Below are positions 1 to 64,000 of a stretch of DNA of 64,000 nucleotides, piece after piece. The notes beneath the pieces are model-generated. The model saw nothing but the letters and a program-made list of their open reading frames with translations, had not been told where the DNA came from and did no database searches. A program made the position numbers and the translations under genes. Source of the stretch: Thermoplasmatota archaeon (lineage in GTDB: Archaea > Thermoplasmatota > JAKEGO01). Positions within the stretch are counted from its first letter, which is position 1. The number at the start of each line of letters is the position of its first letter. The stretch covers positions 248,001 through 312,000 of the forward strand of contig JANQNK010000020.1 in assembly GCA_028279595.1 (NCBI GenBank), given 5' to 3'.

Positions 1-1
1 G

Positions 2-3000
2 GCACACGATGGCGACCAGGTGACATACACGATAGAGGTGACCTACTCGAGCGACGACAACTCCCCCGCCCAGAGCATACTGGTAGTTGACGACATCTAC
101 GGATCCGCTTCATACGTGAGCGGTGACACCGACGGCGACTATCTGCTCGACACGGATGAGACATGGACCTACTCGATCACCGAGTACATCGATGAGGCGG
201 AGGACGATCCGATCGTGAACACGGCTACCGCCACGGGTTACGACCTGGATGGCGACTCGGTCACACCAGGCGAGGGCGAGCACTCGACGGACATACTGCA
301 TCCGGATATCACCGTGACCAAGAGCGGTCCCGAGGAGGCCCACGAGGGCGACACGGTAACCTACACGATCAGCGTGGAGAACACGGGCGATTGCACGCTC
401 TACGATGTGACGGTGACCGATGACGTCCTCGGCGATCTGACCTCCTACCTGACCGACACGACGCTCGACGTCGGCGAGACCGACACCTTCACGGTGACGT
501 ACACGGTACCCACATCCAGCTGGACCACTGACGAACTGATCACCAACGGCGGATTCGAGACCCCTGTCGGGACGGACTCGGCGGGCTGGGACATCTTCCC
601 GGACGGCACGACCGGTCTCGGCTGGTCGGTCGATTGGTACTCCACAGATACCACCTACGGCGGCGGTACCAGGCCCGAGACGGCCAACCTCGAACTCCAG
701 TGGGGAGTGACCGGTTGGGATCCCGCCGAGGGAGACCAGTACGCCGAGCTCGACGCCGATTGGGACGGACCGGACGGAAGCCTGTCCGGGGAACCCGCAT
801 CTGTGAGCATATACCAGGATGTCGACACCGACGACGGAGAGACCTACAGGTTGACCTTCGCCTTCTCCCCGAGGCCGGGACAGGACGAGACCCAGAATGT
901 CCTTCTCATCCACTGGGGAGACACACTGGTCGACACGATCGAACTGGACGGCTCCTCGAACTCGGATTGTGAGTGGTACTACTACTCCTACGATCTCGTC
1001 GCAAGCGATGATACCATGGAGATAAGATTCTCCGACGGCGGCGATTCCGATTCCCTCGGAACGTTCCTCGACGACGTGAGCCTGCGCACCATGGACTACC
1101 TCACGAACACCGTTACAGTGACCGGAGAGGACAACCTCGACGAGGAGGTCACTGACAGCGACTCCCACGATCTCGACGTACTCCACCCGGAGATAGATGT
1201 AGTGAAGGTCGGACCGTCGGAGGCCCATGAGGGTGACACAATAACATACACCTTCACCGTCTCGAACCTCGGCGACTGCCCGCTCTACGACGTGACCGTC
1301 GAGGACGACATACTCGGAGACCTGATCGGCTACATGACGGACGACACGCTCTCCGAGGGCGAATCCGAGACCTTCGACGTCGAATACACCATACCCGACG
1401 GTACACAATCCGTCGTGAACACCGTGGACGTCGAGGGTACCGACAACCTCGGAGAGACCGTCTCCGACAGCGCAACACACGACATCCCGATACCGCTGAT
1501 CGTACTGCATCCGGACATCGAGATCACGAAGGTGGCCGACAAGACCACTGCCCGCGTGGGAGAGACCGTGACCTTCACGTTCACGGTGACGAACACCGGC
1601 GACTGCACTCTCTACAAGGTATACGTGATCGACGACATCTTCGGAAACCTGACGACCTGGCTCGAGGACACGACCCTTGACGCCGATGAATCCGAATCTT
1701 TCGACTACGAGTGGGAGGTCCCCTATCCGGAGCTCACCGGTTCGGACGACTGCGACTCGTGCGACGATGACGATGATGACACTGACGACTCCGGCTCCAG
1801 CTGCTGGGACAAGTACATGAAATGGTGCAAATGGTGGAAGTACCGCTCCTGCGACGACGATGACGACGATGATGACGACTGCGGTTCATGCGACGATGAC
1901 GACAATGGGTGTGATGACGACTGCACCAGTTGCGACGACGACGATGAATGCGATGACTGCGGTGGAAGCTACGGCGACGATGACGAGTGCGACGACTGCG
2001 GCTCGGCCAAGTGCGACGATGATTGCGGAGACGATTGCGACTGCGATGATTGCACCAACGATTGCGACGACGGCGATTGCGATCCCGACGTGGAACTCGT
2101 GACCAACGGCGGCTTCGAGAGCCCTGTCGGCACCCACAGCTCCGGATGGAACATCTACGACGACGGCACGACCGGCCTTGGCTGGTCCGTCGATTGGTAC
2201 TCGACGACCACATCGTACAACGGCGAGAGCAGGCCGGAGACCGCCCACCTCGAGATCCAGTGGGGCGTCAACGACTGGAACGCCGTCGAGGGTGACCAGT
2301 ACGCCGAGCTCGACACCGACTGGGACGGACCGGGCGGCGGACTCAACAAGGAGCCCGCCTCCGTGACCATCTACCAGGACATCGACACCGTACCTGGTCA
2401 GAAGTACAAGCTGACCTTCTCGACCTCGCCGAGGCCTGGCAAGGACGACGAGCAGAACGTGCTCCACGTCAACTGGGACGCCACCCTTGTCGACACCATC
2501 GAGGAGGACGGATCGTCCAACAGCAGGAACTACTGGACCAACCACTCCTACGTGCTGACCGCGACCGACACCACGATGACCCTGAGGTTCACCGACGGTG
2601 GAACGCCTGACTCGCTCGGGACGTTCCTCGACAATGTGAGCCTGCGGTGCATAGCTGACGACTGCTGCGACCTCGAGTGGCTCTACGATGAGCACAACAA
2701 CATCGTCGACGTCGCCGGCAAGGACAACCTCGGTCAGTGGGTCCAGGACTCCGACACCGAGACCGTGATCGTACTGAACCTGCCATACACCAACCTGACG
2801 AACTCCGAGCTCTGCTACTTCGACACCCTCGACCGCGACGGACAGCAGTTCAACCTGACCTTCGTGGACAAGGACTGCGAGGACGACGACGACGAATACG
2901 ACGACATCTGCTGCTGGAAGTACAAGCTCTGCGGTAAGCACACATCCTGCTGTGAGGGAGGCGACGACGATGATGACGACGACGATACTAGCACGGATAC

Positions 3001-3610
3001 CACGTACAAGCTCTCGTCGAGCACCCCGAGTCAGTTCTACTACAACGTGTTCCACATCGGCGAGGAGGGCGACGATTACTCGCTCGACATAACCATCCCG
3101 TATCCGTTCGTGACCCATGGACTGAACCCGATACACGTCTATAGCGGAGTGCGCTTCAGCAGCAGCGGTTGCTACATCCCGTGCGGAGACGAGCTCGAGT
3201 TCGACGAGAGCGGCACCGACACGACAACGAAGTCGGGTGCCCTCGGAATCCTGCTCTCGGACCACTCGGATGGATCTGTGACGATAACGATCGAGGGCAC
3301 CGTGCCCGAGAGCGGTCTTGTCTACATAACCATCTACCTCGACTACGGCCTCGAGGGCAAGAAGGGTTACACGCCGGACGACGACGACAATGCGGAACAC
3401 GACACCTACACCAACTTCGACATCGATCAGTTCACCGAGTACGTGTTCTCCGTGAGTGGAGATATGGAGGACGAGCTGACCATCGAGAACAACAACGTCT
3501 TCGAGGGCGACGGCGACGACGACACCGACGATCTGCCGCTGGACCCGACCATCGTCTTCTTCGCGATGGCCGCGGTGCTGATCATCTTCCGCAAGAAGCG
3601 CAGGTACTGA
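2..3610 (+). CDS. DUF11 / DUF642-like repeat surface protein (5' truncated by window)
   Basis: Probable cell-surface protein; no enzymatic motif is visible. The frame is open at the left edge: codons before the GTG at 20 read AHDGDQ, continuing the AHEGDTVTYTI-type repeat seen near residues 107 and 401, so the true start lies outside. Numbering from that GTG, DUF11-type beta repeats cover about 1-175, 355-575 and 875-925. Two DUF642-like (galactose-binding fold) modules, opening with TNGGFE and closing with D(D/N)VSLR, lie at about 172-354 and 692-875. Residues 575-690 are almost only Asp, Cys, Gly and Ser, and another Asp run with Cys pairs lies near 950-993. The tail is an acidic spacer, a hydrophobic segment (FFAMAAVLIIF) and RKKRRY, a C-terminal membrane anchor. 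A hairpin with a T-run follows the stop. Family names are from motif recognition; the ligand is unknown. Confidence 0.85.
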   Translation, partial: AHDGDQVTYTIEVTYSSDDNSPAQSILVVDDIYGSASYVSGDTDGDYLLDTDETWTYSITEYIDEAEDDPIVNTATATGYDLDGDSVTPGEGEHSTDILHPDITVTKSGPEEAHEGDTVTYTISVENTGDCTLYDVTVTDDVLGDLTSYLTDTTLDVGETDTFTVTYTVPTSSWTTDELITNGGFETPVGTDSAGWDIFPDGTTGLGWSVDWYSTDTTYGGGTRPETANLELQWGVTGWDPAEGDQYAELDADWDGPDGSLSGEPASVSIYQDVDTDDGETYRLTFAFSPRPGQDETQNVLLIHWGDTLVDTIELDGSSNSDCEWYYYSYDLVASDDTMEIRFSDGGDSDSLGTFLDDVSLRTMDYLTNTVTVTGEDNLDEEVTDSDSHDLDVLHPEIDVVKVGPSEAHEGDTITYTFTVSNLGDCPLYDVTVEDDILGDLIGYMTDDTLSEGESETFDVEYTIPDGTQSVVNTVDVEGTDNLGETVSDSATHDIPIPLIVLHPDIEITKVADKTTARVGETVTFTFTVTNTGDCTLYKVYVIDDIFGNLTTWLEDTTLDADESESFDYEWEVPYPELTGSDDCDSCDDDDDDTDDSGSSCWDKYMKWCKWWKYRSCDDDDDDDDDCGSCDDDDNGCDDDCTSCDDDDECDDCGGSYGDDDECDDCGSAKCDDDCGDDCDCDDCTNDCDDGDCDPDVELVTNGGFESPVGTHSSGWNIYDDGTTGLGWSVDWYSTTTSYNGESRPETAHLEIQWGVNDWNAVEGDQYAELDTDWDGPGGGLNKEPASVTIYQDIDTVPGQKYKLTFSTSPRPGKDDEQNVLHVNWDATLVDTIEEDGSSNSRNYWTNHSYVLTATDTTMTLRFTDGGTPDSLGTFLDNVSLRCIADDCCDLEWLYDEHNNIVDVAGKDNLGQWVQDSDTETVIVLNLPYTNLTNSELCYFDTLDRDGQQFNLTFVDKDCEDDDDEYDDICCWKYKLCGKHTSCCEGGDDDDDDDDTSTDTTYKLSSSTPSQFYYNVFHIGEEGDDYSLDITIPYPFVTHGLNPIHVYSGVRFSSSGCYIPCGDELEFDESGTDTTTKSGALGILLSDHSDGSVTITIEGTVPESGLVYITIYLDYGLEGKKGYTPDDDDNAEHDTYTNFDIDQFTEYVFSVSGDMEDELTIENNNVFEGDGDDDTDDLPLDPTIVFFAMAAVLIIFRKKRRY

Positions 3611-3622
3611 GCAACAAGCAAT

Positions 3623-3660
3623 GGAGGGGGGCGACCCCCTCCACCCCCCTCTTTTTTTTA
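3623..3660 (+). terminator. Hairpin plus T-run after the surface-protein gene
   Basis: GGAGGGGG and CCCCCTCC are separated by four bases and followed by a run of eight T. It begins 12 bases after the stop codon at 3610 and is placed to end the surface-protein transcript. Confidence 0.75.
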
Positions 3661-3738
3661 CTTTTTCTCTTCAGCTTGAGCTGGGCCTCTTTCGTCTTAC
3701 CCTGGACTACAATAACCTTCAATATCGATCTCTCGTCA

Positions 3739-4644
3739 TCATAGGAAAAGGAACAGTGGGAAGTAGAGTATCAGAAGAATTATCCCCATCCACCGGGCCA
3801 TCTTGATCCTCGTCATTCCCATGAGGAGCACGGAGACCCCGATGACGATGGCGCCCTGGTACATCATGAAGCTGTTCGAGACCGCTATCGGACCGATCGC
3901 TCCCGCCACACCGAGGACGAGCAGGGTGTTGATGATGTTGCTGCCGATGATGTTTCCCACAGCGATCCCCTTGCTCCCCTTGAGCGTAGCAGCGATCGAT
4001 GCCGCGATCTCCGGCAACGAGGTCCCGATCGCTACGATCGTCAATCCGATGAGGAGCTTCGATACCCCGAATTCGGTCGCGATGCTCACGGCGCCCTCGA
4101 CCAGCAACCAGGAACCTCCGACAAGCGCTGCCGAGCCGGCCACCACCAGGACGAAGGCCACCACGAGGGAGTGCTTCGTCTCCTGACAGCCGCAGTCCCT
4201 GTGGCTGCGGTACAGATGAAAGAAATAACCACCGTAGAGGGCGAGAAATATGACGGCGTCGTACGTCGCGAACTCACCGTCCAGGGCCAATCCGAAGAAA
4301 AGGGCGATAGAACCGACCATAACGAACGAGTCCCGTTTCGCTTCCCTCTCCGGTACGAGCGATCTGATGAGCAACACTCCTCCGAGTGCAAGGCATATGT
4401 TCGCCATGTTCGAGCCCACGACATTCCCGAGAACCAGCTGCTGATGCCCTCCGAACGAGGCGATTATCGATGTAACGAGCTCCGGGGCCGACGTCGCGAA
4501 GGCGACCAACGTGAGTCCGATGAGATGTTCGCTCACGCCGAGGCGCTTCGCCACGGACACCGCTCCGTCAATGAAGACATCGCTGCCCTTGACTATCAGG
4601 GCCAGCCCGGCGATGACGATCGGAACGGCGTAGACCGGGTCCAT
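3739..4644 (-). CDS. Calcium/sodium antiporter (CaCA superfamily, YrbG type)
   Basis: Integral membrane cation exchanger, expected to swap cytoplasmic Ca2+ for Na+ or H+. The 301 residues form the family's two inverted halves of about five helices each. The alpha-1 signature is at about 43-75 (TLVAFATSAPELVTS, then GNVVGSNMANI) and alpha-2 at about 193-235 (GLTIVAIGTSLPEIAAS, then GNIIGSNIINT). The Glu of each (S/L)PE motif, which binds the cation, is present, and length is normal. The start at 4644 has a TATA-like ATTAAATAG at 4666-4674, so the mRNA is probably almost leaderless and independent of the TatD-like gene upstream. Ion specificity cannot be read from sequence; K+-dependent members look alike. 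Confidence 0.88.
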   Translation of the reverse strand: MDPVYAVPIVIAGLALIVKGSDVFIDGAVSVAKRLGVSEHLIGLTLVAFATSAPELVTSIIASFGGHQQLVLGNVVGSNMANICLALGGVLLIRSLVPEREAKRDSFVMVGSIALFFGLALDGEFATYDAVIFLALYGGYFFHLYRSHRDCGCQETKHSLVVAFVLVVAGSAALVGGSWLLVEGAVSIATEFGVSKLLIGLTIVAIGTSLPEIAASIAATLKGSKGIAVGNIIGSNIINTLLVLGVAGAIGPIAVSNSFMMYQGAIVIGVSVLLMGMTRIKMARWMGIILLILYFPLFLFL

Positions 4645-4699
4645 CGGGTCGAGATGGAGTGGTGACTATTTAATGGGTTGTCATGTGCGGATCGAAATA

Positions 4700-5533
4700 T
4701 CACAAATGAATGTCGATTCCGAAGACCTTGGACGGATTCTCGACATGAATGAGATGTGCCTGGTCCTCGGTCAGGTTCCCGTTCTCGAGCATCTTCCTTG
4801 TGACCTTCGGGATGGTCTTCGGACCGAGCACCGCACCCGGTCTCTTGAGATCGTCGATGTAGTCCGTTTCGAGCATGAAGTCGTTACCGCCGGCGAACGC
4901 CGTGAGGATGTTGTCCTCCTTCGCCAGGATCGACAGGAACATACCGAGGTCTCCCGCGATCGCCGTTGCCGGTGGAGCGTAATGTTTGACAAGCTTCTGG
5001 GTGTCGAGCCCTGCTGTCGATGCCATCTCAGCAAGTTCAGCGTAGATGCCGTCCGATGTCTCGGAATGGACGATAACGGGACAACCTATCTCGGCTGCAA
5101 GCTCCATTGCATGGAGCAGCTGAGCCTTCGAGTCCTCACGTACCCAGGGCTCGACCGGGAAATGGGGCATTCCCACCTCGCCGATCCCCACGGCGTCGCC
5201 CTCGCGGACCATGTCGGCGGCGATCTCCATCGCTTCCATCATCAGCGGATGCGCGACGTCCCTCTCGACCTTCTCTAGGAGATGGGTATAATGGACCGGG
5301 TGCGGTCCCTGTATAGTGTTGACAACGGCTCCCTCTTCCCTTGCCAAATCGCGGAGTCGCTGCGTGGTGCCGAATTCCTCGCGGAAGCCTTCTGCGTCCC
5401 TGATGTCGATGCCGTAGGGCTTGTTCGCCAGGATGATGTGCGTTCCGCCCGTCTTCACGAAGTCCTTGACAGCCTCGCCACCGCGTCCATCCGGGCTCAG
5501 GTGCATGTGCGAGTCCGTGATCGGCATTTCCAT
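4700..5533 (-). CDS. TatD-like metal-dependent hydrolase (amidohydrolase fold)
   Basis: Predicted cytoplasmic metal-dependent hydrolase of the TIM-barrel amidohydrolase superfamily, closest in look to archaeal TatD-related proteins. The first strand carries DSHMHLSP, giving the HxH metal pair; later metal-site candidates are the Glu in GIGEVGMPHFP, the His in PVIVHSE and the His in LVKHYAPP. The ORF track extends to 5725, but the extra 64 residues are basic, lie over the neighbouring Memo promoter and precede the barrel, so I use the ATG at 5533 (a second ATG lies at 5527). A GATATATATC box at 5554-5563 would place transcription start at the codon itself. About 277 residues, normal for TatD. 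The substrate is unknown; TatD relatives include DNases. Confidence 0.78.
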   Translation of the reverse strand: MEMPITDSHMHLSPDGRGGEAVKDFVKTGGTHIILANKPYGIDIRDAEGFREEFGTTQRLRDLAREEGAVVNTIQGPHPVHYTHLLEKVERDVAHPLMMEAMEIAADMVREGDAVGIGEVGMPHFPVEPWVREDSKAQLLHAMELAAEIGCPVIVHSETSDGIYAELAEMASTAGLDTQKLVKHYAPPATAIAGDLGMFLSILAKEDNILTAFAGGNDFMLETDYIDDLKRPGAVLGPKTIPKVTRKMLENGNLTEDQAHLIHVENPSKVFGIDIHL

Positions 5534-5553
5534 GGGCCGATGAGCGAATTCGC

Positions 5554-5563
5554 GATATATATC
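5554..5563 (-). promoter_or_regulatory. TATA box for the TatD-like gene
   Basis: GATATATATC reads as a strong archaeal TATA element about 25 bases before the ATG at 5533. It implies a leaderless mRNA and supports the shorter start. Confidence 0.55.
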
Positions 5564-5713
5564 TTCATCGATGGAAGGAAGACGCGCTCGTCGTCGTCCC
5601 CGTGGGACGACAACGCGTATCACCCGCTCTGGAATGGTCATTCCAAAGTTGGATCCTAGATGGGAACGATAATAAGATTTATCTGTGGGTATTTTCATGG
5701 TATCCCAGGTGAG

Positions 5714-6532
5714 ATGTTGCGACAACCTGCCGTAGCGGGACGGTTCTACGAGGGCTCAGCGGAGGGCCTTAAAAAGCAGATTGAAGCCTGTTACATGCAC
5801 GAGTTGGGTCCTGGCCGTTTGCCGTCCCTGAGCGATGGGAACGACGTTACGGGACTGGTATCCCCCCATGCGGGCTATACCTTCTCAGGTCCGGTGGCCG
5901 CACACGGCTTCCTCGAACTCGGATCGAAGGGATTGGAGGGGAAGACAGCGGTGATCATCGGTCCGAACCATACGGGGATCGGGCCGCCGGTATCCGTCAT
6001 GATGGACGATTACAGCACCCCTCTGGGTGTGGCACAGGTGGACCGCGAGATCGCTCAACGGATAATCGACGCCGGCTTCCAGGAGGACTCGATGGCCCAT
6101 CTCCACGAGCACTCCGTCGAGGTACAGGTCCCCTTCCTTCAACATCTAACGGAGGATTTCAGGATCGTCCCGATAGTCATGATGGCCCAGAACCCCGACA
6201 CCGCCCGGTCCCTTGGCAAGGCGCTTTCGGAACTCCCGCAGGATGAGGTTGTCTATATCGCATCGACCGACTTCTCCCATTACATCTCACGAGAGAGGTG
6301 CCAGACCACGGACGCGATGGCCATCGACAGGATCCTGGAAATGGACGCACCGGGCCTCTACAGGACCGTCATGGAGAAGAGGATATCGATGTGCGGCTTC
6401 GGTCCCGTCATGACGGTCGTCGAGGCCATCGGGCGCGGGGAGGCCACCCTATTGAAGCAGACGAACTCGGGCGACGTGATGACGATGGATGACGTCGTCG
6501 GTTATGCCTCGATAAAGATGGTACGGAATTGA
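5714..6532 (+). CDS. Memo family protein (AmmeMemoRadiSam system protein B)
   Basis: Memo-family protein, related in fold to the class III extradiol dioxygenases (LigB) and paired in many prokaryotes with an AMMECR1 protein and a radical SAM enzyme; its reaction is not established. The 272 residues show the usual opening LRQPAVAGRFYEG, then SPHAGYTFSGPVAAHGF, GPNHTGIG, EHSVEVQVPFLQHL and TDFSHYI, which hold the His residues expected around the metal site, and CGFGPV near the end. The ORF track begins at 5660, but the conserved N-terminus starts at the ATG at 5714, directly after AGGTGAG. The AMMECR1 partner is also in this window (61955-62563) but not linked, and no radical SAM gene is seen. 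Confidence 0.9.
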   Translation: MLRQPAVAGRFYEGSAEGLKKQIEACYMHELGPGRLPSLSDGNDVTGLVSPHAGYTFSGPVAAHGFLELGSKGLEGKTAVIIGPNHTGIGPPVSVMMDDYSTPLGVAQVDREIAQRIIDAGFQEDSMAHLHEHSVEVQVPFLQHLTEDFRIVPIVMMAQNPDTARSLGKALSELPQDEVVYIASTDFSHYISRERCQTTDAMAIDRILEMDAPGLYRTVMEKRISMCGFGPVMTVVEAIGRGEATLLKQTNSGDVMTMDDVVGYASIKMVRN

Positions 6533-6661
6533 CGGTGAACTCGCTCGATGACGCTGAAGCGGTCATCAACGCGCTTACAATTAATCGGTAGAACAGGTCT
6601 TCAGTGCGAAAGATTATTAACGACGACCCGTCTTTCCGAACGTCCCACCCGAGGTGATGGT

Positions 6662-7045
6662 ATGGACATGGAGAGGCTGAAGTTCACGGAGAGCCACGAA
6701 TGGGTTTCGATCGAGGACGGAGAGGCGGTGATCGGCATCACCGATTTCGCCCAGTCCGAGCTCAACGACATCATATACGTGGAGTTCCCCGAGGTTGGGG
6801 CCACGCTCAACAAGGGCGAGGTCCTGGCAGTGCTCGAATCCGTCAAGGCGGCCGAGGAGGTCTATTCACCTCTGACCGGCGAGGTCCTCGCGATCAACGA
6901 TTCGCTGGACCCGGAGCCAGAGCGGATCAACCAGGACCCCTTCGGCAACGGATGGATCGTCAAGATAAGGCTTGCAGACCTGGCGGAGACCGAGGCCCTC
7001 TTAGCGCATACCGATTACACCAGGGTCCTGGAGGACGCGAAATGA
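6662..7045 (+). CDS. gcvH: Glycine cleavage system H protein / lipoyl carrier
   Basis: Lipoylated carrier protein that shuttles the aminomethyl group between P, T and L proteins of the glycine cleavage system; some archaeal GcvH-like proteins instead serve lipoate relay. The lipoyl domain covers nearly all 127 residues, and LESVKAAEEVYSP places the lipoyl lysine at residue 62. The ORF extends to 6548, but FTESHEWV homology begins just after the ATG at 6662, preceded by GAGGTGATGG. An A/T-rich promoter-like AAAGATTATTAA lies about 45 bases upstream. No gcvP or gcvT is in the window. Its stop overlaps the next start (ATGA), so it heads the trm112-rpl18a-pfdA-ftsY string. Confidence 0.92.
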   Translation: MDMERLKFTESHEWVSIEDGEAVIGITDFAQSELNDIIYVEFPEVGATLNKGEVLAVLESVKAAEEVYSPLTGEVLAINDSLDPEPERINQDPFGNGWIVKIRLADLAETEALLAHTDYTRVLEDAK

Positions 7046-7230
7046 GGCGTTCGCTACTGGAGATCCTGGCATGTCCGGACTGCAGGGCTCCCGTCGAGCT
7101 GGCTGGGGTCGAGAGCGAGGACGACGCTGGTGTCGTGGCCGGCAACCTGAAGTGCACCAAGTGCTCCAGGGAGTTCCCGATAATCGATGGGATCCCCCAC
7201 ATGCTTCCGGCCGGCTCTGGGGACGATTGA
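7042..7230 (+). CDS. Trm112-like zinc-binding methyltransferase activator
   Basis: Small 62-residue zinc-ribbon protein of the Trm112 family, which in archaea and eukaryotes binds and stabilises several tRNA, rRNA and release-factor methyltransferases. RRSLLEILACPDCRAPVEL at the start, Cys11/Cys14, Cys38/Cys41 and the ending FPIIDGIPHMLP are typical. The ATG at 7042 overlaps the gcvH stop as ATGA, so translation is probably coupled. Nearby translation and targeting genes fit a housekeeping role. The ORF track shows it only as the tail of a longer frame beginning at 6700. Confidence 0.85.
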   Translation: MRRSLLEILACPDCRAPVELAGVESEDDAGVVAGNLKCTKCSREFPIIDGIPHMLPAGSGDD

Positions 7231-7241
7231 AGGTGATGGAA

Positions 7242-7472
7242 ATGAACGGATACAAGGTCAGCGGAAGGTTCAAGATGGGCGACAACTGGATGCCCTTCGA
7301 GATCGAGCTGGTGGCGGAGTCCGAAGAGGGTGCCCATGAGAAGGGCCTCTCGGTGATCGGCTCGAGGCACCGGACGAAGCGCAAGGACATCGAGATCGGT
7401 ACTATCTCCTCCATAACTGCCGAGGAGGCCACCTCACCGGTGGTCCAGTACCACCTGGAGGCCTCCAAGTGA
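7242..7472 (+). CDS. rpl18a: Archaeal ribosomal protein LX (eL20/L18a family)
   Basis: Small archaeal large-subunit ribosomal protein (LX, also L18Ae/eL20 type). GYKVSGRFKMGDNWMPFEIE at the N-terminus and GSRHRTKRKDIEI in the middle match the family, and 76 residues is the normal size. ATGs at 7236 and 7242 are both in frame; I choose 7242 because AGGTG at 7231-7235 then has a usable spacing and because family members begin with the residues that follow it. It is followed by prefoldin alpha and FtsY, an arrangement common in archaea, which supports the call. The next gene starts inside its stop codon. Confidence 0.88.
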   Translation: MNGYKVSGRFKMGDNWMPFEIELVAESEEGAHEKGLSVIGSRHRTKRKDIEIGTISSITAEEATSPVVQYHLEASK

Positions 7473-7897
7473 CCGAGATGGAGAAGGAGATAGTCCAACT
7501 CAGGATGATCGAGAGGGAGCTCCAGGCCTACCAGGGCCAGATGGAACTCCTGACCGCGTCCATCCAGACCCACAAGAAGGCCGTCGAGACCCTCGACGCC
7601 ATACCCGGTCTTGGGGCGAACGACGAGATCCTCGTACCGATCGGAGGCGGCGTGATACTGAAGACCAAATGGAACGAGGGCTCCGGTGTCATGGTCGACA
7701 TCGGTTCAGGGATAGTGGTCGAGGAGGACGCTCAGCCGATCCGTGACAACGTGAACGGCCGTCTGCACCAGATCGAGGCCTCGTTGACCAAATTGGACGC
7801 ACACGTGAGGGAGCTGCAGGCCCAGTACGCGATGCTCTCGCAGAAGATCCAGCAGGCCTACCAGGGGGCCGGAGATGTTCAAGAACCTGCGGGATAG
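7469..7897 (+). CDS. pfdA: Prefoldin alpha subunit
   Basis: Subunit of the hexameric prefoldin (GimC) chaperone, two alpha plus four beta subunits, which captures unfolded proteins in the cytoplasm for the thermosome. The 142 residues form long N- and C-terminal coiled-coil helices around a central hairpin region (DEILVPIGGGVILKTKW), the standard alpha-type pattern. The GTG at 7469 overlaps the preceding TGA; an ATG at 7478 is an alternative. It overlaps ftsY by 23 bases, so the two are probably co-translated. The beta subunit gene is not in the window. Confidence 0.9.
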   Translation: MTEMEKEIVQLRMIERELQAYQGQMELLTASIQTHKKAVETLDAIPGLGANDEILVPIGGGVILKTKWNEGSGVMVDIGSGIVVEEDAQPIRDNVNGRLHQIEASLTKLDAHVRELQAQYAMLSQKIQQAYQGAGDVQEPAG

Positions 7898-8810
7898 GAT
7901 ATCAAAGGCCAGCGAGGACGCCGCGGTCGAGATCGAGAAGGACGTCAAGCACGGCAAGCGCATGAACGAGAAGCGCCTCGACCAGATCCTGTGGGAGCTG
8001 GAGATCGCACTTCTCGAGGCCGATGTCGCGCTGCCCGTCGTCGAGGCCATCAAGGAGGAGATGAAGCACCGTCTCGTCGACGCCAAATTTTCGAGGAAGG
8101 TCGACATCGAGGACTCCATAGAGAAGGCCCTCAAGGGTGCGCTGCTCAAGATCCTCGGAACCAACAGGATGAGCCTCGTGAAGGCCGTGGAGACCGGTGA
8201 GAAGCCGTTCGTCATCATGTTCGTCGGCGTCAACGGCACGGGGAAGACCACGACCATCGCTAAAGTGGCCAACCGGCTGCTCAGGCGCGGAAACTCCTGC
8301 GTCCTGGCCGCCGGGGACACCTTCCGGGCGGGAGCGATCGAACAGCTGATAATGCACGGGGACAAGCTCGGTATCAAGGTCATTCATCAGAAGGCGAACA
8401 GCGACCCCGCTGCGGTCGCCTATGATGCTGTGGAGCACGCCAGGGCCAGACGCAAGGACGTGGTCCTCATCGACACGGCCGGCAGGATGCAGACGAACAT
8501 CAACCTGATGGATGAGCTGAAGAAGATCAAGAGGGTGACGAACCCGGACCTCACGATATTCGTGGGAGACGCACTCGCCGGCAACGATGCGGTCGAACAG
8601 GCCATCAAGTTCGACGGTGCCGTCGGACTGGACGGAGTAATCCTCTGCAAGGTGGATGCCGACGCCAAGGGTGGTGGGGCTCTGTCGATCACCTATTCGC
8701 TTGGAAAACCGGTCCTATACCTGGGTGTCGGACAGGAGTACGACCAGATCGTGCCGTTCCAGCCGAAATGGCTCCTGGAGCGCATGCTCGAGGGCGACGA
8801 GGACGAGTGA
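7875..8810 (+). CDS. ftsY: Signal recognition particle receptor FtsY
   Basis: SRP-receptor GTPase that docks SRP54-ribosome complexes at the membrane. After an N-terminal helical domain (about 1-105), the G domain shows G1 GVNGTGKTTT at about 118-127, the insertion-box motif DTFRAGAIEQL, G3 DTAGRMQTN, the VGDALAGNDAVEQ stretch, G4 CKVDADAKGGG and the closing GVGQEYDQIVPF. The 311 residues lack the long acidic A domain of many bacterial FtsY proteins, as is usual in archaea. It overlaps pfdA by 23 bases and ends the operon. Confidence 0.95.
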   Translation: MFKNLRDRISKASEDAAVEIEKDVKHGKRMNEKRLDQILWELEIALLEADVALPVVEAIKEEMKHRLVDAKFSRKVDIEDSIEKALKGALLKILGTNRMSLVKAVETGEKPFVIMFVGVNGTGKTTTIAKVANRLLRRGNSCVLAAGDTFRAGAIEQLIMHGDKLGIKVIHQKANSDPAAVAYDAVEHARARRKDVVLIDTAGRMQTNINLMDELKKIKRVTNPDLTIFVGDALAGNDAVEQAIKFDGAVGLDGVILCKVDADAKGGGALSITYSLGKPVLYLGVGQEYDQIVPFQPKWLLERMLEGDEDE

Positions 8811-8903
8811 GATTACTATTCACCTGATGCCTGGATAGTAAGAAATTAACATGTTCACCAAAACGTATATGGTGTATGGTGTTCATTTTCGGTCGGTGGT
8901 AAT

Positions 8904-10277
8904 GTGAAATATCATCTGATGGTGCTGCTCGTGTTCGTCATGTTCCTAGGTTCGACCATGACCGCAGCGGCCGATTATCCCAACGATTGGACCCACAGAC
9001 CTGTTTTGGAGCATTTCACGGGACTGTCCTGTCCTCCGTGCATGTCGGGGGCACATCCCGATTCCACACAGCTGTGGCAGGAGGAGGGATACACCGAGGG
9101 CAATCCCTGGAACTACATCGAGTTCCATGAGCTCAACGGAGGCGGCGAGGACGACCTCATGACCGACGAGTCCGAGGACAGGATGCGATACTACCAGCCC
9201 GGTGTGTCCGGCACCCCGTCCCTCGAGGCTGACGGCGGATATGTCCAGCTGGGCGGATCACATGGGTCCACAGCTGACGCGAACTACGCCGACATGAAGG
9301 AGGCGCTCGCGGACTCCGGCAACAGGGACGCCATCAAGAAGGTGAAGTTGGATGTCGTCTCCAAGTTCGACGGCAGCGAGTTCGTCATCAACGTCACTGT
9401 CGAGTACCTCCAGAACGATGAAGCGTTCGATCCGTTCAACCCCCTTGCTCCCGATACGCTCAACGGGCTCCTTCACGTCTTCATGATCGAGGACAACGTC
9501 ACTGCCTGGAGCACGGTCAACGAGGAGTACGTCACCACGCACAACGTATTCAGGGAGTACGGGATGGAGGGCGAGGAGATCACCCTCGAGGTCGGAGAGA
9601 CCTGGAACAAGATGGCAGTCTGGAACGTCCCGACCACGGCGATCCGCGACGGCGAGGAGGAGGAGATCCGAGTCCCGATCAACCCTCTCAATGTCTACCC
9701 GGTCGCTGTTCTCTATGACACCGACGACACGTCCTCCGGCAGAGGGGATGGCAGCGACAACAACGACGGTGGCGATGGTGATGGGACCCCGCGAGCACTC
9801 AACTCCGCCACCCCTATGAGCTCCGCCTACGACGCCGACCAGACCCCGCCGACCATCAGGGATATCACCCTGAAGAAGGAGGGCAAGAAGGTCAACGCAT
9901 CGCTTTACCTGGACGACAGGGACGACATCGCCGGAGCGATCATCCTTTACACTACGAGCCTTGGCGGGGATAACGAATCCGTTCCCACGTGGATGTCCGC
10001 CGAGATAAAGCTCAAGGCTTGCGTCGGCGACGTCTGTGACAAGAAGGAGAGTGGTCTCGGCTACGCGACCCTCGACATCACCCCCGGAACGGAGTTCTAC
10101 TTCTACGTCCTGGCCTACGATGGGGAGTGGACCCAGGCGACGTCGAAGCAGATGAAGGCCTCCGACTACATGAAGGTCAGCAGCGGTGGATCGGACGCGA
10201 CCCCGTTCGACCCGATGCTCCCGATACTGGCGTTCGCAATAGTCGCCATCATGGTCAGCAGGAAGCGCCGGAACTGA
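8904..10277 (+). CDS. Membrane-anchored surface protein with CPPC thioredoxin-like domain
   Basis: Probable exported thiol-disulfide or redox-sensing surface protein. A signal peptide (about 1-25) is followed by a thioredoxin-like domain whose motif HFTGLSCPPCMSG puts a CPPC site near residues 42-45; SGTPSLEADGGY resembles the cis-Pro region. The layout recalls Omp28-like thioredoxin-fold proteins. A beta-rich middle, a Gly/Asp/Asn spacer around residue 280 and a second beta domain follow. The C-terminus is PFDPM, a hydrophobic helix and SRKRRN, resembling the anchor of the first surface protein. Start is GTG at 8904 after GGTGGT; an ATG at 8919 is an alternative. Convergent with another thioredoxin-fold surface gene. 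Confidence 0.72.
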   Translation: MKYHLMVLLVFVMFLGSTMTAAADYPNDWTHRPVLEHFTGLSCPPCMSGAHPDSTQLWQEEGYTEGNPWNYIEFHELNGGGEDDLMTDESEDRMRYYQPGVSGTPSLEADGGYVQLGGSHGSTADANYADMKEALADSGNRDAIKKVKLDVVSKFDGSEFVINVTVEYLQNDEAFDPFNPLAPDTLNGLLHVFMIEDNVTAWSTVNEEYVTTHNVFREYGMEGEEITLEVGETWNKMAVWNVPTTAIRDGEEEEIRVPINPLNVYPVAVLYDTDDTSSGRGDGSDNNDGGDGDGTPRALNSATPMSSAYDADQTPPTIRDITLKKEGKKVNASLYLDDRDDIAGAIILYTTSLGGDNESVPTWMSAEIKLKACVGDVCDKKESGLGYATLDITPGTEFYFYVLAYDGEWTQATSKQMKASDYMKVSSGGSDATPFDPMLPILAFAIVAIMVSRKRRN

Positions 10278-10343
10278 GTGTGTATTTGACTTGATTCACA
10301 GATCACATAGCCGTGGCTACGTCCAACGATACTGGATAACGGA

Positions 10344-11342
10344 TCACCTGTGACGCTTCCGTTTCTTCGAGCGTCCCTTCTTCCCCCGCTGTCTCGGCTT
10401 GCCAGAACTTGCGGGCACCTTCTTGACCGCAGGCTTCTTCCTGGGTCGGGATGCCCGTTTCACCTTTCCTTTGGACCTCGTCTCCCTGCTGCGCCTGCCA
10501 TCCATGAACAGATAGACGCCTACTGCGGCGAGCACCGCGATGAGACCGATCATCCCCATCGCTGTCGTGGAAAGTCCCTCGGAGCCTGAACCCTTGTCCT
10601 CGGTTCCGTCAATTGGGCCCGCTGCCTCGCTCACCGTCTTCTGGGCGCCCTGATAGATCTCGCCTGTCTGTATGTCCTGGACGAAAGCGACCACCCCGAG
10701 GTTCTCGGGCCAAGGGTCCACCGTGAACGTGAAGGTCTTTGAGAAGGCCTCCCCGTCGAGGACGGAGACGTCCTTGGTCCTCATTCCCCTGGCGACGAAG
10801 CGGAACTCATCCAGTCCGTTCGCTCCATCGTACTCAACGTAGTCCTGGACGAGGACGACCGAGAGCTCGGTGTCGTTGAAGATGTCCTCTTCCGGCGTAC
10901 CGTTCACCCACACCTTCAGGGTCGGGTCGTCGTTGATCACGCCGATCCTCAGTTTGAGCGGGGCGGATACCGACGAACGGCTGCTCAGTGCGCTCCTGTA
11001 ATCGTCGCCGACGTCCTCGTATCCCCCGACTATCTTCTCACCGCCGTCGAACACGACGGTGGGATAGCCGTCAACACCGTAGTTCTGCATCCTTCCCTGC
11101 GTCGAAGAGATGCCCATCGGGTCCCTCTCGCCGCTGTATTCCAGGGGATGGAACGATATTACAGCCATGGATCCCTTGTTCGCCTCGTAGACCTGACCCA
11201 GCTGGGGGTCCGCTATGGCACAGTAGGGACAGTTCTGAGCAGTGTACAGTTCGGCGACGACGAACCTGTTCGCAGCGCTCGCTGCCGGCAGCAGGGTGAT
11301 CATCAGAACGATCGATATCGCGAAGGTCCAGGAAGGTCGCAT
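10344..11342 (-). CDS. Membrane-anchored thioredoxin-fold protein (CPYC) with basic cytoplasmic tail
   Basis: Predicted exported thioredoxin-fold protein. A signal peptide ends near the AANRF segment; VAELYTAQNCPYCAIADPQ gives a CPYC active site near residues 38-41, and VDGYPTVVFDGGEKIVGGY is a classic cis-Pro strand region. A beta-sandwich domain follows, then one transmembrane helix near 264-284 and a strongly basic tail of about 50 residues (repeated RKK, KKR and RSK). Orientation would put the thioredoxin domain outside and the basic tail in the cytoplasm. The 332-residue gene has AGATATTAAAG upstream at about 11364-11374. It faces the CPPC protein gene, and the two could act as a redox pair, which is inference. 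Confidence 0.75.
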   Translation of the reverse strand: MRPSWTFAISIVLMITLLPAASAANRFVVAELYTAQNCPYCAIADPQLGQVYEANKGSMAVISFHPLEYSGERDPMGISSTQGRMQNYGVDGYPTVVFDGGEKIVGGYEDVGDDYRSALSSRSSVSAPLKLRIGVINDDPTLKVWVNGTPEEDIFNDTELSVVLVQDYVEYDGANGLDEFRFVARGMRTKDVSVLDGEAFSKTFTFTVDPWPENLGVVAFVQDIQTGEIYQGAQKTVSEAAGPIDGTEDKGSGSEGLSTTAMGMIGLIAVLAAVGVYLFMDGRRSRETRSKGKVKRASRPRKKPAVKKVPASSGKPRQRGKKGRSKKRKRHR

Positions 11343-11397
11343 GTTCGGAATTCCACCTTTCCGCTTTAATATCTTGTCCCGTAAGGCTCCCCAATCG

Positions 11398-11406
11398 TTA
11401 AATAAG
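11398..11406 (+). promoter_or_regulatory. TATA box for endA
   Basis: TTAAATAAG lies about 26 bases before the ATG at 11428, so the mRNA is probably leaderless. This decides against the longer ORF beginning at 11242, which would lie upstream of the promoter. Confidence 0.55.
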
Positions 11407-11427
11407 CGCTATCGGCTCGTGACCACG

Positions 11428-12468
11428 ATGCGGAGGGAATACGCGAAGGGGTCCTTCGAGGACGACCACGTCATCGTGCCGAACGAGACCGACGCCTCCC
11501 GGCTGCGGTCGAGAGGCAGGTTCGGCGAGACCATCGCCGGAGGAGCCCTGAGGCTCGACCTGGTGGAGGCACTCTTCCTCCTGGAGGAGGGACGTCTCAG
11601 ACTCAGGACAAGCCACTCCAAGGTCCTTGACGCCGGTTACCGGCTTCACGACGACTTCGGCGTACGGTTCCTGTCCTACAGCGATTTAAGGAGTCGAGGT
11701 CTCGCCCTGTCGACCGCGAGGTCAGGCACGTCCTTCGACATGTTCCCACGCGGCGGGGAGTTCTCGGACCCGTCCGACACCGGTGTCATAGCGGTCTCTG
11801 AGCGGAGCGTACTGTCGCTCGACGACGTCCTTGCCACCGTCTCCTCGATCACGCCATCGAGGGAGCTCATGTACTCGGTCGTTGACGACGAGGGGGACGT
11901 AACCTACTACCATGCGACATCGCCCGAGCTCAGCGGGGACTGGACACCCGACATTCCCGAGGGCCGTATCCAGATAATGGAGGACCGCGGGATAATCGAG
12001 GGAGAGGCGTCCCACGACCTCTTCGAGAAGGGTTTCTTCGGCCGCCGGATGATGTCGTGGACCGTGCTTTCGCTCATAGAATGTGCATACCTCGGAGAAC
12101 AGGGAATGGATATGTTCAGGAGAGGTCGACGCACTTCCGTCAAGGCCGTGATGAGGCGTGCTGCATGGCTGGACAGAACTGCCGACATCAAGCTCGATGC
12201 TTACACGGAACTTCGCAACAGGGGACTGATCCCGAAGACCGGATTCAAGTTCGGAGGGCACTTCAGGGTCTACGACAGCATGCCCAGAACGAAGAGGGAA
12301 TCTGACCGTACTCACGCCCGATTCCTGCTCCAGGTCGTCCCGAGACACTTCAGGACCACCTGGGAAGAGGTGTCCAGGGCTGTAAGGCTGGCCCATGGCG
12401 TCAGAAAGGAGATGGTATATTTCGCTCCGCCCTCGAGGTTCCTCGGGCTCGCAAGGGTGAGGCCATAA
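11428..12468 (+). CDS. endA: tRNA-splicing endonuclease EndA (two-unit form)
   Basis: Endonuclease that cuts bulge-helix-bulge motifs at intron boundaries in archaeal pre-tRNA and pre-rRNA. At 346 residues it is about twice the single-unit size, matching the homodimeric form with two fused repeats, of which the C-terminal one is catalytic. The C-terminal unit shows KFGGHFRVYD (catalytic Tyr near 281), THARFLLQVV (His near 294) and SRAVRLAHGVRKEMVYF (Lys near 325), the Tyr-His-Lys triad. The N-terminal half (LRSRGRFGE onward) keeps the fold pattern without the triad. The start follows from a TATA box at 11398. It converges with the phosphoesterase gene, four bases apart. Confidence 0.9.
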   Translation: MRREYAKGSFEDDHVIVPNETDASRLRSRGRFGETIAGGALRLDLVEALFLLEEGRLRLRTSHSKVLDAGYRLHDDFGVRFLSYSDLRSRGLALSTARSGTSFDMFPRGGEFSDPSDTGVIAVSERSVLSLDDVLATVSSITPSRELMYSVVDDEGDVTYYHATSPELSGDWTPDIPEGRIQIMEDRGIIEGEASHDLFEKGFFGRRMMSWTVLSLIECAYLGEQGMDMFRRGRRTSVKAVMRRAAWLDRTADIKLDAYTELRNRGLIPKTGFKFGGHFRVYDSMPRTKRESDRTHARFLLQVVPRHFRTTWEEVSRAVRLAHGVRKEMVYFAPPSRFLGLARVRP

Positions 12469-12472
12469 CTGT

Positions 12473-14566
12473 TCATTCCGGCGGCGAGACGGTTACGAGG
12501 TCATAGATACCTTCGACACCGGCAGCGTACCTCGTGTTCGTGTAGAAATGCTTCCTTCGGACCACCTCGACCTCGAAGCCATCGATACCGACGGTCGAAT
12601 TCTCGAAGCTCATTATCGTGGTCCTGTTGTTGAAAGGCGAGATGTCCCTGATGTACGCAGCCGTCCCGTTCTCCCGCCAACCGAAGGAGACGTCGTCGCT
12701 CCACAGCTGCGGCCTGACGTAGACAAGCTGGACGATCCCCACCCGGTTCCCGTCTATCGAGCACCTGAAGCCCAGTTCGTTGTCCATCAGTTCGTGGTCC
12801 AGTTGTCCGCCTTCGTGCTCCCCGGGAGCCAGTGTGCTCGCCGTCGAATACGAGTTCCCGTTCAGGACGACGCTCATCATCCTCGTGAAGGACCCGTTGG
12901 CGACCCTCGACAGGCTCCAGGCGTCCATGAAGTATGTCTGGTTCGTGCCCCGGAACCTAACCTTTGGCTGGATGAACCAGACGTCAGGGTCGACAGGTAC
13001 CGTGAAGTTGCTGCTGATCCAGGTATAGTTCTCATCCACAGGTACGTTCGAGAGCACGGTAATGTTGGCAGCGAGGTCGTCCAGGTCCCTGTAGGTCGGG
13101 ATGGTGATATCAAGGTCCAATGTGCCGGTGCCGTTCACGGACCTGACGTATACCCCGAACTCGTACTCCTTGCCCGGGACCGCTATGGCGGTGTTGTATG
13201 GGACGTTCCCTTCGATGTGCTTTCCCGCGTTCGAGGGACTGGTCGCGATCTCCAGTACCTTTCCCCCCGGGACCTTGATGAAGTCGTCCTCCTCGGCGCT
13301 GTACAGGTTCAGAAGGGCCTCGTCCCCCCTGACGGAATAGAAATATCCCCTTGTCGCCAGATTGGAGTCGAATCCGATCAGGTCGGCATTGTCAAGATGT
13401 TCAGTCACGTCTGAACCGATCAGTTCGATCAGGTAGTCCTCTGCCACCATGTGGTTGTTCCAGGTCCATGTCTGGCCGTCCATGACCTGCTTGGGAATGC
13501 TGTACCATTCCATGCCGGACGATGAAACGGAGTTGTCCATTTCCTCCCTGAGGTAGGGCAGGCCGGTAACCTCGAAATCCTGATAGGTGCCGTTGGCCGA
13601 GTCCCAGAGCTGGATGGCTACCTCCGAGTCCGTGATGGAGAAGATGTAGGACCAGCCGCCCTGGTCGAGCCCGGTGGTGTACCTCCCGTTGGAAGGAACC
13701 AGGACGAACGTGCAATCGTCGTCCCATGTCTCCCCATGGAGGTCGTGGGCGATCGTGTCATAACCCTTCTCCTTGTGACCGTGGATGTACAGGACGATCT
13801 GTGGATTGTCGTCGAAGAGGGAATACCACCAGTCTATATCGTTGTGGACCCCGTAGTCGTTGCCGTTCCAGGAACTGGACCTGTCATGTCCGGCTCCCGT
13901 GGTCTCGGCCGTTGCCTGATGGCTCAGGATCACCGTCGTGTGATCCCCATACCTGTCGACGAGGTACTCTATCCATGTCTCCTGATACTGCGATAGATCG
14001 TAGAGCACATTCGTCTGGGCGGCGCAGATGAACAGGACATTGTTGTACATGAAGGCGTAGTTGTTCTCGTTCATGCCGGAGATGGACCGCCCAAGCCGCT
14101 CCTTGCGCACCGGATCGCCGTCGACCATGTTGTCGTAGTTCGTTATGTCATGGTTCCCGAACGTCCAGAAGTACGGTATCCTCTGGTGGTCAGCGTTGTT
14201 GGCGACTATCTGACGCCAAGTGTAATCGACATCGGTCCATTTGCCGGGCATCCTGCTGTCGCTGATCCAGTCCCCCATGGTCGCGATCACGAAGTCCATC
14301 TCGGGAAGGTCTGGGTGGTCCATCCAGTCCTCGATGGTGTCCGTGTCGTGCGGTGGAACCATTCCGTTGGAGGCTCCGTAATGCTGGTCGGCACTCACTC
14401 CGAAATGGATGACGTCACCCCGAAGGTCGTAGACCGTCGGTGGTTCATCGATCTCTTCCTTCTCGTCATCATCATCACTGTCGAAACAACCCTGAAGGCC
14501 TGTTAGTAGCAGAATTATTGTGAGAAGAACTACGATCGGTCGGTCAATCGGATGTGTCCGCCCCAT
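12473..14566 (-). CDS. Calcineurin-like metallophosphoesterase lipoprotein
   Basis: Probable membrane-tethered extracellular metallophosphoesterase. From the ATG at 14566 the protein has a short basic start, a hydrophobic helix and lipobox LQGC at residues 24-27, then an acidic linker FDSDDDDEKEEID. The phosphoesterase motifs follow in order: GVSADQHYG (DxH), GDWISDS (GD), GNHDITN (GNHD), ILSHQAT and YIHGHKE, giving a complete two-metal site. After about residue 380 come beta-rich domains, probably carbohydrate-binding or Ig-like. The ORF track starts at 14623, but those 19 basic residues lie inside the upstream gene and would precede the lipoprotein signal. Substrate unknown. About 697 residues, long for a bare phosphoesterase. 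Confidence 0.85.
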   Translation of the reverse strand: MGRTHPIDRPIVVLLTIILLLTGLQGCFDSDDDDEKEEIDEPPTVYDLRGDVIHFGVSADQHYGASNGMVPPHDTDTIEDWMDHPDLPEMDFVIATMGDWISDSRMPGKWTDVDYTWRQIVANNADHQRIPYFWTFGNHDITNYDNMVDGDPVRKERLGRSISGMNENNYAFMYNNVLFICAAQTNVLYDLSQYQETWIEYLVDRYGDHTTVILSHQATAETTGAGHDRSSSWNGNDYGVHNDIDWWYSLFDDNPQIVLYIHGHKEKGYDTIAHDLHGETWDDDCTFVLVPSNGRYTTGLDQGGWSYIFSITDSEVAIQLWDSANGTYQDFEVTGLPYLREEMDNSVSSSGMEWYSIPKQVMDGQTWTWNNHMVAEDYLIELIGSDVTEHLDNADLIGFDSNLATRGYFYSVRGDEALLNLYSAEEDDFIKVPGGKVLEIATSPSNAGKHIEGNVPYNTAIAVPGKEYEFGVYVRSVNGTGTLDLDITIPTYRDLDDLAANITVLSNVPVDENYTWISSNFTVPVDPDVWFIQPKVRFRGTNQTYFMDAWSLSRVANGSFTRMMSVVLNGNSYSTASTLAPGEHEGGQLDHELMDNELGFRCSIDGNRVGIVQLVYVRPQLWSDDVSFGWRENGTAAYIRDISPFNNRTTIMSFENSTVGIDGFEVEVVRRKHFYTNTRYAAGVEGIYDLVTVSPPE

Positions 14567-14987
14567 CCGCGCCCTCCTCCGTCTTCCCTTCGCCGTCATC
14601 CGGACCCGAACTGGGTTTGACACCCTTTAATCCCTTCGGCCGTCTCCTCCGGGGGCGGCGGAAGCCGATGAGGCCGTTCATCTCCATTATCCTCAGAAGA
14701 TAGGCCAGACGCGGATAGAGTGGTTCGATCCTCTCGCCGAACTCGTCGTGCATCGTCTCTCCGATCTCGCGTACGGTCCGCTTCCCATCGATGAGCTTCC
14801 AGGCCGCAGTGGACCTTGCGTCGAGATTGATGGAGACCTCTATGGGGAACCCGAAGGCCTTCGCCGCCTTCTCCTTCCATGGTTTCGAGAACTTGGGTCT
14901 GACGATCCGGACCTTGCCGTCCACGGTCTTCCCCTTCACCCTTCGGTAGGGGACCTTCTCAAGAACGTTCTCTCTCACTTGTTCCAT
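14544..14987 (-). CDS. PqqD-like small protein
   Basis: A 147-residue protein with a PqqD-like core at about 48-110: INLDARSTAAWKLIDGKRTV and LYPRLAYLLRIMEMNGLIGF. PqqD-family proteins are peptide chaperones that bind precursor peptides and present them to radical SAM enzymes; stand-alone copies of unknown role are common. The N-terminus is basic and the C-terminus is a low-complexity RRPRRRRPK then acidic tail. No radical SAM enzyme or precursor peptide is adjacent. It overlaps the OPT transporter gene by 13 bases and the lipoprotein gene by 23, so the three are probably one transcript. The function in this setting is unknown. Confidence 0.7.
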   Translation of the reverse strand: MEQVRENVLEKVPYRRVKGKTVDGKVRIVRPKFSKPWKEKAAKAFGFPIEVSINLDARSTAAWKLIDGKRTVREIGETMHDEFGERIEPLYPRLAYLLRIMEMNGLIGFRRPRRRRPKGLKGVKPSSGPDDGEGKTEEGADGADTSD

Positions 14988-16963
14988 AGGTCATCCCACA
15001 GCTCCCTGACCGAGGACTTCTCTATCAGGGTCCGGAGCGAAACGTATCCGAGCAATATAACGAAGTATGCGAACATCAGCATGCTGGGCCAGGCGGCCGG
15101 ATCGGTGAATATCGCCATCTCGATCTCCGCCATGACAAGTGCGGCGACGATCACGCCCATGAGGGCCTCGCCCGCGATCAGGCCAGAGCTGAACAGGATG
15201 CCGTTGTGGCCTGTCTGCTCCTTCTCCTCGTCTATCTTCTTCTTGATCTCATCGGGATGCAGATGATATGTACGTTTGATTGTGTGATTTTCAGCCACCT
15301 TCCCTACAGTATGCCTGAGGAGGCCGCCGATGAAGATCGGTACGGAGAGCGTGAACGGGAGGTAGATGCCGATGGCGACGGACATGATCGGTATCCTCAG
15401 AATGATGAGCCCGAAGGCGATTATCATCCCGAGCGCCACCATGTCGTACGGCATGTCTCCCTCGAAGACGCCCTGCGTCACACCTGCGATGAGGCCTGCC
15501 TGCGGCGCCGGAAGCGAGGGGCTGCCGATCTCGTACGCGCTGTGAAGGGCTACCAAGGTCCAGCCGATGACGAGAGCGGCTGCGATGACCCCGATGAACT
15601 CGGCGATCTGAAGGTTCCTGGGGGTCGCACCCAGAAGCTGCCCGGTCTTCAGGTCCTGCATGACGTCCCCTGCGATAGCAGCGGCGCAACACACCAGGGC
15701 AGCGACCAGGACCGTCGATGTCATTCCGGCATCACCCTCGGCGCCGAGGGCGACCAGCAACAGTGCCGCGAACAAGGCTGTCGCGACCGTTACCCCGGAG
15801 ATGGGATTGTTGGAACTTCCCACCAGTCCGGCTATGTATCCAGCTATCGCTGTGAAGAAGAACGCTGCCACTAGCATGACGACGCTCGACACTGACGCTA
15901 TCAACAGGTCCTCCGAGACCCACAGGTAGACGGCGAAGATCGGTATCACGAAGAGGAAGATGAGGGTCCAGGTGAGCTTCATGTTCATATCGAGCTCGGT
16001 CCTGATGACCTCCTTCTCGGTGTCCGTGCCGCCGAAAGCCTGACTGATGCCCTTGGTGATTGCCTGTCGCATGCTGAAGATCGAATATATTCCGCCCACC
16101 ACCATTGCGCCGACGCCGATGTACCTGATCTTCGTCGACCAGAGCACCGTGTAGACCCCGATGTCGTCCCACGGGCCGATCCAACCGGCCGGTTGGTCCG
16201 GCCATCCCTGGGTCATGCCGATCGCCGGAGCCAGGATGAACCATCCGAGGATGCCGCCCATGAAGATGTATGACGCGATCCTGAGGCCCACTATGTACCC
16301 AACGCTCATGAGCGCGGGCGAGAGGTTGGCGCCTCCGTAGAAGCGTCCCTTCCAGATCCGGGCGGTCGCCTGGACCTTCTCCCTGAATATCGAGAGACCG
16401 AACTCGGAGGATGCGAACTTGTAGGCCATCGCCGAGGCAAGGCCGACCATGACGTACTTGACGCCTGGACCACCCTCCTCCCCTGTCTTCAGGACCTCGG
16501 TCGCCGCCACTCCTTCGGGATACGGCAGGTCCAGGTCGACTATGAGGACCCGGCGGAGCGATATCGTGAAGAGGACTCCGAGACAGCCACCGACGAGGGC
16601 GATGATGGTCGTCTTGGTGACGTCGATCTCCGACCAGAGTCCGAGGACGAGCAATGCGGGAATGGTAAAGATGACACCCGCGGCCAGGCTCTCGCCGGCG
16701 GACGCCATGGTCTTCGCGAGGTTCGTCTCGAGGATCGTCGCATTCTCGACTATCCCGTACTTAGTGAGACCCCGGAAGACAGCGAGCGCAATGACAGCTG
16801 CCGGGATCGTCGCGGAGACGGTCATTCCAGCGTAGAGGCCGAGGTAGGCGTTCGCCGCCGCCATGACTATCGAGAGGAAGATACCGAGCATCACAGCCTT
16901 CGCTGTCAGCTCCGGAACCGTGACCTCAGGCGGTATGTATGGGACGAAATCCTTCTCTACCAT
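14975..16963 (-). CDS. OPT family oligopeptide transporter
   Basis: Integral membrane transporter of the OPT/YSL superfamily, proton-coupled importers of oligopeptides or metal-chelate complexes. The 662 residues hold many hydrophobic helices; family-like stretches include MAAANAYLGLYAGMTVSATI near residue 35, DLPYPEGVAATEVLKTG near 145 and GSSNNPISGVTVAT near 385. Length and the N-terminal GLYAGMTVSATIP motif fit the prokaryotic OPT branch. The ATG at 16963 is preceded by GGAGAACT, with a TTTAAGAG promoter-like element further upstream. It heads the OPT-PqqD-phosphoesterase string and is divergent from the feo operon. Peptide uptake would fit the amino-acid metabolism seen elsewhere, but the substrate is not shown. 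Confidence 0.88.
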   Translation of the reverse strand: MVEKDFVPYIPPEVTVPELTAKAVMLGIFLSIVMAAANAYLGLYAGMTVSATIPAAVIALAVFRGLTKYGIVENATILETNLAKTMASAGESLAAGVIFTIPALLVLGLWSEIDVTKTTIIALVGGCLGVLFTISLRRVLIVDLDLPYPEGVAATEVLKTGEEGGPGVKYVMVGLASAMAYKFASSEFGLSIFREKVQATARIWKGRFYGGANLSPALMSVGYIVGLRIASYIFMGGILGWFILAPAIGMTQGWPDQPAGWIGPWDDIGVYTVLWSTKIRYIGVGAMVVGGIYSIFSMRQAITKGISQAFGGTDTEKEVIRTELDMNMKLTWTLIFLFVIPIFAVYLWVSEDLLIASVSSVVMLVAAFFFTAIAGYIAGLVGSSNNPISGVTVATALFAALLLVALGAEGDAGMTSTVLVAALVCCAAAIAGDVMQDLKTGQLLGATPRNLQIAEFIGVIAAALVIGWTLVALHSAYEIGSPSLPAPQAGLIAGVTQGVFEGDMPYDMVALGMIIAFGLIILRIPIMSVAIGIYLPFTLSVPIFIGGLLRHTVGKVAENHTIKRTYHLHPDEIKKKIDEEKEQTGHNGILFSSGLIAGEALMGVIVAALVMAEIEMAIFTDPAAWPSMLMFAYFVILLGYVSLRTLIEKSSVRELWDDLWNK

Positions 16964-17089
16964 AGTTCTCCGGCTAGGTTATTGCTGTATGGCTCTTAAA
17001 GATGACTGTCAACGACATTATCATCCGTGTAACGACCGAACCATGGACCACCTTGGAACCGGTGATAAGACGGTCACCATTCGAAAACG

Positions 17090-17144
17090 TTATAAAAGAA
17101 GGCGTTATACTTAAGTTGCGTTAAGTCAGTTAATCTTGCTTAAC
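17090..17144 (+). promoter_or_regulatory. feo operon promoter with TTAAG/CTTAA repeats over the start site
   Basis: CGAAAA then TTATAAAAG (17090-17098) reads as a BRE plus TATA box, placing transcription start near 17115-17120. TTAAG at 17111-17115 and 17121-17125, GTTAA at 17129 and CTTAAC at 17139-17144 crowd over and just after that site; GTTAAG and CTTAAC form an inverted pair. This position is suitable for a repressor. An iron-responsive DtxR-type regulator is the natural guess for a feo operon, but no regulator gene is present to tie it to. Confidence 0.5.
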
Positions 17145-17158
17145 TCGGAGGCCCTCGA

Positions 17159-17629
17159 GTGGACGAGACGACCCTCGACAAGATCGAGCCAGGCAATGCT
17201 GCCGTCGTTACACGCGTTGGCAGGCATGGCCATGGAAGGAGGCGCCTCATGGCCATGGGAATGGTCCCGGGTACCGAGATCGAGGTTCTCAGGAAGGCTC
17301 CGCTCGGCGACCCGGTCGAGTACAGGATAAAGGGTTACAGCCTCTCCATGAGGAAGGCTGATGCTGCCGACATCGAGGTCAGGCCGAACGGCGGTGTCAA
17401 TGGATTCTCCAGGCCGATGGCCACCATCCCCGAGGGCGATACCGGGCGAATCGTCGGTCTCCACGCTGGGAAGGGCCTGGCGCGGAAGCTCGAGAGAATG
17501 GGTTTCTCCCTCGGGTCCGAGATCCGGATACTCAGGACCGGAAGGGGAAGGCTGAAGGTCGAACTCGACGGAAGCGAGGTCGCTGTAGGCAAGGGCATGG
17601 CCATGAAGATCATGGTCGAACCCCTCTGA
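17159..17629 (+). CDS. feoA: Tandem double FeoA-domain protein
   Basis: Accessory protein of ferrous iron uptake through FeoB. FeoA is normally an SH3-like domain of about 75 residues; this 156-residue protein holds two copies. The first (about 6-75) has VVTRVGRHGHGRRRLMAMGM and GTEIEVLRKAPLGDPVEYRI, the second (about 82-155) has GRIVGLHAGKGLARKLERMGF and GSEIRILRTGRGRLKVEL, each with the family's beta pattern and the GM-PG-turn spacing. The GTG at 17159 follows GGAGG by seven bases, which fixes the start. feoB begins ten bases after the stop. The duplication is directly visible; any functional effect is inference. Confidence 0.9.
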   Translation: MDETTLDKIEPGNAAVVTRVGRHGHGRRRLMAMGMVPGTEIEVLRKAPLGDPVEYRIKGYSLSMRKADAADIEVRPNGGVNGFSRPMATIPEGDTGRIVGLHAGKGLARKLERMGFSLGSEIRILRTGRGRLKVELDGSEVAVGKGMAMKIMVEPL

Positions 17630-17638
17630 GGTGTCATC

Positions 17639-19642
17639 TTGGCGCGCGAGACCTACCGGATAGCCCTCTCGGGAAACCCGAACGTCGGCAAGACCACCGT
17701 TTTCAATGCTATCACCGGAGCCAGACAGCACGTCGGCAACTGGCCGGGCGTGACCGTCGAACACATGGTCGGGAAGAAGCGGTTCCGGGGAGTCGACCTC
17801 GAGGTCGTGGACCTGCCAGGAACCTACAGCCTCACCGCATATTCCGCGGACGAGGTCGTCACCAGGGATTTCATCATCGACGAGAGACCGGACGTCGTCG
17901 TCCAGGTCGTCGACGCATCCAACATGGAACGGAACCTGTATCTCACGACCCAGCTTATGGAACTTGGGACAAGGGTCGTCATCGCCCTCAACATGGTCGA
18001 CATCGCCGACGCGAGGGGCGACACCATCGACACTGGACGGATGGAGGAGTTCCTGGAGATACCTGTCGTCAAGACCGTCGGCAGCAAGGGAGAGGGCATC
18101 GATGAGCTTCTGAACGTGATCATCGACGAGGCGCGGCTCGGTCCGCACCACGAGCACGAGATCGGTTACGGCGAGGAGCTGGAGGAGACAATCGCCCACC
18201 TAGTAAGGATAGTAGCGCGGGACCGGAAGATAAAGGACCGCTACCCCCTGAGATGGGTTGCCGTCAAGCTCCTTGAGGGTGACGAGAACGTACTCTCCAA
18301 GCTCAAGGGAAGTCCGGTCGAGAGGCAGGTACGACGATTCCTGAAGAAGGTCGACCAGGTCGAGATCGAGGCAGTCATGGCCGACAAACGTTACGAGGCC
18401 ATAAATGCAGTGCTGCCCCAGGTATGCACACGATGCGTCATCAGGATGTCCCCCTCGGACATGATAGACCGCGTCCTCACCAACAAGTACCTCGGGATCC
18501 CGATATTCCTCGCCCTGATGTGGGGGGCGTTCGAGCTCACGTTCACCGTTGCGGCACCGTTCATGTCGATGATAGACATCGGACTCGGCCACCTGGCTTC
18601 GGCGATCCATGCCAATGTTGCGCATGAAGGTTTGGCGTCCCTTTTGGCGGACGGGATCCTCGGCGGGGTCGGCTTCGTACTGATCTTCATGCCGAACATC
18701 TTCATCCTGTTCCTACTCCTCGCGATCCTCGAGGACAGCGGCTACATGTCCCGCGCTGCGTTCATCATGGACCGCCTGATGTACAAGCTCGGCCTTCACG
18801 GCAAGTCGTTCATCCCGATGCTCATGGGATTCGGCTGCAACGTCCCGGCGATAATGGCCACGAGGAGCATCGAGGACAGGAAGGACAGACTGATCACGAT
18901 ACTCGTCAACCCTTTCATGGCCTGCGGCGCCCGACTGCCCGTCTTCGTCCTCTTTGCAGGTGCCTTCTTCGGCCGTACCGCTGGTGCCGTGATCTTCTCG
19001 TTATACGTCCTCGGGATCGTCGTCGCCATCGTGACCGCGAAGCTCCTCAGGACGACGGTCCTCAAGGGGAGACCGGCTCCATTCATCATGGAACTGCCGC
19101 CATACCGACTACCTACGGTCCGGACCAGCGTCCTGCATATGTGGGACCATGGAAGGATGTACCTGAAGAAGGCAGGGACCATCATCCTTCTCGGGGCGAT
19201 CATCATGTGGTTCCTGGCCAGCTATCCGGCTGGTGTGAGCTACGGGAGCGGAAGTTCCTACGCGGGGATGATAGGACGCACAGTAGCGCCGTTCTTCGCT
19301 CCGATCGGCCTCGATTGGAGGATCGCGGTAGCCCTTCTCTTCGGATTCTTCGCAAAGGAGTTCGTCGTCGGGTCCCTTGGGGTTCTGTACGGGGTCGGCG
19401 ATACCGATTCAGGGGCCATCACGGACGCACTCAGGTCCGAGAGCGGCATCGAACCGGTCCACGCCTACGGGGCGATGGCATTCACCTTGCTGTACCTGCC
19501 ATGCCTTGCCACGGTCAGTGTCATCAGGAAGGAGACAGGGTCCTGGAGATGGACGATGTTCTCCGTACTATACGGTGTGGCCATAGCGTGGACGATCGCA
19601 TTCGCCATCGTGCGGATAGGCGTAATGTTGGGGTACGGGTGA
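17639..19642 (+). CDS. feoB: Ferrous iron transport protein B
   Basis: GTP-binding membrane transporter for Fe2+. The cytoplasmic G domain has G1 GNPNVGKTTVFN at about 10-21, G3 DLPGTYSL near 60 and G4 ALNMVD near 118, followed by the helical GDI-like region to about 270. The membrane part contains the two Gate motifs with conserved Cys (MLMGFGCNVPAIMATR near 400 and NPFMACGARLPVF near 427) and ends in further helices. The 667 residues are normal for a FeoB. TTG start at 17639 after GAGGTG. It sits between double FeoA and a small membrane protein gene that starts five bases after its stop. Confidence 0.96.
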   Translation: MARETYRIALSGNPNVGKTTVFNAITGARQHVGNWPGVTVEHMVGKKRFRGVDLEVVDLPGTYSLTAYSADEVVTRDFIIDERPDVVVQVVDASNMERNLYLTTQLMELGTRVVIALNMVDIADARGDTIDTGRMEEFLEIPVVKTVGSKGEGIDELLNVIIDEARLGPHHEHEIGYGEELEETIAHLVRIVARDRKIKDRYPLRWVAVKLLEGDENVLSKLKGSPVERQVRRFLKKVDQVEIEAVMADKRYEAINAVLPQVCTRCVIRMSPSDMIDRVLTNKYLGIPIFLALMWGAFELTFTVAAPFMSMIDIGLGHLASAIHANVAHEGLASLLADGILGGVGFVLIFMPNIFILFLLLAILEDSGYMSRAAFIMDRLMYKLGLHGKSFIPMLMGFGCNVPAIMATRSIEDRKDRLITILVNPFMACGARLPVFVLFAGAFFGRTAGAVIFSLYVLGIVVAIVTAKLLRTTVLKGRPAPFIMELPPYRLPTVRTSVLHMWDHGRMYLKKAGTIILLGAIIMWFLASYPAGVSYGSGSSYAGMIGRTVAPFFAPIGLDWRIAVALLFGFFAKEFVVGSLGVLYGVGDTDSGAITDALRSESGIEPVHAYGAMAFTLLYLPCLATVSVIRKETGSWRWTMFSVLYGVAIAWTIAFAIVRIGVMLGYG

Positions 19643-19646
19643 TAGA

Positions 19647-20096
19647 TTGCCTGGAAGGAGAGGTCCGAGGATAGCATTCGGGGCCATTGCCGGCGCCCTC
19701 TACCTCCTGTTCGGTCTCATGGAGGCGACCGCAGCTGCAGGGATCGTACTCCCAGAAATCCTTTTCGTTGGAGGCGACCCCATGGGCGCCTTCGTGCTGG
19801 TGATCGTCGGAGCGACCTTCCTATGGGGTTCATGGGAGATCCACCAGGGAATGGATGAAGGGATTGCATATATATACGTCGGAATAGTCCTCGCTCTAGC
19901 ATTCGCAATGATCTACGCTCTCGTGATGGGCGCGAACGCCGTCGAGGCAGGGCCGATCGGGAACGAGGACCTCTCGGACTGGGAGGCGTCCGATGACCTA
20001 AGACCGGGCCTGTACCTCGCCGTACTGCCGCTCATCGGGGTGATCGCGTGGAGGGACAGGTTCCGCCTGTCTGGACTGACGAAGGCGGGAAAATGA
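19647..20096 (+). CDS. Four-helix membrane protein in feo operon
   Basis: I do not recognise a family for this 149-residue protein. It has about four hydrophobic helices: residues 9-35 (AFGAIAGALYLLFGLMEA), 46-62, 73-95 and 125-137, with GMDEG and NEDLSDWEASDD loops between them. The start is taken as TTG at 19647, five bases after the feoB stop; a later start at a non-ATG codon cannot be ruled out. Its position between feoB and a FeoC-like gene suggests a part in iron uptake or in assembling the transporter. That is inference from location only. Confidence 0.65.
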   Translation: MPGRRGPRIAFGAIAGALYLLFGLMEATAAAGIVLPEILFVGGDPMGAFVLVIVGATFLWGSWEIHQGMDEGIAYIYVGIVLALAFAMIYALVMGANAVEAGPIGNEDLSDWEASDDLRPGLYLAVLPLIGVIAWRDRFRLSGLTKAGK

Positions 20097-20106
20097 CGAT
20101 ACGGAG

Positions 20107-20394
20107 ATGATGGAAATGATCAAGGATACGTTGAAAGCAATGGCCGGCGGAGTCGGTTCCGTGACCGGTATGGCGAAGGAGCTCGGTATCTCCAAGGAGG
20201 ATACCGAGTCAAGGATAGACGAGCTTCTGAAGATGGGCTACATCGAGCAGCTCCCCGAGCACATCTTCAAGCCCCAGTCGGGCGGCTGCATGGGATGCGG
20301 CCTCAACACCGCCTGTGCCGAGGGCGAGGGACCGGCGACCACCGAGAAGACCTACATGCTGACCGACAAGGGCATAAAGGTCGCCTTCGAGTGA
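20107..20394 (+). CDS. FeoC-like winged-helix protein with cysteine cluster
   Basis: A 95-residue protein with a winged-helix pattern (VTGMAKELGISKEDTESRID, then LLKMGYIEQL) followed by a cysteine group GCMGCGLNTAC, and a final wing strand TYMLTDKGIKVAF. This resembles FeoC, a small regulator with a possible Fe-S cluster that acts on FeoB stability or feo transcription, although the Cys spacing differs from the enterobacterial protein. ATGs at 20107, 20110 and 20116 are all in frame; GGAG at 20103-20106 favours the last. It closes the feo gene set. An iron-sulfur cluster is likely but not proven by sequence. Confidence 0.75.
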   Translation: MMEMIKDTLKAMAGGVGSVTGMAKELGISKEDTESRIDELLKMGYIEQLPEHIFKPQSGGCMGCGLNTACAEGEGPATTEKTYMLTDKGIKVAFE

Positions 20395-20436
20395 ACCTGA
20401 GAAAATAGTTATACCTGTAGAGTCTGTCGGTGGAAC

Positions 20437-21006
20437 ATGGACAGGGACTACGTCACCGTCGTGTCAGGTCTTCCGAGGTCCGGCACGTCGATGCTCATGA
20501 AGATGCTCGACGAGGGCGGTATCCCACCGCTCACGGACGAGATCAGGACCGCCGACGAGGACAATCCGAAGGGGTACTACGAGTTCGAGAGGGTGAAGAA
20601 GCTTCCCGACGACACCGAGTGGGTCCCCGAAGCGGTCGGAAGGGCCGTCAAGGTCCTCGCCGAACTCGTGACGCAGTTGCCTCCCGGCCACGAGTACAGG
20701 ATAGTGTTCATACACAGGAACATCGACGAGATCCTCGCGTCGCAGAAGAAGATGATCATCCGGCGCGGTGAGGACCCCGATGCGGTCCCTGATTCAGAAC
20801 TGAGGATGCTCTTCCAGACCTATCTCAAGATATTGAAGAGCTGGATCGATGGGCAGGACAACGTCGACGTCGTCTACGTCCACTACAACGAGATCCTGGA
20901 GGACCCGAGCGGCGCCATCGAGGCGATGGACGGGTTCCTTGGCGGACTCGACACGGAAGCGATGGCTGCAGCCATCGATGATAGGTTGTATCGCAACAGG
21001 GCTTGA
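20437..21006 (+). CDS. Sulfotransferase-family protein
   Basis: Predicted PAPS-dependent sulfotransferase. VSGLPRSGTSMLMKMLDEGG at the N-terminus is the 5'-phosphosulfate-binding loop (PRSGTS) of the family, and YRIVFIHRNIDEILASQKK holds the Arg expected in the 3'-phosphate site, with VVYVHYNEILEDP after it. At 189 residues it is short compared with the usual 250-300, so it is a compact form or one with a reduced acceptor domain. The ATG at 20437 has GTTATACCTG upstream as a possible TATA. It is a single gene. PAPS could come from the sat/cysC operon at 41.4-44.2 kb. The acceptor is unknown, perhaps envelope glycan. Confidence 0.75.
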   Translation: MDRDYVTVVSGLPRSGTSMLMKMLDEGGIPPLTDEIRTADEDNPKGYYEFERVKKLPDDTEWVPEAVGRAVKVLAELVTQLPPGHEYRIVFIHRNIDEILASQKKMIIRRGEDPDAVPDSELRMLFQTYLKILKSWIDGQDNVDVVYVHYNEILEDPSGAIEAMDGFLGGLDTEAMAAAIDDRLYRNRA

Positions 21007-21018
21007 GCCATCGGCTCA
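21003..21018. terminator. Small hairpin between convergent genes
   Basis: TGAGCC and GGCTCA pair around a three-base loop directly over the end of the sulfotransferase gene and 7 bases from the end of the dCMP deaminase gene. A bidirectional terminator is possible, but there is no good T-run. Confidence 0.3.
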
Positions 21019-21024
21019 TACAAT

Positions 21025-21546
21025 TCAATAATCGTACCTAACGGCCACGCCGTCCTCTATCTCCAGACCGTCAGCGTCGACACGGGTTATCCTGTGTCTC
21101 GCACCCACGTACTTGACCATCTCGATCCCGGCCTCGTCCAGCAGTTCCTTCGACAGATCGTCAGGATAACCTTCCATGTAGACGATCCTCTCGATCCCGC
21201 CGTTGATGAGGAGCTTCGAGCAGATGACGCACGGGTGAAGTGTCGTGTAGACCGTCGCTCCCGCGATAGGTGTACCGAACACTGCTGCTTGCACGATAGC
21301 ATTCTGTTCCGCGTGAACCCCGCGGCAGAGCTCGTGCCTCTCGCCGGCCGCTATCCCCAGCTGTTCCCTCATGCATCCGATGTCTAGGCAGTGCCTGAGC
21401 CCTTTGGGAGCACCATTGTATCCTGTGGCGATGATGTGCTTGTTCTTCACGAAGACGGCGCCGACCGCCCTTCGGGTGCAGGTGGTCCTCATCGCTACGA
21501 TCTCGGTGATCGCCATGAAGTATTCGTCTGTGTCGAGCCTCTTCAA
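21025..21546 (-). CDS. dCMP / cytidine deaminase family protein
   Basis: Zinc-dependent deaminase, most likely converting dCMP to dUMP for dTMP synthesis. The zinc site is clear: HAEQNAI (His plus catalytic Glu) and [15 protein letters not shown] (PCxxC) in the 173-residue protein, with the ComEB/dCMP deaminase opening [21 protein letters not shown] and [12 protein letters not shown]. An additional Cys/His group before the core ([11 protein letters not shown] and [11 protein letters not shown]) fits dCMP deaminases that hold a second zinc. Its start overlaps the stop of the upstream helical protein gene by four bases. Some homologues act on other nucleotides. Confidence 0.88.
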
Positions 21547-22421
21547 TCGGGTCCTCTCCTCATCCTCTCCATCGTTTCCACGAACGTGACATACTCATCG
21601 AGCATTATGTCGAGGTCCCTCGACAGTATCGCCATGTCGTCGCCGAGCTTGTCTATACCGTTCTCGGAGACGGCGGCCTTGAACCTCTCCCTGACGCTCT
21701 TCAGGTCGGCAAGTGCCTCGTCGACGCTACCGGGTGGCCTCATGGCCCCGATCGATTCCCTCGCCTTCTCGACGAAACCGGTCGCCAGTGAGGGTGGTAT
21801 CTTCAGCGCATCCCTGATGTCCCTCGGGGGCTGCATGGCAAGAGTGCCGATGTTCTCGATCCCCCAGCGCCTCAGCTTCCGTGAGTACTTCGGTCCGATG
21901 CCCAGAAGGTACCTTGGAGAGGCCTGTATGACATCGAGCATGGAGTCGGGGTCGAACTCCCTGTTGAACATCGCCCTCACTTCGGGCGGGACCCGTGAGG
22001 CGGCCGCGATGTACTCGGCGGCGTCGATCCATCGGCGGATCTCGACCCTGTACTCCTCCGGGTCCAGTGCGGCGAGCATCGATAACGTCGTAACGCCGCT
22101 GTCCCAGAGGTCCCTTATGGCCTTCTGGTCGGCCTCGCTGATGAGTCCGATGTTGGCCGCGAGGGCGTCGCCTGGTTCGAGGGATTCGTCAAGGAAGTCC
22201 CTGATGAACGTGTCGTAGGCCTCGCGGGCCATCTTGCGAAGGGCGTTGATGTCCTTGGGCACGTTCCTGCCCGGTTCGACGCGGAGCATGTCCACAAGTC
22301 GCTCCACTCCCGCGTCGGTAAGTCGCTCCAGCGACCCCTCGGAGACAGCCATCGCCGAGACTGGGATGTTAAGGTCCTTCCATGGATTGCCCGTCGGCTC
22401 TATCTGCCCCTTCGCGCTCAT
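21543..22421 (-). CDS. Unrecognised helical protein with helix-hairpin-helix-like repeats
   Basis: I do not recognise a defined family. The 292 residues are largely helical. Segments such as [53 protein letters not shown] and [17 protein letters not shown] resemble helix-hairpin-helix turns ([10 protein letters not shown] is the best), which often bind DNA backbone or act as protein-docking units. The last 70 residues look like a coiled coil. I use the ATG at 22421, not the TTG at 22439, because TATTTAT upstream would place transcription start between them. The four-base overlap with the dCMP deaminase gene implies coupling and hints at a link with nucleotide or DNA metabolism. Confidence 0.65.
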
Positions 22422-22504
22422 CAGCCTCTGCCCATACAATGGGTCCCAGCCATAAATACCTTATCTGGAACCGTCTGGGTACATTCTTCACGAGTGGGTG
22501 GTGT

Positions 22505-23119
22505 TCAGGCGGACGTCCTCTCCGGCGCACCGATCGGTACCCCGCCAGGTGTCCTCGCAAGGTAGAGGTACGGAAGCGAAAGCACAGGAAGCACCATCGC
22601 TGTCGAGATAAGATGTCCGATCGTGAATGGCAGTGCCATCGTGTAGCAGAGGATGAATCCCTCGAGGCTGTGTGCGTAGAACGGCCCGAGCCAGACGCCG
22701 AAATTCGTCCAGGCGTCGAAGACAAGGACCCCTGCGATCCCCGAGCCCGTCAGCATCGTCAGGCCCCTTGGAGAGAAGTCAGCGGTCTTGCCGAGATAGC
22801 TCGAGAGCAGTCCGACCATCGCGAAGCCCGACCAGGTGAACACCGCGATCTCCAGGATGAAGACCGCACCACCGCCTATCAGCACCGTGTCGATGTAGAG
22901 GTCGCTGAAGGCCATCGCAAGGACCGGTACCGCGATCCCGTAGTTCCTTCCGAGAAGCGATCCCGCAAGGACCGAAACGGCTCCGATGGATATCCACAGG
23001 TCGAAAGCCACCAGCTCGTTGCCCGGGGGCATCAGTCCCCTGAAGGCCAATCGTCCAGCCACACCGATGCAGACCAGCGAGGCCGCCATCATAAGTCTCA
23101 GTTTCCTTCCATCATCCAT
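22505..23119 (-). CDS. DUF6580-like membrane protein (ECF-type substrate component candidate)
   Basis: A 204-residue integral membrane protein with about six helices. The pattern LWISIGAVSVLAGSLLGRNYGIAVPVLAMAFSD and a late WTNFGVWLG segment look like the DUF6580 group of small membrane proteins, similar in size to ECF transporter S components that bind vitamins. The ORF track starts at 23191, but the ATG at 23119 overlaps the upstream DUF4430 stop by eight bases (ATGGATGA arrangement), so I use it. Pairing with a DUF4430 protein suggests a shared uptake role, perhaps for a corrinoid. No ECF ATPase genes are in the window, and the substrate is a guess. Confidence 0.6.
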   Translation of the reverse strand: MDDGRKLRLMMAASLVCIGVAGRLAFRGLMPPGNELVAFDLWISIGAVSVLAGSLLGRNYGIAVPVLAMAFSDLYIDTVLIGGGAVFILEIAVFTWSGFAMVGLLSSYLGKTADFSPRGLTMLTGSGIAGVLVFDAWTNFGVWLGPFYAHSLEGFILCYTMALPFTIGHLISTAMVLPVLSLPYLYLARTPGGVPIGAPERTSA

Positions 23120-23540
23120 AGCCCTCGAACCTCCATTCAACGTGATCTCCGTCCTCGAGGCGGTATCTGTCGGCGCCGACCATGCCGGCATCGCCGTTCA
23201 CGTAGTAGATCCAGTACTTCCCGTCGTCGCCGCCGGTCCTGTGGCCGATCCTGTCCACCAGGATCGAGTCGAAGCTCGCCCAGTAGGTGGTCTCGACCGT
23301 AATGTTCGCTACCCTGGGCCGGGCAACGTCCAGAAGGGCGCCGAAGACGGTCGCGTTCACGGTCTCGATATCGTAGGTGTCCTCCGTCCCGTCGCCGAAA
23401 TCGAAGGTCACCGTCACGCCGATCGGCTCGTCCACGACGTAGTCCCCATCGTCTCCGCTCATCCAAAGGCCGAACATGGCCCCGACTCCCAATGAGACGA
23501 AAACGACGGCTGTCAGCACTACTGTGAACACCTGATTCAT
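23112..23540 (-). CDS. Membrane-anchored DUF4430 protein
   Basis: The 142-residue protein has one N-terminal membrane helix (about 5-27) and an external domain of DUF4430 type. VTVTFDFGDGTEDTY opens it; NATVFGALLDVA, a central IGHRTGGDDGKYWIYYVNGD and a closing YRLEDGDHVEWRFEGYG are typical. DUF4430 is related to the C-terminal domain of transcobalamin and intrinsic factor, which suggests ligand binding outside the cell. It overlaps the following DUF6580-like gene by eight bases, so the two are made together. A corrinoid-binding role is inference from family only. Confidence 0.78.
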   Translation of the reverse strand: MNQVFTVVLTAVVFVSLGVGAMFGLWMSGDDGDYVVDEPIGVTVTFDFGDGTEDTYDIETVNATVFGALLDVARPRVANITVETTYWASFDSILVDRIGHRTGGDDGKYWIYYVNGDAGMVGADRYRLEDGDHVEWRFEGYG

Positions 23541-23614
23541 ACTAACCCCTGGAGCGGTCTCCCACCCATCGTTGACTGTTTATTTAAGATTTATCGAGGA
23601 ACGGTCCCGGCTCA

Positions 23615-24325
23615 CTATCTCGTCCTTCGCCGCCACCCTATGGTCGCGATCCCGACGACGGCGAGCATTGTCACGGCGATGATGAACCCGAACTCGGGTA
23701 TCACAGTCCCCGTGGTCTCGGCGGCAGTGCTGTTGGTCACGTAATGGTCGTTGGCATAGAACCTGTAGGTGTGCGTGCCGCCCCCTAGCTTGGTCTCGTA
23801 GTAGAACTCCGCACCGTTGGTGTAGTTCGTGTCCATGCCGTCCACCTGCATCATCGTGTGGTTCGTTCCGTCGATGTTGACGTAGACGAACATGGGCGTG
23901 TTATTGTTCTCATCGATGTAATCGACGGTGAAGTTGAACATCGTAGTCCTGTCCCCCGATGACGGGTCCATCGTCCCGTTCTCGAGCTCGGGGGGCGCAT
24001 TGACATTGACGGTCCCGGTCATGCTGGGGTGATACTCGCAGTAGTAGGACCAGTTGGCTGCCGAATTGAAGACTATGGAACCGGTTCCCCCGGATCCACT
24101 GATGTCACCCGTATCCCAGGCATCGTCGTCCTCTGTGGCCGTGTGGGTCGCCGAGTCGTTGTTTTCCCACGTGATCGTGTCCCCTACCTCGATCGTGATA
24201 TCCTCCGGCTTGAACTCGAATCCCTCGATCTCGACCCAGTGGGTCTTCGCCGAAACACCAGGCAGGACCAGCAGGGAAAAGCCCAGGATAAGCAGTACCG
24301 CTATCAACAATTTTCGTGATACCAT
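23615..24325 (-). CDS. Surface-anchored cupredoxin (plastocyanin-like)
   Basis: Exported blue-copper-type electron carrier or copper protein. From the ATG at 24325 there is a signal peptide (about 1-25, ending GVSA), then a plastocyanin-like domain: EGFEFKPEDITIEVGDTITW, the first copper His in DSATHTATED, and the C-H-M ligands in YYCEYHPSMTG, a complete type 1 site. A second beta domain (about 120-200) follows with many N-glycosylation sequons. The tail is PEFG, a hydrophobic helix and WRRRTR, resembling PEFG-CTERM sorting signals. ORF start 24370 is rejected because AGATATACA lies within that extension. Partners are unknown. Confidence 0.87.
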   Translation of the reverse strand: MVSRKLLIAVLLILGFSLLVLPGVSAKTHWVEIEGFEFKPEDITIEVGDTITWENNDSATHTATEDDDAWDTGDISGSGGTGSIVFNSAANWSYYCEYHPSMTGTVNVNAPPELENGTMDPSSGDRTTMFNFTVDYIDENNNTPMFVYVNIDGTNHTMMQVDGMDTNYTNGAEFYYETKLGGGTHTYRFYANDHYVTNSTAAETTGTVIPEFGFIIAVTMLAVVGIATIGWRRRTR

Positions 24326-24384
24326 TCCTATCACCTGTGACGGAAGCACGGCTGGAATGTATATCTTCATCCCCTAAATCGCGA

Positions 24385-25623
24385 TCATTCGATCATCGCA
24401 CGCGCGCCGCAATGCGGACACTGTATGACCGCCGGTCTCTCCCGGACCCTGACGATCAGCTTCCTCTCGCACTTGTAGCAGCGGATCAGGAACTCCTCCT
24501 GCTTCGGTCCGCCCACGGGTGCCTGCGAGAACTGTGCCTGTCCGGAGTCCTTTCCGCCTGTCACGGCTGCGCCACCTGCAGGCGCACCTCCAGGCGCGGT
24601 CCCACCGCCGCCGGCTGCTGCCGGTGCGCCTCCCCCAGCGGGTGCTCCTCCGGCCTCGCCTCCGATGGGCGCGGACGTGGTCGGTCCGCCTCCGCCCATT
24701 CCGCCGGTCTGGGCTACCCGGCCTCCCGATCCCGCTACGGGTGACGGGAGGGCGGATCCGTCGTAGGCCGCCTGTATGAGCTCCTTCGGCGGAGCCCTCT
24801 TGAAGACGTCGATGTGCTTCTTGACTATTGGATCGACGATGAACTGCTTGATCGCCAATGCCTCGTCGAGCTCGTCGAGGACCGCGTGATGATATCCAAT
24901 GAGCAACGCTTTGTCCTGCGCAAAGGACCTGAGGATCATCTTGGTCTTACCGCCCTCGCCCATGAGCTCGATGTAGGTCGCGAACTTCTCGGCGACGCTC
25001 TCGCAGTAGAAGCGGACCTTCCCGCGCAGTCCCATGGAGCTCCTCGCGATGGAGGGTTCGAGCATGAATATGTTAACACCCTTGAGGGTGTTGCCGATGA
25101 CATCGACGATCCTGTCGGCGGGGAGCGGGAGTGCTATCCTCTCCGCAGTGTTGATGAGTCCCTTTGCGACCTCCATCCATTCCGATGTGTCGATGGGCCT
25201 CGGGTAGACTATCGGAGCCTCGATCGAGAAGGATACCGGTAGGACCTCCTCCTCCCTCATGTGGTCGGTCTTGGGGTTGAGGAACTGAAGTTGGGATGAT
25301 AACGATACCTCTCCACATACATGGGCGGGCCTGAACTCGAGCTTGACGACCTCCGGCTTTCCCGGGAGCAGACGGGGTATCTTCGTCTGCGTCGTCATAG
25401 GAAGTAGTGACTGCGGGTGCCTGACCGAGATGAGGATGTCGTAGATCGGCCTCTTGACCGTGTTGACGAGCATGAGCATGTAGATGACGTTCGCACCCTC
25501 GAACCTGATTGTACTCTTCGTCTTGATCAGCTCCGAGCCTCCGCTCGTGAGGTCTCCAAAATCGGTCGGGTCTGCGATGTAGTCCTCGACGGTCTTGATT
25601 CCACCCTTCTCGTCACGAACCAT
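24385..25623 (-). CDS. Zinc-ribbon protein with Gly/Ala/Pro-rich linker, unrecognised
   Basis: I do not recognise the family. The 412-residue protein has no signal peptide and no membrane helix, so it is probably cytoplasmic. Residues 1-300 form a mixed alpha/beta region in two parts: about 30-140 looks beta-rich (TIRFEGANVIYMLMLVN...), about 150-300 helical (RIALPLPADRIVDVIGNTLK). A low-complexity Gly/Ala/Pro linker spans about 300-370, and the end is a zinc ribbon with CYKC and CPHC. The linker-ribbon arrangement suggests a tethered adaptor or regulator. ATTTATATAAA upstream at about 25691-25701 is a clear TATA, and GGAGG precedes the ATG at 25623. It lies downstream of the giant surface protein gene in opposite order, transcribed separately. 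Confidence 0.65.
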   Translation of the reverse strand: MVRDEKGGIKTVEDYIADPTDFGDLTSGGSELIKTKSTIRFEGANVIYMLMLVNTVKRPIYDILISVRHPQSLLPMTTQTKIPRLLPGKPEVVKLEFRPAHVCGEVSLSSQLQFLNPKTDHMREEEVLPVSFSIEAPIVYPRPIDTSEWMEVAKGLINTAERIALPLPADRIVDVIGNTLKGVNIFMLEPSIARSSMGLRGKVRFYCESVAEKFATYIELMGEGGKTKMILRSFAQDKALLIGYHHAVLDELDEALAIKQFIVDPIVKKHIDVFKRAPPKELIQAAYDGSALPSPVAGSGGRVAQTGGMGGGGPTTSAPIGGEAGGAPAGGGAPAAAGGGGTAPGGAPAGGAAVTGGKDSGQAQFSQAPVGGPKQEEFLIRCYKCERKLIVRVRERPAVIQCPHCGARAMIE

Positions 25624-25825
25624 GCTGCGTCGATCCTCCGCCGGGGAACCGCCCCCGATACGTTACCGTATCCCTGAATATATCTAGGTTTATATAAATC
25701 CTTACCGCCCTCTCTCACCAACGACGGGGCTTATTTCACCATCGCGGGCCCTCGTTGCTGTTGTCATCGTGCAAAACAGGGCTGATTTTCCCGTTTAGTC
25801 CGGGGGTCTGGCCACCCGAACTTCT

Positions 25826-28800
25826 CTATTGTTTCTCCTTCCTTTCGGGATCCTCTTTCTCCTGCTTCTCGACACCCTCTTCCCATTCGGGTGTGGGGGC
25901 ACCCTCGTCCCCGGGTCCTGCAGGGGTCTCGCCGGGATCATCGCCGTCCGCCTTCGAACCCTCCCATTCCGGCGTTGCCTCGGGATCGTCGGAATCGTCC
26001 TCTGCGGAAACCTCATCCTGTTCGTCGCCGTCGTCCTCCCATTCAGGGGAGTCGACCGACTTCGATTCGTCCCGCAGGCCGTCGAGGTCCTCCTTCCTCT
26101 CGGGTCCCGGCCTCGCTCCGGGGACGGCCTTTTCATCCTTGTCCGGAGCCCTCATCGATCCATAGCGCTCGACGTGTCCGGCGTCCTCGAAGTCCTTGAT
26201 GTCGGGTCCCTCGTCCGGTTTCCGCGGCACGCCCATGGGGAAGTCGGGGCCTACATCGTCGGGTTCGCTGCCCGGGATCGGCGGTAACGGCTTGAGGCCC
26301 TTTCCGTCGTCCTCGACCTCGTCTTCGCTGTCCCCGTCCTTGGTCTTTTCCCACGCATCGTCCTGCGATCCCTTCGGCAGCAGCGCGCCGCACTCGGGAC
26401 AGCGATGGGATACGTTGTCCTCGACCTCGGACCTGCAGCGCGGACAGGTGACCTTGTTCGCCCTTGCCCTGATCTTCTTGAAGGCGCTCTTGTGCCTGAT
26501 GTAGACCACTGCAAGGAATATCACGACGATCACGAGGACCGCTATCATCAGGAACGGAACGAGGGAGCTCTCGTCCTTCTCCCCCTGCAGCTCGAGGGGA
26601 GCGAAGATCGTCAGATGAGTGACGTTCGCCCAGACGAAGTCGTTCTCGATGTCGACGCCGGTAAGACCCGCGATACGCCAATCCTCGTCCTCGGCATCCC
26701 AGTAGAACATGCGCAGTTTCTTTGCGCTGACACCGGAGGGAAGGTCGCCGTAATGCACCTCTATACTGACCCACGAGACGTTCGCATCGGGATCGTCGAT
26801 CTCGATGGTGAAGTAGAGTCCTATGTCGGTCCTATCACCGCCTGACGGGTCTGCGGTGGGGCCTACGTCCAACTCACCCGGGCCCTGGATGGATGCCCAG
26901 ACCACAATGTATCCATCCGTGAACGAGCTGTTGATCATGAGGATGCGGTCCCGCGTCACGACCGTCGCTGTGAGCGGTAATAACTCACTCCCTTTGGACC
27001 CGTTGTTGATACCGTCAGTTGCCACGATCCAGTAGTTGACCCCGGGCGGGACCACGGCATAGCCAGGAATGACGGCAGAGTAGGTGCCTGACAAGTGGTC
27101 CCCAGAGGTCCGATCCATTTCGATGCCAGCGAAACTGAACGGGTATCTCGGGTCCTCGTAGCGAAGCTCGACATATTGAACGAACCGATCATCGCCCACT
27201 ACCGCCGAAATCGTCAACGGTTCGCCGTGCGTCCAGTTGACCTCGGGGACATGGCTGATCCACGGCGCATCGGTGTCGTCCGGAGTAAGGACGTCCACCT
27301 CGTACGGGTCGCCCACCGGGTCAGTGACCGAGTTGCGACCGTCCGAGGCGATCATGTAGTAGGAGAAGTCGTCGGAGACATCCGAAGCAGGGATCGTCGC
27401 TTTGAAGAGGATCCCTCCGTACATTGGCAGTGTCTTCCATGATGAGCCCTTCCCGTAATAGAGCGTGACATTGTCGATCCCGATGTCGTCATACACATAT
27501 ACCGTGATGTTCACATCCACACCGGCCTCCGCCGATGTCACTGGTTCGTGGACGATGGCTGGGGGATTCCTGTCGACGGCCGAGAGGTCGATTGTGAAGT
27601 TCCTCTTCTCGGACGGTACCTCGAACCTGCCATCGCCGATCTCCACCCACCATTGGTAGGTGATGTTCTCAGTGAGATTGTATATGAATGTTGCCGATGA
27701 GTTGTGCTGGTGGACCTGCCAGACCTCGGTGCCGTTGTGATAGAGGAGCAGGCGGTTGCTGTAGGCGTCTCCGTCGGGATCGTAGGACTGCCACGCGAAC
27801 AGGACGGTGGTCGAATTGATGACAGCGTCGTCGGGCGGTGTCAACAGATCCACGGTCGGCGGATGGGGAAGGTCGGAGTTGTTCAGGGTGACGAGGGTAC
27901 CGAGGCTGTATCCATCGACGGACTGGTCGCTTGGAAGGAACCATACGTACAGTGTGCCACTGAACTCGGGGACGTCGTTGAGCGAATCCCAGACGAAGGT
28001 GTAATTCACCCCGGTTGCGTCAACCGGTAGGTCGTCGGTGTCATTCAGGATGGTACAGGGTCCGTATGTACTGTTATCGATGTGCCAACCGACGTAGACC
28101 GAAACCGGGTCCCAGTTCGCGTCCGCAATGGTCACGTTGAACCAGACCAGTCCCATGTCGACGTTCTTGTCGATGAGCTCGATCGTCGGCTGTTGCGCCA
28201 GTAACATGAAGGATATCCTCAATACCGGACCGGGACCCACGGTTTGTTTGACCTGTTCGCTTGCCCTATCCTTGACCGAGACGTTGTAGGTCTGGTTGTG
28301 AGTACCAGTGATGTTGTGAACGACGCCGGGCATGATGATCCATGGGCTCTTGCCCTTCGTGTCCGTCCGGGCTCCAGTTCCGCCATATCCGGGGGATGCA
28401 TGCATTACGGTATCGGATATCGTGTTCAGGACCTCGATCTCGGCGTCGCCGACCGGATTGGATGCAAGGGTGTCGTCGGTCACCATGACCTGGAAGTACA
28501 TCATCTCAGTGATCCAGCTGTAGTCGTGAATTGTCGCCCAATCCCAGGTCGAGTTGTATGTAAGCAGGTAGGAGCCCGACAGGTCCAACCTACCAAAGGA
28601 AACGTTGAAACCGGTGCCCATTGAATCCCTCAACGCGAAGTAATCGTCAATGCTCGAGTGCTCGATCCAGAAGGTGGTGTCCATCAGTTCGATGTCCTCG
28701 ATGATAGAATCCGAGATATCGATGTCGCTCTCATGGGCCTGTAGCTCGCACCACGCCATACTCAGTGAGGCGCCTTCGATATCGATGCCTTCGGAACCCA

Positions 28801-31249
28801 CTATCAGGATGTTGATGTCGGTCGCGTTCATGATTGCGAGGTTCGAGCTGTTTATCAGTGCAAGGTATCCATGCTCGCTGGCATCGATGTCATCGGTAGC
28901 GTTCATGTAATATCCGATGGAGCCTCCGTTCACTGTCACCGTCTCGTTGAAGTCGAGGGTGGTCATGTCGATGCTCTCTCCGTCCATCCACAGGTTGCCG
29001 ATGTCCGAATCCCTCATGACCAGCGTACCGAAGCTAACCTTGAGGTCGTCGGAAAGCACAGAACCTGTTATCTCGAGGGTTGAATCTCCCAACCAGGCAT
29101 CCCCCTCCAGACCGGAGTCGATGACCACGACATGGCTCGAGAAGTAGACCTGGGCCGAGTTGAACCCTCCCGTCATGTTCGAATCCTCTATCGTCAGGTT
29201 CGAGAACACGACCATGAAGCCACTTGGAACATCGACGAAATTGCAGCCTTCGACCATCACGTCCGCGAATGTCAGGTTGTACTGGCTCCCCCCTCGGAAA
29301 CTTACATCATCGAAGTTAGCCGACCCGGTTATGTCGAACCCATCCGTGTTGCGTATCTCACCGCCCGTCCAATTGACGTGGCCGCCCACTGACAGGTCCG
29401 CGCCGATCAACGACGTATCCATGAACTCGGCCGTCCCCGTGATATCGAGATCGCCCTCGATATCGATCATGTACAGCGATGCCGATCCCGGAATCGACAC
29501 CGAGTCGAACACTCCGATTGTCGAATTGCTCACGGATGAAACGGAATCGATCACCATCCGCTCGTTCTCGACCCATTCTACGTGGATGCCGTCCTCCATC
29601 AGCTCGAGGAGTTCGATCCGTGTGTTGATGGACCCGTTGAGGGTCAGGGCTTTCGATATGGTGCCCCCGTCATAGGTCCCGTTGAGAACGTGTATGGTAT
29701 CTCCTTCGGCCGCGTTGTCGTGCCCCTTCATCACGGTGTCGTAGGGGTGATCCATCGAACCGTTCATGCTCCCGTTCGCGTCGTCGTCGACGTAGATGTC
29801 CATCGCGTACGGTCTTGTGAACGTCTCCTGGCGGCTCAACTGCATGTTCAGGTCCCTCATCTCCGACCAAGGTCCGAGGGTCATGCCTGCGTCGATGTCG
29901 TGGAGCGTCATTCCCCCCATGCTCCGCGTCATGTACTTGACGATGACACCTCCGATGATACCTGTCGACCGCGTCTTGTCGTCGGTCCCGTTGTAGACCT
30001 CGGTGGAATATATCTTGGAACCATCCTCGATAACGACACCGTCGACCCCCTCGATGGGTCCTTCCGAGTTCTTCGCATAGAGCCAGAGGTAATTGTACAT
30101 CGTGAACGTCGATGTCGAGTCCACCGAGTGATTGTTATGTGTGAGATTGTAGGAGTTAACCTCCGACGAGTCGATGAGCTCCATGTCCATCTCGGTGACA
30201 TCAATGGTGGAGTTCGTTATGTTGCCCCATGAGGCTTCGTAGCCGATCCCGTCCTCCGATTCGTTCAGGCCGATATCGTAGATGTCGGAGCTCGAGTTCC
30301 GGAAGTAGATCGACGCGAAGGTTCCGTCGCACCTGTAGAAGGTCGTGTCCATAATGGTCAATGTCGCCATGTAGGTCTCCATGTGTCTCTGTACCGAGTC
30401 AACGAGCGAGCTGTTCACGATATCGACGGTACCCTCGGAGACGGTGATCCCGTCGGTGGCCCCTTCTATCGTGACGTTGTCAATGGTCACGTCAAAGCCT
30501 TCCGTGATCGGTATCCCGTCGGTGCAGTCCTGTATCAACGAGTCCTCTATGGTGACGTTGATGTTGTCCTTCAGCATGATGCCGTTGGAGGCCGAGTAGA
30601 TCTGTGCCCTCCTGACGATCGTGTCGTTGGTCTCCTTTGCGAGGTCGATCCCGTAGGTGCTCCCCGTGACCATCACGTCCTCGATGGTGACATCCTCGGA
30701 CTCGTAGATGTACATACTGAACAGGGACACACCGAGGACGCTCGAGTTCCTAACTGTCACGTTGGTAGAGCCTTTCACGGAAACGCCGCGCACACCGTTC
30801 GTGATGTCGATCTTGTTCATCAGCGCGGTCTCGGCACCGGTGATGTCGATCGCAGTCTGGGTTATCGTGGGGAACTCCAGGTCCCTGAGCCTGATGTCGG
30901 GGGCCGTGCAAAGGATGCCGAAATCGCCGTCCTGGACCGATATGTGGCTGATGGTCGCGTTGGCGCTGACGTCGAACACGGTCCCGACAACCTCGACCGC
31001 GGTCTCGGTGGTTCCGTTCCCGTAGATCGTGACCGATTTGTTGACGATCACATTCTCATGGTAGTTCCCGGCGAACACGTAGATCCAATCGCCATCGGTC
31101 GCGTTGTCGATAGCGCCCTGGATGTTGTCGTAGTCCGCCTTCGCCCAATCGTCGTCGACGATTATGACGTCGCCGCTGCCGACAGCGGCTACGGCTAAAA
31201 GCATGCTCGATAGGCACAGGAGTGCTAGAAATCCCCTCAACATGTGCAT
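25826..31249 (-). CDS. 1807-residue beta-helix surface protein with cytoplasmic zinc ribbon
   Basis: Large single-pass membrane protein, mostly outside the cell. A signal peptide (about 1-25) is followed by NosD/CASH-type parallel beta-helix repeats: the first set opens with VIIVDDDWAKADYDNIQGAI, the second, near residue 490, with DIYVDDDANGSMNGSMDHPYD. Ig or fibronectin-like domains fill about 1050-1540. A transmembrane helix lies at about 1555-1580, then a zinc ribbon (CPRC and CPEC, about 1598-1628) and an acidic low-complexity tail to 1807 on the cytoplasmic side. ATG at 31249 or 31243; TATA at 31277-31284. Its many N-x-S/T sites suggest glycosylation. Carbohydrate binding is the usual role of such helices, but no catalytic residue set is evident. 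Confidence 0.82.
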   Translation of the reverse strand: MHMLRGFLALLCLSSMLLAVAAVGSGDVIIVDDDWAKADYDNIQGAIDNATDGDWIYVFAGNYHENVIVNKSVTIYGNGTTETAVEVVGTVFDVSANATISHISVQDGDFGILCTAPDIRLRDLEFPTITQTAIDITGAETALMNKIDITNGVRGVSVKGSTNVTVRNSSVLGVSLFSMYIYESEDVTIEDVMVTGSTYGIDLAKETNDTIVRRAQIYSASNGIMLKDNINVTIEDSLIQDCTDGIPITEGFDVTIDNVTIEGATDGITVSEGTVDIVNSSLVDSVQRHMETYMATLTIMDTTFYRCDGTFASIYFRNSSSDIYDIGLNESEDGIGYEASWGNITNSTIDVTEMDMELIDSSEVNSYNLTHNNHSVDSTSTFTMYNYLWLYAKNSEGPIEGVDGVVIEDGSKIYSTEVYNGTDDKTRSTGIIGGVIVKYMTRSMGGMTLHDIDAGMTLGPWSEMRDLNMQLSRQETFTRPYAMDIYVDDDANGSMNGSMDHPYDTVMKGHDNAAEGDTIHVLNGTYDGGTISKALTLNGSINTRIELLELMEDGIHVEWVENERMVIDSVSSVSNSTIGVFDSVSIPGSASLYMIDIEGDLDITGTAEFMDTSLIGADLSVGGHVNWTGGEIRNTDGFDITGSANFDDVSFRGGSQYNLTFADVMVEGCNFVDVPSGFMVVFSNLTIEDSNMTGGFNSAQVYFSSHVVVIDSGLEGDAWLGDSTLEITGSVLSDDLKVSFGTLVMRDSDIGNLWMDGESIDMTTLDFNETVTVNGGSIGYYMNATDDIDASEHGYLALINSSNLAIMNATDINILIVGSEGIDIEGASLSMAWCELQAHESDIDISDSIIEDIELMDTTFWIEHSSIDDYFALRDSMGTGFNVSFGRLDLSGSYLLTYNSTWDWATIHDYSWITEMMYFQVMVTDDTLASNPVGDAEIEVLNTISDTVMHASPGYGGTGARTDTKGKSPWIIMPGVVHNITGTHNQTYNVSVKDRASEQVKQTVGPGPVLRISFMLLAQQPTIELIDKNVDMGLVWFNVTIADANWDPVSVYVGWHIDNSTYGPCTILNDTDDLPVDATGVNYTFVWDSLNDVPEFSGTLYVWFLPSDQSVDGYSLGTLVTLNNSDLPHPPTVDLLTPPDDAVINSTTVLFAWQSYDPDGDAYSNRLLLYHNGTEVWQVHQHNSSATFIYNLTENITYQWWVEIGDGRFEVPSEKRNFTIDLSAVDRNPPAIVHEPVTSAEAGVDVNITVYVYDDIGIDNVTLYYGKGSSWKTLPMYGGILFKATIPASDVSDDFSYYMIASDGRNSVTDPVGDPYEVDVLTPDDTDAPWISHVPEVNWTHGEPLTISAVVGDDRFVQYVELRYEDPRYPFSFAGIEMDRTSGDHLSGTYSAVIPGYAVVPPGVNYWIVATDGINNGSKGSELLPLTATVVTRDRILMINSSFTDGYIVVWASIQGPGELDVGPTADPSGGDRTDIGLYFTIEIDDPDANVSWVSIEVHYGDLPSGVSAKKLRMFYWDAEDEDWRIAGLTGVDIENDFVWANVTHLTIFAPLELQGEKDESSLVPFLMIAVLVIVVIFLAVVYIRHKSAFKKIRARANKVTCPRCRSEVEDNVSHRCPECGALLPKGSQDDAWEKTKDGDSEDEVEDDGKGLKPLPPIPGSEPDDVGPDFPMGVPRKPDEGPDIKDFEDAGHVERYGSMRAPDKDEKAVPGARPGPERKEDLDGLRDESKSVDSPEWEDDGDEQDEVSAEDDSDDPEATPEWEGSKADGDDPGETPAGPGDEGAPTPEWEEGVEKQEKEDPERKEKQ

Positions 31250-31276
31250 CGCCAGTGTTCAATCGCCACTGTTTCA

Positions 31277-31284
31277 TTTATAGG
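31277..31284 (-). promoter_or_regulatory. TATA box for the giant surface protein gene
   Basis: CCTATAAA on the minus strand lies about 30 bases before the ATG at 31249, predicting a leader of only a few bases. Confidence 0.5.
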
Positions 31285-31413
31285 TTTGCATATAGGCCTT
31301 AGCGGTCAGGTCGTAACGCGTTTCCATGCTGAGTGGAGGTCAGCCATATCCCGCGAAACATTTTCCACGATAGGTTTAATTATAACTCACCGTATCGGCG
31401 ACCGGTGACACAG

Positions 31414-32553
31414 ATGGACATGAGTTCCTACCTCAGTGAGTACGATAACGAGAACATCACGATAGGCGCCATCGCCTCCCACTCTGCCCTGGACGTCTTC
31501 GACGGCGCGGTCGAGGAGGGCTTCAAGACCCTGGCCATCTGCCAGGCGGGCCGTGAGAGGACCTACACGGAGTTCTTCAAGGGCTACAGGCGAGATGGTG
31601 AGATGTACCGCGGCATGGTCGACGACTCGATCGTCCTCGACAAGTTCAAGGATGTCATGGGGCAGGAGATGCAGGTCGATCTGAGGTCGAGGAGCACGGT
31701 CATGATCCCGAACCGCTCGTTCTCATCGTACGTCGATATCGAGGACATCGAGGAGCGGTTCCATGTGCCGATGTTCGGTAGCAGGAACATGCTCCGGGTG
31801 GAGGAGCGCGGAGAGAAGCAGGACTACTACTGGCTCCTCGAGAAGGCCGGCCTCCCGTTCCCGGAGAAGGTGGCACCCGAGGACATCGACGAGCTGACGA
31901 TCATCAAGCTGCATCACGCGGTCAAGAAACTGGAGCGCGGTTTCTTCACGGCATCCTCGTACGAGGAGTACCAGCAGAAGTCCGAACTGCTGCTCAAGCA
32001 GGGCATCATAACACAGGAGGCCCTCGACGGCGCACGTGTCGAGCGATACGTGATAGGACCGGTCTTCAACCTGGATTTCTTCTACTCTCCGCTGGAATCG
32101 AGGGCGAACGCCATCGAGCTCATCGGCGTCGACTGGAGGTTCGAATCGTCCCTGGACGGCCACGTCAGGCTCCCTGCACCCCAGCAGATCTCCCTGAACG
32201 AGAAGCAGATCGTTCCTGAGTACACTGTGGTCGGACACAACAGCGCGACCATCCGGGAGAGTCTGCTGGAGAAGACCTTCCCGATGGCCGAGAAGTTCAT
32301 CGAGGCAGCGAGGGAGCACTACTACCCGGGAATGATCGGGCCGTTCTGCCTCCAGACCTGCATAGACAAGGACATGAACTATTACATCTACGACGTCGCT
32401 CCGAGGATCGGCGGCGGCACCAACGTTCACATGAGCGTCGGTCATCCCTACGGCAACGCGTTGTGGCGGAGACAGCTATCGACGGGCAGGCGCGTCGCAA
32501 TGGAAGTGAAGCGCGCGGCCGAGGAGGACAGGCTCTCCGAGATATGCACCTGA
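31414..32553 (+). CDS. purP: Formate-dependent AICAR formyltransferase (FAICAR synthetase) PurP
   Basis: ATP-grasp enzyme that formylates AICAR with free formate and ATP, the archaeal step replacing the folate-dependent PurH transformylase. The conserved opening (IGAIASHSALDVFDGAVEEG), FMIP-type loop SRSTVMIPNRSFSSYVDIE, CQAGRERTY and the ATP-grasp end FCLQTCIDKDMNYYIYDVAPR with RIGGGTNVHM match PurP. About 379 residues, slightly longer than many. The ORF track begins at 31333, but the ATG at 31414 follows GGTGA and comes about 35 bases after TTTAATTATAAC at 31375-31386. No other pur gene is near. Two PurP types exist in archaea and some paralogues are uncharacterised, so the enzyme call is good rather than absolute. 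Confidence 0.88.
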   Translation: MDMSSYLSEYDNENITIGAIASHSALDVFDGAVEEGFKTLAICQAGRERTYTEFFKGYRRDGEMYRGMVDDSIVLDKFKDVMGQEMQVDLRSRSTVMIPNRSFSSYVDIEDIEERFHVPMFGSRNMLRVEERGEKQDYYWLLEKAGLPFPEKVAPEDIDELTIIKLHHAVKKLERGFFTASSYEEYQQKSELLLKQGIITQEALDGARVERYVIGPVFNLDFFYSPLESRANAIELIGVDWRFESSLDGHVRLPAPQQISLNEKQIVPEYTVVGHNSATIRESLLEKTFPMAEKFIEAAREHYYPGMIGPFCLQTCIDKDMNYYIYDVAPRIGGGTNVHMSVGHPYGNALWRRQLSTGRRVAMEVKRAAEEDRLSEICT

Positions 32554-32562
32554 GGTGATCCC

Positions 32563-33135
32563 ATGTCGGATGATCGGGGACCAATAACAACGAGGACAGT
32601 GGTCCGAAGGACCATGCTGGTAGTGATTGCGCTCTTTATCCTGGTAGCGCCATCGATGCAGGTCGCAGCGACAAAGGAGACCCGCGACTGGAACGTCCAG
32701 GAAGGTTCATGCTCGTTCCACGGTCTCGGACACCCTTACACACTGGACCAATTCCGTGACTACGACGTCGTCGAGGTCTTTGTTAACGTATCTTACGGCG
32801 GTCCGATCGACGTCTACCTCATGAAGGCCCGCGAGTACAACAAGATGAAGGACGGCGAGGATTTCACAGCCGAGGTTTCGAAGCAGAACACCAATCGCAC
32901 CAGGTTCAGGTGGCAGAAGCACAGCGACATCCTGTACGTCATCGGCTTCGACAACATGGACAATGCCAAGGACAACGATGCTCAACCGTACACCACCGCC
33001 TACATCCATTTCTCCATCGAGATCGACGAAAGGCACCAGGACATGGAGCTCTGGGCGATCCAGCAGTGGGGAATACTGGCAGGTGCTATAATCATTGTAG
33101 CCACTGTTGTCTTCGTCAAGGTTAAGCTTCGTTGA
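32563..33135 (+). CDS. Single-pass GOLD-like membrane protein, unrecognised
   Basis: No confident family. The 190-residue protein has a signal peptide or first helix (about 17-37), an external beta-sandwich of about 120 residues, and a C-terminal helix (about 165-186) ending KVKLR. The order (signal, jellyroll-like domain with a final IHFSIEIDE strand, single helix) resembles GOLD/emp24-type architecture. A similar gene at 60211-60879 shares the same layout and a DIxYVIGFDNMDN/YSIVIDNLDNPSD-like strand. The gene begins ten bases after purP and probably shares its transcript. The link to purine synthesis may be positional only. Confidence 0.6.
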   Translation: MSDDRGPITTRTVVRRTMLVVIALFILVAPSMQVAATKETRDWNVQEGSCSFHGLGHPYTLDQFRDYDVVEVFVNVSYGGPIDVYLMKAREYNKMKDGEDFTAEVSKQNTNRTRFRWQKHSDILYVIGFDNMDNAKDNDAQPYTTAYIHFSIEIDERHQDMELWAIQQWGILAGAIIIVATVVFVKVKLR

Positions 33136-33144
33136 ATTTCTTGT

Positions 33145-34305
33145 TCACTCGAACGACCGCCGGATGCTCTCGATCGCCGCATCGATGTTCTCCAGACTCG
33201 TAGCGTAAGAGAACCTCAGATATCCTTCACCGTAGGGTCCGAAGGATGTCCCCGGAAGGACCGCGACACCTGCGTTGTTGAGGAGATGGTCTGCCACCTC
33301 CTGCGAGGTCATGCCCGTGCCCTTGATGTTCGGGAACGCGTAGTATGCTCCCTTGGGGGCGAGGCAGCTGAATCCGGGTATGGAGTTCAATCCTTCCACC
33401 ACGCGGTCCCTCTTCTCCTTGTACCTCACCATCATCTCAGAGATGAACGCCTGATCTCCGGTGAGGGCCTCGACACCGGCCCACTGGGTGAACGTTGCTG
33501 TACACGACACGGCACTCACGAGGAAGTCCTGCAGTCGTGCCGCCAACGGTTTCGGGACTACCATGTAACCGAGGCGCCAGCCTGTCATCGCATAGTATTT
33601 CGAGAATCCGTCCAGGAGGACCGTCCGCTCGGCGCAGCCGTCCCTCGCCGTGGGCGAGAAGTGGTCGTCCTCGTATGTCATCTTCGAGTAGATCTCGTCG
33701 GACATCACCCAGACATCCCTTTCCTCGGCTATCTCCGCGATCTCGTCCATCTCCTTCCTGGTCATCACCGACCCGGTCGGGTTCTGGGGTGAGTTGACTA
33801 CGATCAGTTTCGTCTTCTCCGTAATACGTTCCTCGATGTCCGCCGGGTTCATCCTGAACTCGTTCTCCTCAAGCAACGGGATGCAGACCCCCTTGGCGCC
33901 GATGAACGAGACAATGGAACCGTATGCCGGATATCCCGGGTCCTGGTAGATGACCTCGTCCCCGGGGTCCACGATCCCTAGCATTCCGAAGAAGATGCCG
34001 GGTTTCAGTCCCGGAATTATGACGATCTGCTCGACGTCCGGCCTGTATCCGCGGGTCCTCTCGACCTCGTCCTGGAGTGCTTGCCTGAGTTCCAGGACTC
34101 CGACGGAAGGGACGTAGTGGGTCTTCTTCTTCTGGATCGCCCTGATGCCTGCCTGGGCTATGTTATCGGGTGTCTCGATGTCCGGCTCTCCGATCTCGAA
34201 GTGGAGTATCTCCCTGCCCTGTCGTTCCAGGGCCTGGGCCTTCGCCAGCACCTCGAACGCCGCTTCTCCGTAGATCCTTCCCGCTCCGTCGCTGAGCTCT
34301 ACCAT
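33145..34305 (-). CDS. Class I/II PLP-dependent aminotransferase
   Basis: Pyridoxal-phosphate aminotransferase of the aspartate/aromatic group. The 386 residues show FEIGEPDIETP at the start, the PLP-ring Tyr region YQDPGYPAYGS, NSPQNPTGSVM, DEIYSKMTY and DGFSKYYAMTGWRLGYMV, whose Lys (near 233) forms the Schiff base; FLRFSYATS-like YLRFSYAT near the end holds the carboxylate-binding Arg. The start at 34305 lies one base from the AOR stop upstream, so the two form an operon. Together they could transaminate an amino acid to a 2-oxo acid and oxidise the derived aldehyde. Aspartate, alanine and aromatic specificity cannot be told apart here. Confidence 0.88.
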   Translation of the reverse strand: MVELSDGAGRIYGEAAFEVLAKAQALERQGREILHFEIGEPDIETPDNIAQAGIRAIQKKKTHYVPSVGVLELRQALQDEVERTRGYRPDVEQIVIIPGLKPGIFFGMLGIVDPGDEVIYQDPGYPAYGSIVSFIGAKGVCIPLLEENEFRMNPADIEERITEKTKLIVVNSPQNPTGSVMTRKEMDEIAEIAEERDVWVMSDEIYSKMTYEDDHFSPTARDGCAERTVLLDGFSKYYAMTGWRLGYMVVPKPLAARLQDFLVSAVSCTATFTQWAGVEALTGDQAFISEMMVRYKEKRDRVVEGLNSIPGFSCLAPKGAYYAFPNIKGTGMTSQEVADHLLNNAGVAVLPGTSFGPYGEGYLRFSYATSLENIDAAIESIRRSFE

Positions 34306-34306
34306 C

Positions 34307-36127
34307 TCAATGACCTCCTGCGTATCCGGAGAGGCCGAGTTCCGCCAGCCTCCCTTCCGTGGGAACGCCGGTGGCGTCCCAACCTCTCAATGAATAGTAA
34401 TCCTGAAGGCACTTCTCGTACCCCTCCCGGTCGAGCGTAACACCCTTCGCCTCGCCCTCCGTGAAGGGATCGTTGAACATCCTCGGAGGGAGAGAGTCAT
34501 CCGGGTTCATGCCTTCCCGAAGATTGAAGAGCCGGACGAGATTCCAGATCCTCTCGCCGGCCATGAGATAGCTCTCGACGGTGTGGTCGAAACCCGTGGC
34601 CTTGTTCCACATATCGACGCAGTCCTCCTCCGATACTGGCGCGAAATCGCAGAGTACCAGGGAGAAGAATGCAGCCCTCTCGTCCTGCATGCCCTTGACG
34701 AGTTCAGGCTTCCTTTCGAACGAGAATCTGTCATAGTCCGGGTCACCGATCTCCGTAGTGACGGTCCAGGCCCTCTCGTGGCAGCCGCCCCTGTCGGATG
34801 TGCCGTATGCCAGTCCCATGCCGAACGCTCCCCGTGGATCGTATCCCGGGATCTCAAGTCCGTTGGCGTGCACTGCGAACGCTTCGGAACCTTGACCTAG
34901 GATCTCGGCAGCTCCCCGAACACCCTCGGCGAGCACGTCCCCAGCCCGGTTACTCCTGTGAGCGATATCGTCGGCAAGCTGTGCCAGTGACGGCGGATCG
35001 CCCCACGATATCGAGTTCCCGCCGAGGTCCTCGTCGGAAAGGACCCCCTTCATGTATGCCTCGACGGCGAACCCAAGCACACCACCGAGGGAGATGGTGT
35101 CCATCCCGAGCTCGTTGCACCTTTCGTTGAGGTAGGCCACGTCCTCCATTGTACCGACCCCGAGGTTGGAACCCATGAGGGCGATCGTCTCGTACTCAGG
35201 ACCCACAAGGGTCGTCCCCTCGAATGGTCCCGACTTCACCGATGACCTGTTCCAGCAGGCTATCATGCAGTTGTAGCAGGCTCCTCCCTTGTCGACGATC
35301 CTCTCCTGCATCTGCTCGGCAGTTATCGCCTCGCCGTCCTCGAACCACCCTTCCTGGTAGTTCCTGGTCGGGAGCAGGCCCCAGTCGTTGACGGGTTTGA
35401 CCCAGTACGGTGTTCCGAACTTCGTACGGTTGGGCAGGAACGGATGCTCCCTGAATATCTTCAGGACCCTCGCCGTCGCCTCCTTGAACCCATCGGGGTC
35501 GTGGAGCGGTACGGTCCCGGTACCGACGATCGACACCGCCTTGAGGTTCTTGGAACCCATGACAGCACCCGAACCCCCCCGGCCCGCGTGCCTGTGGCCG
35601 TCCACGGTTATCGCCGCCAACTTCACCAGGTTCTCCCCGGCGGGGCCTATGACGGCCGTCCTGACGCGTCCGTTCGCCTGTAAGGCCTCGTGTGTCTCAA
35701 GGCATTCCATCCCCCAGAGGTCTGACGCGTCCTCGAACTCGATAGAATCATCCGATATACAGATCTGGACTGGTGATTCCGACCTGCCTGTTATGATGAT
35801 GACGTCCCAGCCCGCCTTCTTCATCTCGGCCGCAAAGGTACCGCCGAAGTGGGAGTCGAGGAAGAGCCCGGTCTGGGGAGATTTCGTTACCACCGTCCCC
35901 CTTCCCGACGTTTGCGCCCCCGTTCCTGTGAGCGGACCGCTCGTGAACATCAGGAGATTCTCGGGAGAGAGAGGATCGGTTCCCGCAGGAAGCCTGTCGA
36001 ATAGCAGTTTCGCTCCGAGCCCCTTGGCTCCTATGAAATCCCTTGCATCGTCAAGGTCCGTCTCCTCGATCGAGGTCGTCTTCGATCCCAGATCGATGTG
36101 CAGCATCCTACCTGTGTAGCCACCCAT
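34307..36127 (-). CDS. Tungsten-containing aldehyde ferredoxin oxidoreductase
   Basis: Oxidises aldehydes to carboxylic acids with ferredoxin as acceptor, using a tungstopterin and a [4Fe-4S] cluster. The opening GGYTGRMLHIDL, the pterin-binding SGRGTVVTKSPQTG, RHAGRGGSGAVMGSKNLKA and the cluster motif CYNCMIACWNRSS are all AOR-family features; a later Cys in LVLCDFAP would complete the cluster. At 606 residues it is normal. ATG at 36127; no cofactor gene is adjacent. It is one base upstream of the aminotransferase, a pairing that fits amino-acid fermentation. AOR, FOR and GOR subtypes cannot be separated by eye. Confidence 0.92.
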   Translation of the reverse strand: MGGYTGRMLHIDLGSKTTSIEETDLDDARDFIGAKGLGAKLLFDRLPAGTDPLSPENLLMFTSGPLTGTGAQTSGRGTVVTKSPQTGLFLDSHFGGTFAAEMKKAGWDVIIITGRSESPVQICISDDSIEFEDASDLWGMECLETHEALQANGRVRTAVIGPAGENLVKLAAITVDGHRHAGRGGSGAVMGSKNLKAVSIVGTGTVPLHDPDGFKEATARVLKIFREHPFLPNRTKFGTPYWVKPVNDWGLLPTRNYQEGWFEDGEAITAEQMQERIVDKGGACYNCMIACWNRSSVKSGPFEGTTLVGPEYETIALMGSNLGVGTMEDVAYLNERCNELGMDTISLGGVLGFAVEAYMKGVLSDEDLGGNSISWGDPPSLAQLADDIAHRSNRAGDVLAEGVRGAAEILGQGSEAFAVHANGLEIPGYDPRGAFGMGLAYGTSDRGGCHERAWTVTTEIGDPDYDRFSFERKPELVKGMQDERAAFFSLVLCDFAPVSEEDCVDMWNKATGFDHTVESYLMAGERIWNLVRLFNLREGMNPDDSLPPRMFNDPFTEGEAKGVTLDREGYEKCLQDYYSLRGWDATGVPTEGRLAELGLSGYAGGH

Positions 36128-36174
36128 TTGATCACGTCCGTGATTGGGACGATTATGTCCCCTGAGCGTGAGGT

Positions 36175-37194
36175 TCAGTCCATGTTCAGGAGGTCGATGA
36201 GCAGTGCGAAACCGGTTTCCCGCTTCCCGGCACCCGGTCCGACTATCGTGACCGGTCCGAGCTCGTCGGTCTCGAAGGTCAGGGCGTTGGTTGCCTCGCC
36301 GACGCCGGCCAGCGGATCGCTGAGCGGCAGCCTCATGGGCTTGACGCTCGCCGAGAATGTTCCGTCCTCCTCGATCTCAGCACATCCGATGAGCTTCCAG
36401 CGCTCCCCGGAGGCCTTCGCCGAAGCTATATCCTCCATGGAAATTCCCGTAATGCCCTCGCGCTCGACGTCCTCGATCGAAATGCGCTTGCCGAGCACGA
36501 CGTTCGAGAGGATGACGACCTTTCCGAGGGCGTCCCAGCCCTCAACGTCTCCCGTGGGATCGGCCTCGGCATAGCCAAGCTCCTGGGCCTTTGCGAGGGC
36601 GTCCTCGTACGACATCCCCTCCTCCATCCGGGTGAGGATGTAGTTCGTCGTTCCATTCATTATCCCCTTGAACCCTGTGATATTGTTGCCCGCGAGCGTG
36701 TACCTCGCAAGGTTCAAGACGGGCGTACCTGCCAGGACGACACCCTCGAATCCGTACTGGACGTCGTTCTGGATCGCCAGTTCCGTCAATTCTGCGACGT
36801 GCTTGACCGTCGGCCCCTTGTTGGTGGACACGACGTTCATGCCGGCATTCAACGCTGCCTTGACGTGCGTGGTCGCGGGCTCTCCGGTCTTGACGTCCGT
36901 GTAGGTGACCTCGATTATCGTGTCGGCATTGGTCTCGGTTATCGTCGCGAGGCTGTCCATCCCCTTGATGCCCGTCGGATAGTTGCCGAGGTCCTCACCG
37001 GACGATGCCATCTCGAGGAGCTTGGTCATGTCCAGGCCTTCCTCGTCGTAGACAGCGCCCTTGATCATGTCCGAGACGGCCACCACTTCGTATGTCAGGC
37101 CGAGGTTCTCGAGCATCTCGGCCTTTTCCAGGAGTATCTCGCAGAGTCCGACGGCCACTGTGCCGAATCCGATGAACGCCAGCCTGTGATGCAA
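36175..37194 (-). CDS. hom: Homoserine dehydrogenase
   Basis: NAD(P)-dependent reduction of aspartate semialdehyde to homoserine in threonine and methionine synthesis. The 339-residue protein has an N-terminal Rossmann motif IGFGTVAVGL, VVSTNKGPTVKH, the catalytic region GIMNGTTNYILTRMEEGMSYEDALAKAQELGYAEADPTGDVEGWDA and the following KVVILSNVV. It lacks an ACT domain, so no feedback domain is seen. The stop-start distance to the upstream 424-residue gene is one base, so they are co-transcribed. Aspartokinase is not in the window. Confidence 0.92.
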   Translation of the reverse strand: MHHRLAFIGFGTVAVGLCEILLEKAEMLENLGLTYEVVAVSDMIKGAVYDEEGLDMTKLLEMASSGEDLGNYPTGIKGMDSLATITETNADTIIEVTYTDVKTGEPATTHVKAALNAGMNVVSTNKGPTVKHVAELTELAIQNDVQYGFEGVVLAGTPVLNLARYTLAGNNITGFKGIMNGTTNYILTRMEEGMSYEDALAKAQELGYAEADPTGDVEGWDALGKVVILSNVVLGKRISIEDVEREGITGISMEDIASAKASGERWKLIGCAEIEEDGTFSASVKPMRLPLSDPLAGVGEATNALTFETDELGPVTIVGPGAGKRETGFALLIDLLNMD

Positions 37195-37195
37195 T

Positions 37196-38470
37196 TCAGT
37201 CCCCCCTGTGGTGCAGTTCGGGAGCGGCGATGAAGGTCAGACCGTTCTCCGTCAGCGCCCTGGCGGTGTTGTTGAGGGCGTTGTGCTTCTCGAGGTAGTT
37301 GCGGGTCAGGTGCGGCATGACGCCCTGCGCTTCCGCGTCCGACCTGTCCATGAAGTAGTCGAGGATGTCGCTCGGGTGTTCGAGGGTCTCTTCGACCGCC
37401 GTCTCCCCGCCCTCGTGCTTCGCGCTGATGTTCTTGACCGTGGATGCGATCTCGAGGAGCTCGTCCCGCCTGTCGTAGGGCTGAATAACGATGCTCTTGT
37501 ATGTCTCGAGGATGTGGTGCTCGAACCTGACGTTCTCCTCGAGGCCGAGGTTGCCACGGATCTGGTCGCTGATCTCGATGGTGGTATTGTCCACGGAGTT
37601 GGAGAAGTTGAAACCGATGAGCGACGTCGTCCCGTCCGGTCGCGAGAACAGCCGCGCCATCATCAGGGTCCAGAAGACCGCGTAGGGATTGTCGTTCCCC
37701 ATGAACACGGATATCTTGAACTGGATGTCGATGCCGAGCTTGTGGAGCAGATAACCGACGAAGATCGTGCCTGGATTGATGTTCAGCACTTCCTTCACTC
37801 CGTAGTTCGTGTAGTAGTAGAGGAACTCGTCCGCCCAGAGGACGGGATGGTCGTTCGGCTGTCCGACGCCTCCGAAGTAGCCAGTTATCGTCGCCGGTCC
37901 ACCGAGATGGACGTTGCTGCCGTCAGTGCCCTTCGTGTCCAGGGTCTCGCACCAACTCGCTCCGATGATCTGCATGGCGGCGGACATGGCAAGGATGTCA
38001 TCGTCCTCCTCCTGCTCCTTCATCTTTCGGACACGGATGAACCGCCCCGGCATGAGCTCACCGTTTTCAATGGCCTGCCTGGCCGACTCCATGAAGAATG
38101 AGAAGTACTGGCATGCCGAGACCTCGAGGGTGACGGCGAAGTCCTCGTTGAACATCATCTCGTCCGCGCCGTCTCCGAGGACCTTCCTGCGATACTCATC
38201 CACACCGATGAAGGCGCCGGAATCCCGCTGCTCGATCAACCAGTTCAGGTCATCGATGTAGGGCGAGCCCTTGGCCTCGAGTCGCGCCATCAGGTTCTCC
38301 ACCTTTCCGGCATCCCGAGCCTTCCGGTTTATCTCCTCGGGTCCGCCGTACTTCTCGACCACGGCCAGGAAATCGTTCACAAGCCTGTTGTCTGGGTCGA
38401 GCAGGAACGCATTGATCTCGTCGAGTCTCATGTCCTCTATCGCCAGTTTACCACGTATGTCATCTGACAT
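37196..38470 (-). CDS. Unrecognised 424-residue protein, probably an enzyme
   Basis: I do not recognise this family. It has no signal peptide and no membrane helix. Residues 1-130 look helical; the core at about 165-325 carries strongly patterned stretches: GGPATITGYFGGVGQPNDH (190-208), NPGTIFVGYLLHKLGI (232-247), FMGNDNPYAVFWT (256-268), GFNFSNSVDNTTIEI (286-300) and RFEHHI (315-320). Such glycine- and Asn-rich turns plus the HH pair look like an enzyme active site, perhaps a barrel. It lies one base upstream of homoserine dehydrogenase and downstream of deoxyhypusine synthase. AAAAATTAATATC near 38562-38574 is a promoter candidate. A part in aspartate-family metabolism is inference from position. 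Confidence 0.75.
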   Translation of the reverse strand: MSDDIRGKLAIEDMRLDEINAFLLDPDNRLVNDFLAVVEKYGGPEEINRKARDAGKVENLMARLEAKGSPYIDDLNWLIEQRDSGAFIGVDEYRRKVLGDGADEMMFNEDFAVTLEVSACQYFSFFMESARQAIENGELMPGRFIRVRKMKEQEEDDDILAMSAAMQIIGASWCETLDTKGTDGSNVHLGGPATITGYFGGVGQPNDHPVLWADEFLYYYTNYGVKEVLNINPGTIFVGYLLHKLGIDIQFKISVFMGNDNPYAVFWTLMMARLFSRPDGTTSLIGFNFSNSVDNTTIEISDQIRGNLGLEENVRFEHHILETYKSIVIQPYDRRDELLEIASTVKNISAKHEGGETAVEETLEHPSDILDYFMDRSDAEAQGVMPHLTRNYLEKHNALNNTARALTENGLTFIAAPELHHRGD

Positions 38471-38599
38471 GCAATATGCCTCCCAATGATACCTCCGACG
38501 CTCGCTTGAGGGATAGTTCCGAACGCCCCATCGAAGTATCGCTCCACCCTAGTCTTTGGGGGATATTAATTTTTCGTTATGCTGTCAACAGTTTGGTCA

Positions 38600-39589
38600 T
38601 CAAAAGGTCGACGATAGTCGTTTGGGAGCCCGGTCTACGCCCTTGGAGAACAGGTAGCCCGCGATGAGAGGCAATCCAATCGACATATCTACGAACGCCA
38701 TCGATCTCTTCGCCCTCCTGTCCACCTTGCCCCAAGACTGTGCTTCCCTGAGCGTCGAACCGGACAGTCCTCCCCATTCCGGTCTGTCCATGGTGAGCTG
38801 TACCGCGTACTCATGTCCTGGAACGTCGCCGTATATCATGTCCGCCATCACGACGGCGTCGTTGATGTAATTCTTCGGAACACCGCCGCCGATGTAGATC
38901 GCGCCGGTCCCGTCGGCGTCGTTGACGAGCTTGGCCATCTCCATGTTGTCCTGGATCGTGTCGATGGTCGGTCCCTTGCCCGTACGGCTCCTGACGACGG
39001 CAAGTCCGATCCCGATAGAGCTGTCGGCGATCGCGGGGCAGTATACCGGCACGTCGAGGTCCTTCGCGGTGCAGAGGATCGAATCCTCGTCCTCGACCAT
39101 GTCAGAGAGGTGATCCATGAAAAGACGGGTGCCCATGGTCCCCTCCTGCTCCGCGAACTTCCTTCCGATGAGGATGTCAAGGGTCCGGAACGCGTACTCA
39201 TCGACGTAGGTGTCGTATATCCTGTCTATGTAATTGTCATGGAGCTCGGCGTCGGGAGCTTCCACGTCCCCTTTGTAGTGCTTGTAACCGGCAGCCTGGT
39301 AGAGGTCCTGGTAGAGTATCGCTCCTGTCGATACGACCACGTCGATCATGCTCCTCTTCATGAGGTCGGCGACGACCTTTCGAAGACCTCCCGCGATCAT
39401 CGCTCCCGAGAGGCCCAGGAATACTGTGACGTCATCGTTGAGCATGTCCTCCCAGATCCTAGCCACATCGGCAAGGGCCCTTCCCTGGAACGACGTCGAG
39501 CCCAGGGACTCGACGAGTTCCTCGATGGACGATACCATCTCGAGGTCGATATGCTCGATCTCCTCCCGGAGGAGGTCCTCCCTCTTCAT
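38600..39589 (-). CDS. dys: Deoxyhypusine synthase
   Basis: Transfers the aminobutyl group of spermidine to a lysine of translation factor aIF5A, the first step of hypusination. The 329 residues include the NAD-binding segments VTVFLGLSGAMIAGGLRKVV, VVSTGAILYQDLYQ, DVPVYCPAIADSSIGIG and GGGVPKNYINDA, and end with STLREAQSWGKVD, where the Lys corresponds to the catalytic residue of the human enzyme. Length is normal. The start at 39589 is nine bases after the pdaD stop, so polyamine supply and hypusination genes are in tandem. aIF5A itself is not in the window. Confidence 0.92.
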   Translation of the reverse strand: MKREDLLREEIEHIDLEMVSSIEELVESLGSTSFQGRALADVARIWEDMLNDDVTVFLGLSGAMIAGGLRKVVADLMKRSMIDVVVSTGAILYQDLYQAAGYKHYKGDVEAPDAELHDNYIDRIYDTYVDEYAFRTLDILIGRKFAEQEGTMGTRLFMDHLSDMVEDEDSILCTAKDLDVPVYCPAIADSSIGIGLAVVRSRTGKGPTIDTIQDNMEMAKLVNDADGTGAIYIGGGVPKNYINDAVVMADMIYGDVPGHEYAVQLTMDRPEWGGLSGSTLREAQSWGKVDRRAKRSMAFVDMSIGLPLIAGYLFSKGVDRAPKRLSSTF

Positions 39590-39598
39590 GACGTCACC

Positions 39599-40153
39599 TC
39601 ACTCGATGATAAGTACGGCTGCGGCTACAACGGTGGTCCACTTGCCACTGGAGCCGCTCTTCGCTGCGACCGCGATGTGCTGGGTATTGACTATCCGGCC
39701 GTCGATCTTGAAGATGTCCCTGACCTCGTCGTAACCCGCGTCGAGGTCGTACTCGATCCCCAGCGTGGATGCGAGCATCTCCGCGGCGAGGTCCTCAGCG
39801 TACTCGCCGATCTTCTCCTCGGACATGCCGAACTCGTGGTGCTCGCTGATGTAACCGTGCTTGGTCCTGTCCTGGGGTATGGCGCAGCCGATGGCTGCCG
39901 AAACGAGGCGCCCATCCTCCTTCGATCCGTTCTGCGAAAGCACTGTGTGGAGGATCTGGCCGGCTTTGAGCATCCCAACGCCCTCGTCCATGGATATGAT
40001 CTCGCACTCCGGCGGCATGATGGACGAGACCTCTACAAGATTGTACCTGGCGATCCTCGCGTCCCTGAGCGCGAGCTCGAAGCTGGCGAGCTTCTCGCGG
40101 TGGATGCCGACGCCCCTCGTGAAGAATACCTTGCTAGGCACTAGACCGGTCAT
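39599..40153 (-). CDS. pdaD: Pyruvoyl-dependent arginine decarboxylase
   Basis: Decarboxylates arginine to agmatine, precursor of polyamines and, in archaea, of the agmatidine in tRNA-Ile2. The 184-residue proenzyme cleaves itself between Ser43 and Ser44 in LVEVSSIMPP, making the pyruvoyl group at the new N-terminus. Other family stretches are SKVFFTRGVGIHREKLASFE, SAAIGCAIP and NTQHIAVAAKSGSSGKWTTV. Size matches the Methanocaldococcus type. It is directly upstream of deoxyhypusine synthase. The start at 40153 gives the typical N-terminus. Confidence 0.93.
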   Translation of the reverse strand: MTGLVPSKVFFTRGVGIHREKLASFELALRDARIARYNLVEVSSIMPPECEIISMDEGVGMLKAGQILHTVLSQNGSKEDGRLVSAAIGCAIPQDRTKHGYISEHHEFGMSEEKIGEYAEDLAAEMLASTLGIEYDLDAGYDEVRDIFKIDGRIVNTQHIAVAAKSGSSGKWTTVVAAAVLIIE

Positions 40154-40197
40154 CTAGTCGGTGAGGGCGCTTGGGATATAAACGCTTTTCCGCGGGT

Positions 40198-41013
40198 CTA
40201 TCTCGAGAACGCGGCTCCCGAGAAGTCCTCCGGGATGATTCCCTCCGTTGCGTAGATGTACAGGGCCGCGGTCAGCACTCCCTGCGCGGCATAGCTCATC
40301 GAGATGACGATGACCAGGCCGCAGACGCCGATGACGATCAGGGCCATCCCTGTCAGGAACATACCGGCATAGAACATCAGATAGAACCCGAGGAATATCG
40401 GGATGATGAACAGGATCGAGAAGAGCAGGAAGATGAGTCCGAGAACGAATCCCGAGACCATCGTCTCTCCCCAGGTCTTCTTGAAGAGGCTTCCGCTCCT
40501 CTTGATCGAGTCGATCATCGGCCTGTCCTCGTAGATCAGCACAGGGATGACGAAGAACGTCAGCAGGCTCCAGGCGGCCTCCGCGATCATGCCGAATATC
40601 GATCCGAGGAAGCCCAGCTCGCGTTCCAGGTAGTTCCTCAGTACTCTAAGCAGCAGCCCGACGGTCGCCGAGATCAGTGCCCACTTGACGATCTTCCCCA
40701 GTCTGCTGTTCGCCATGCGGATGCCGTCCTTTATGGTAGGATCGCCACCCCTCAGCCTGATCGTGGCAATTGCGATGATGGCCACGTTGAAATACACGGC
40801 AATGAACGCAAGCACGAAGTACATCACGAAGTAGAGTGCATAGGCTCCGTTCGACTCGGCCAGGCCGAAGAACGAAAGTGGAAGTATCACGGACAGGATC
40901 AGAAGCACCATCACCGTTGCCGAGATTATCGGGAGCAGCAGCAGCTCCTTGTCCTTCCTAATGACACCGATGCTCATCTTCGTGAGTCGCCATGAGTCTC
41001 CAAATGTCCCCAT
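40198..41013 (-). CDS. DUF6159-like polytopic membrane protein
   Basis: A 271-residue membrane protein with about six hydrophobic helices. MGTFGDSWRLTKMSIGVIRK, DKELLLLPIIS and later VIYEDRPMIDSIKRSGSLFKKTWGE resemble DUF6159, a family of unknown role found in archaea and bacteria. The ORF track extends to 41142, but the ATG at 41013 is preceded by GAGGTG and starts the family-like sequence. It is divergent from the sulfate-activation genes. There is no evidence for a substrate. Confidence 0.72.
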   Translation of the reverse strand: MGTFGDSWRLTKMSIGVIRKDKELLLLPIISATVMVLLILSVILPLSFFGLAESNGAYALYFVMYFVLAFIAVYFNVAIIAIATIRLRGGDPTIKDGIRMANSRLGKIVKWALISATVGLLLRVLRNYLERELGFLGSIFGMIAEAAWSLLTFFVIPVLIYEDRPMIDSIKRSGSLFKKTWGETMVSGFVLGLIFLLFSILFIIPIFLGFYLMFYAGMFLTGMALIVIGVCGLVIVISMSYAAQGVLTAALYIYATEGIIPEDFSGAAFSR

Positions 41014-41142
41014 AGGTATTACACCTCGGAAATCGGATTCCATATCATGTAGATAACACTGTCGCCGATACCTTCGATGCAACGCTGTCAATATGTCGAT
41101 TTCAAACGTAAAATCATGACATTTAATGATATATAATGACAA

Positions 41143-41154
41143 TATATTTATATC
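41143..41154 (+). promoter_or_regulatory. TATA region of the sulfate-activation operon
   Basis: TATATTTATATC lies about 30 bases before the ATG at 41176, inside a very AT-rich stretch (41100-41165) between divergent genes. A second ATATATAATG lies at 41130-41139. The RHH protein encoded first may regulate this promoter, which is a guess. Confidence 0.5.
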
Positions 41155-41175
41155 TCATTATAATAAGCCGGTACC

Positions 41176-41403
41176 ATGAACCCTGACAGCGAGAAGAAGT
41201 ACACCACGATATCCATCCCGACCCCCCTCGCCAACAAGGTGAAGGAGAGGATACAGGGTACCGGTTTCAGCTCGGTGTCCAGCTACACGACCTACGTCCT
41301 GAGGCAGATCATCTCCTCGGACGAGGCGAAGGACGAGGCGTTCTCCAAGGAGGACGAGGAGCGCATCAAGGAGCGTCTCCGGAGCCTGGGATACATCGAT
41401 TGA
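41176..41403 (+). CDS. Ribbon-helix-helix-like small protein
   Basis: A 75-residue protein with KYTTISIPTPLANKVKERI, a beta strand followed by a helix, then a turn and SVSSYTTYVLRQIISSDEA as second helix. This is the ribbon-helix-helix (CopG/MetJ-like) DNA-binding pattern. The C-terminus EERIKERLRSLGYID is a charged helix. The gene sits 29 bases before sat and shares its promoter, so it may regulate the operon or be a structural partner. It is short enough that chance similarity cannot be dismissed. Confidence 0.7.
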   Translation: MNPDSEKKYTTISIPTPLANKVKERIQGTGFSSVSSYTTYVLRQIISSDEAKDEAFSKEDEERIKERLRSLGYID

Positions 41404-41432
41404 GCGTGACGATCCAGAATTGAGGTGAACAC

Positions 41433-42554
41433 ATGATCACACCACACGGAGGAAAACTGATAGACAGGACTGCGTCGGAAAGCGAGCGCGAGGCGATCCT
41501 AGCGGAGGACCTGCGCACCATCGAGATCGCATCCGGCAAGGCGGCAGAGGTGCAGAACATCGCGACCGGCGTCTACAGCCCCCTCGAGGGCTTCATGACC
41601 GAGTCCGAACTCGTGTCGGTCATCGACACGATGAGGCTCCCGAGCGGACCGGCGTGGACCATCCCGATCATCCTCGACATCTCCGAGGACATCGAGGTCG
41701 GCGAGCGCATCATGCTCAACCACAACGGGAAGCCGATGGCGATGATGGAGGTCGATGAGATCTTCACATATGACCTGAATGAGATCGCACAGAAGGTCTT
41801 CGGTACCAATGACAAGGAACATCCCGGCGTCGCCAAGGTCCATGCCATGACCGGCAAGTTCGCCGCCGGCCAGATCACCCTCGTGAACGAGTACGAGGTC
41901 CCCTTCGGCGAGATGTACCTCAAACCCGAGGAGACCCGCGTCCTGTTCCAGGAGAAGGGCTGGGACCGTGTCGTCGCGTTCCAGACCAGGAACCCTCCGC
42001 ACGTCGGTCACGAGTACGTCCAGAAGGCCGCACTGACCTTCACGGATGGATTGCTCATCAATCCGGTCATCGGAAAGAAGAAGACCGGCGACTTCAAGGA
42101 CGGCGTCATACTGGACTCGTACAAGGCCCTCATCAAGGACTACTATCCGGAGGACCGCGTAGTGCTCTCTACGCTTCTGATAGACATGTGGTACGGCGGA
42201 CCTCGAGAGGCCATACTCCACGCGATCATGAGGAAGAACCTCGGCTGTACCCACATCATCATCGGCCGCGACCATGCTGGCGTAGGCAAGTACTACGGGC
42301 CCTTCGACGCCCATGAGATATTCAAGGACTTCCCGGACCTCGAGATCGAGCCGTTCACCTTCAGGTCGTTCGCGTACTGCCCGAAGTGCGGTTCGCCTGT
42401 CAACGACAAGATCTGTCCCCACGAGGACCTGGTGATGTTCTCGGGGACCATGGTCAGGGCCATCGTCAACGAGGGCAAGATCCCCAGCAAGGAGCTCATG
42501 AGGCCCGAGGTGGCCGAGGTCATTGCTGCCCAGGACAGGCCCTTCGTGGAGTGA
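41433..42554 (+). CDS. sat: Sulfate adenylyltransferase (ATP sulfurylase)
   Basis: Makes adenosine 5'-phosphosulfate (APS) from ATP and sulfate. The 373 residues contain VYSPLEGFMTE, the nucleotide motif FQTRNPPHVGHEY (near 183), GRDHAGVGKYYG and a zinc-binding set FRSFAYCPKCG with C and H after it (CPHED), all typical of the archaeal/bacterial homo-oligomeric enzyme. ATG at 41433 after AGGTGAACAC. Downstream come a DHH phosphoesterase and APS kinase, giving a PAPS-forming route. No APS or PAPS reductase is in the window. Confidence 0.95.
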   Translation: MITPHGGKLIDRTASESEREAILAEDLRTIEIASGKAAEVQNIATGVYSPLEGFMTESELVSVIDTMRLPSGPAWTIPIILDISEDIEVGERIMLNHNGKPMAMMEVDEIFTYDLNEIAQKVFGTNDKEHPGVAKVHAMTGKFAAGQITLVNEYEVPFGEMYLKPEETRVLFQEKGWDRVVAFQTRNPPHVGHEYVQKAALTFTDGLLINPVIGKKKTGDFKDGVILDSYKALIKDYYPEDRVVLSTLLIDMWYGGPREAILHAIMRKNLGCTHIIIGRDHAGVGKYYGPFDAHEIFKDFPDLEIEPFTFRSFAYCPKCGSPVNDKICPHEDLVMFSGTMVRAIVNEGKIPSKELMRPEVAEVIAAQDRPFVE

Positions 42555-42558
42555 GACC

Positions 42559-43575
42559 ATGGACTGGCCGAAGCTCGATGAATTGCTGGAAGGCGATTCT
42601 CACGGGCTGATCATACATCACTGGGACGCCGACGGGATATCGACTGCCGCGATGCTCCAGATGTACCTGGAGCGGCGGGGGAAGACGATCGAGCTCTTCT
42701 CTCCGGTGATAGGTAACTTCTTCCTGTCCGAGCCGGACAGGCAGGCGATAATGGGCGAGTACGACTTCGTCATGGTCTGCGACATCGCGCTCCCCGCGCC
42801 CGACATCGGATGGGTGGCCGAACGGTGGAAGACCATCCACATCGACCACCACCTGCTGAGGCACGACTTCCTGACGCAGATCAATCCCGTCGTGAACGAC
42901 GTGGACCCGGGCGAGTTCCCCTCGGCATCGTGGGTGACCACGGCCTTCCTCGGAATGCCCTTCAGCCTGCTCTCCATCTACGGCGTCATCGGCGATGTCG
43001 GGAAGAGGGTCGAGGGCATGCCCGTCTGGGAGGACGTGAAGAAGGTCATGGACCTCTACCACCTCGAGTTCGACGACGTCCAGGAGATCGTGGATCTGCT
43101 CGACTCATCGTACAAGGTCGGGGACAGGGACGGCGTCGTGAACGCCGTCGCGAAGCTCCGAAACACCTACGAGGACCCCGAGGCCATCCTCCACGACAAG
43201 GCCTGGCACGCGAACCTCGATTCCATCGACAAGGAGATGGAGCGTCTCCTGTCGCTTCCGAACGAGGAGGTCTACGGGATCACCGTGAAGGAGATCGAGA
43301 CCAAGTTCAACCTGATCAGCGCCCTCGGACGCGACATGGCCGCAACCCACGGAGCGGCCTTCGTGATAAACCGCGGATACTTCGAGGACAGGGACCAGCT
43401 CTACCTCAGGAGGACCGACGGGATCACGGTCGGCGACATCATCGACGCCGCCAGGGACCGCGGGTACTCCGCTGGAGGAAAGAACGAGGTCGTCGGCATG
43501 GTAGTGCCGAAGGAAGATACCGAGAGCGCCATCGGACTGGTCTACAAGCTCTCGGAGGGGAAGACGCCCCAGTAA
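42559..43575 (+). CDS. DHH-family phosphoesterase (possible pAp phosphatase)
   Basis: Mn2+-dependent phosphoesterase of the DHH superfamily, 338 residues. Motif I is HHWDADGISTAAML, motif II VMVCDIALPAP, motif III the DHH triad in IHIDHHLLRHDF, and a DHHA1-like GG segment (YSAGGKNEVVGM) lies near the end. DHH proteins include RecJ exonucleases and NrnA-type enzymes that hydrolyse 3'-phosphoadenosine 5'-phosphate (pAp) and short RNA. Its place between sat and cysC, whose product use leaves pAp, suggests a pAp phosphatase. ORF 42523 is longer, but the ATG at 42559 lies four bases after the sat stop. RecJ-like nuclease is the alternative. Confidence 0.85.
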   Translation: MDWPKLDELLEGDSHGLIIHHWDADGISTAAMLQMYLERRGKTIELFSPVIGNFFLSEPDRQAIMGEYDFVMVCDIALPAPDIGWVAERWKTIHIDHHLLRHDFLTQINPVVNDVDPGEFPSASWVTTAFLGMPFSLLSIYGVIGDVGKRVEGMPVWEDVKKVMDLYHLEFDDVQEIVDLLDSSYKVGDRDGVVNAVAKLRNTYEDPEAILHDKAWHANLDSIDKEMERLLSLPNEEVYGITVKEIETKFNLISALGRDMAATHGAAFVINRGYFEDRDQLYLRRTDGITVGDIIDAARDRGYSAGGKNEVVGMVVPKEDTESAIGLVYKLSEGKTPQ

Positions 43576-43639
43576 CGAGCATCGAATGAAAGACAATGAT
43601 GGATATGGATGAGAACAAGGAAAGTACGGAGGAATTGAA

Positions 43640-44170
43640 ATGAAAGGATTCACACTCTGGTTCACCGGACTGCCCTCCTCGGGCAAGTCCGCGCTGGCAG
43701 ACGATCTGGCCCCGAAGCTCCGGGACATGGGCATCAAGGTCGAGCGCCTCGACGGAGACATCGTCAGGAAGACGCTCACGAAGGACCTGGGATTCAGCAA
43801 GGAGGACAGGCGGACGAACCTCGAGCGCGTGACATTCGTCGCGACGCTACTCGCAAGGAACGACGTCGCCGTCCTGGCGGCATTCGTCTCGCCATACAAC
43901 GACATCCGCCACTGGATACGCGAGCAGCACGAGGACGGCCAGTTCGTCCTGGTCTTCGTGAACACCCCTGTCGAGACGTGCATCGAGCGCGACCCGAGGG
44001 GCAACTACAAGAAGGCTCTCGCCGGCGAGATCAAGAGCTTCACGGGCATCGACGACCCGTTCGAGGACCCCGACGACGCCGACATCGTGATCGAGACCGT
44101 CGGACGCTCCATCGAGGAGACCAACGACGAGATCCTCGCGAAGCTCAAAGAGTTGGGCTACATCGAGTAG
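43640..44170 (+). CDS. cysC: Adenylylsulfate (APS) kinase
   Basis: Phosphorylates APS to PAPS with ATP. The P-loop is GLPSSGKS at residues 10-17; VERLDGDIVRKTLTKDLGFSKEDRRTNLERV and FVSPYNDIRHWIRE are the APS-binding signatures, and FVNTPVETCIERDPRGNYKKALAGEIK is the lid region. The 176 residues match a stand-alone CysC. ATG at 43640 follows GGAGGAATTGAA. It is the last gene before a strong terminator. Confidence 0.95.
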   Translation: MKGFTLWFTGLPSSGKSALADDLAPKLRDMGIKVERLDGDIVRKTLTKDLGFSKEDRRTNLERVTFVATLLARNDVAVLAAFVSPYNDIRHWIREQHEDGQFVLVFVNTPVETCIERDPRGNYKKALAGEIKSFTGIDDPFEDPDDADIVIETVGRSIEETNDEILAKLKELGYIE

Positions 44171-44183
44171 GCGTCCAGAACTA

Positions 44184-44216
44184 GGGGCTCATTTAGAGCC
44201 CCGCGTTTTCTTTTTC
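44184..44216 (+). terminator. Terminator after cysC
   Basis: GGGGCTC and GAGCCCC pair around a five-base loop, followed by CGCG and a T-rich run (TTTTCTTTTT). It ends the sulfate-activation operon. Its 3' half recurs 628 bases downstream. Confidence 0.8.
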
Positions 44217-44231
44217 GATAGTTTTTTCCAC
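44197..44231 (+). repeat. Direct repeat copy A (terminator tail)
   Basis: AGCCCCGCGTTTTCTTTTTC and the following GATAGTTTTTTCCAC recur with about four differences at 44825-44859. Copy A lies 21 bases before the first pilin-like gene. Confidence 0.8.
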
Positions 44232-44251
44232 TCAGTATTGGATACTGAGCT

Positions 44252-44743
44252 ATGGAACCAAAGAGGAAAGCCATCTTCAAAGACATCCCTCGATATCAGA
44301 TCGCTCTTCTGGTCATCGTACTGATGGCTGGCGCATTGGTCGCTGGTATCTGGATCATATCTCCTCCTGGGGTGGATGATCAGAAGTATCAACCGGTAGC
44401 GACTGTCACCTCCACTTGGACATCCGATGGCAATATAACTGTCAATATATCCCATATCTCTTCTCGTATCAGGTTATCTGAGTTCAAGTTCATCATATTG
44501 GATCTAAATCGAATACCAGTCGAGGAAGGCGGTCTGTATGACAAGGTCAACGGTACATACAGATCCCAAAATCTGATCTTTCATGATAATGACCTCGATA
44601 AGCGGTTATCAATCAACGATACCCTGACCCTTGTCTCAGTTGATAATGGAGGAATTGTGGAACAGGGCTACATATTACGTATATGGCGTATCGATGCTTC
44701 CCCATCCACGATGGCGGCCGTTGAGATCCAAGCGAAGAAATGA
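44252..44743 (+). CDS. Pilin-like membrane-anchored protein 1
   Basis: A 163-residue protein with a basic start, one N-terminal hydrophobic helix (about 17-37, IALLVIVLMAGALVAGIWII) and an external beta domain. The helix position and size match archaeal pilin-like (DUF1628-type) proteins, although no clear prepilin cleavage motif is present. The external domain has VNISHISSRIRLSEFKFIIL, then NGTYRSQNLIFHDNDLDKRL and SINDTLTLVSVDNGGIVEQGY, shared with the next two genes and the triple-domain protein. AT content is higher than in surrounding operons. Start ATG at 44252. Likely role: envelope or appendage subunit. The function is unknown. Confidence 0.7.
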   Translation: MEPKRKAIFKDIPRYQIALLVIVLMAGALVAGIWIISPPGVDDQKYQPVATVTSTWTSDGNITVNISHISSRIRLSEFKFIILDLNRIPVEEGGLYDKVNGTYRSQNLIFHDNDLDKRLSINDTLTLVSVDNGGIVEQGYILRIWRIDASPSTMAAVEIQAKK

Positions 44744-44763
44744 TGAATCGATCAATTCAATCG

Positions 44764-44783
44764 AGATTCGCCGCGACGAATCT
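44764..44783 (+). terminator. Hairpin after pilin-like gene 1
   Basis: AGATTCG and CGAATCT pair around a six-base loop 21 bases after the stop. There is only a weak T-run, so termination is possible but unproven. Confidence 0.4.
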
Positions 44784-44824
44784 TAAGGGGATGATTTACT
44801 GTATGTGCAATCGGCCTCCATGAC

Positions 44825-44859
44825 AGCCCCGCGTTCTCTTTTTCGATAGTTATTTCACA
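44825..44859 (+). repeat. Direct repeat copy B (terminator tail)
   Basis: AGCCCCGCGTTCTCTTTTTC then GATAGTTATTTCACA repeats copy A at 44197-44231. It keeps the terminator's 3' arm but not its left arm, and lies 21 bases before pilin-like gene 2, so the unit duplicated was probably the terminator tail plus one gene. Confidence 0.8.
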
Positions 44860-44879
44860 CCTGTGGCAGTTACACGATC

Positions 44880-45353
44880 ATGGGTGATCCAAAATCCAAT
44901 CGACCTCCTTTCAGGGTCAATCCCGTCTTCGCCGTGATCATCATGGTCGCCATAACGATGGTATTGGCAGCCACACTGTACGTGTGGGCTGAGTCTGGTT
45001 GTGATGGTCCCTATGCACCCGTCGCTGCGGTGACCATTGACAACAGCACCGGCAATTATACGGTCCGGATCTTAGATATCGACCCGGAGCCAGATATCGA
45101 GGATGTTGGATACGTCCTGCTGAACACGAACTGGATCTCAAGAGAAAGCGGTGACGTCTTGGATATAGTCAATGGCAACCTTAGTTCAAATACGGTCATC
45201 TATTTCGATAACGACAACAATAGCAAGTTGAGCATTAACGATACCTTCTTCATCCTGTCATATGAGAATGGCGGCCTCGCCAAGGAGGAATTCACATTCA
45301 GGTTGATCCACCATCCGACCGACGGAGCGATGGTTTCGGTCGAACTTCCCTGA
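44880..45353 (+). CDS. Pilin-like membrane-anchored protein 2
   Basis: A 157-residue relative of the preceding gene. After a short basic start, FAVIIMVAITMVLAATLYVW closely matches the Pilin_N/DUF1628 helix (ILMVAITVILAA type) of archaeal type IV pilin-like proteins. The external domain has YTVRILDIDPEPDIEDVGYV, GNLSSNTVIYFDNDNNSKL and SINDTFFILSYENGGLAKEE, aligning with proteins 1 and 3. Start ATG at 44880, 21 bases after repeat copy B, the same spacing as gene 1 from copy A. Export by a signal-peptide or prepilin route is likely; assembly into a pilus is not shown. Confidence 0.75.
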   Translation: MGDPKSNRPPFRVNPVFAVIIMVAITMVLAATLYVWAESGCDGPYAPVAAVTIDNSTGNYTVRILDIDPEPDIEDVGYVLLNTNWISRESGDVLDIVNGNLSSNTVIYFDNDNNSKLSINDTFFILSYENGGLAKEEFTFRLIHHPTDGAMVSVELP

Positions 45354-45384
45354 AAATATGCTTTAATACTGTCGATCCCATTTC

Positions 45385-45867
45385 ATGGGTGCTATGCGCC
45401 CTCCGAGGAGGAATAACACCACATTGGTGATCGTTGCTGTAATAATCGTTGTCGCTATCACCGTCGTAATTGCTTCCGTATCATACCTTTGGGCCACGGA
45501 TATGTGTGGCGACCATGGCAGGAACACTCCCGTGGCCACGATCACGGTCAGCAAGGATCCAGGAGGCAACTACACCCTGCTCATCTCCTCGATCGAACCA
45601 GCGGCCGATCTCGATGAGGTCAAGTACCAGCTATTGAACCCGAACCGAGTCCCGGTCGAGCAGGGAGATATGGACGAGATCGTGAATGCAACGCTCAATA
45701 CCACAACAATAATCTTCCTCGACAACAACAACGATTCGCGGATGGGAACGGGCGATGAGATATTCCTCCTGTCGGAGGAGAACGGGGGTCTGGCCAGAGA
45801 GGGATACATCTTCCGCATCATATTCGATCCGACCCACAAGTCGATCGCTTCTGTCGAATTGACGTGA
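45385..45867 (+). CDS. Pilin-like membrane-anchored protein 3
   Basis: A 160-residue third paralogue. The helix NTTLVIVAVIIVVAITVVIA lies at about 11-32, followed by ATDMCGDHGRN and the shared external domain (ISSIEPAADLDEVKYQLLNP, IVNATLNTTTIIFLDNNNDS, GTGDEIFLLSEENGGLAREG). ATG at 45385 or 45394. The stop TGA touches the end of the convergent triple-domain gene: TGATCA at 45865-45870 holds both stops. Like protein 2 it has a Cys just after the helix; protein 1 does not. Confidence 0.75.
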   Translation: MGAMRPPRRNNTTLVIVAVIIVVAITVVIASVSYLWATDMCGDHGRNTPVATITVSKDPGGNYTLLISSIEPAADLDEVKYQLLNPNRVPVEQGDMDEIVNATLNTTTIIFLDNNNDSRMGTGDEIFLLSEENGGLAREGYIFRIIFDPTHKSIASVELT

Positions 45868-47424
45868 TCAGGAGAAGGTTATCGTCGAATACGATTTGTC
45901 ATAACGCTGGTCCCTCAACACGAGGGTGAAGTCGCTGTCTGCCGCTCCTCCTTCGGCGGCGGACCTGACCCATATCTTGTCCCCCGTTGTCATTCGCCCG
46001 TTCAAATCCATATCCTCGAATACGATGAATAGTGTATGGTTTATGCTCCTTGGTGGCATTCCGACAGGGTCCCGGGAATAGAAGACGGGTGGGTGTTCAT
46101 TATCAGCTGAATTGTATGAATGTAATGTGAAATTGATATCAATGAGGTCCCCCTCGAGGTCGATCCTGCGGTGGTCGGGATCCAGCAATGAGACGTTCTT
46201 TCCCAACCCGTCGTAGAGGGTGTATTCGATCTCGTCCATGCTGTGACCGGATGCGTTCAATAGATCGACACGATATGACCCATTTACTATCGTTACGTTG
46301 TAATCGATCTCGAAATTGGTCCTGATCATCGGTGTGCGGATCAGGGTCTGGTCCCAGTTCCGGATGCCAAGTCTGATGCCATCCCATTCATCGACAGCTC
46401 CTCCGTTAACGGAACCTCTGACCCAGAGGGTATCCCCGGAAGTGACCAGCCCGTCCGAGTCCGAATCGAAGTAGACAGTTGCGAATGTGTGGTTGATCGA
46501 TATTGGTGGTCCTCCCGCTGGTTCCCTCGAATAGAATATCCCCCTATAGGTCGTGTTGATCTTAGTATGGTTCTGGTGGGAGATGGCACTAGAAAAATCT
46601 TCGTGTGTATAAACGATATCCTCAAGACTTCCCAACATGGTAATGATCTCGCCAGATGGATCCTCCCACCTATTCTGCATGAAGTTGTATGTCAACAATT
46701 GATATGAGACATCATCGATCGGCCAGGGCTCACAGTCGACGATCTTGATCCTGTAATCCCCCTGGTTCTCATAGATACTGACGTCGATCGGTACGACAGC
46801 CCTCTTGAACGTGATCTCCACCACATCGTCGTTCCTGTGTGGGTCATAGAGCTTGAGCTTGCACCCGGCGTACACCCCGCCCCCGATCGCGTCAGACCTG
46901 ATTTCAATGTGATCCCCTTCAGTCAGTTTCCTGTCCCTAACGTACCAGACCTTGCCATTCGGATATTCATTCCGGATAGGCATGTCATAATAGACGAGGA
47001 ACAGTGTAAGGTTGTTCTTCGCATCAGGATAATCCGCATAGAATCGTGACCAGTGGTCCTGTGGTGGGGTCGGATGGGCGTCTGGCCATTCCTGTTGGTT
47101 ACGTGCTTCCGATGACTTGTTCTCATCATACCAGATGTCCCAGAGGGTCCCTTCCAAGGCGATGAAATTGCCATCAGGGTCGGTCACGAATACGACGGCG
47201 CCCTCCGGGTCGACCACCTTGAACCTGATGTTCTGGAGATACTTGCCATCGGCCTCTACCACCTCGATCCGATAGATGCCATCCATCGGAGTGTTCACTG
47301 CATATCTGAATCTGCTATCGTCGATGGTTCCCATGTACCAGAAATAACCTGCTCCCGTCGTCAATATGAACGCTGCCATGAAGATGACTACGAACTGCTC
47401 GTGGTTGAGCTTCATCCTGCGCAT
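45868..47424 (-). CDS. Triple-domain relative of the pilin-like proteins
   Basis: A 518-residue protein with one N-terminal helix (EQFVVIFMAAFILTTGAGYF, about 9-28) and three copies of the external domain of the preceding small proteins. Domain ends can be seen as YRIEVVEADGKYLQNIRFKV, YRIKIVDCEPWPIDDVSYQL and YRVDLLNASGHSMDEIEYTL, each followed by a variable loop, an F.D.D..G...TGD-like segment and (V/A)xGGAxD. So the family exists as one-domain and three-domain forms in one cluster. ORF track start is 47442; I prefer the ATG at 47424 (MRRMKLNHEQ). Convergent with gene 3. Function unknown; a surface structure or adhesion role is inference. Confidence 0.7.
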   Translation of the reverse strand: MRRMKLNHEQFVVIFMAAFILTTGAGYFWYMGTIDDSRFRYAVNTPMDGIYRIEVVEADGKYLQNIRFKVVDPEGAVVFVTDPDGNFIALEGTLWDIWYDENKSSEARNQQEWPDAHPTPPQDHWSRFYADYPDAKNNLTLFLVYYDMPIRNEYPNGKVWYVRDRKLTEGDHIEIRSDAIGGGVYAGCKLKLYDPHRNDDVVEITFKRAVVPIDVSIYENQGDYRIKIVDCEPWPIDDVSYQLLTYNFMQNRWEDPSGEIITMLGSLEDIVYTHEDFSSAISHQNHTKINTTYRGIFYSREPAGGPPISINHTFATVYFDSDSDGLVTSGDTLWVRGSVNGGAVDEWDGIRLGIRNWDQTLIRTPMIRTNFEIDYNVTIVNGSYRVDLLNASGHSMDEIEYTLYDGLGKNVSLLDPDHRRIDLEGDLIDINFTLHSYNSADNEHPPVFYSRDPVGMPPRSINHTLFIVFEDMDLNGRMTTGDKIWVRSAAEGGAADSDFTLVLRDQRYDKSYSTITFS

Positions 47425-47547
47425 CTTGACACCCTGCCGCATTTACTACCACCTTACGAGTTAAAAGCATTGCCATGGCTAATTTCGTAGAAAGAGATAT
47501 CAAATGGCAGTCTTCTCCCGATGTGAGGAGGCCGTCACACGGAAGCA

Positions 47548-48021
47548 TTGACGATCAAGCCGATAAGGGAAGAGGACCGCGAGTTCGTGCGGATAATCTT
47601 CAACGAGTACTGGGGGTCGACCCAGATGATCACGCAAGGGAAGGTCCTGAACTGCGATGAACTCCCGGGTTTCATCGCATGGGACGAGATGAAGCCCATC
47701 GGGGTCATCACCTATCTTATCGTGGACGGCGTGTGCGAGCTGACCTCTCTGAATAGCATCGTCGAGGGAAGGGGGGTCGCCACGGCACTCATCGAGGAGG
47801 TAAAGGAGACCGCCCTTAAGGAGAAATGCTCACGGATCTCTGTCGAGACCTCCAATGATAACCTCATGGCCCTCAATTTCTACCTGAAGCGCGGCTTCCG
47901 GCTCATCGATGTACATCTGGATGCGATCACTGAAGCGCGAAAGATAAAACCGCAGATCCCGAAGGTCGGCGGACACGGGATAGTCCTCAGGGACGCCATC
48001 GAGTTCGAATTGACCCTCTAA
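47548..48021 (+). CDS. GNAT family N-acetyltransferase
   Basis: Predicted acetyl-CoA-dependent N-acetyltransferase of 157 residues. REEDREFVRIIFNEYWGS begins the fold; the acetyl-CoA loop region is SIVEGRGVATALIEEVKETA (the R/Q-x-x-G-x-G/A pattern as EGRGVA), and NLMALNFYLKRGFRLIDVH is the typical end. TTG start at 47548 after GGAAGCA. A single gene convergent and overlapping by four bases with the small membrane protein gene. Substrate not predictable. Confidence 0.85.
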   Translation: MTIKPIREEDREFVRIIFNEYWGSTQMITQGKVLNCDELPGFIAWDEMKPIGVITYLIVDGVCELTSLNSIVEGRGVATALIEEVKETALKEKCSRISVETSNDNLMALNFYLKRGFRLIDVHLDAITEARKIKPQIPKVGGHGIVLRDAIEFELTL

Positions 48022-48398
48022 TCGTCCTCGACATCAGCGTCGATGATCCTGCCCTCGGGTCCGGCCGGGGAATCCTGCTTCTCCTCATCCTTTCCCGGGA
48101 CCTTGCCACCCTTGGTCCTGATTATCGGAGGGCCGTCCTGTCTCTGTCTGCCAGCTTTCCTGTAGTAGGCCCGCTGCGCGCGTCTCTGGGCCTGGGCCTG
48201 CGCCTGCCACTGTTGAGCTCGTCTCCTTCCAAGCCAGAACAGGAAGAGCAATAGGCCGAGAAGGACCAGAGCACCCAGACAGCAGAGTGTGAGGACGAAG
48301 ATGAAGACCCCGGAGAATATCATCAGCGCTATCACGATGACGATGAGTATCAGGAAAGGGATCCCTTCGATCTTGAACCTGCCCTTCATTTCGGTCAC
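48018..48398 (-). CDS. Small two-helix membrane protein
   Basis: A 126-residue protein with two adjacent hydrophobic helices (about 13-33 and 35-57: LCCLGALVLLGLLLFLFWLG), a Gln/Arg/Ala-rich basic segment (QWQAQAQAQRRAQRA) and an acidic end. I know no family. The CC pair inside the membrane could bind a ligand or be lipid-modified. It is predicted to sit in the membrane with its C-terminus in the cytoplasm. It overlaps the convergent GNAT gene by four bases. Confidence 0.6.
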   Translation of the reverse strand: MTEMKGRFKIEGIPFLILIVIVIALMIFSGVFIFVLTLCCLGALVLLGLLLFLFWLGRRRAQQWQAQAQAQRRAQRAYYRKAGRQRQDGPPIIRTKGGKVPGKDEEKQDSPAGPEGRIIDADVEDD

Positions 48399-48489
48399 AT
48401 CCGGAGCGATGACGACCTAGGCTGTATCTCGGTGTCGTCACTGCCCTCAAGATGGGACTGCGCCGATATTACTTGAAATTTCCCCCGGC

Positions 48490-48774
48490 TCAGAAGATGC
48501 TGTGGTGGATGGTCCTCATGACCATTCGGCCCTTCGGGGTGCAGATGTACGGCAGGATGAAGGGAGCGAGCATTCCGCCACCTCCATCGCCGCTCTGAGC
48601 GATCAGACCCATGTTCTCGAGCCTGCAAAGCTCGCAGGCGAGGTCCTCTCGCTCAAGTCCCGTTATTGTCTCGAGGTATGGCATGAAGATGTCGCCGCTC
48701 GGGTGGTTGCACAGTGTCTCGACGATGCGGCGCTGGGCCTCGCTCTCGAAGAAAAGTCCCGAGCCCTCAGACAC
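48490..48774 (-). CDS. Winged-helix-like small protein
   Basis: About 94 residues from the GTG at 48774 (the ORF track runs to 48804). FFESEAQRRIVETLCNHPSG, MPYLETITGLEREDLACELC and RLENMGLIAQSG form a helix-turn-helix with a following wing-like PYICTPKGRMVMRTI strand, typical of ArsR/MarR-like winged helices. Cys residues in ACELC and YICTP could bind metal. The GTG overlaps the end of a 45-codon ORF upstream (48767-48904), so translation may be coupled. An alternative is that the two ORFs are one gene split by a frameshift. Confidence 0.55.
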   Translation of the reverse strand: MSEGSGLFFESEAQRRIVETLCNHPSGDIFMPYLETITGLEREDLACELCRLENMGLIAQSGDGGGGMLAPFILPYICTPKGRMVMRTIHHSIF

Positions 48775-48904
48775 GGTCCGACTCCCCTTTCCACCTGGAC
48801 ACATCTGCGCACGACGGGATGTCCGGTGTGTGCATGCAGGCGATCAATATCGACCTCTGTATCACCGGGTGCTCCTGTAGTTCCGCCAACAGGGGGGTCA
48901 CCAT
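48767..48904 (-). CDS. Short ORF (45 residues) upstream of the winged-helix gene
   Basis: Not in the ORF track because of its size. From the ATG at 48904 it reads MVTPLLAELQEHP and ends at TGA 48767-48769, eight bases past the start of the next gene. GGAG lies 11 bases before the ATG and TTTATATG about 40 before it (48939-48946), so a promoter and ribosome site are present. Codons are normal for the region. No family recognised; a small leader or partner protein, or the N-terminal piece of a frameshifted gene, are both open. Confidence 0.45.
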   Translation of the reverse strand: MVTPLLAELQEHPVIQRSILIACMHTPDIPSCADVSRWKGESDRV

Positions 48905-49133
48905 GTTTTCCATCTCCATTATCGGATTTCCACGAACACATATAAAGGAAATCTGGTGATAACCTGGGACCCATGGGTGGCCACCGTACTCCCTGCGGTT
49001 TCACCTTCGAGCGACCCGTCTCCGAGCAGGATCCCTTGTGTAGATCCTCGCACAACCACTGTAACGGAACAAACCTTATATTCTGTGACAATCTCACCGC
49101 ATTCAAGCGAGGAATGTTACGGGGGTCTCCGTG

Positions 49134-49667
49134 ATGGCAAAGAAAGGGTCAAAACGTAACAAGACGGTCGAGACCGGCGAGGTCCTGAAGAGTCTGATCG
49201 ACGATCCGACGAGAAGCGTCGGGCAGATCGCCGAGGAGCTCGAAAGCAACAGGCAGACCGTTTGGCGCAAGAAGAAGAAGCTCGAGAACGACGGGATCAT
49301 CTGGGGATACACCGCGATCACCGACGATTCGAGGCTCAATCATCTCGCCTATCTCATTCTGCTCAAGACGAAACCCCTCAGCAAGGAGGTCTCCGAACTC
49401 ATCGTCAGCAGGGTGGAGAACAACGAGATGGAGAAGCAGGACATCCGGCTCCTCGACCTGTTCTACACGAACGGCGAGTTCGACTGGGTTCTCCGGTTCT
49501 CTGCTCCCGACCACGTCACTGCACGCAGGTATTTCGACACGATCCGCGTCCTCTACGACGGTTGGCTCCTCGAGAAGCCTGTGATGCTCGACCTGAACTT
49601 CTGCCTTGTAGTCGGAGGCAAGGCGAACCCGAACGTCTCCACTCTCAACGATTTCGCGGCCATCTAA
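49134..49667 (+). CDS. Lrp/AsnC-like transcriptional regulator
   Basis: A 177-residue predicted DNA-binding regulator. The helix-turn-helix is at about 15-55 (SVGQIAEELESNRQTVWRKKKKLENDGIIWGYTAI), followed by a ligand-binding-like region (HLAYLILLKTKPLS, GEFDWVLRFSAPDHVTARRY) close to the RAM/Lrp fold. Start is ATG at 49134 (GTG at 49131 is also in frame) after GGGGGT; CCTTATATTCTG at 49074-49085 is a TATA candidate. The REC-ATP-grasp gene follows with its own promoter. The amino acid or target sensed is not known. Confidence 0.78.
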   Translation: MAKKGSKRNKTVETGEVLKSLIDDPTRSVGQIAEELESNRQTVWRKKKKLENDGIIWGYTAITDDSRLNHLAYLILLKTKPLSKEVSELIVSRVENNEMEKQDIRLLDLFYTNGEFDWVLRFSAPDHVTARRYFDTIRVLYDGWLLEKPVMLDLNFCLVVGGKANPNVSTLNDFAAI

Positions 49668-49683
49668 CATTTCGTGATATAGG

Positions 49684-49692
49684 ATTATATAT
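49684..49692 (+). promoter_or_regulatory. TATA box for the REC/ATP-grasp gene
   Basis: ATTATATAT lies about 25 bases before the ATG at 49714, predicting a nearly leaderless mRNA. It makes the gene independent of the regulator gene just upstream. Confidence 0.55.
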
Positions 49693-49713
49693 CCGCGGAC
49701 CCGTGTTGTATAG

Positions 49714-52674
49714 ATGGGTCCCGAGGGTACGGCCGGAGATATCGATTACGATGCCGACTACCGTCCGGTCTTCCACGATTTCTACGAGCTCATCAAGCAC
49801 CGTGTCGGCCGGATACTACTGGTTTCCAGCCTGTACGACGCATTCACCCTCGAGGAGGAAGGTCTGCTGTTCGAGCAGATATCCGGCGAGTACAGGGACC
49901 TGCTCCTTCCGTTCCCTCCCCAGGTCATCAGGGTATCCTCGGCCTCGGACGGGCTGGAGGAGCTGAGGAACGAACGCTATGACCTGATCATAACCATGGC
50001 GAGGATATCGGATATGGAATGTCAGGACTTCGCCGCCAGGGCGAAGGAGATCCAGGACATCCCCGTCGTCCTCCTGCTCACGGAGATGGCGGACATCCAG
50101 TACTACCATCGCCCGGGGGCGGTGATGAGCATAGACAAGGTGTTCTACTGGAACGGCGACTCCGCCCTCTATCTCGCCATCACGAAGTACATCGAGGACA
50201 CGATGAACATCGCCCACGACACGTCCACCGGCCTCGTCCGGGCAATTCTCGTGATAGAGGACTCCCCCCGGTACTATTCGATATTCCTTCCCCTGATCTA
50301 CACCGAGATCATGCAGCAGACGCGCGCCCTCATCACCGAGGGGCTCAACGAGCATGAGGAACGGCTGCGGATCCGCTCGAGACCGAAGATCATCCTCGCT
50401 GAGACCTACGAGGAAGCGATGGAGATGTACAAGAGGTACAGGCATCAGATCATGGGTGTGATCTCGGACGTCAAGTACAAGCGCAACGGCATCATGGACG
50501 GCGAGGCCGGTTTCAGGTTCGCCGAGGAGATCGACGACGAGATCCCGATCCTACTCCAGTCATCCAATGTCGACTGCGCCAGCATGGCGGCGGACCGTGG
50601 CATCACCTTCATCGACAAGAACTCCGAGTCTATCCTCCAGGAGCTGAGGGACTTCTTCACTGACAGCCTGGGGTTCGGGGAGTTCGTCTTCACGAGACCT
50701 GACGGGACCGAGCTGGCGAGGGCCTCGGACCTCAGGGAGTTCATAGAGATAGTCGAATCCATACCGATCGACTCGCTCAAGTTCCACGGATCGGCCCACC
50801 ATTTCTCGAACTGGCTAAAGGCAAGGGGGGAGATCGACCTCGCCCGGAGGCTGAGGGACGTCAAGGTCACCGATTTCGAACTCGGAGAGGAGATCCGCGA
50901 GTTCCTTCTCGACTCGATCAACGAGAGCAGGAGGGTGAAACAGCTCGGCGTGATAACCGACTTCAACAAGCAGAACTTCGAGTTCGACCAGACCTTCACA
51001 CGCCTGGGAGGAGGCTCGCTCGGTGGGAAGGGGCGGGGCATCGCGTTCCTCTCGATGCTGCTCAACCAGAGCATGATAACGAGCCAGTTCGAGGGGATCG
51101 AGGTCAAGATACCCGAGACGATCGTGATCGCCACTGACGAGTTCGACAGGTTCATCCTCGACAACGAGCTTCATGATTTCATCAAGGAGAACCGGACCGA
51201 CGAGGAGCTCAGCGAGAGGTTCCTCTCATCCCGTATATCCGACGACCTGAGGGAGTCGCTCGGACGGTTCCTGGACCATGCCCGGTGGCCCATCGCCGTA
51301 CGCTCATCGAGCCTGCTGGAGGACTCACAGAACCAGCCCTTTGCGGGACTGTACTCGACCTATATCCTTCCGAACAACTGCGATGACGACGGTACCAGGC
51401 TCGAACAGCTCGAGCAGGCCATCAAGCTCGTCTACGCATCAGCCTTCTACAAGAGGGTGAAGGCTTACATTCGGGCGACAGGCCTCATCCCGGAGGAGGA
51501 GAAGATGGCCGTGGTCATCCAGCGACTCATCGGGAACCGGCACGGCGACAGGTTCTACCCCTCCTACTCAGGTGTCGCACAGTCCCACAACTTCTACCCC
51601 GTCCATCCCCTCAGGCGCGAGGAAGGCGTGGCAAGCCTCGCCCTCGGATTGGGCAAGATCGTCGTAGACGGCGAGAAGGTCCTCTCCGTATCCCCCGATC
51701 ATCCGAACGTCATTCCCGGGTTCTACACGCCAGACGACGTCTTCAAGAACTCCCAGAACCACTTCTACGCCCTCAACATGTCCGAGTCCTGCTTCGACCT
51801 CGGAATGGGTGAGGACATCACCCTGAGCAAGCTTCCCATTCCCACAGCGCAGGAGGATGGGACCCTGGACGACATCGCGAGCACGTTCGATGCGAATGAT
51901 GGAAGGCTGCGCGACGGTGTCGGGACCGACGGTCCGAAGCTCATCACTTTCGCCGGGATCCTGAAATACGGGAAACTACCCCTCATCAAGGTGATCAAGG
52001 AGCTTCTCGACATCGGCCAGAAGGGAATGGGCCGGGCCGTGGAGATCGAGCTGGCCGGTCGACACAACGATGCAGGTGACCCGGAGTTCTATGTCGTCCA
52101 GGTCAGGCCGCTCGTGACCATGAGGGAGCGTTCACACCTTCAGATAGGTGAGGCCGAGGAATCGGATGCGCTTGTGCTTTCCGACCGCGCCATGGGCAAC
52201 GGCATCGTCAGCGGCATCACCGACGTCGTATACGTGAGGCCCGAGACCTTCGACACGACCGAGACCATGGAGATAGCCAGGGAGATCGGGACCGTGAACG
52301 AGCAACTGGATGGTACTCCATATCTCCTCATAGGTCCAGGGCGCTGGGGGACCCGGGACAGGTTCCTCGGCGTACCCGTCGAGTGGGACCAGATATCCTG
52401 GGCCAAGAGCATCGTCGAGGTCCAGCTGGAGGGGTTCAGGATAGACCCCTCCCATGGGACTCATTTCTTCCACAACATCACGGCCCTCGGTATCCCGTAC
52501 TTCACCATCGGGTTCAACAAGGAGGGCGAGAACGTCGACTGGGAATGGTTCGACGCCCAGAAGGCGGTCGGAAGCTACAAACACATACGGCACATCAGGT
52601 CCGAGGTGCCCCTGACCGTCAAGGTCGATGGTAGGTCGGGAAGGGGGATAGTTACCACGGAGCCGACCGACTAG
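49714..52674 (+). CDS. Receiver-domain / PEP-synthase-like ATP-grasp protein
   Basis: A 986-residue cytoplasmic protein. Residues 30-160 look like a degenerate receiver domain (RILLVSSLYDAFT). Residues 172-320 are a second receiver: AILVIEDSPRYYS, phospho-acceptor Asp in GVISDVKYK, ILLQSSN and FIDKNS keep the Asp and Lys. From about 425 the protein is related to the nucleotide-binding part of PEP synthase and pyruvate phosphate dikinase: RLGGGSLGGKGRGIAFLS, WPIAVRSSSLLEDSQNQPFA and YVVQVRPLVTM. I see no phosphohistidine motif (GGxTxHAA) and no C-terminal PEP barrel, so it is not a full PEP synthase. Such fusions exist in other phyla; their reaction is not established. The start is fixed by the TATA box at 49684. 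Confidence 0.8.
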   Translation: MGPEGTAGDIDYDADYRPVFHDFYELIKHRVGRILLVSSLYDAFTLEEEGLLFEQISGEYRDLLLPFPPQVIRVSSASDGLEELRNERYDLIITMARISDMECQDFAARAKEIQDIPVVLLLTEMADIQYYHRPGAVMSIDKVFYWNGDSALYLAITKYIEDTMNIAHDTSTGLVRAILVIEDSPRYYSIFLPLIYTEIMQQTRALITEGLNEHEERLRIRSRPKIILAETYEEAMEMYKRYRHQIMGVISDVKYKRNGIMDGEAGFRFAEEIDDEIPILLQSSNVDCASMAADRGITFIDKNSESILQELRDFFTDSLGFGEFVFTRPDGTELARASDLREFIEIVESIPIDSLKFHGSAHHFSNWLKARGEIDLARRLRDVKVTDFELGEEIREFLLDSINESRRVKQLGVITDFNKQNFEFDQTFTRLGGGSLGGKGRGIAFLSMLLNQSMITSQFEGIEVKIPETIVIATDEFDRFILDNELHDFIKENRTDEELSERFLSSRISDDLRESLGRFLDHARWPIAVRSSSLLEDSQNQPFAGLYSTYILPNNCDDDGTRLEQLEQAIKLVYASAFYKRVKAYIRATGLIPEEEKMAVVIQRLIGNRHGDRFYPSYSGVAQSHNFYPVHPLRREEGVASLALGLGKIVVDGEKVLSVSPDHPNVIPGFYTPDDVFKNSQNHFYALNMSESCFDLGMGEDITLSKLPIPTAQEDGTLDDIASTFDANDGRLRDGVGTDGPKLITFAGILKYGKLPLIKVIKELLDIGQKGMGRAVEIELAGRHNDAGDPEFYVVQVRPLVTMRERSHLQIGEAEESDALVLSDRAMGNGIVSGITDVVYVRPETFDTTETMEIAREIGTVNEQLDGTPYLLIGPGRWGTRDRFLGVPVEWDQISWAKSIVEVQLEGFRIDPSHGTHFFHNITALGIPYFTIGFNKEGENVDWEWFDAQKAVGSYKHIRHIRSEVPLTVKVDGRSGRGIVTTEPTD

Positions 52675-52704
52675 TTTTTAGTAAAGTCAGTACCTTGCCA
52701 TACC

Positions 52705-53763
52705 GTGGGACGGAACGGGTTCGAGAGATCGGTGGAATTCCTAGAGGGCAGACCTCTCCTACTACTGGTGGTCCTCGCGATCGTTCCCTTCCTGGTTGTC
52801 AACGCCGTACTCTCCCCGCTGTCGGGCGGGACCCACGGTATGACGCATTCCGATCATGGGAACGACATCTGGTTCGACGGCACGGTCGACGGAGTGCCCT
52901 ACAACGGCTCGGAACCGCCCACCAGCGGCCACTTCAGGGGCGACGTCACCATCGGCGATAACACCGGATGGGTCATTTGCAACGGCGAGGTCCGGTTCTC
53001 CGGCAAGCTGGTGATTCGGGACGCCGAGCTCGACTATACGATCCGGTCGAACCGTTCCGTGAAGGGTCCAGGGAACACCGTGCGCCTCGAAAAGGACTAT
53101 CAGCACATCGACATCGACGGGATTAGCGGAGACATGGAGGGTGGCGTACCGGTCTGGTATCTGGGGTCCTTCGGGACCGCCGTCGGCATCAGTGCCTGGG
53201 CGTTCTGGTTCCTGTTCAAGAGGCGTACAGGTCACGATAAGCTCGTTTCCACCGTGCTACTCGGTGCCGGTCTCATCTGTTTGTACAATGTATTCTTCTT
53301 CGGGCCGATGTTCACCACGATCTGCGTGGCCTTCGTGGCAGTGCCCGCCTTGGCCATGTTCTCGTTCGGCATATACAAGTCGATAAGGGAGGACATCTCC
53401 ATGATGGACACGGACCTCCGGCTGTCAGGCATCCCCGAGGTCCTGATCATCGTCGGCGTCATCGTGCTCATCATCTCCACCGGCATGGTCGTCCACGCCG
53501 GCTGGGGCTCCTTCGACGGATACATGCACGACCCCGGGATGGCATGGCGGAACCTCATCATGGGGATCGCCGGACTTCTGATAGGCGGCGCCCAGATCGG
53601 GTTCGGCTTCGGCAAGCGTCTATTGAGAAAGAGGTCGCCGCGGTCAGGGAGACCAACGAAGGAGAGGTCTCGGTCAAAACCAGATGACGAGGATGAGGCG
53701 AACGTGTATGGATTGAAGGATTATCGTCCATTGAACGAACCACCGCGTCCGCCCGAGAATTGA
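52705..53763 (+). CDS. Polytopic membrane protein, unrecognised
   Basis: A 352-residue protein. After an N-terminal helix (about 17-38) comes a beta-rich external segment of about 120 residues (NDIWFDGTVDGVPYNG...), then about five helices (about 150-330) and a basic Arg/Lys-rich tail (RKRSPRSGRPTKERSRS) followed by an acidic end. No family is recognised. GTG start at 52705; there is no good ribosome site, and the T-rich AGTTTTTAGTAAAG upstream may serve as promoter. It sits after the REC-ATP-grasp gene and just before the AT-rich island, whose first gene starts four bases after its stop. Confidence 0.6.
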   Translation: MGRNGFERSVEFLEGRPLLLLVVLAIVPFLVVNAVLSPLSGGTHGMTHSDHGNDIWFDGTVDGVPYNGSEPPTSGHFRGDVTIGDNTGWVICNGEVRFSGKLVIRDAELDYTIRSNRSVKGPGNTVRLEKDYQHIDIDGISGDMEGGVPVWYLGSFGTAVGISAWAFWFLFKRRTGHDKLVSTVLLGAGLICLYNVFFFGPMFTTICVAFVAVPALAMFSFGIYKSIREDISMMDTDLRLSGIPEVLIIVGVIVLIISTGMVVHAGWGSFDGYMHDPGMAWRNLIMGIAGLLIGGAQIGFGFGKRLLRKRSPRSGRPTKERSRSKPDDEDEANVYGLKDYRPLNEPPRPPEN

Positions 53764-53767
53764 TATC

Positions 53768-54331
53768 ATGAACACGATAAGAACACTATACATCACCAGC
53801 AGGAAGGACTGGCGAAAATGGCTGGAGGAGCATTTCGAAAAAGAGAAGGAGATCTGGTTGGTGTACCCGAAGAAGGCGTCCGGTAAAGAAAGGATACCGT
53901 ACAACGATGCCGTGGAAGAAGCATTGTGCTTTGGCTGGATCGACAGCACGGTCAGATCCCTTGATGAGGACAATAGCATCCAACGTTTTACTCCAAGGAA
54001 CCCCGGAAGCACATATTCCCAGCAGAACAAGGAAAGGATGAAATGGCTCTTGGAACACAACATGATCCATTCCTCAGTTTTGGAAAAGGCGAACCAGATC
54101 GCCTCGGAGAAGTTCATTTTTCCAGAAGATATCATTGAAGCTATCAAGGAAGACGAAACGGCCTGGGCAAATTACAACAATTTTTCAGACACATATAGAA
54201 GAATTAGGATAGCTTATATTGACGCTGCACGCAAACGCCCTGACGAATTCAATAAGCGACTTAACAATTTCATCGTCAAAACCAAAAAGAATAAACAAAT
54301 AGGATTCGGTGGGATCGAGAATTATTATTGA
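53768..54331 (+). CDS. YdeI/OmpD-associated family protein
   Basis: A 187-residue cytoplasmic protein of the YdeI/OmpD-associated family, found widely in bacteria and linked to bacteriocin protection; its reaction is unknown. WRKWLEEHFEKEKEIWLVYPKK, IPYNDAVEEALCFGWIDSTV and RFTPRNPGSTYSQQNKERMKW are the family signatures and the length is normal. It starts the AT-rich island and probably arrived by transfer, since its base use differs clearly from the gene just before it. It is the only island gene with a known family. Confidence 0.88.
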   Translation: MNTIRTLYITSRKDWRKWLEEHFEKEKEIWLVYPKKASGKERIPYNDAVEEALCFGWIDSTVRSLDEDNSIQRFTPRNPGSTYSQQNKERMKWLLEHNMIHSSVLEKANQIASEKFIFPEDIIEAIKEDETAWANYNNFSDTYRRIRIAYIDAARKRPDEFNKRLNNFIVKTKKNKQIGFGGIENYY

Positions 54332-54435
54332 GTGATCTGGACGATGGAATCCACCCCGCACCACCAAACCGTTCACCATGAACGCTGGGATGAGGGAGAG
54401 GATCGAGGGTATCGTTGAATCGTAGTATGAGAGAA

Positions 54436-55050
54436 TCACTTACGCCTTAGATTGTGTTTGTCGAGTATTTCGATTACCTGCTGATAGTAATCCATAATAG
54501 TATCGATATTTGAAGTATCGATGGAGTATTCTTTTTCTCCGAAAGTGTACTTACCATTAACTATATTTCCGAAGTTTCCGAGATATCTCTTTGGTTCCTT
54601 CTGCTTAACGTCCTTAATCGATATTGTTCTTTCTTCGATATGTTCTAAGTGACAGCGAATTTCGTTATAATTTTTAAAGTATTCATCATATTGAATCTTG
54701 ACTTTAAGAAGTTCTTCGAATCCAGTAGCTTTGTAAATGGCCACTAGTAAAGTAGGAAGACGATTCATTAAGATGAAATAAAACTGACAGTCAGCAAACA
54801 TTTTGTCCTGAATTTCACGCCTTAAATTCACATCCAATTTATAGAAATCGGCATCATGCTCAAGAGCAGTACGATCTTCCTCGATACGTTTTATTTGTAT
54901 TATTGCCCATCGGCAATTTGTTTCGAACAATTGTATTAGGATACCTGCCCTGTAACTGGTAATTGACCCCCAATAATCGAATGATTTGCTCATTTTAAGA
55001 TCATATGGATTATCATTGCCATCTGAAGGTAGCTTTCTCGGTTCGACCAT
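54436..55050 (-). CDS. Helical protein of unknown function in AT-rich island
   Basis: A 204-residue protein rich in helix-forming, charged residues (RWAIIQIKRIEEDRTALEHD, LKVKIQYDEYFKNYNEIRCH) with no signal peptide or membrane helix. No family recognised. Codon and base use are strongly AT-rich, unlike most of the window. The ATG at 55050 is preceded by a complex repeat region (55097-55204). The gene runs toward the YdeI gene from the opposite side. A defence or toxin role is possible by context only. Confidence 0.55.
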   Translation of the reverse strand: MVEPRKLPSDGNDNPYDLKMSKSFDYWGSITSYRAGILIQLFETNCRWAIIQIKRIEEDRTALEHDADFYKLDVNLRREIQDKMFADCQFYFILMNRLPTLLVAIYKATGFEELLKVKIQYDEYFKNYNEIRCHLEHIEERTISIKDVKQKEPKRYLGNFGNIVNGKYTFGEKEYSIDTSNIDTIMDYYQQVIEILDKHNLRRK

Positions 55051-55096
55051 TTAATCCCCATCCTCCATATCGAATCTAGTAGCTTATTATTTATGG

Positions 55097-55204
55097 TCCC
55101 TATGACCCCTTTGACCATGCCCTACGTTATGACGTCATAAATTTATGTCCTCTTATGGTGTCTGGCTTGCTATCATAGGGATGGTCTAGGGCATGAGGAC
55201 ATAA
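55097..55204. repeat. Complex inverted-repeat region with a 14-base palindrome
   Basis: TCCCTATGA (55097) pairs with TCATAGGGA (55173), CATGCCCTA (55116) with TAGGGCATG (55187), and TTATGTCCTC (55143) with GAGGACATAA (55195). TTATGACGTCATAA at 55127-55140 is a perfect palindrome. The pairs occur in order 1, 2, 3, 1', 2', 3', so they cross rather than nest. The region separates two AT-rich genes and could be a control site, recombination site or origin. Confidence 0.7.
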
Positions 55205-55221
55205 GCGAATGGTGTTATGAA

Positions 55222-55692
55222 CTATAATTTAAACTCCTGTCGATTTCGCTCTTCGAGAATTCTAAAAGCTAGCCGTTTATCGACAGGAATACGATTTATT
55301 GCATTCCCATATGGTGTGTGTTTCTTCTGATTGAATAGAATCAGACGATCATTTGGATATCCTCGGATTGTCTCTAACCTATCGACATTTGACCATGGAA
55401 CAGTAGCTTCATGGTCTATGTAAGTAATATGCAATCCATCGATAGCAAATCCAACTCTCTCAGGTATTCTTTTAATGTTGTATCGCATAAGAAAAAAGAA
55501 ATGTAATCCGCCAAATATTGCTACGGAGAATCCTATCAAGGGGTCCTGAACGAGATCAGATCCGTAATAACCATGAACGATACCTAATAAAGCTATCGGG
55601 ATTGCGATTGCGAATGGTCCGTATACTAACAATTTTCGATAAATGTTCCGGTATTCCTCCGAGAGTTTATTATCTCGCCATCGTATTTCCAT
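55222..55692 (-). CDS. Two-helix membrane protein with PH-like domain (island copy 1)
   Basis: From the ATG at 55692 the protein has 156 residues (ORF 55701 gives three more). Two hydrophobic helices lie at about 25-45 and 55-72, followed by RVGFAIDGLHITYIDHEATVPWSNVDRLETI, which reads as a bacterial PH-like domain (strand, YxD, Trp-Ser-xx-xx). AT-rich. It is divergent from a similar protein 55811-56299. Function not known; PH-like domains after two helices occur in several uncharacterised membrane families. Confidence 0.6.
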   Translation of the reverse strand: MEIRWRDNKLSEEYRNIYRKLLVYGPFAIAIPIALLGIVHGYYGSDLVQDPLIGFSVAIFGGLHFFFLMRYNIKRIPERVGFAIDGLHITYIDHEATVPWSNVDRLETIRGYPNDRLILFNQKKHTPYGNAINRIPVDKRLAFRILEERNRQEFKL

Positions 55693-55810
55693 AGACTTCA
55701 ATTATTTATGTAATCTCAAGTTAATATTTAGAATCTTAGGTTTGGTATCCCCCACCTACGTCGCCGTGGAAGGGTATAAGTAGAGTCAGAGGGAATCGAG
55801 AGACGGGATC

Positions 55811-56299
55811 ATGAAGTGGATGGATAATGATGTCAATAGTCAATACATCTTAAGGAGGAAACGATGGAGAATATTATTTCCCGCTTCCATTTTATTCATT
55901 ATGATGATTACAGCGTTGGTCTTTTACTTGTTGGATCCGAATAGAGATATTCGGATATTTATTCCAGCAGTCTTAGTAGGTATATGGGGTGCATCGATTC
56001 AATATTATATTCAAAATTATAATGTTAATCGGATAGTAAAGAGAATTGGATTATCGAAGGAATCAATTACTCTTGACTATCATCGTAAAGAAAGATTAAT
56101 CCTACCTTTTAAGAACATAGTGAAAGTTGACACTTTGGACAACTGGAAAGATGTTTATTTTATTCAATGTAGACATCCAACCCCATCATTGTTTAAGAAG
56201 GTGTTCAATCAAGGAATGGAATACGTAGTCGTCACCAACAACATTGCATATCAAATCCAGAAGGTCTTAGCTGTAAATGGTATTTCTTCGAATGATTGA
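55811..56299 (+). CDS. Two-helix membrane protein with PH-like domain (island copy 2)
   Basis: A 162-residue relative of the protein at 55222-55692. Helices at about 20-40 (RILFPASILFIMMITALVFY) and 48-67, then RIGLSKESITLDYHRKERLILPFKNIVKVDTLDNW, matching the PH-like segment of copy 1 in layout. ATG at 55811 follows GGGATC. Very AT-rich. The divergent pair suggests a duplication. Downstream to 56702 there is no protein gene. Confidence 0.6.
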   Translation: MKWMDNDVNSQYILRRKRWRILFPASILFIMMITALVFYLLDPNRDIRIFIPAVLVGIWGASIQYYIQNYNVNRIVKRIGLSKESITLDYHRKERLILPFKNIVKVDTLDNWKDVYFIQCRHPTPSLFKKVFNQGMEYVVVTNNIAYQIQKVLAVNGISSND

Positions 56300-56369
56300 T
56301 CTATAAATTTACCTTGGTGGGGTGGGGGGTGGCGTACCCCGTTATGGCCTATGGTTTTAGCTTTGGGAG

Positions 56370-56378
56370 TATATAAAG
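56370..56378 (+). promoter_or_regulatory. TATA box before the structured non-coding region
   Basis: TATATAAAG lies about 28 bases before 56398, where a run of hairpins begins, with no protein gene downstream on this strand before 56700. Confidence 0.5.
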
Positions 56379-56397
56379 CGTTACGAAAAAAAGTTAT

Positions 56398-56620
56398 TAT
56401 CTATTACCCCCCGCGCATGGTGCGGGGGAGCGGACCGTTGATTCCACAAATCAGATACGATATGGAATCTACGGGTCAGTCGATTCCCGAAGTCAGGGAA
56501 TCGACGTCTGTTAGTCTCTTCCAGCACCACCATCTGATTCAATCTGATAGTGACGGAAAGATGGTGGTGTGAGTGCTTGGATTCGAACCACTTAATGAGA
56601 TCTTGCTCTCTGGATTAAGA
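56398..56620 (+). ncRNA. Candidate structured non-coding RNA
   Basis: Five hairpins follow one another with little spacing: a nine-pair stem CCCCCGCGC with GTGCGGGGG (56408-56428, three-base loop); an arm GATTCCA with TGGAATC (56440-56469), extended by outer pairs; a perfect ten-pair stem GTCGATTCCC with GGGAATCGAC (56479-56505); an eleven-pair stem CACCACCATCT with AGATGGTGGTG (56525-56569); and CTTAATGAGA with TCTC-TGG-ATTAAG (56591-56619). A TATA box is about 28 bases before. No long ORF fits. I could not match RNase P RNA, SRP RNA or 5S RNA. Transcription from + is inferred from the TATA box only. Confidence 0.5.
56565..56591 (-). other. tRNA 3'-end-like fragment
   Basis: On the minus strand, GTGGTTCGAATCC, then AAGCACTCAC and ACCA reads as T-loop, acceptor 3' strand, discriminator A and CCA. 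The T-stem is only partly paired and no matching 5' acceptor (GTGAGTG) or anticodon arm lies upstream. It could be a remnant of an integration site or chance similarity. It overlaps the structured region. Confidence 0.3.
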
Positions 56621-56645
56621 TAAGATTATTGGGTCGATCTGAATC

Positions 56646-56682
56646 GAAAAAAAGAAAAGACCGGGCCGGTCGAACCGGCCCG
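56646..56682 (-). terminator. Terminator of gdhA
   Basis: CGGGCCGGT and ACCGGCCCG form a nine-pair stem with a three-base loop, followed on the minus strand by a T-rich run (TTTTCTTTTTTT), about 20 bases after the gdhA stop. Confidence 0.8.
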
Positions 56683-56702
56683 AATTCTGTGGGTTGTCTC
56701 GA

Positions 56703-58037
<1,335 letters not shown>

Positions 58038-58094
58038 TCAAATTTCCTCCGGTCTAAGCGTCACCCCCGAAGGGGCGTGATAACATCGAGGTTT

Positions 58095-58104
58095 CCTATA
58101 AATA
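58095..58104 (-). promoter_or_regulatory. TATA box for gdhA
   Basis: TATTTATAGG on the minus strand lies about 60 bases before the ATG. The leader contains CGCCCC and GGGGGTG as a small hairpin (58061-58076) just before the ribosome site. Confidence 0.5.
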
Positions 58105-58171
58105 TCTTTTCATTATGTCGAACCCCTTTTCGTTAATTATCGATGTCCGTCGACGGGTATCTACCATAATA

Positions 58172-59608
58172 TCATAGGGCGCCCTGCGAGTATGCGAATC
58201 TGCGTTCGCCAGCCATGATCCGCCGGCTGTGCCTCCGAGCCCTCTGCGTGATCTTGATGAGTATCGTGAAGTTGACAGCGGCAACCATGAATGGGATGGA
58301 TATCAGGCCCACGTTGACTGTCTCGGCAAGGTAGGCGGAGGCGTTCCAAGCTGAATGAAGACCGATGGCCAGTCCCATGGAGCCGATCATCAGTGGGATC
58401 GGACCGATGGACTCCATAAGCTCACCGGAGAGCTTCTCGCGCCGGTAGACACCGTAGGAGTATCCGACGACCCCTGTACCGACCGCGTGGCCGAGGGTAC
58501 TGAGCAGGCCCCTGGCGAGGGACCCTGCTCCCCATAGGATCGGTACCCCGCCCTCGGTCAGATCGGTGTAGAGGAAGAACGATTCGTACAGGAGGTTCTC
58601 CACCATGGCGAAACCCATGCCGCACGTCACGCCGTAGACGAGACCCTGGAGAGGAGTCCTTATCCACTTGCTCAGGAAGATGAGGCCTATGGGCTTGGCA
58701 AGCTCCTCGAGGATGGGAGCCGCCACCGCGACCAGGAGGAACAGGTCCCTGCTCGGGACCATCGCCTCCGATAGGATCGCGATGTTCGTGGAGAGCATCC
58801 CCCACGTGAGCGCCAGAAGCATCGCCCTCCTCGGCTCGGGATCGAACTGGTTCGTATATGTGTACGAGATCCACATCAACGAAGGGAACGAGAACGCGAT
58901 GACGAACGCTGCCGGGAATCCGAAATACAGAGCCGGGTTCGACCTTCCGAGTATGAGGAGAGCTGATCCCGCCACTATGCTGAACAGGAATATGTAGAGC
59001 AGGGGTCTGGGTTCGGGAATGTCCCATCTGTTCGTTGGGATCCTTTCGTCGGCGCTGTGCCACTCCCATGTGTACCTGAACGGCCCCCTCTGTCTGCTGA
59101 ACCCTGGGTCGGGAGGCGTTCTCCTATCGGCGGACCACGGCCACGAGCTCCGATGCCTCCCGTAGCGCGGGTCCCTGATCGGTCCCTCCCTGAGGGGAGG
59201 CCCGTACGGCCTTTCCATCGACCACGTGTCCCTCCAACGGGCGCTGTCCCTCGGCGGCGGACGCCTCCATCCGGACTGGCCGCTGCTTTCGACGAGTCGG
59301 TCGTAGGACCACTCGTCGTCAAGTGGCGGAGGTACTGTTTCCACGGGATCGACTGTCCACGGATGATACCTGTCGAATTCCCGCGGCTCGTATCTGGCAT
59401 TGAAGATGTAGTACCCACCCGGCATCAGGACCAAATAAAGCAGGAGGGACCCGACGAGGTAGAGGATGCCCATGGCGAGGAGGATTATCACCGGTCCGTA
59501 TCCAAGACCGACGGTGAGCTCCCAGAGGCCCATTGTGGTCCCTATCAGTATCGCGAGCGACCCGACGACCAGTACGTATATCCGGAGAATGTCCTTGACC
59601 ATGGACAT
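58172..59608 (-). CDS. PrsW family intramembrane metalloprotease
   Basis: Predicted membrane metalloprotease related to PrsW (which cleaves an anti-sigma factor in Bacillus) and eukaryotic CAAX-type proteases by fold. After two N-terminal helices (about 1-70) and a soluble Arg/Pro-rich region (about 75-180), several helices carry APILEELAKPIGL (EExxK), GFAMVENLLYESFF (ExxxY), GHAVGTGVVGY and LHSAWNAS, the family's metal-site residues. About 478 residues, longer than PrsW because of the soluble region. ORF start is 59629; TATA (GGTATAAGT at 59634-59642) would put transcription start near 59616, so I use the ATG at 59608 (59602 also possible). Substrate unknown. Confidence 0.85.
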   Translation of the reverse strand: MSMVKDILRIYVLVVGSLAILIGTTMGLWELTVGLGYGPVIILLAMGILYLVGSLLLYLVLMPGGYYIFNARYEPREFDRYHPWTVDPVETVPPPLDDEWSYDRLVESSGQSGWRRPPPRDSARWRDTWSMERPYGPPLREGPIRDPRYGRHRSSWPWSADRRTPPDPGFSRQRGPFRYTWEWHSADERIPTNRWDIPEPRPLLYIFLFSIVAGSALLILGRSNPALYFGFPAAFVIAFSFPSLMWISYTYTNQFDPEPRRAMLLALTWGMLSTNIAILSEAMVPSRDLFLLVAVAAPILEELAKPIGLIFLSKWIRTPLQGLVYGVTCGMGFAMVENLLYESFFLYTDLTEGGVPILWGAGSLARGLLSTLGHAVGTGVVGYSYGVYRREKLSGELMESIGPIPLMIGSMGLAIGLHSAWNASAYLAETVNVGLISIPFMVAAVNFTILIKITQRARRHSRRIMAGERRFAYSQGAL

Positions 59609-59653
59609 GGCTACTGAACAGCCGTCCATCGCTACTTATACCTAATTGCGAAG

Positions 59654-60214
59654 TCACACCCTTCCGTGTGATATTCCGGACCCGAGCGCCGACGCGATCA
59701 GCCGTGAGACCCGGAGGGACTCCGGGATGTTCCCGATGACGGTGCAGAGCGAGAGTAGCTCTCTCACGCCCGCTTCATCGGTCCCGGCCCAGCTCGCGTG
59801 TATCCCGCTCATCTCGGTCCAGGTTCGCCCCTCGAGGAGCTCGAGCCTCCTGCCCGGGTCGTCGAAACGTGTGCCAAGGGCGTCCCTCACGGCGCCCATG
59901 TCCGGGGCGTCCCTCACTATGCTGATCAACGGCGTCCCTGTCCTCTCCGTGAAATCCTCGACGTCGATGACATTGAATCCTGCCATCGTCGTGGCATTGG
60001 TGAAGGCAGCGTGGACCTGGTCCCTCTGCGGAGCCCTCTCGAGCATCGAGATCATGACGTCGGTGGAATCGTCGCCATCGATCGCAACCCGGTCGACGGC
60101 CACCGCCTCTAGATAATCGGGTGCCCTCATGACCGCCATGACCAGGTCTGCGGAATCGGCGTCCAGGTCCACCGGCCCGGTCGAGAATCCGGCGCTCCGG
60201 ATGTGGTTCTTCAT
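59654..60214 (-). CDS. DUF99 family protein (EndoV-like)
   Basis: A 186-residue archaeal DUF99/UPF0215 protein. DUF99 is related in fold to endonuclease V, but its activity is not established. KNHIRSAGFSTGP, VAVDRVAIDGDDSTDVMISMLE, NATTMAGFNVIDVEDFTERTG and ISIVRDAPDM are family-like. ORF start 60253 is rejected since the ATG at 60214 overlaps the stop of the upstream GOLD-like gene (ATGA), so the two are coupled. There are no metal-binding nuclease residues that I can be sure of. Confidence 0.78.
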   Translation of the reverse strand: MKNHIRSAGFSTGPVDLDADSADLVMAVMRAPDYLEAVAVDRVAIDGDDSTDVMISMLERAPQRDQVHAAFTNATTMAGFNVIDVEDFTERTGTPLISIVRDAPDMGAVRDALGTRFDDPGRRLELLEGRTWTEMSGIHASWAGTDEAGVRELLSLCTVIGNIPESLRVSRLIASALGSGISHGRV

Positions 60215-60879
60215 GACCCCTGCTCCGGCCCTTCGCCCTTCCCGGGAGGCCACTTGGGTCCCGAGGGCTTCTTCGGCTTGATGGCGGGTGCCGGCGGTTT
60301 GCTCCTCTTCTTTCCGGGTGTCTTCGGTCCGGGCATCTTCTTGACGGTCCCCGGCTCGACCTCCTCTACATCTGCCTTCGGCGGTTTCCTGAGGAAGAAC
60401 CTCACGAAGACGTAGAACAGAATTATCACGAATATCAGGACCAAGCCGCAGCAGAACGCGGTCAGGAACGGATCGGCCGGTAAATCCTCGGTCCAGGTGA
60501 CGGTCATTACGATGCTCGCCGTCTCCGTTCCCGGGGCGTCGGTGTCCGACGGGTTGTCGAGGTTATCGATGACGATCGAGTAGTTGCCCTTCTCGCTCCA
60601 GACGGTCCTGACGTCGGTGATGTTCTCGAAGACCCTGACCTTGACCGACGACGCGCTGTACGAACCGTTGTTGCCCTCGATGATGTAGAGGTCCACCTCC
60701 GGGTCGGAATCGAACTCGATCACGATGTCGCCCTCCCAGTCGGGATCTACGACAATGACCCTGTGGCTCCCGGCAGAGAGGTTGAAATCCCACTCCTTCT
60801 CCTTCTGTATGGCTGAGACGCCGGGTGTGACGAGTATGGCGAGAAGCAGCACCGCGACGATGAACTTCGAGGTCCTCAT
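60211..60879 (-). CDS. GOLD-like membrane protein with basic Pro-rich tail
   Basis: A 222-residue protein: signal peptide (about 1-22), a beta-sandwich domain (about 30-130) with strands HRVIVVDPDWEGDIVIEF, YSIVIDNLDNPSD and IVMTVTW, a hydrophobic helix (about 138-160) with FVRFFLRK after it, and a basic, Pro/Lys-rich cytoplasmic tail (KKRSKPPAPAIKPKKPSGPK). The layout matches the protein at 32563-33135 apart from the tail, and suggests a paralogous pair. Its function is unknown. The coupled DUF99 gene follows. Confidence 0.6.
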   Translation of the reverse strand: MRTSKFIVAVLLLAILVTPGVSAIQKEKEWDFNLSAGSHRVIVVDPDWEGDIVIEFDSDPEVDLYIIEGNNGSYSASSVKVRVFENITDVRTVWSEKGNYSIVIDNLDNPSDTDAPGTETASIVMTVTWTEDLPADPFLTAFCCGLVLIFVIILFYVFVRFFLRKPPKADVEEVEPGTVKKMPGPKTPGKKRSKPPAPAIKPKKPSGPKWPPGKGEGPEQGS

Positions 60880-60989
60880 GGTCCGTCAACCCCGACGACG
60901 TACTTTAACCTTTACCGGTCCAACCATTTCGAGACCGTTCGGAGAGTCGTATCCCGTCCCCCGGATCATCGGATTTTGCACCATTTTTC

Positions 60990-61030
60990 AGACGCGCTCG
61001 ATGACGTCTCAAGCGGCCATCGACGCGTCT
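60990..61030. repeat. Long hairpin in the 60.88-61.18 kb intergenic region
   Basis: AGACGCG, a bulged C, TCGATG; loop of 14; CATCGA, CGCGTCT. This makes 13 pairs with one bulge. It lies between divergent genes (GOLD-like minus, DUF5679 plus) with no coding frame across. Possible regulatory site or small RNA. The rest of the 299-base gap holds only weak promoter-like AT stretches. Confidence 0.6.
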
Positions 61031-61178
61031 CAATCATACCCGATGATTGGTCTTTCGGCTTACGTTTGCGCCACGTTTGGGACGGTTATCGGAAAAAGTC
61101 CACCGGAAATGCAGGTTTCACCCCCTTCGGGAAAGGTATTTGAACCCCAATTTCAATTCCTTTCCGAGAGGAGTCATC

Positions 61179-61322
61179 ATGAAGGCTTATTGTATGAAGT
61201 GCAGGAAACAGGTAGATGTTGTGGACCCGAAACAGATAACCATGAAGAACGGCCGCCCGGCCGTCAACGGTACCTGCGCAGAATGCGGTACCAAGGTGTT
61301 CAAGATCGGGAAGCTCGAGTGA
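61179..61322 (+). CDS. DUF5679 zinc-finger protein
   Basis: A 47-residue single zinc ribbon: AYCMKCRKQVDVV with C5/C8 and GTCAECGTKVFKI with a second CxxC. MKNGRPAVNGTCAECGTK matches DUF5679, a small archaeal and bacterial family of unknown function. The ATG at 61179 follows GAGAGGAG; the ORF track version from 61047 is too long. Its end overlaps the convergent TraB-like gene by 23 bases. Confidence 0.8.
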   Translation: MKAYCMKCRKQVDVVDPKQITMKNGRPAVNGTCAECGTKVFKIGKLE

Positions 61323-61947
61323 GCCTTTCCAGACCCTGGACCACACCTTCTAGTCGCTGGACCTCCAGCGCAGCGAACACTCTGTCGTAGTTCGAGACAA
61401 GCCAGTGTATGCGTCGGGCCATCTGGTCCTCCCTGAACTCCTCGAGTTTGCGGAATCCCTTTATCCGGCGTACCTGGCCATCCCACTCCAGAGCGAACTC
61501 GGCGGCCGTCCCGGCCTTGAACCTCTTTCCGATCAGGTTACGCATGAGCATGCCGTATCTGACGGTCTCTATCGGCTTGATGAACTTGACCGACGCCCGG
61601 TACATCGAGAGCTCCGACAGGTCGACGCTCCTGATCGGCACATCGTTCTCGACGGCATATCGGCAGACGGCTATCAGGTCCGGTGGCGGCATCCCGACGT
61701 CGCCGTACCTCGTCAGATGCCTTGAATATATCTCGTCGTAGTTCGTCATGTGGTCCTCGTCCACCCCGTCGAGGGAGGACATCAGGCCGTCGAGCTCCTG
61801 CTTCGACACGGCCAGTGCTATGACGTCGGGACCGAACTCCTTGATGGCATCCATCTGCCTCTCGACCTCGGATGCTAGGCCCCTGACCGCTCCGAACAGC
61901 ATGACCGAACCGTATCCGGGGATCTCGATGGCCTTCGTCGTTTCCAT
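61300..61947 (-). CDS. TraB-like family protein, degenerate motifs
   Basis: A 215-residue protein resembling TraB/PrgY family proteins (pheromone shutdown and Tiki-type) in size and order: VMLFGAVRGLASEVERQMDAI and FGPDVIALAVSKQELDGLM match the first conserved block, and RYAVENDVPIRSVDL a later one. But the usual GxxH (here GAVRG) and the Glu of the VxVEL block (ALAVS) are missing, so it is probably catalytically different or inactive. The ATG at 61947 lies after the AMMECR1 stop; ORF start 62031 would run into AMMECR1. Convergent overlap of 23 bases with the DUF5679 gene. Confidence 0.6.
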   Translation of the reverse strand: METTKAIEIPGYGSVMLFGAVRGLASEVERQMDAIKEFGPDVIALAVSKQELDGLMSSLDGVDEDHMTNYDEIYSRHLTRYGDVGMPPPDLIAVCRYAVENDVPIRSVDLSELSMYRASVKFIKPIETVRYGMLMRNLIGKRFKAGTAAEFALEWDGQVRRIKGFRKLEEFREDQMARRIHWLVSNYDRVFAALEVQRLEGVVQGLERLTRASRS

Positions 61948-61954
61948 GATGACC

Positions 61955-62563
61955 TCACTCCGATCCGCAGGCGCCCATGTCCTTGCGCCGAACCTCTCCT
62001 CTTGGCTCGACCTCCTCGAAGACCTCCGCACTGAACCTGTAGAACAATATATCCTCGCCTAGCCACGCGCCCGGGCTCAGACCGGCCTTCATGCATGTGT
62101 GGGAGAGGAACGCGCTCACATCCCAGCCCTGCTCGACCGGGACCTGGGGCAAGAGTACTCCGCGGGCCATCCCGCTCTCGACGACGAGGCCGTGGACACC
62201 GACCGTCACCTCCTCGACGAGGGCGCCGCCCTTCGCCGGAACGAGTTCGAGCGGTGTCAACAGCGACACCTCGACAGCAAGCCCGTCCATCTCGGACATG
62301 CCCACCTTGGGGAACCTCGGGTCCCTGGTCGCCGCCGAGACAGCCACGTCCTTTATGGTCTCACCGAGCGCTTTCACACCCTCGATGTATCCGATGCAGC
62401 CTCGGAGATCGTGATCCGGGAAGGTCTTGAGGGTGACGAAGGCACCGCTCTCCTTCTCGAATATCTCTGGAAGTTGCGGAAGCTCGCCCTCTCCTGAAAG
62501 ATGCCTTTCGATGACCGACCGTGCGAACGTCACAGCTGCCGCTCCGTCCTCGTCAGTGTACAT
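61955..62563 (-). CDS. AMMECR1 domain protein
   Basis: A 202-residue archaeal AMMECR1 protein. The invariant LRGCIGYIEG motif lies near 53-62; AVSAATRDPRFPKVGMSEMD and GARGVLLPQVPVEQGWD-like GMARGVLLPQVPVEQGWDVS are typical. Its activity is unknown; it is commonly found with Memo proteins and a radical SAM enzyme, but the Memo gene here is 55 kb away. GTATTAATCG upstream may be the promoter. The TraB-like gene follows seven bases after its stop, probably in one operon. Confidence 0.92.
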   Translation of the reverse strand: MYTDEDGAAAVTFARSVIERHLSGEGELPQLPEIFEKESGAFVTLKTFPDHDLRGCIGYIEGVKALGETIKDVAVSAATRDPRFPKVGMSEMDGLAVEVSLLTPLELVPAKGGALVEEVTVGVHGLVVESGMARGVLLPQVPVEQGWDVSAFLSHTCMKAGLSPGAWLGEDILFYRFSAEVFEEVEPRGEVRRKDMGACGSE

Positions 62564-62589
62564 GACAGCGTCGAATCGCGGGGGCTCGA

Positions 62590-63480
62590 TTAATACCTAT
62601 CGGACATGTAGCCCGGTCCGAGGCCCCAGTCGTCGTCCTCCTCCCGCTTGCGTGGAGGCTCCTTGATCTTCTTCAGCGTCCTCCTGAAGTGCCAGACGAT
62701 GAAGACCACCACGACTATCATTACGATGGTAGAGATCAACATCACCCTGTTCTCAAGGAAGTAATTGCCCAGCGATATCATTCCCTGCGGATGCAGTCCG
62801 TAGTAGTAGATGACCATCGAGATGAGCATGTAGGGTACGACGAGGGCCATGGCGTTCTTCATGTTCCCTGAGACGACGCCGTAGAAGACAGCGGTCATGA
62901 AGGCGAAGGCGAGGAGATAGGCCGCAGTGGCGTTCATCAGGTGGTCGCTCGCCCCTGCCGTGGCGAACATCGAGAACGTGATCCCGAGGATGGCCGGGGC
63001 CATGACCACGCCGCCCATGACAAGTAGCTTCGCCTCCTTCCGGGCCAGCGCCTGCCTCTCGAGCTGGAGCACATAGATGGACCACGTGTCCTTCGTTATC
63101 CTCTCGAGCGTGTCGGCCATCTCGGCCCCCTGCTCGAGGGCGATGATGAGCATGCCCACGGACCTCTGGATCATCTTCGAGCCCGACTCCTCCCCGAACT
63201 TGAGGATCGCGTCGGAGAACGTCTCCCCCTCGGTGACGCGGTCGTTGAGCCTGTCGGTCAGACGTCTGATGGGGCCTGCGCTGGTCGTCGCAGCGGCGAA
63301 GAGCGCCGTCTCGATGGCCTCGCCGTTCCTGAGGCCCTCCACCATGCTGTTGATGAAGGTCGGGAACTCCATCTCGACCTCGATGACGTGCTTGCGATGA
63401 TATGACGTCCACTGAAGGTACACGATGCTGATGATCGCCGGAACGGCGAGTATCCATATGGTCAGCATTATCGCGGACAT
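62590..63480 (-). CDS. Type II secretion F-domain membrane protein (TadC/FlaJ-like)
   Basis: A 296-residue membrane platform protein of a type IV pilus-like or Tad system. The F domain holds FINSMVEGLRNGEAIETALF and DTWSIYVLQLERQALARK, followed by about four helices; EQGAEMADTLERITKD is characteristic of TadB/TadC proteins. The ORF track starts at 63507, but the ATG at 63480 follows GAAGGTGTAACG and starts a TadC-like helix. Paired with a second F-domain gene directly upstream. The pilin-like cluster at 44-47 kb may be a client, but that is inference. Confidence 0.8.
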   Translation of the reverse strand: MSAIMLTIWILAVPAIISIVYLQWTSYHRKHVIEVEMEFPTFINSMVEGLRNGEAIETALFAAATTSAGPIRRLTDRLNDRVTEGETFSDAILKFGEESGSKMIQRSVGMLIIALEQGAEMADTLERITKDTWSIYVLQLERQALARKEAKLLVMGGVVMAPAILGITFSMFATAGASDHLMNATAAYLLAFAFMTAVFYGVVSGNMKNAMALVVPYMLISMVIYYYGLHPQGMISLGNYFLENRVMLISTIVMIVVVVFIVWHFRRTLKKIKEPPRKREEDDDWGLGPGYMSDRY

Positions 63481-63482
63481 CG

Positions 63483-64000
63483 TTACACCTTCGGGGCTTT
63501 GACCCACACGTACACTATTATCATCAACAGGACGATGGAAATGAGCAGATATCCGAGGTCTATCGTGTAGACAGGCGCCCCTCCGGGAGCGCCCGGAAGC
63601 TCGCTATCGGCCATTATGTCGGATGTGAACACGACTATCCCCAGGATCAGGGGAACGAGCACACCGAGGATCACGAACATCTCTCCGATACCCCGGGACA
63701 TGTCCAGGAAGTCCCTGAACCGCCTCTTCCGGAGCTGGGTCTCCCTGAGCGCGATCTGGCGAAGGGTGTTCGTCACACCGGCGGACGTCACCAGGGACCG
63801 TACGATCGCCCTTGCCATCTCCGTGTACAGCTTGTTCTTGACACGTTTCGCGGACTTCTGCATTGCTCGATCGAGGTACGATCCCTGCTGGACCTCCGCT
63901 ATAATCCGTTTGAACTCGAAGGATACCTCTCCATAATCGTGAGAGGCCACGTACTCTATGGCCGTCTCGATGCTCGCGCCGGACCGCAGGACGAGGTCCA
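63483..64000 (-). CDS. Type II secretion F-domain protein (5' truncated by window)
   Basis: C-terminal part of a second F-domain membrane protein. The frame stays open to the window edge: upstream of the GTG at 63950 it reads LRSGASIETAIEYVASHDYGE, an F-domain motif, so the start lies beyond 64000. SYLDRAMQKSAKRVKNKLY and FLDMSRGIGEMFVILGVLVPLILG are F-domain and helix regions. The stop lies two bases before the start of the next F-domain gene. Together they form the TadB/TadC pair of a type IV pilus-like secretion machine; the ATPase gene would be expected beyond the window. Confidence 0.8.
   Translation of the reverse strand, partial: DLVLRSGASIETAIEYVASHDYGEVSFEFKRIIAEVQQGSYLDRAMQKSAKRVKNKLYTEMARAIVRSLVTSAGVTNTLRQIALRETQLRKRRFRDFLDMSRGIGEMFVILGVLVPLILGIVVFTSDIMADSELPGAPGGAPVYTIDLGYLLISIVLLMIIVYVWVKAPKV

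Follow-up and report, generated by a model that had tools for sequence, protein, structure and literature searches.

We propose that the hairpin-rich stretch near the end of the analysed window, 64,000 nucleotides of a Thermoplasmatota archaeon, is an orphan copy of a non-autonomous mobile DNA element of about 140 nt that inserts at tRNA 3' ends, a reading to which we give a probability of roughly 0.55. The copies are dispersed and accompanied by a target-specific duplication, as expected of non-autonomous site-specific mobile elements. The proposal draws on copies located behind tRNA genes, on tails copied from the respective tRNA, on the spacing, mixing and turnover of the resulting arrays and on pairing kept at the DNA level, and also on units with perfect tRNA-Leu tails placed between genes on contig C31 of G002, a genome of the same order.

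An earlier note had described dense hairpins behind a TATA box, and the hairpins are real. The best arms pair at 11/11 positions (56525-56535/56559-56569), followed by stems of 10/10 (56479-56488/56496-56505), 11/12 (56435-56446/56463-56474) and 7/7 pairs, the last around CCCCCGC (56408-56414/56422-56428) and extending to 9 pairs in the full fold. The fold of 56370-56640 is more stable than 200 of 200 shuffles on either strand (z -4.91 on the plus and -6.53 on the minus strand). Homologues show that the unit is naturally read on the minus strand, and the supposed promoter, TATATAAAG at 56370-56378 of the plus strand, thus lies on the wrong side; it is not common to the homologues either. The parts of the locus are as follows.

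56565-56589, minus strand: putative relic of a tRNA T-arm or 3' end (GGTTCGAATCC ... CACACCA), before the unit.
56432-56570, minus strand: family A unit with hairpins H1-H2-H3, located by cmsearch with covariance model R1.
56524-56570, minus strand: H1 palindrome CACCACCATCT / AGATGGTGGTG, starting within the tRNA-like 3' end.
About 56552-56555, minus strand: H1 loop, with the invariant CGTC.
56479-56505, minus strand: H2, GTCGATTCCC / GGGAATCGAC, with the conserved AC(G) in front.
56433-56475, minus strand: H3, CCGTAGATTCC / GGAATCAACGG, with loop CGTA here and CGTC in most other copies.
56418-56434, minus strand: tail, a copy of the tRNA-Leu 3' end, TCCGCTCCCCCGCACCA (genuine tRNA-Leu: TCCCTTCCCCCGCACCA).
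56406-56417, minus strand: partial copy of the tail in inverted orientation, immediately following.

With filters off, the unit scores 124.9 bits against R1 (E 1.2e-31), being itself one of the 16 sequences from which the model was built. H2 is intact, H1 nearly intact and H3 has one mismatch, and the closing tail matches tRNA-Leu exactly over TCCCCCGCACCA. The first hairpin of the earlier description (56406-56428) arises because the tail and its inverted copy pair. A glutamate dehydrogenase gene in the same orientation precedes the unit, and a terminator-like hairpin is found near this gene at 56661-56683. A genuine tRNA at the unit was rejected, as ARAGORN detects no tRNA gene in the window and the best tRNA alignment of the relic (31) stays below the shuffled 95% level (33); 56565-56589 is only suggestive of what may be left of a tRNA or of an array unit in front. 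The window copy is therefore an orphan, with a tRNA-Leu tail at its end and the tRNA gene gone.

The claim that the stretch holds no coding frame needs amending, as ORFs of 73 aa (56351-56572, plus strand) and 53 aa (56381-56542, minus strand) cross it; a coding function through them was rejected, since homologues conserve the hairpins rather than the reading frame. The earlier note could not match the stretch to RNase P, SRP or 5S RNA; Rfam yields 0 matches in the window at the gathering score and nothing meaningful near the unit at E<=5, and at related loci it recovers tRNA only, with the RtT RNA family unmatched.

Searching the genome from which the window comes (G000; 2.29 Mb, 21 contigs) at the DNA level revealed three further copies on contigs C7 and C14, with 76-83% identity over the matched part. 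They sit behind tRNA genes in the direction opposite to the plus-strand view taken earlier, and copies behind tRNA genes are likewise present in G001 (MAG Thermoplasmata archaeon PMV_4.75, same family). The family A model, built from 16 hand-picked units of about 140 nt with three hairpins, is positive in 13 of 293 Thermoplasmatota genomes, distributed over families f1, f2, f10, f28 and, weakly, f4; on reading, the f4 match (E 0.002, in one of the 13 genomes) was not counted as a unit. Outside Thermoplasmata, the two pattern matches that were read (L105 and L112) have neither the remainder of the unit nor a tRNA and look like chance. Searches of viral contigs for the exact patterns of family A and of family B (see below), and of phages and plasmids for element DNA, gave no match.

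For 41 of the 48 placed family A units a tRNA gene is located upstream on the same strand, either abutting or at array distance. The placement test covered the unit's own strand, and a two-strand ARAGORN listing shows the neighbouring tRNAs on that strand, together with one extra divergent tRNA at L187. The tail copy comprises roughly the last 14 nt of the tRNA, plus CCA where encoded, and 25 of the 41 units carry the tail of their own tRNA (at least 12/14 nt), compared to 51 of 984 (5%) for foreign tRNA tails. Moreover, the copy in the Arg-TCT tail retains the G-T wobble partner of its tRNA and those in the Leu-GAG tails the odd T-stem TCACAG of theirs; such reproduction of tRNA quirks indicates copying rather than selected pairing.

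Two loops of the units keep CGTC(AAT), with CGTC retained in H1 of 39 and H3 of 35 of 47 units, and AC(G) precedes H2 in 43 of 47. Double changes occur at 32/32 pairs with 94% of cells paired, a level reached in 0/500 shuffles, and sliding the structure by 1-3 columns reduces pairing to 39-46%, with the reservation that the alignment was fitted to the model structure and is hence biased towards pairing. The earlier note had named a lack of compensatory changes in homologues as grounds for abandoning a structured RNA; the covariance search found such changes at every pair.

Family A is part of a broader phenomenon. The regions 3' of the G000 tRNA genes, of most G001 tRNA genes and of a sample from G002 show, behind many tRNAs, single or multiple units of 110-165 nt, each ended by a copy of its own tRNA 3' end, and many units carry an inverted copy of that end, too. 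A strict direct-copy score is passed by 16 of 41 G000 tRNAs, and among all tRNA loci examined there are 48 with one or more near-exact copies of the 14-nt tail. Spacings between tail copies fall within 78-315 nt in 60 of 63 cases, mostly at 112-167 nt and with a mode around 140-165 nt; the other three (5.3, 10.2 and 14.5 kb) coincide with integrase-bearing insertions. The arrays hold several structural families, the window unit belonging to family A. Family B comprises GAACCC..GGGTTGTTC, a long hairpin and then a GATGATGC..GCATCATC hairpin, and mixed arrays with B followed by A are present at Leu-TAG, Leu-TAA, Gly-GCC, Gly-TCC and Arg-GCG. An intron-containing tRNA-Trp was considered for the sequence before C14a, but a family B unit explains it better; this unit is now separated from tRNA-Arg(TCG) by DNA carrying an integrase gene.

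Other families were observed at tRNA-Gln CTG (L052, L089), tRNA-Asp (L053, L087) and tRNA-Tyr (L055, L084), where the first unit of an array carries the tRNA acceptor and/or T-arm in inverted copy. As the same family is found at the same one of these tRNAs in two genera, some units look long-lived. A further repeat family behind tRNAs in G001 (L076, L077, L083, L085, L086) has the palindromes CTTTTTC..GAAAAAG and GGGACCATTCGCCC..GGGCGAATGGGCC. Distant Thermoplasmatota (L130 and L139 in G003, L144 in G007) combine a tRNA tail and an antisense T-arm with other hairpins, in shorter units at L130 and L144 (spacing 78 and 120 nt); given this shared architecture, the phenomenon probably extends beyond family A.

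Is the pairing maintained as RNA or as DNA? Structured RNAs tolerate G-U pairs and not A-C. Among 1535 family A cells we counted 1425 Watson-Crick, 18 G.T and 27 A.C combinations, compared to 30 G.T and 0 A.C in 864 acceptor-stem and T-stem cells of the tRNAs of these genomes (Fisher p about 1e-8, from counts that ignore phylogeny). A smaller family A alignment gives 3 G.T versus 12 A.C, and an aligner-free search of the array regions, covering all families, yields 110 stems (8 in shuffles) with 11 G.T and 15 A.C. As G.T is no commoner than A.C in the units and the tRNA stems stand at 30:0, the pairing looks kept as DNA and not as tRNA-sense RNA. This is evidence that the palindromes are preserved as DNA, being read as folded single strands or cruciforms, or having been perfected by template switching.

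The same counts weigh on the idea that the unit is a structured RNA, transcribed within the tRNA 3' trailer or by a promoter of its own, and acting in folded form, for instance in tRNA 3' processing. Strong folding and covariation, the position next to tRNA genes, the conserved CGTC loop motif and inverted tRNA 3' end copies that could pair with the pre-tRNA all suit such a role, but neither wobble split (18 to 27, and 3 to 12) resembles that of the tRNA stems, several unrelated families occupy the same position, and the orphan copy retains near-intact hairpins in the absence of any tRNA. With no tRNA function left to serve, those hairpins are more in keeping with a selfish or mobile element than with an RNA for tRNA processing, and we regard the RNA explanation as unlikely. 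An RNA from the antisense strand is argued against less strongly, and the 3 to 12 split leans its way. From the structured RNA proposed earlier, a conserved, structured, non-coding sequence is thus left standing, not as a free-standing RNA gene behind a promoter but as a tRNA-tail unit on the opposite strand. Template switching is also part of a scenario of local tandem duplication of tRNA 3' ends, comparable to the rtT repeats of E. coli tyrT, with palindromes perfected during replication and no transposition. Tandem units with tRNA tails are compatible with it, and Watson-Crick double changes without wobble excess are what quasi-palindrome correction predicts; however, members of one family occur behind various tRNAs and in various genomes, carrying different tails, B-A arrays are mixed and loop motifs are conserved, making this explanation the least probable of those weighed here.

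The units may alternatively be miniature derivatives or att leftovers of tyrosine-integrase elements, which use the same tRNA 3' ends, and be moved by their integrases. In the own genome, integrated elements of about 14.5 kb at tRNA-Pro(TGG) and 10.2 kb at tRNA-Ala(CGC) (L223 and L224; contigs C7 and C9) duplicate an 18-nt att core from T-loop to discriminator; an integrase gene is seen within the former and nearby on C9 for the latter. At L069 (C14), a family B-A array ending in the tail of tRNA-Arg(TCG) is found 5.3 kb on from that tRNA, with an integrase gene in the intervening DNA. Tail copies at 5.3, 10.2 and 14.5 kb from their tRNA accompany integrase-bearing insertions, and array-like hairpins and tail copies resume directly behind attR of the Pro and Ala elements, both in favor of such a derivation. 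Against it, no H1-H2-H3 ends were seen on integrase elements sharing the tRNA tail target, covarying palindromes are atypical of integrase arm sites, and tyrosine integrases, present in most carriers, were not found in G001 or G075 (both incomplete genomes). We consider this origin quite improbable.

Other candidate enzymes were similarly evaluated. Y1 transposase occurs in 1 of 8 carriers examined, reverse transcriptase in 2 of 8 (none in G000-G002) and Cas1 in 2 of 11 (none in G000, G001, G002), and none of the three is supported as a resident enzyme, being missing from most carriers. The three own-genome integrases that were scored fall far below the curated cut-offs of the XerA-type and integron integrase models, and attC cores (RYYYAAC/GTTRRRY) are at chance level (1 in 50 units versus 1.26 in shuffles). 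The folded-end mechanism outlined below is one that we infer.

For the mobile element that we favor, H1 and H3 would act as folded recombination ends, either single-stranded or as cruciforms, with H1 presumably straddling the junction between tRNA and element. A recombinase supplied in trans may then join the H1/H3 ends at the tail. Because most units end in the tail of their own tRNA, the tRNA stays intact and the target is regenerated, which in turn gives rise to tandem and mixed arrays. At the locus in the window, tRNA-Leu would have been lost, leaving a unit with a tRNA-Leu tail beside an AT-rich islet, possibly cargo. Turnover is visible within one genus at the Leu-GAG locus, which has the same gene downstream in G010 and G058 but three units in the former and two in the latter, one H3 having been replaced as a block; beyond this array turnover, neither a transposition event nor a clean empty site was seen. 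The orthologous site at the glutamate dehydrogenase gene of G001 has no unit, which proves little since the gene order differs there. Weighing against mobility are the near-exact tails in only 25 of 41 units, the matching of H1 to different tRNA ends, which insertion alone leaves unexplained, and the fact that no enzyme was found for the element.

The possible cargo at the locus in the window involves two features on the other strand.

53768-54331, plus strand: OmdA/YdeI-like ORF, 74% identical to a G002 ORF between family A units; possible cargo.
54346-54366, plus strand: second tRNA-Leu-tail-like stretch (GAATCCACCCCGCACCACC), about 15 nt past the OmdA ORF.

The 11-mer tail match of the latter is by itself not significant (1.78 expected by chance). 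Together with the tail of the window unit it bounds the AT-rich islet (35-42% GC versus about 59%). Between 54000 and 56500 the islet holds three ORFs without Pfam matches, and those at 55222-55701 (minus strand) and 55811-56299 (plus strand) are weakly related (21% identity, E 9e-9). On G002 contig C31 (L226, 1-5700), family A units that end in perfect tRNA-Leu tails alternate with the NACHT/FGE-sulfatase, GATase, OmdA and Zn-dehydrogenase genes, an arrangement that resembles a cargo-bearing cassette array. Across the phylum, close relatives of OmdA have a patchy distribution, and the link of OmdA to family A units at two loci is only suggestive. One may go further and envisage an integron-like system with tRNA 3' ends as platform, folded palindromic units as sites read by a recombinase and genes as cassettes, of which the window unit and the islet would be a remnant and in which the OmdA-like protein, the Zn-dehydrogenase and possibly the NACHT/FGE protein of G002 would be cassettes; we hold this to be doubtful.

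Comparison to known systems reveals partial likenesses throughout. The rtT repeats of E. coli tyrT (Rfam RtT RNA) follow a tRNA gene immediately as a tandem series, with about 150-180 bp per repeat and a piece of the tRNA 3' end in each. The units described here likewise form tandem series behind tRNA genes and contain tRNA 3' copies, but they are archaeal, occur behind many tRNAs in many genomes and in several families, have covarying palindromes and show no RtT RNA family homology in Rfam. Integron attC sites resemble them in a folded structure conserved over sequence and in polar tandem arrays, with some units between genes (L226); the units differ in their three hairpins, tRNA tail and tRNA end as target, and the three own-genome integrases scored fall far short of the IntI cut-off. 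In casposon and CRISPR-type integration, too, a 14-15 bp target is duplicated and insertion proceeds in tandem next to one side of the site, and the M. mazei casposon reportedly targets a site resembling tRNA-Leu (PMC10359463); however, most carriers lack Cas1 and no casposon-type terminal inverted repeats were identified in the units. The units recall IS200/IS605 PATE/REP elements and single-strand transposition in having subterminal hairpins whose loops share a motif on one strand, whereas Y1 transposase is missing from 7/8 carriers and the tRNA tail is duplicated here. Archaeal tyrosine-integrase elements that target tRNAs have been reviewed (PMC8371274) and share the target, with the tRNA 3' end restored and duplicated, but the units are about 140 nt, non-coding, palindromic and arrayed. 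No description of such tRNA-tail arrays was found in the literature searched, subscription papers being mostly outside it; provisionally, this family of palindromic tRNA-tail elements in Thermoplasmatota therefore appears undescribed so far.

In conclusion, many tRNA genes of an archaeal lineage are equipped with self-regenerating palindromic tails. The wobble test, G.T versus A.C, is a cheap filter that can be used by others, and if the units are not mobile sites, their strong covariation without an RNA is a warning for RNA discovery by covariation only. If they are mobile sites read by structure, they represent a recombination system that spares tRNA genes and may move genes.
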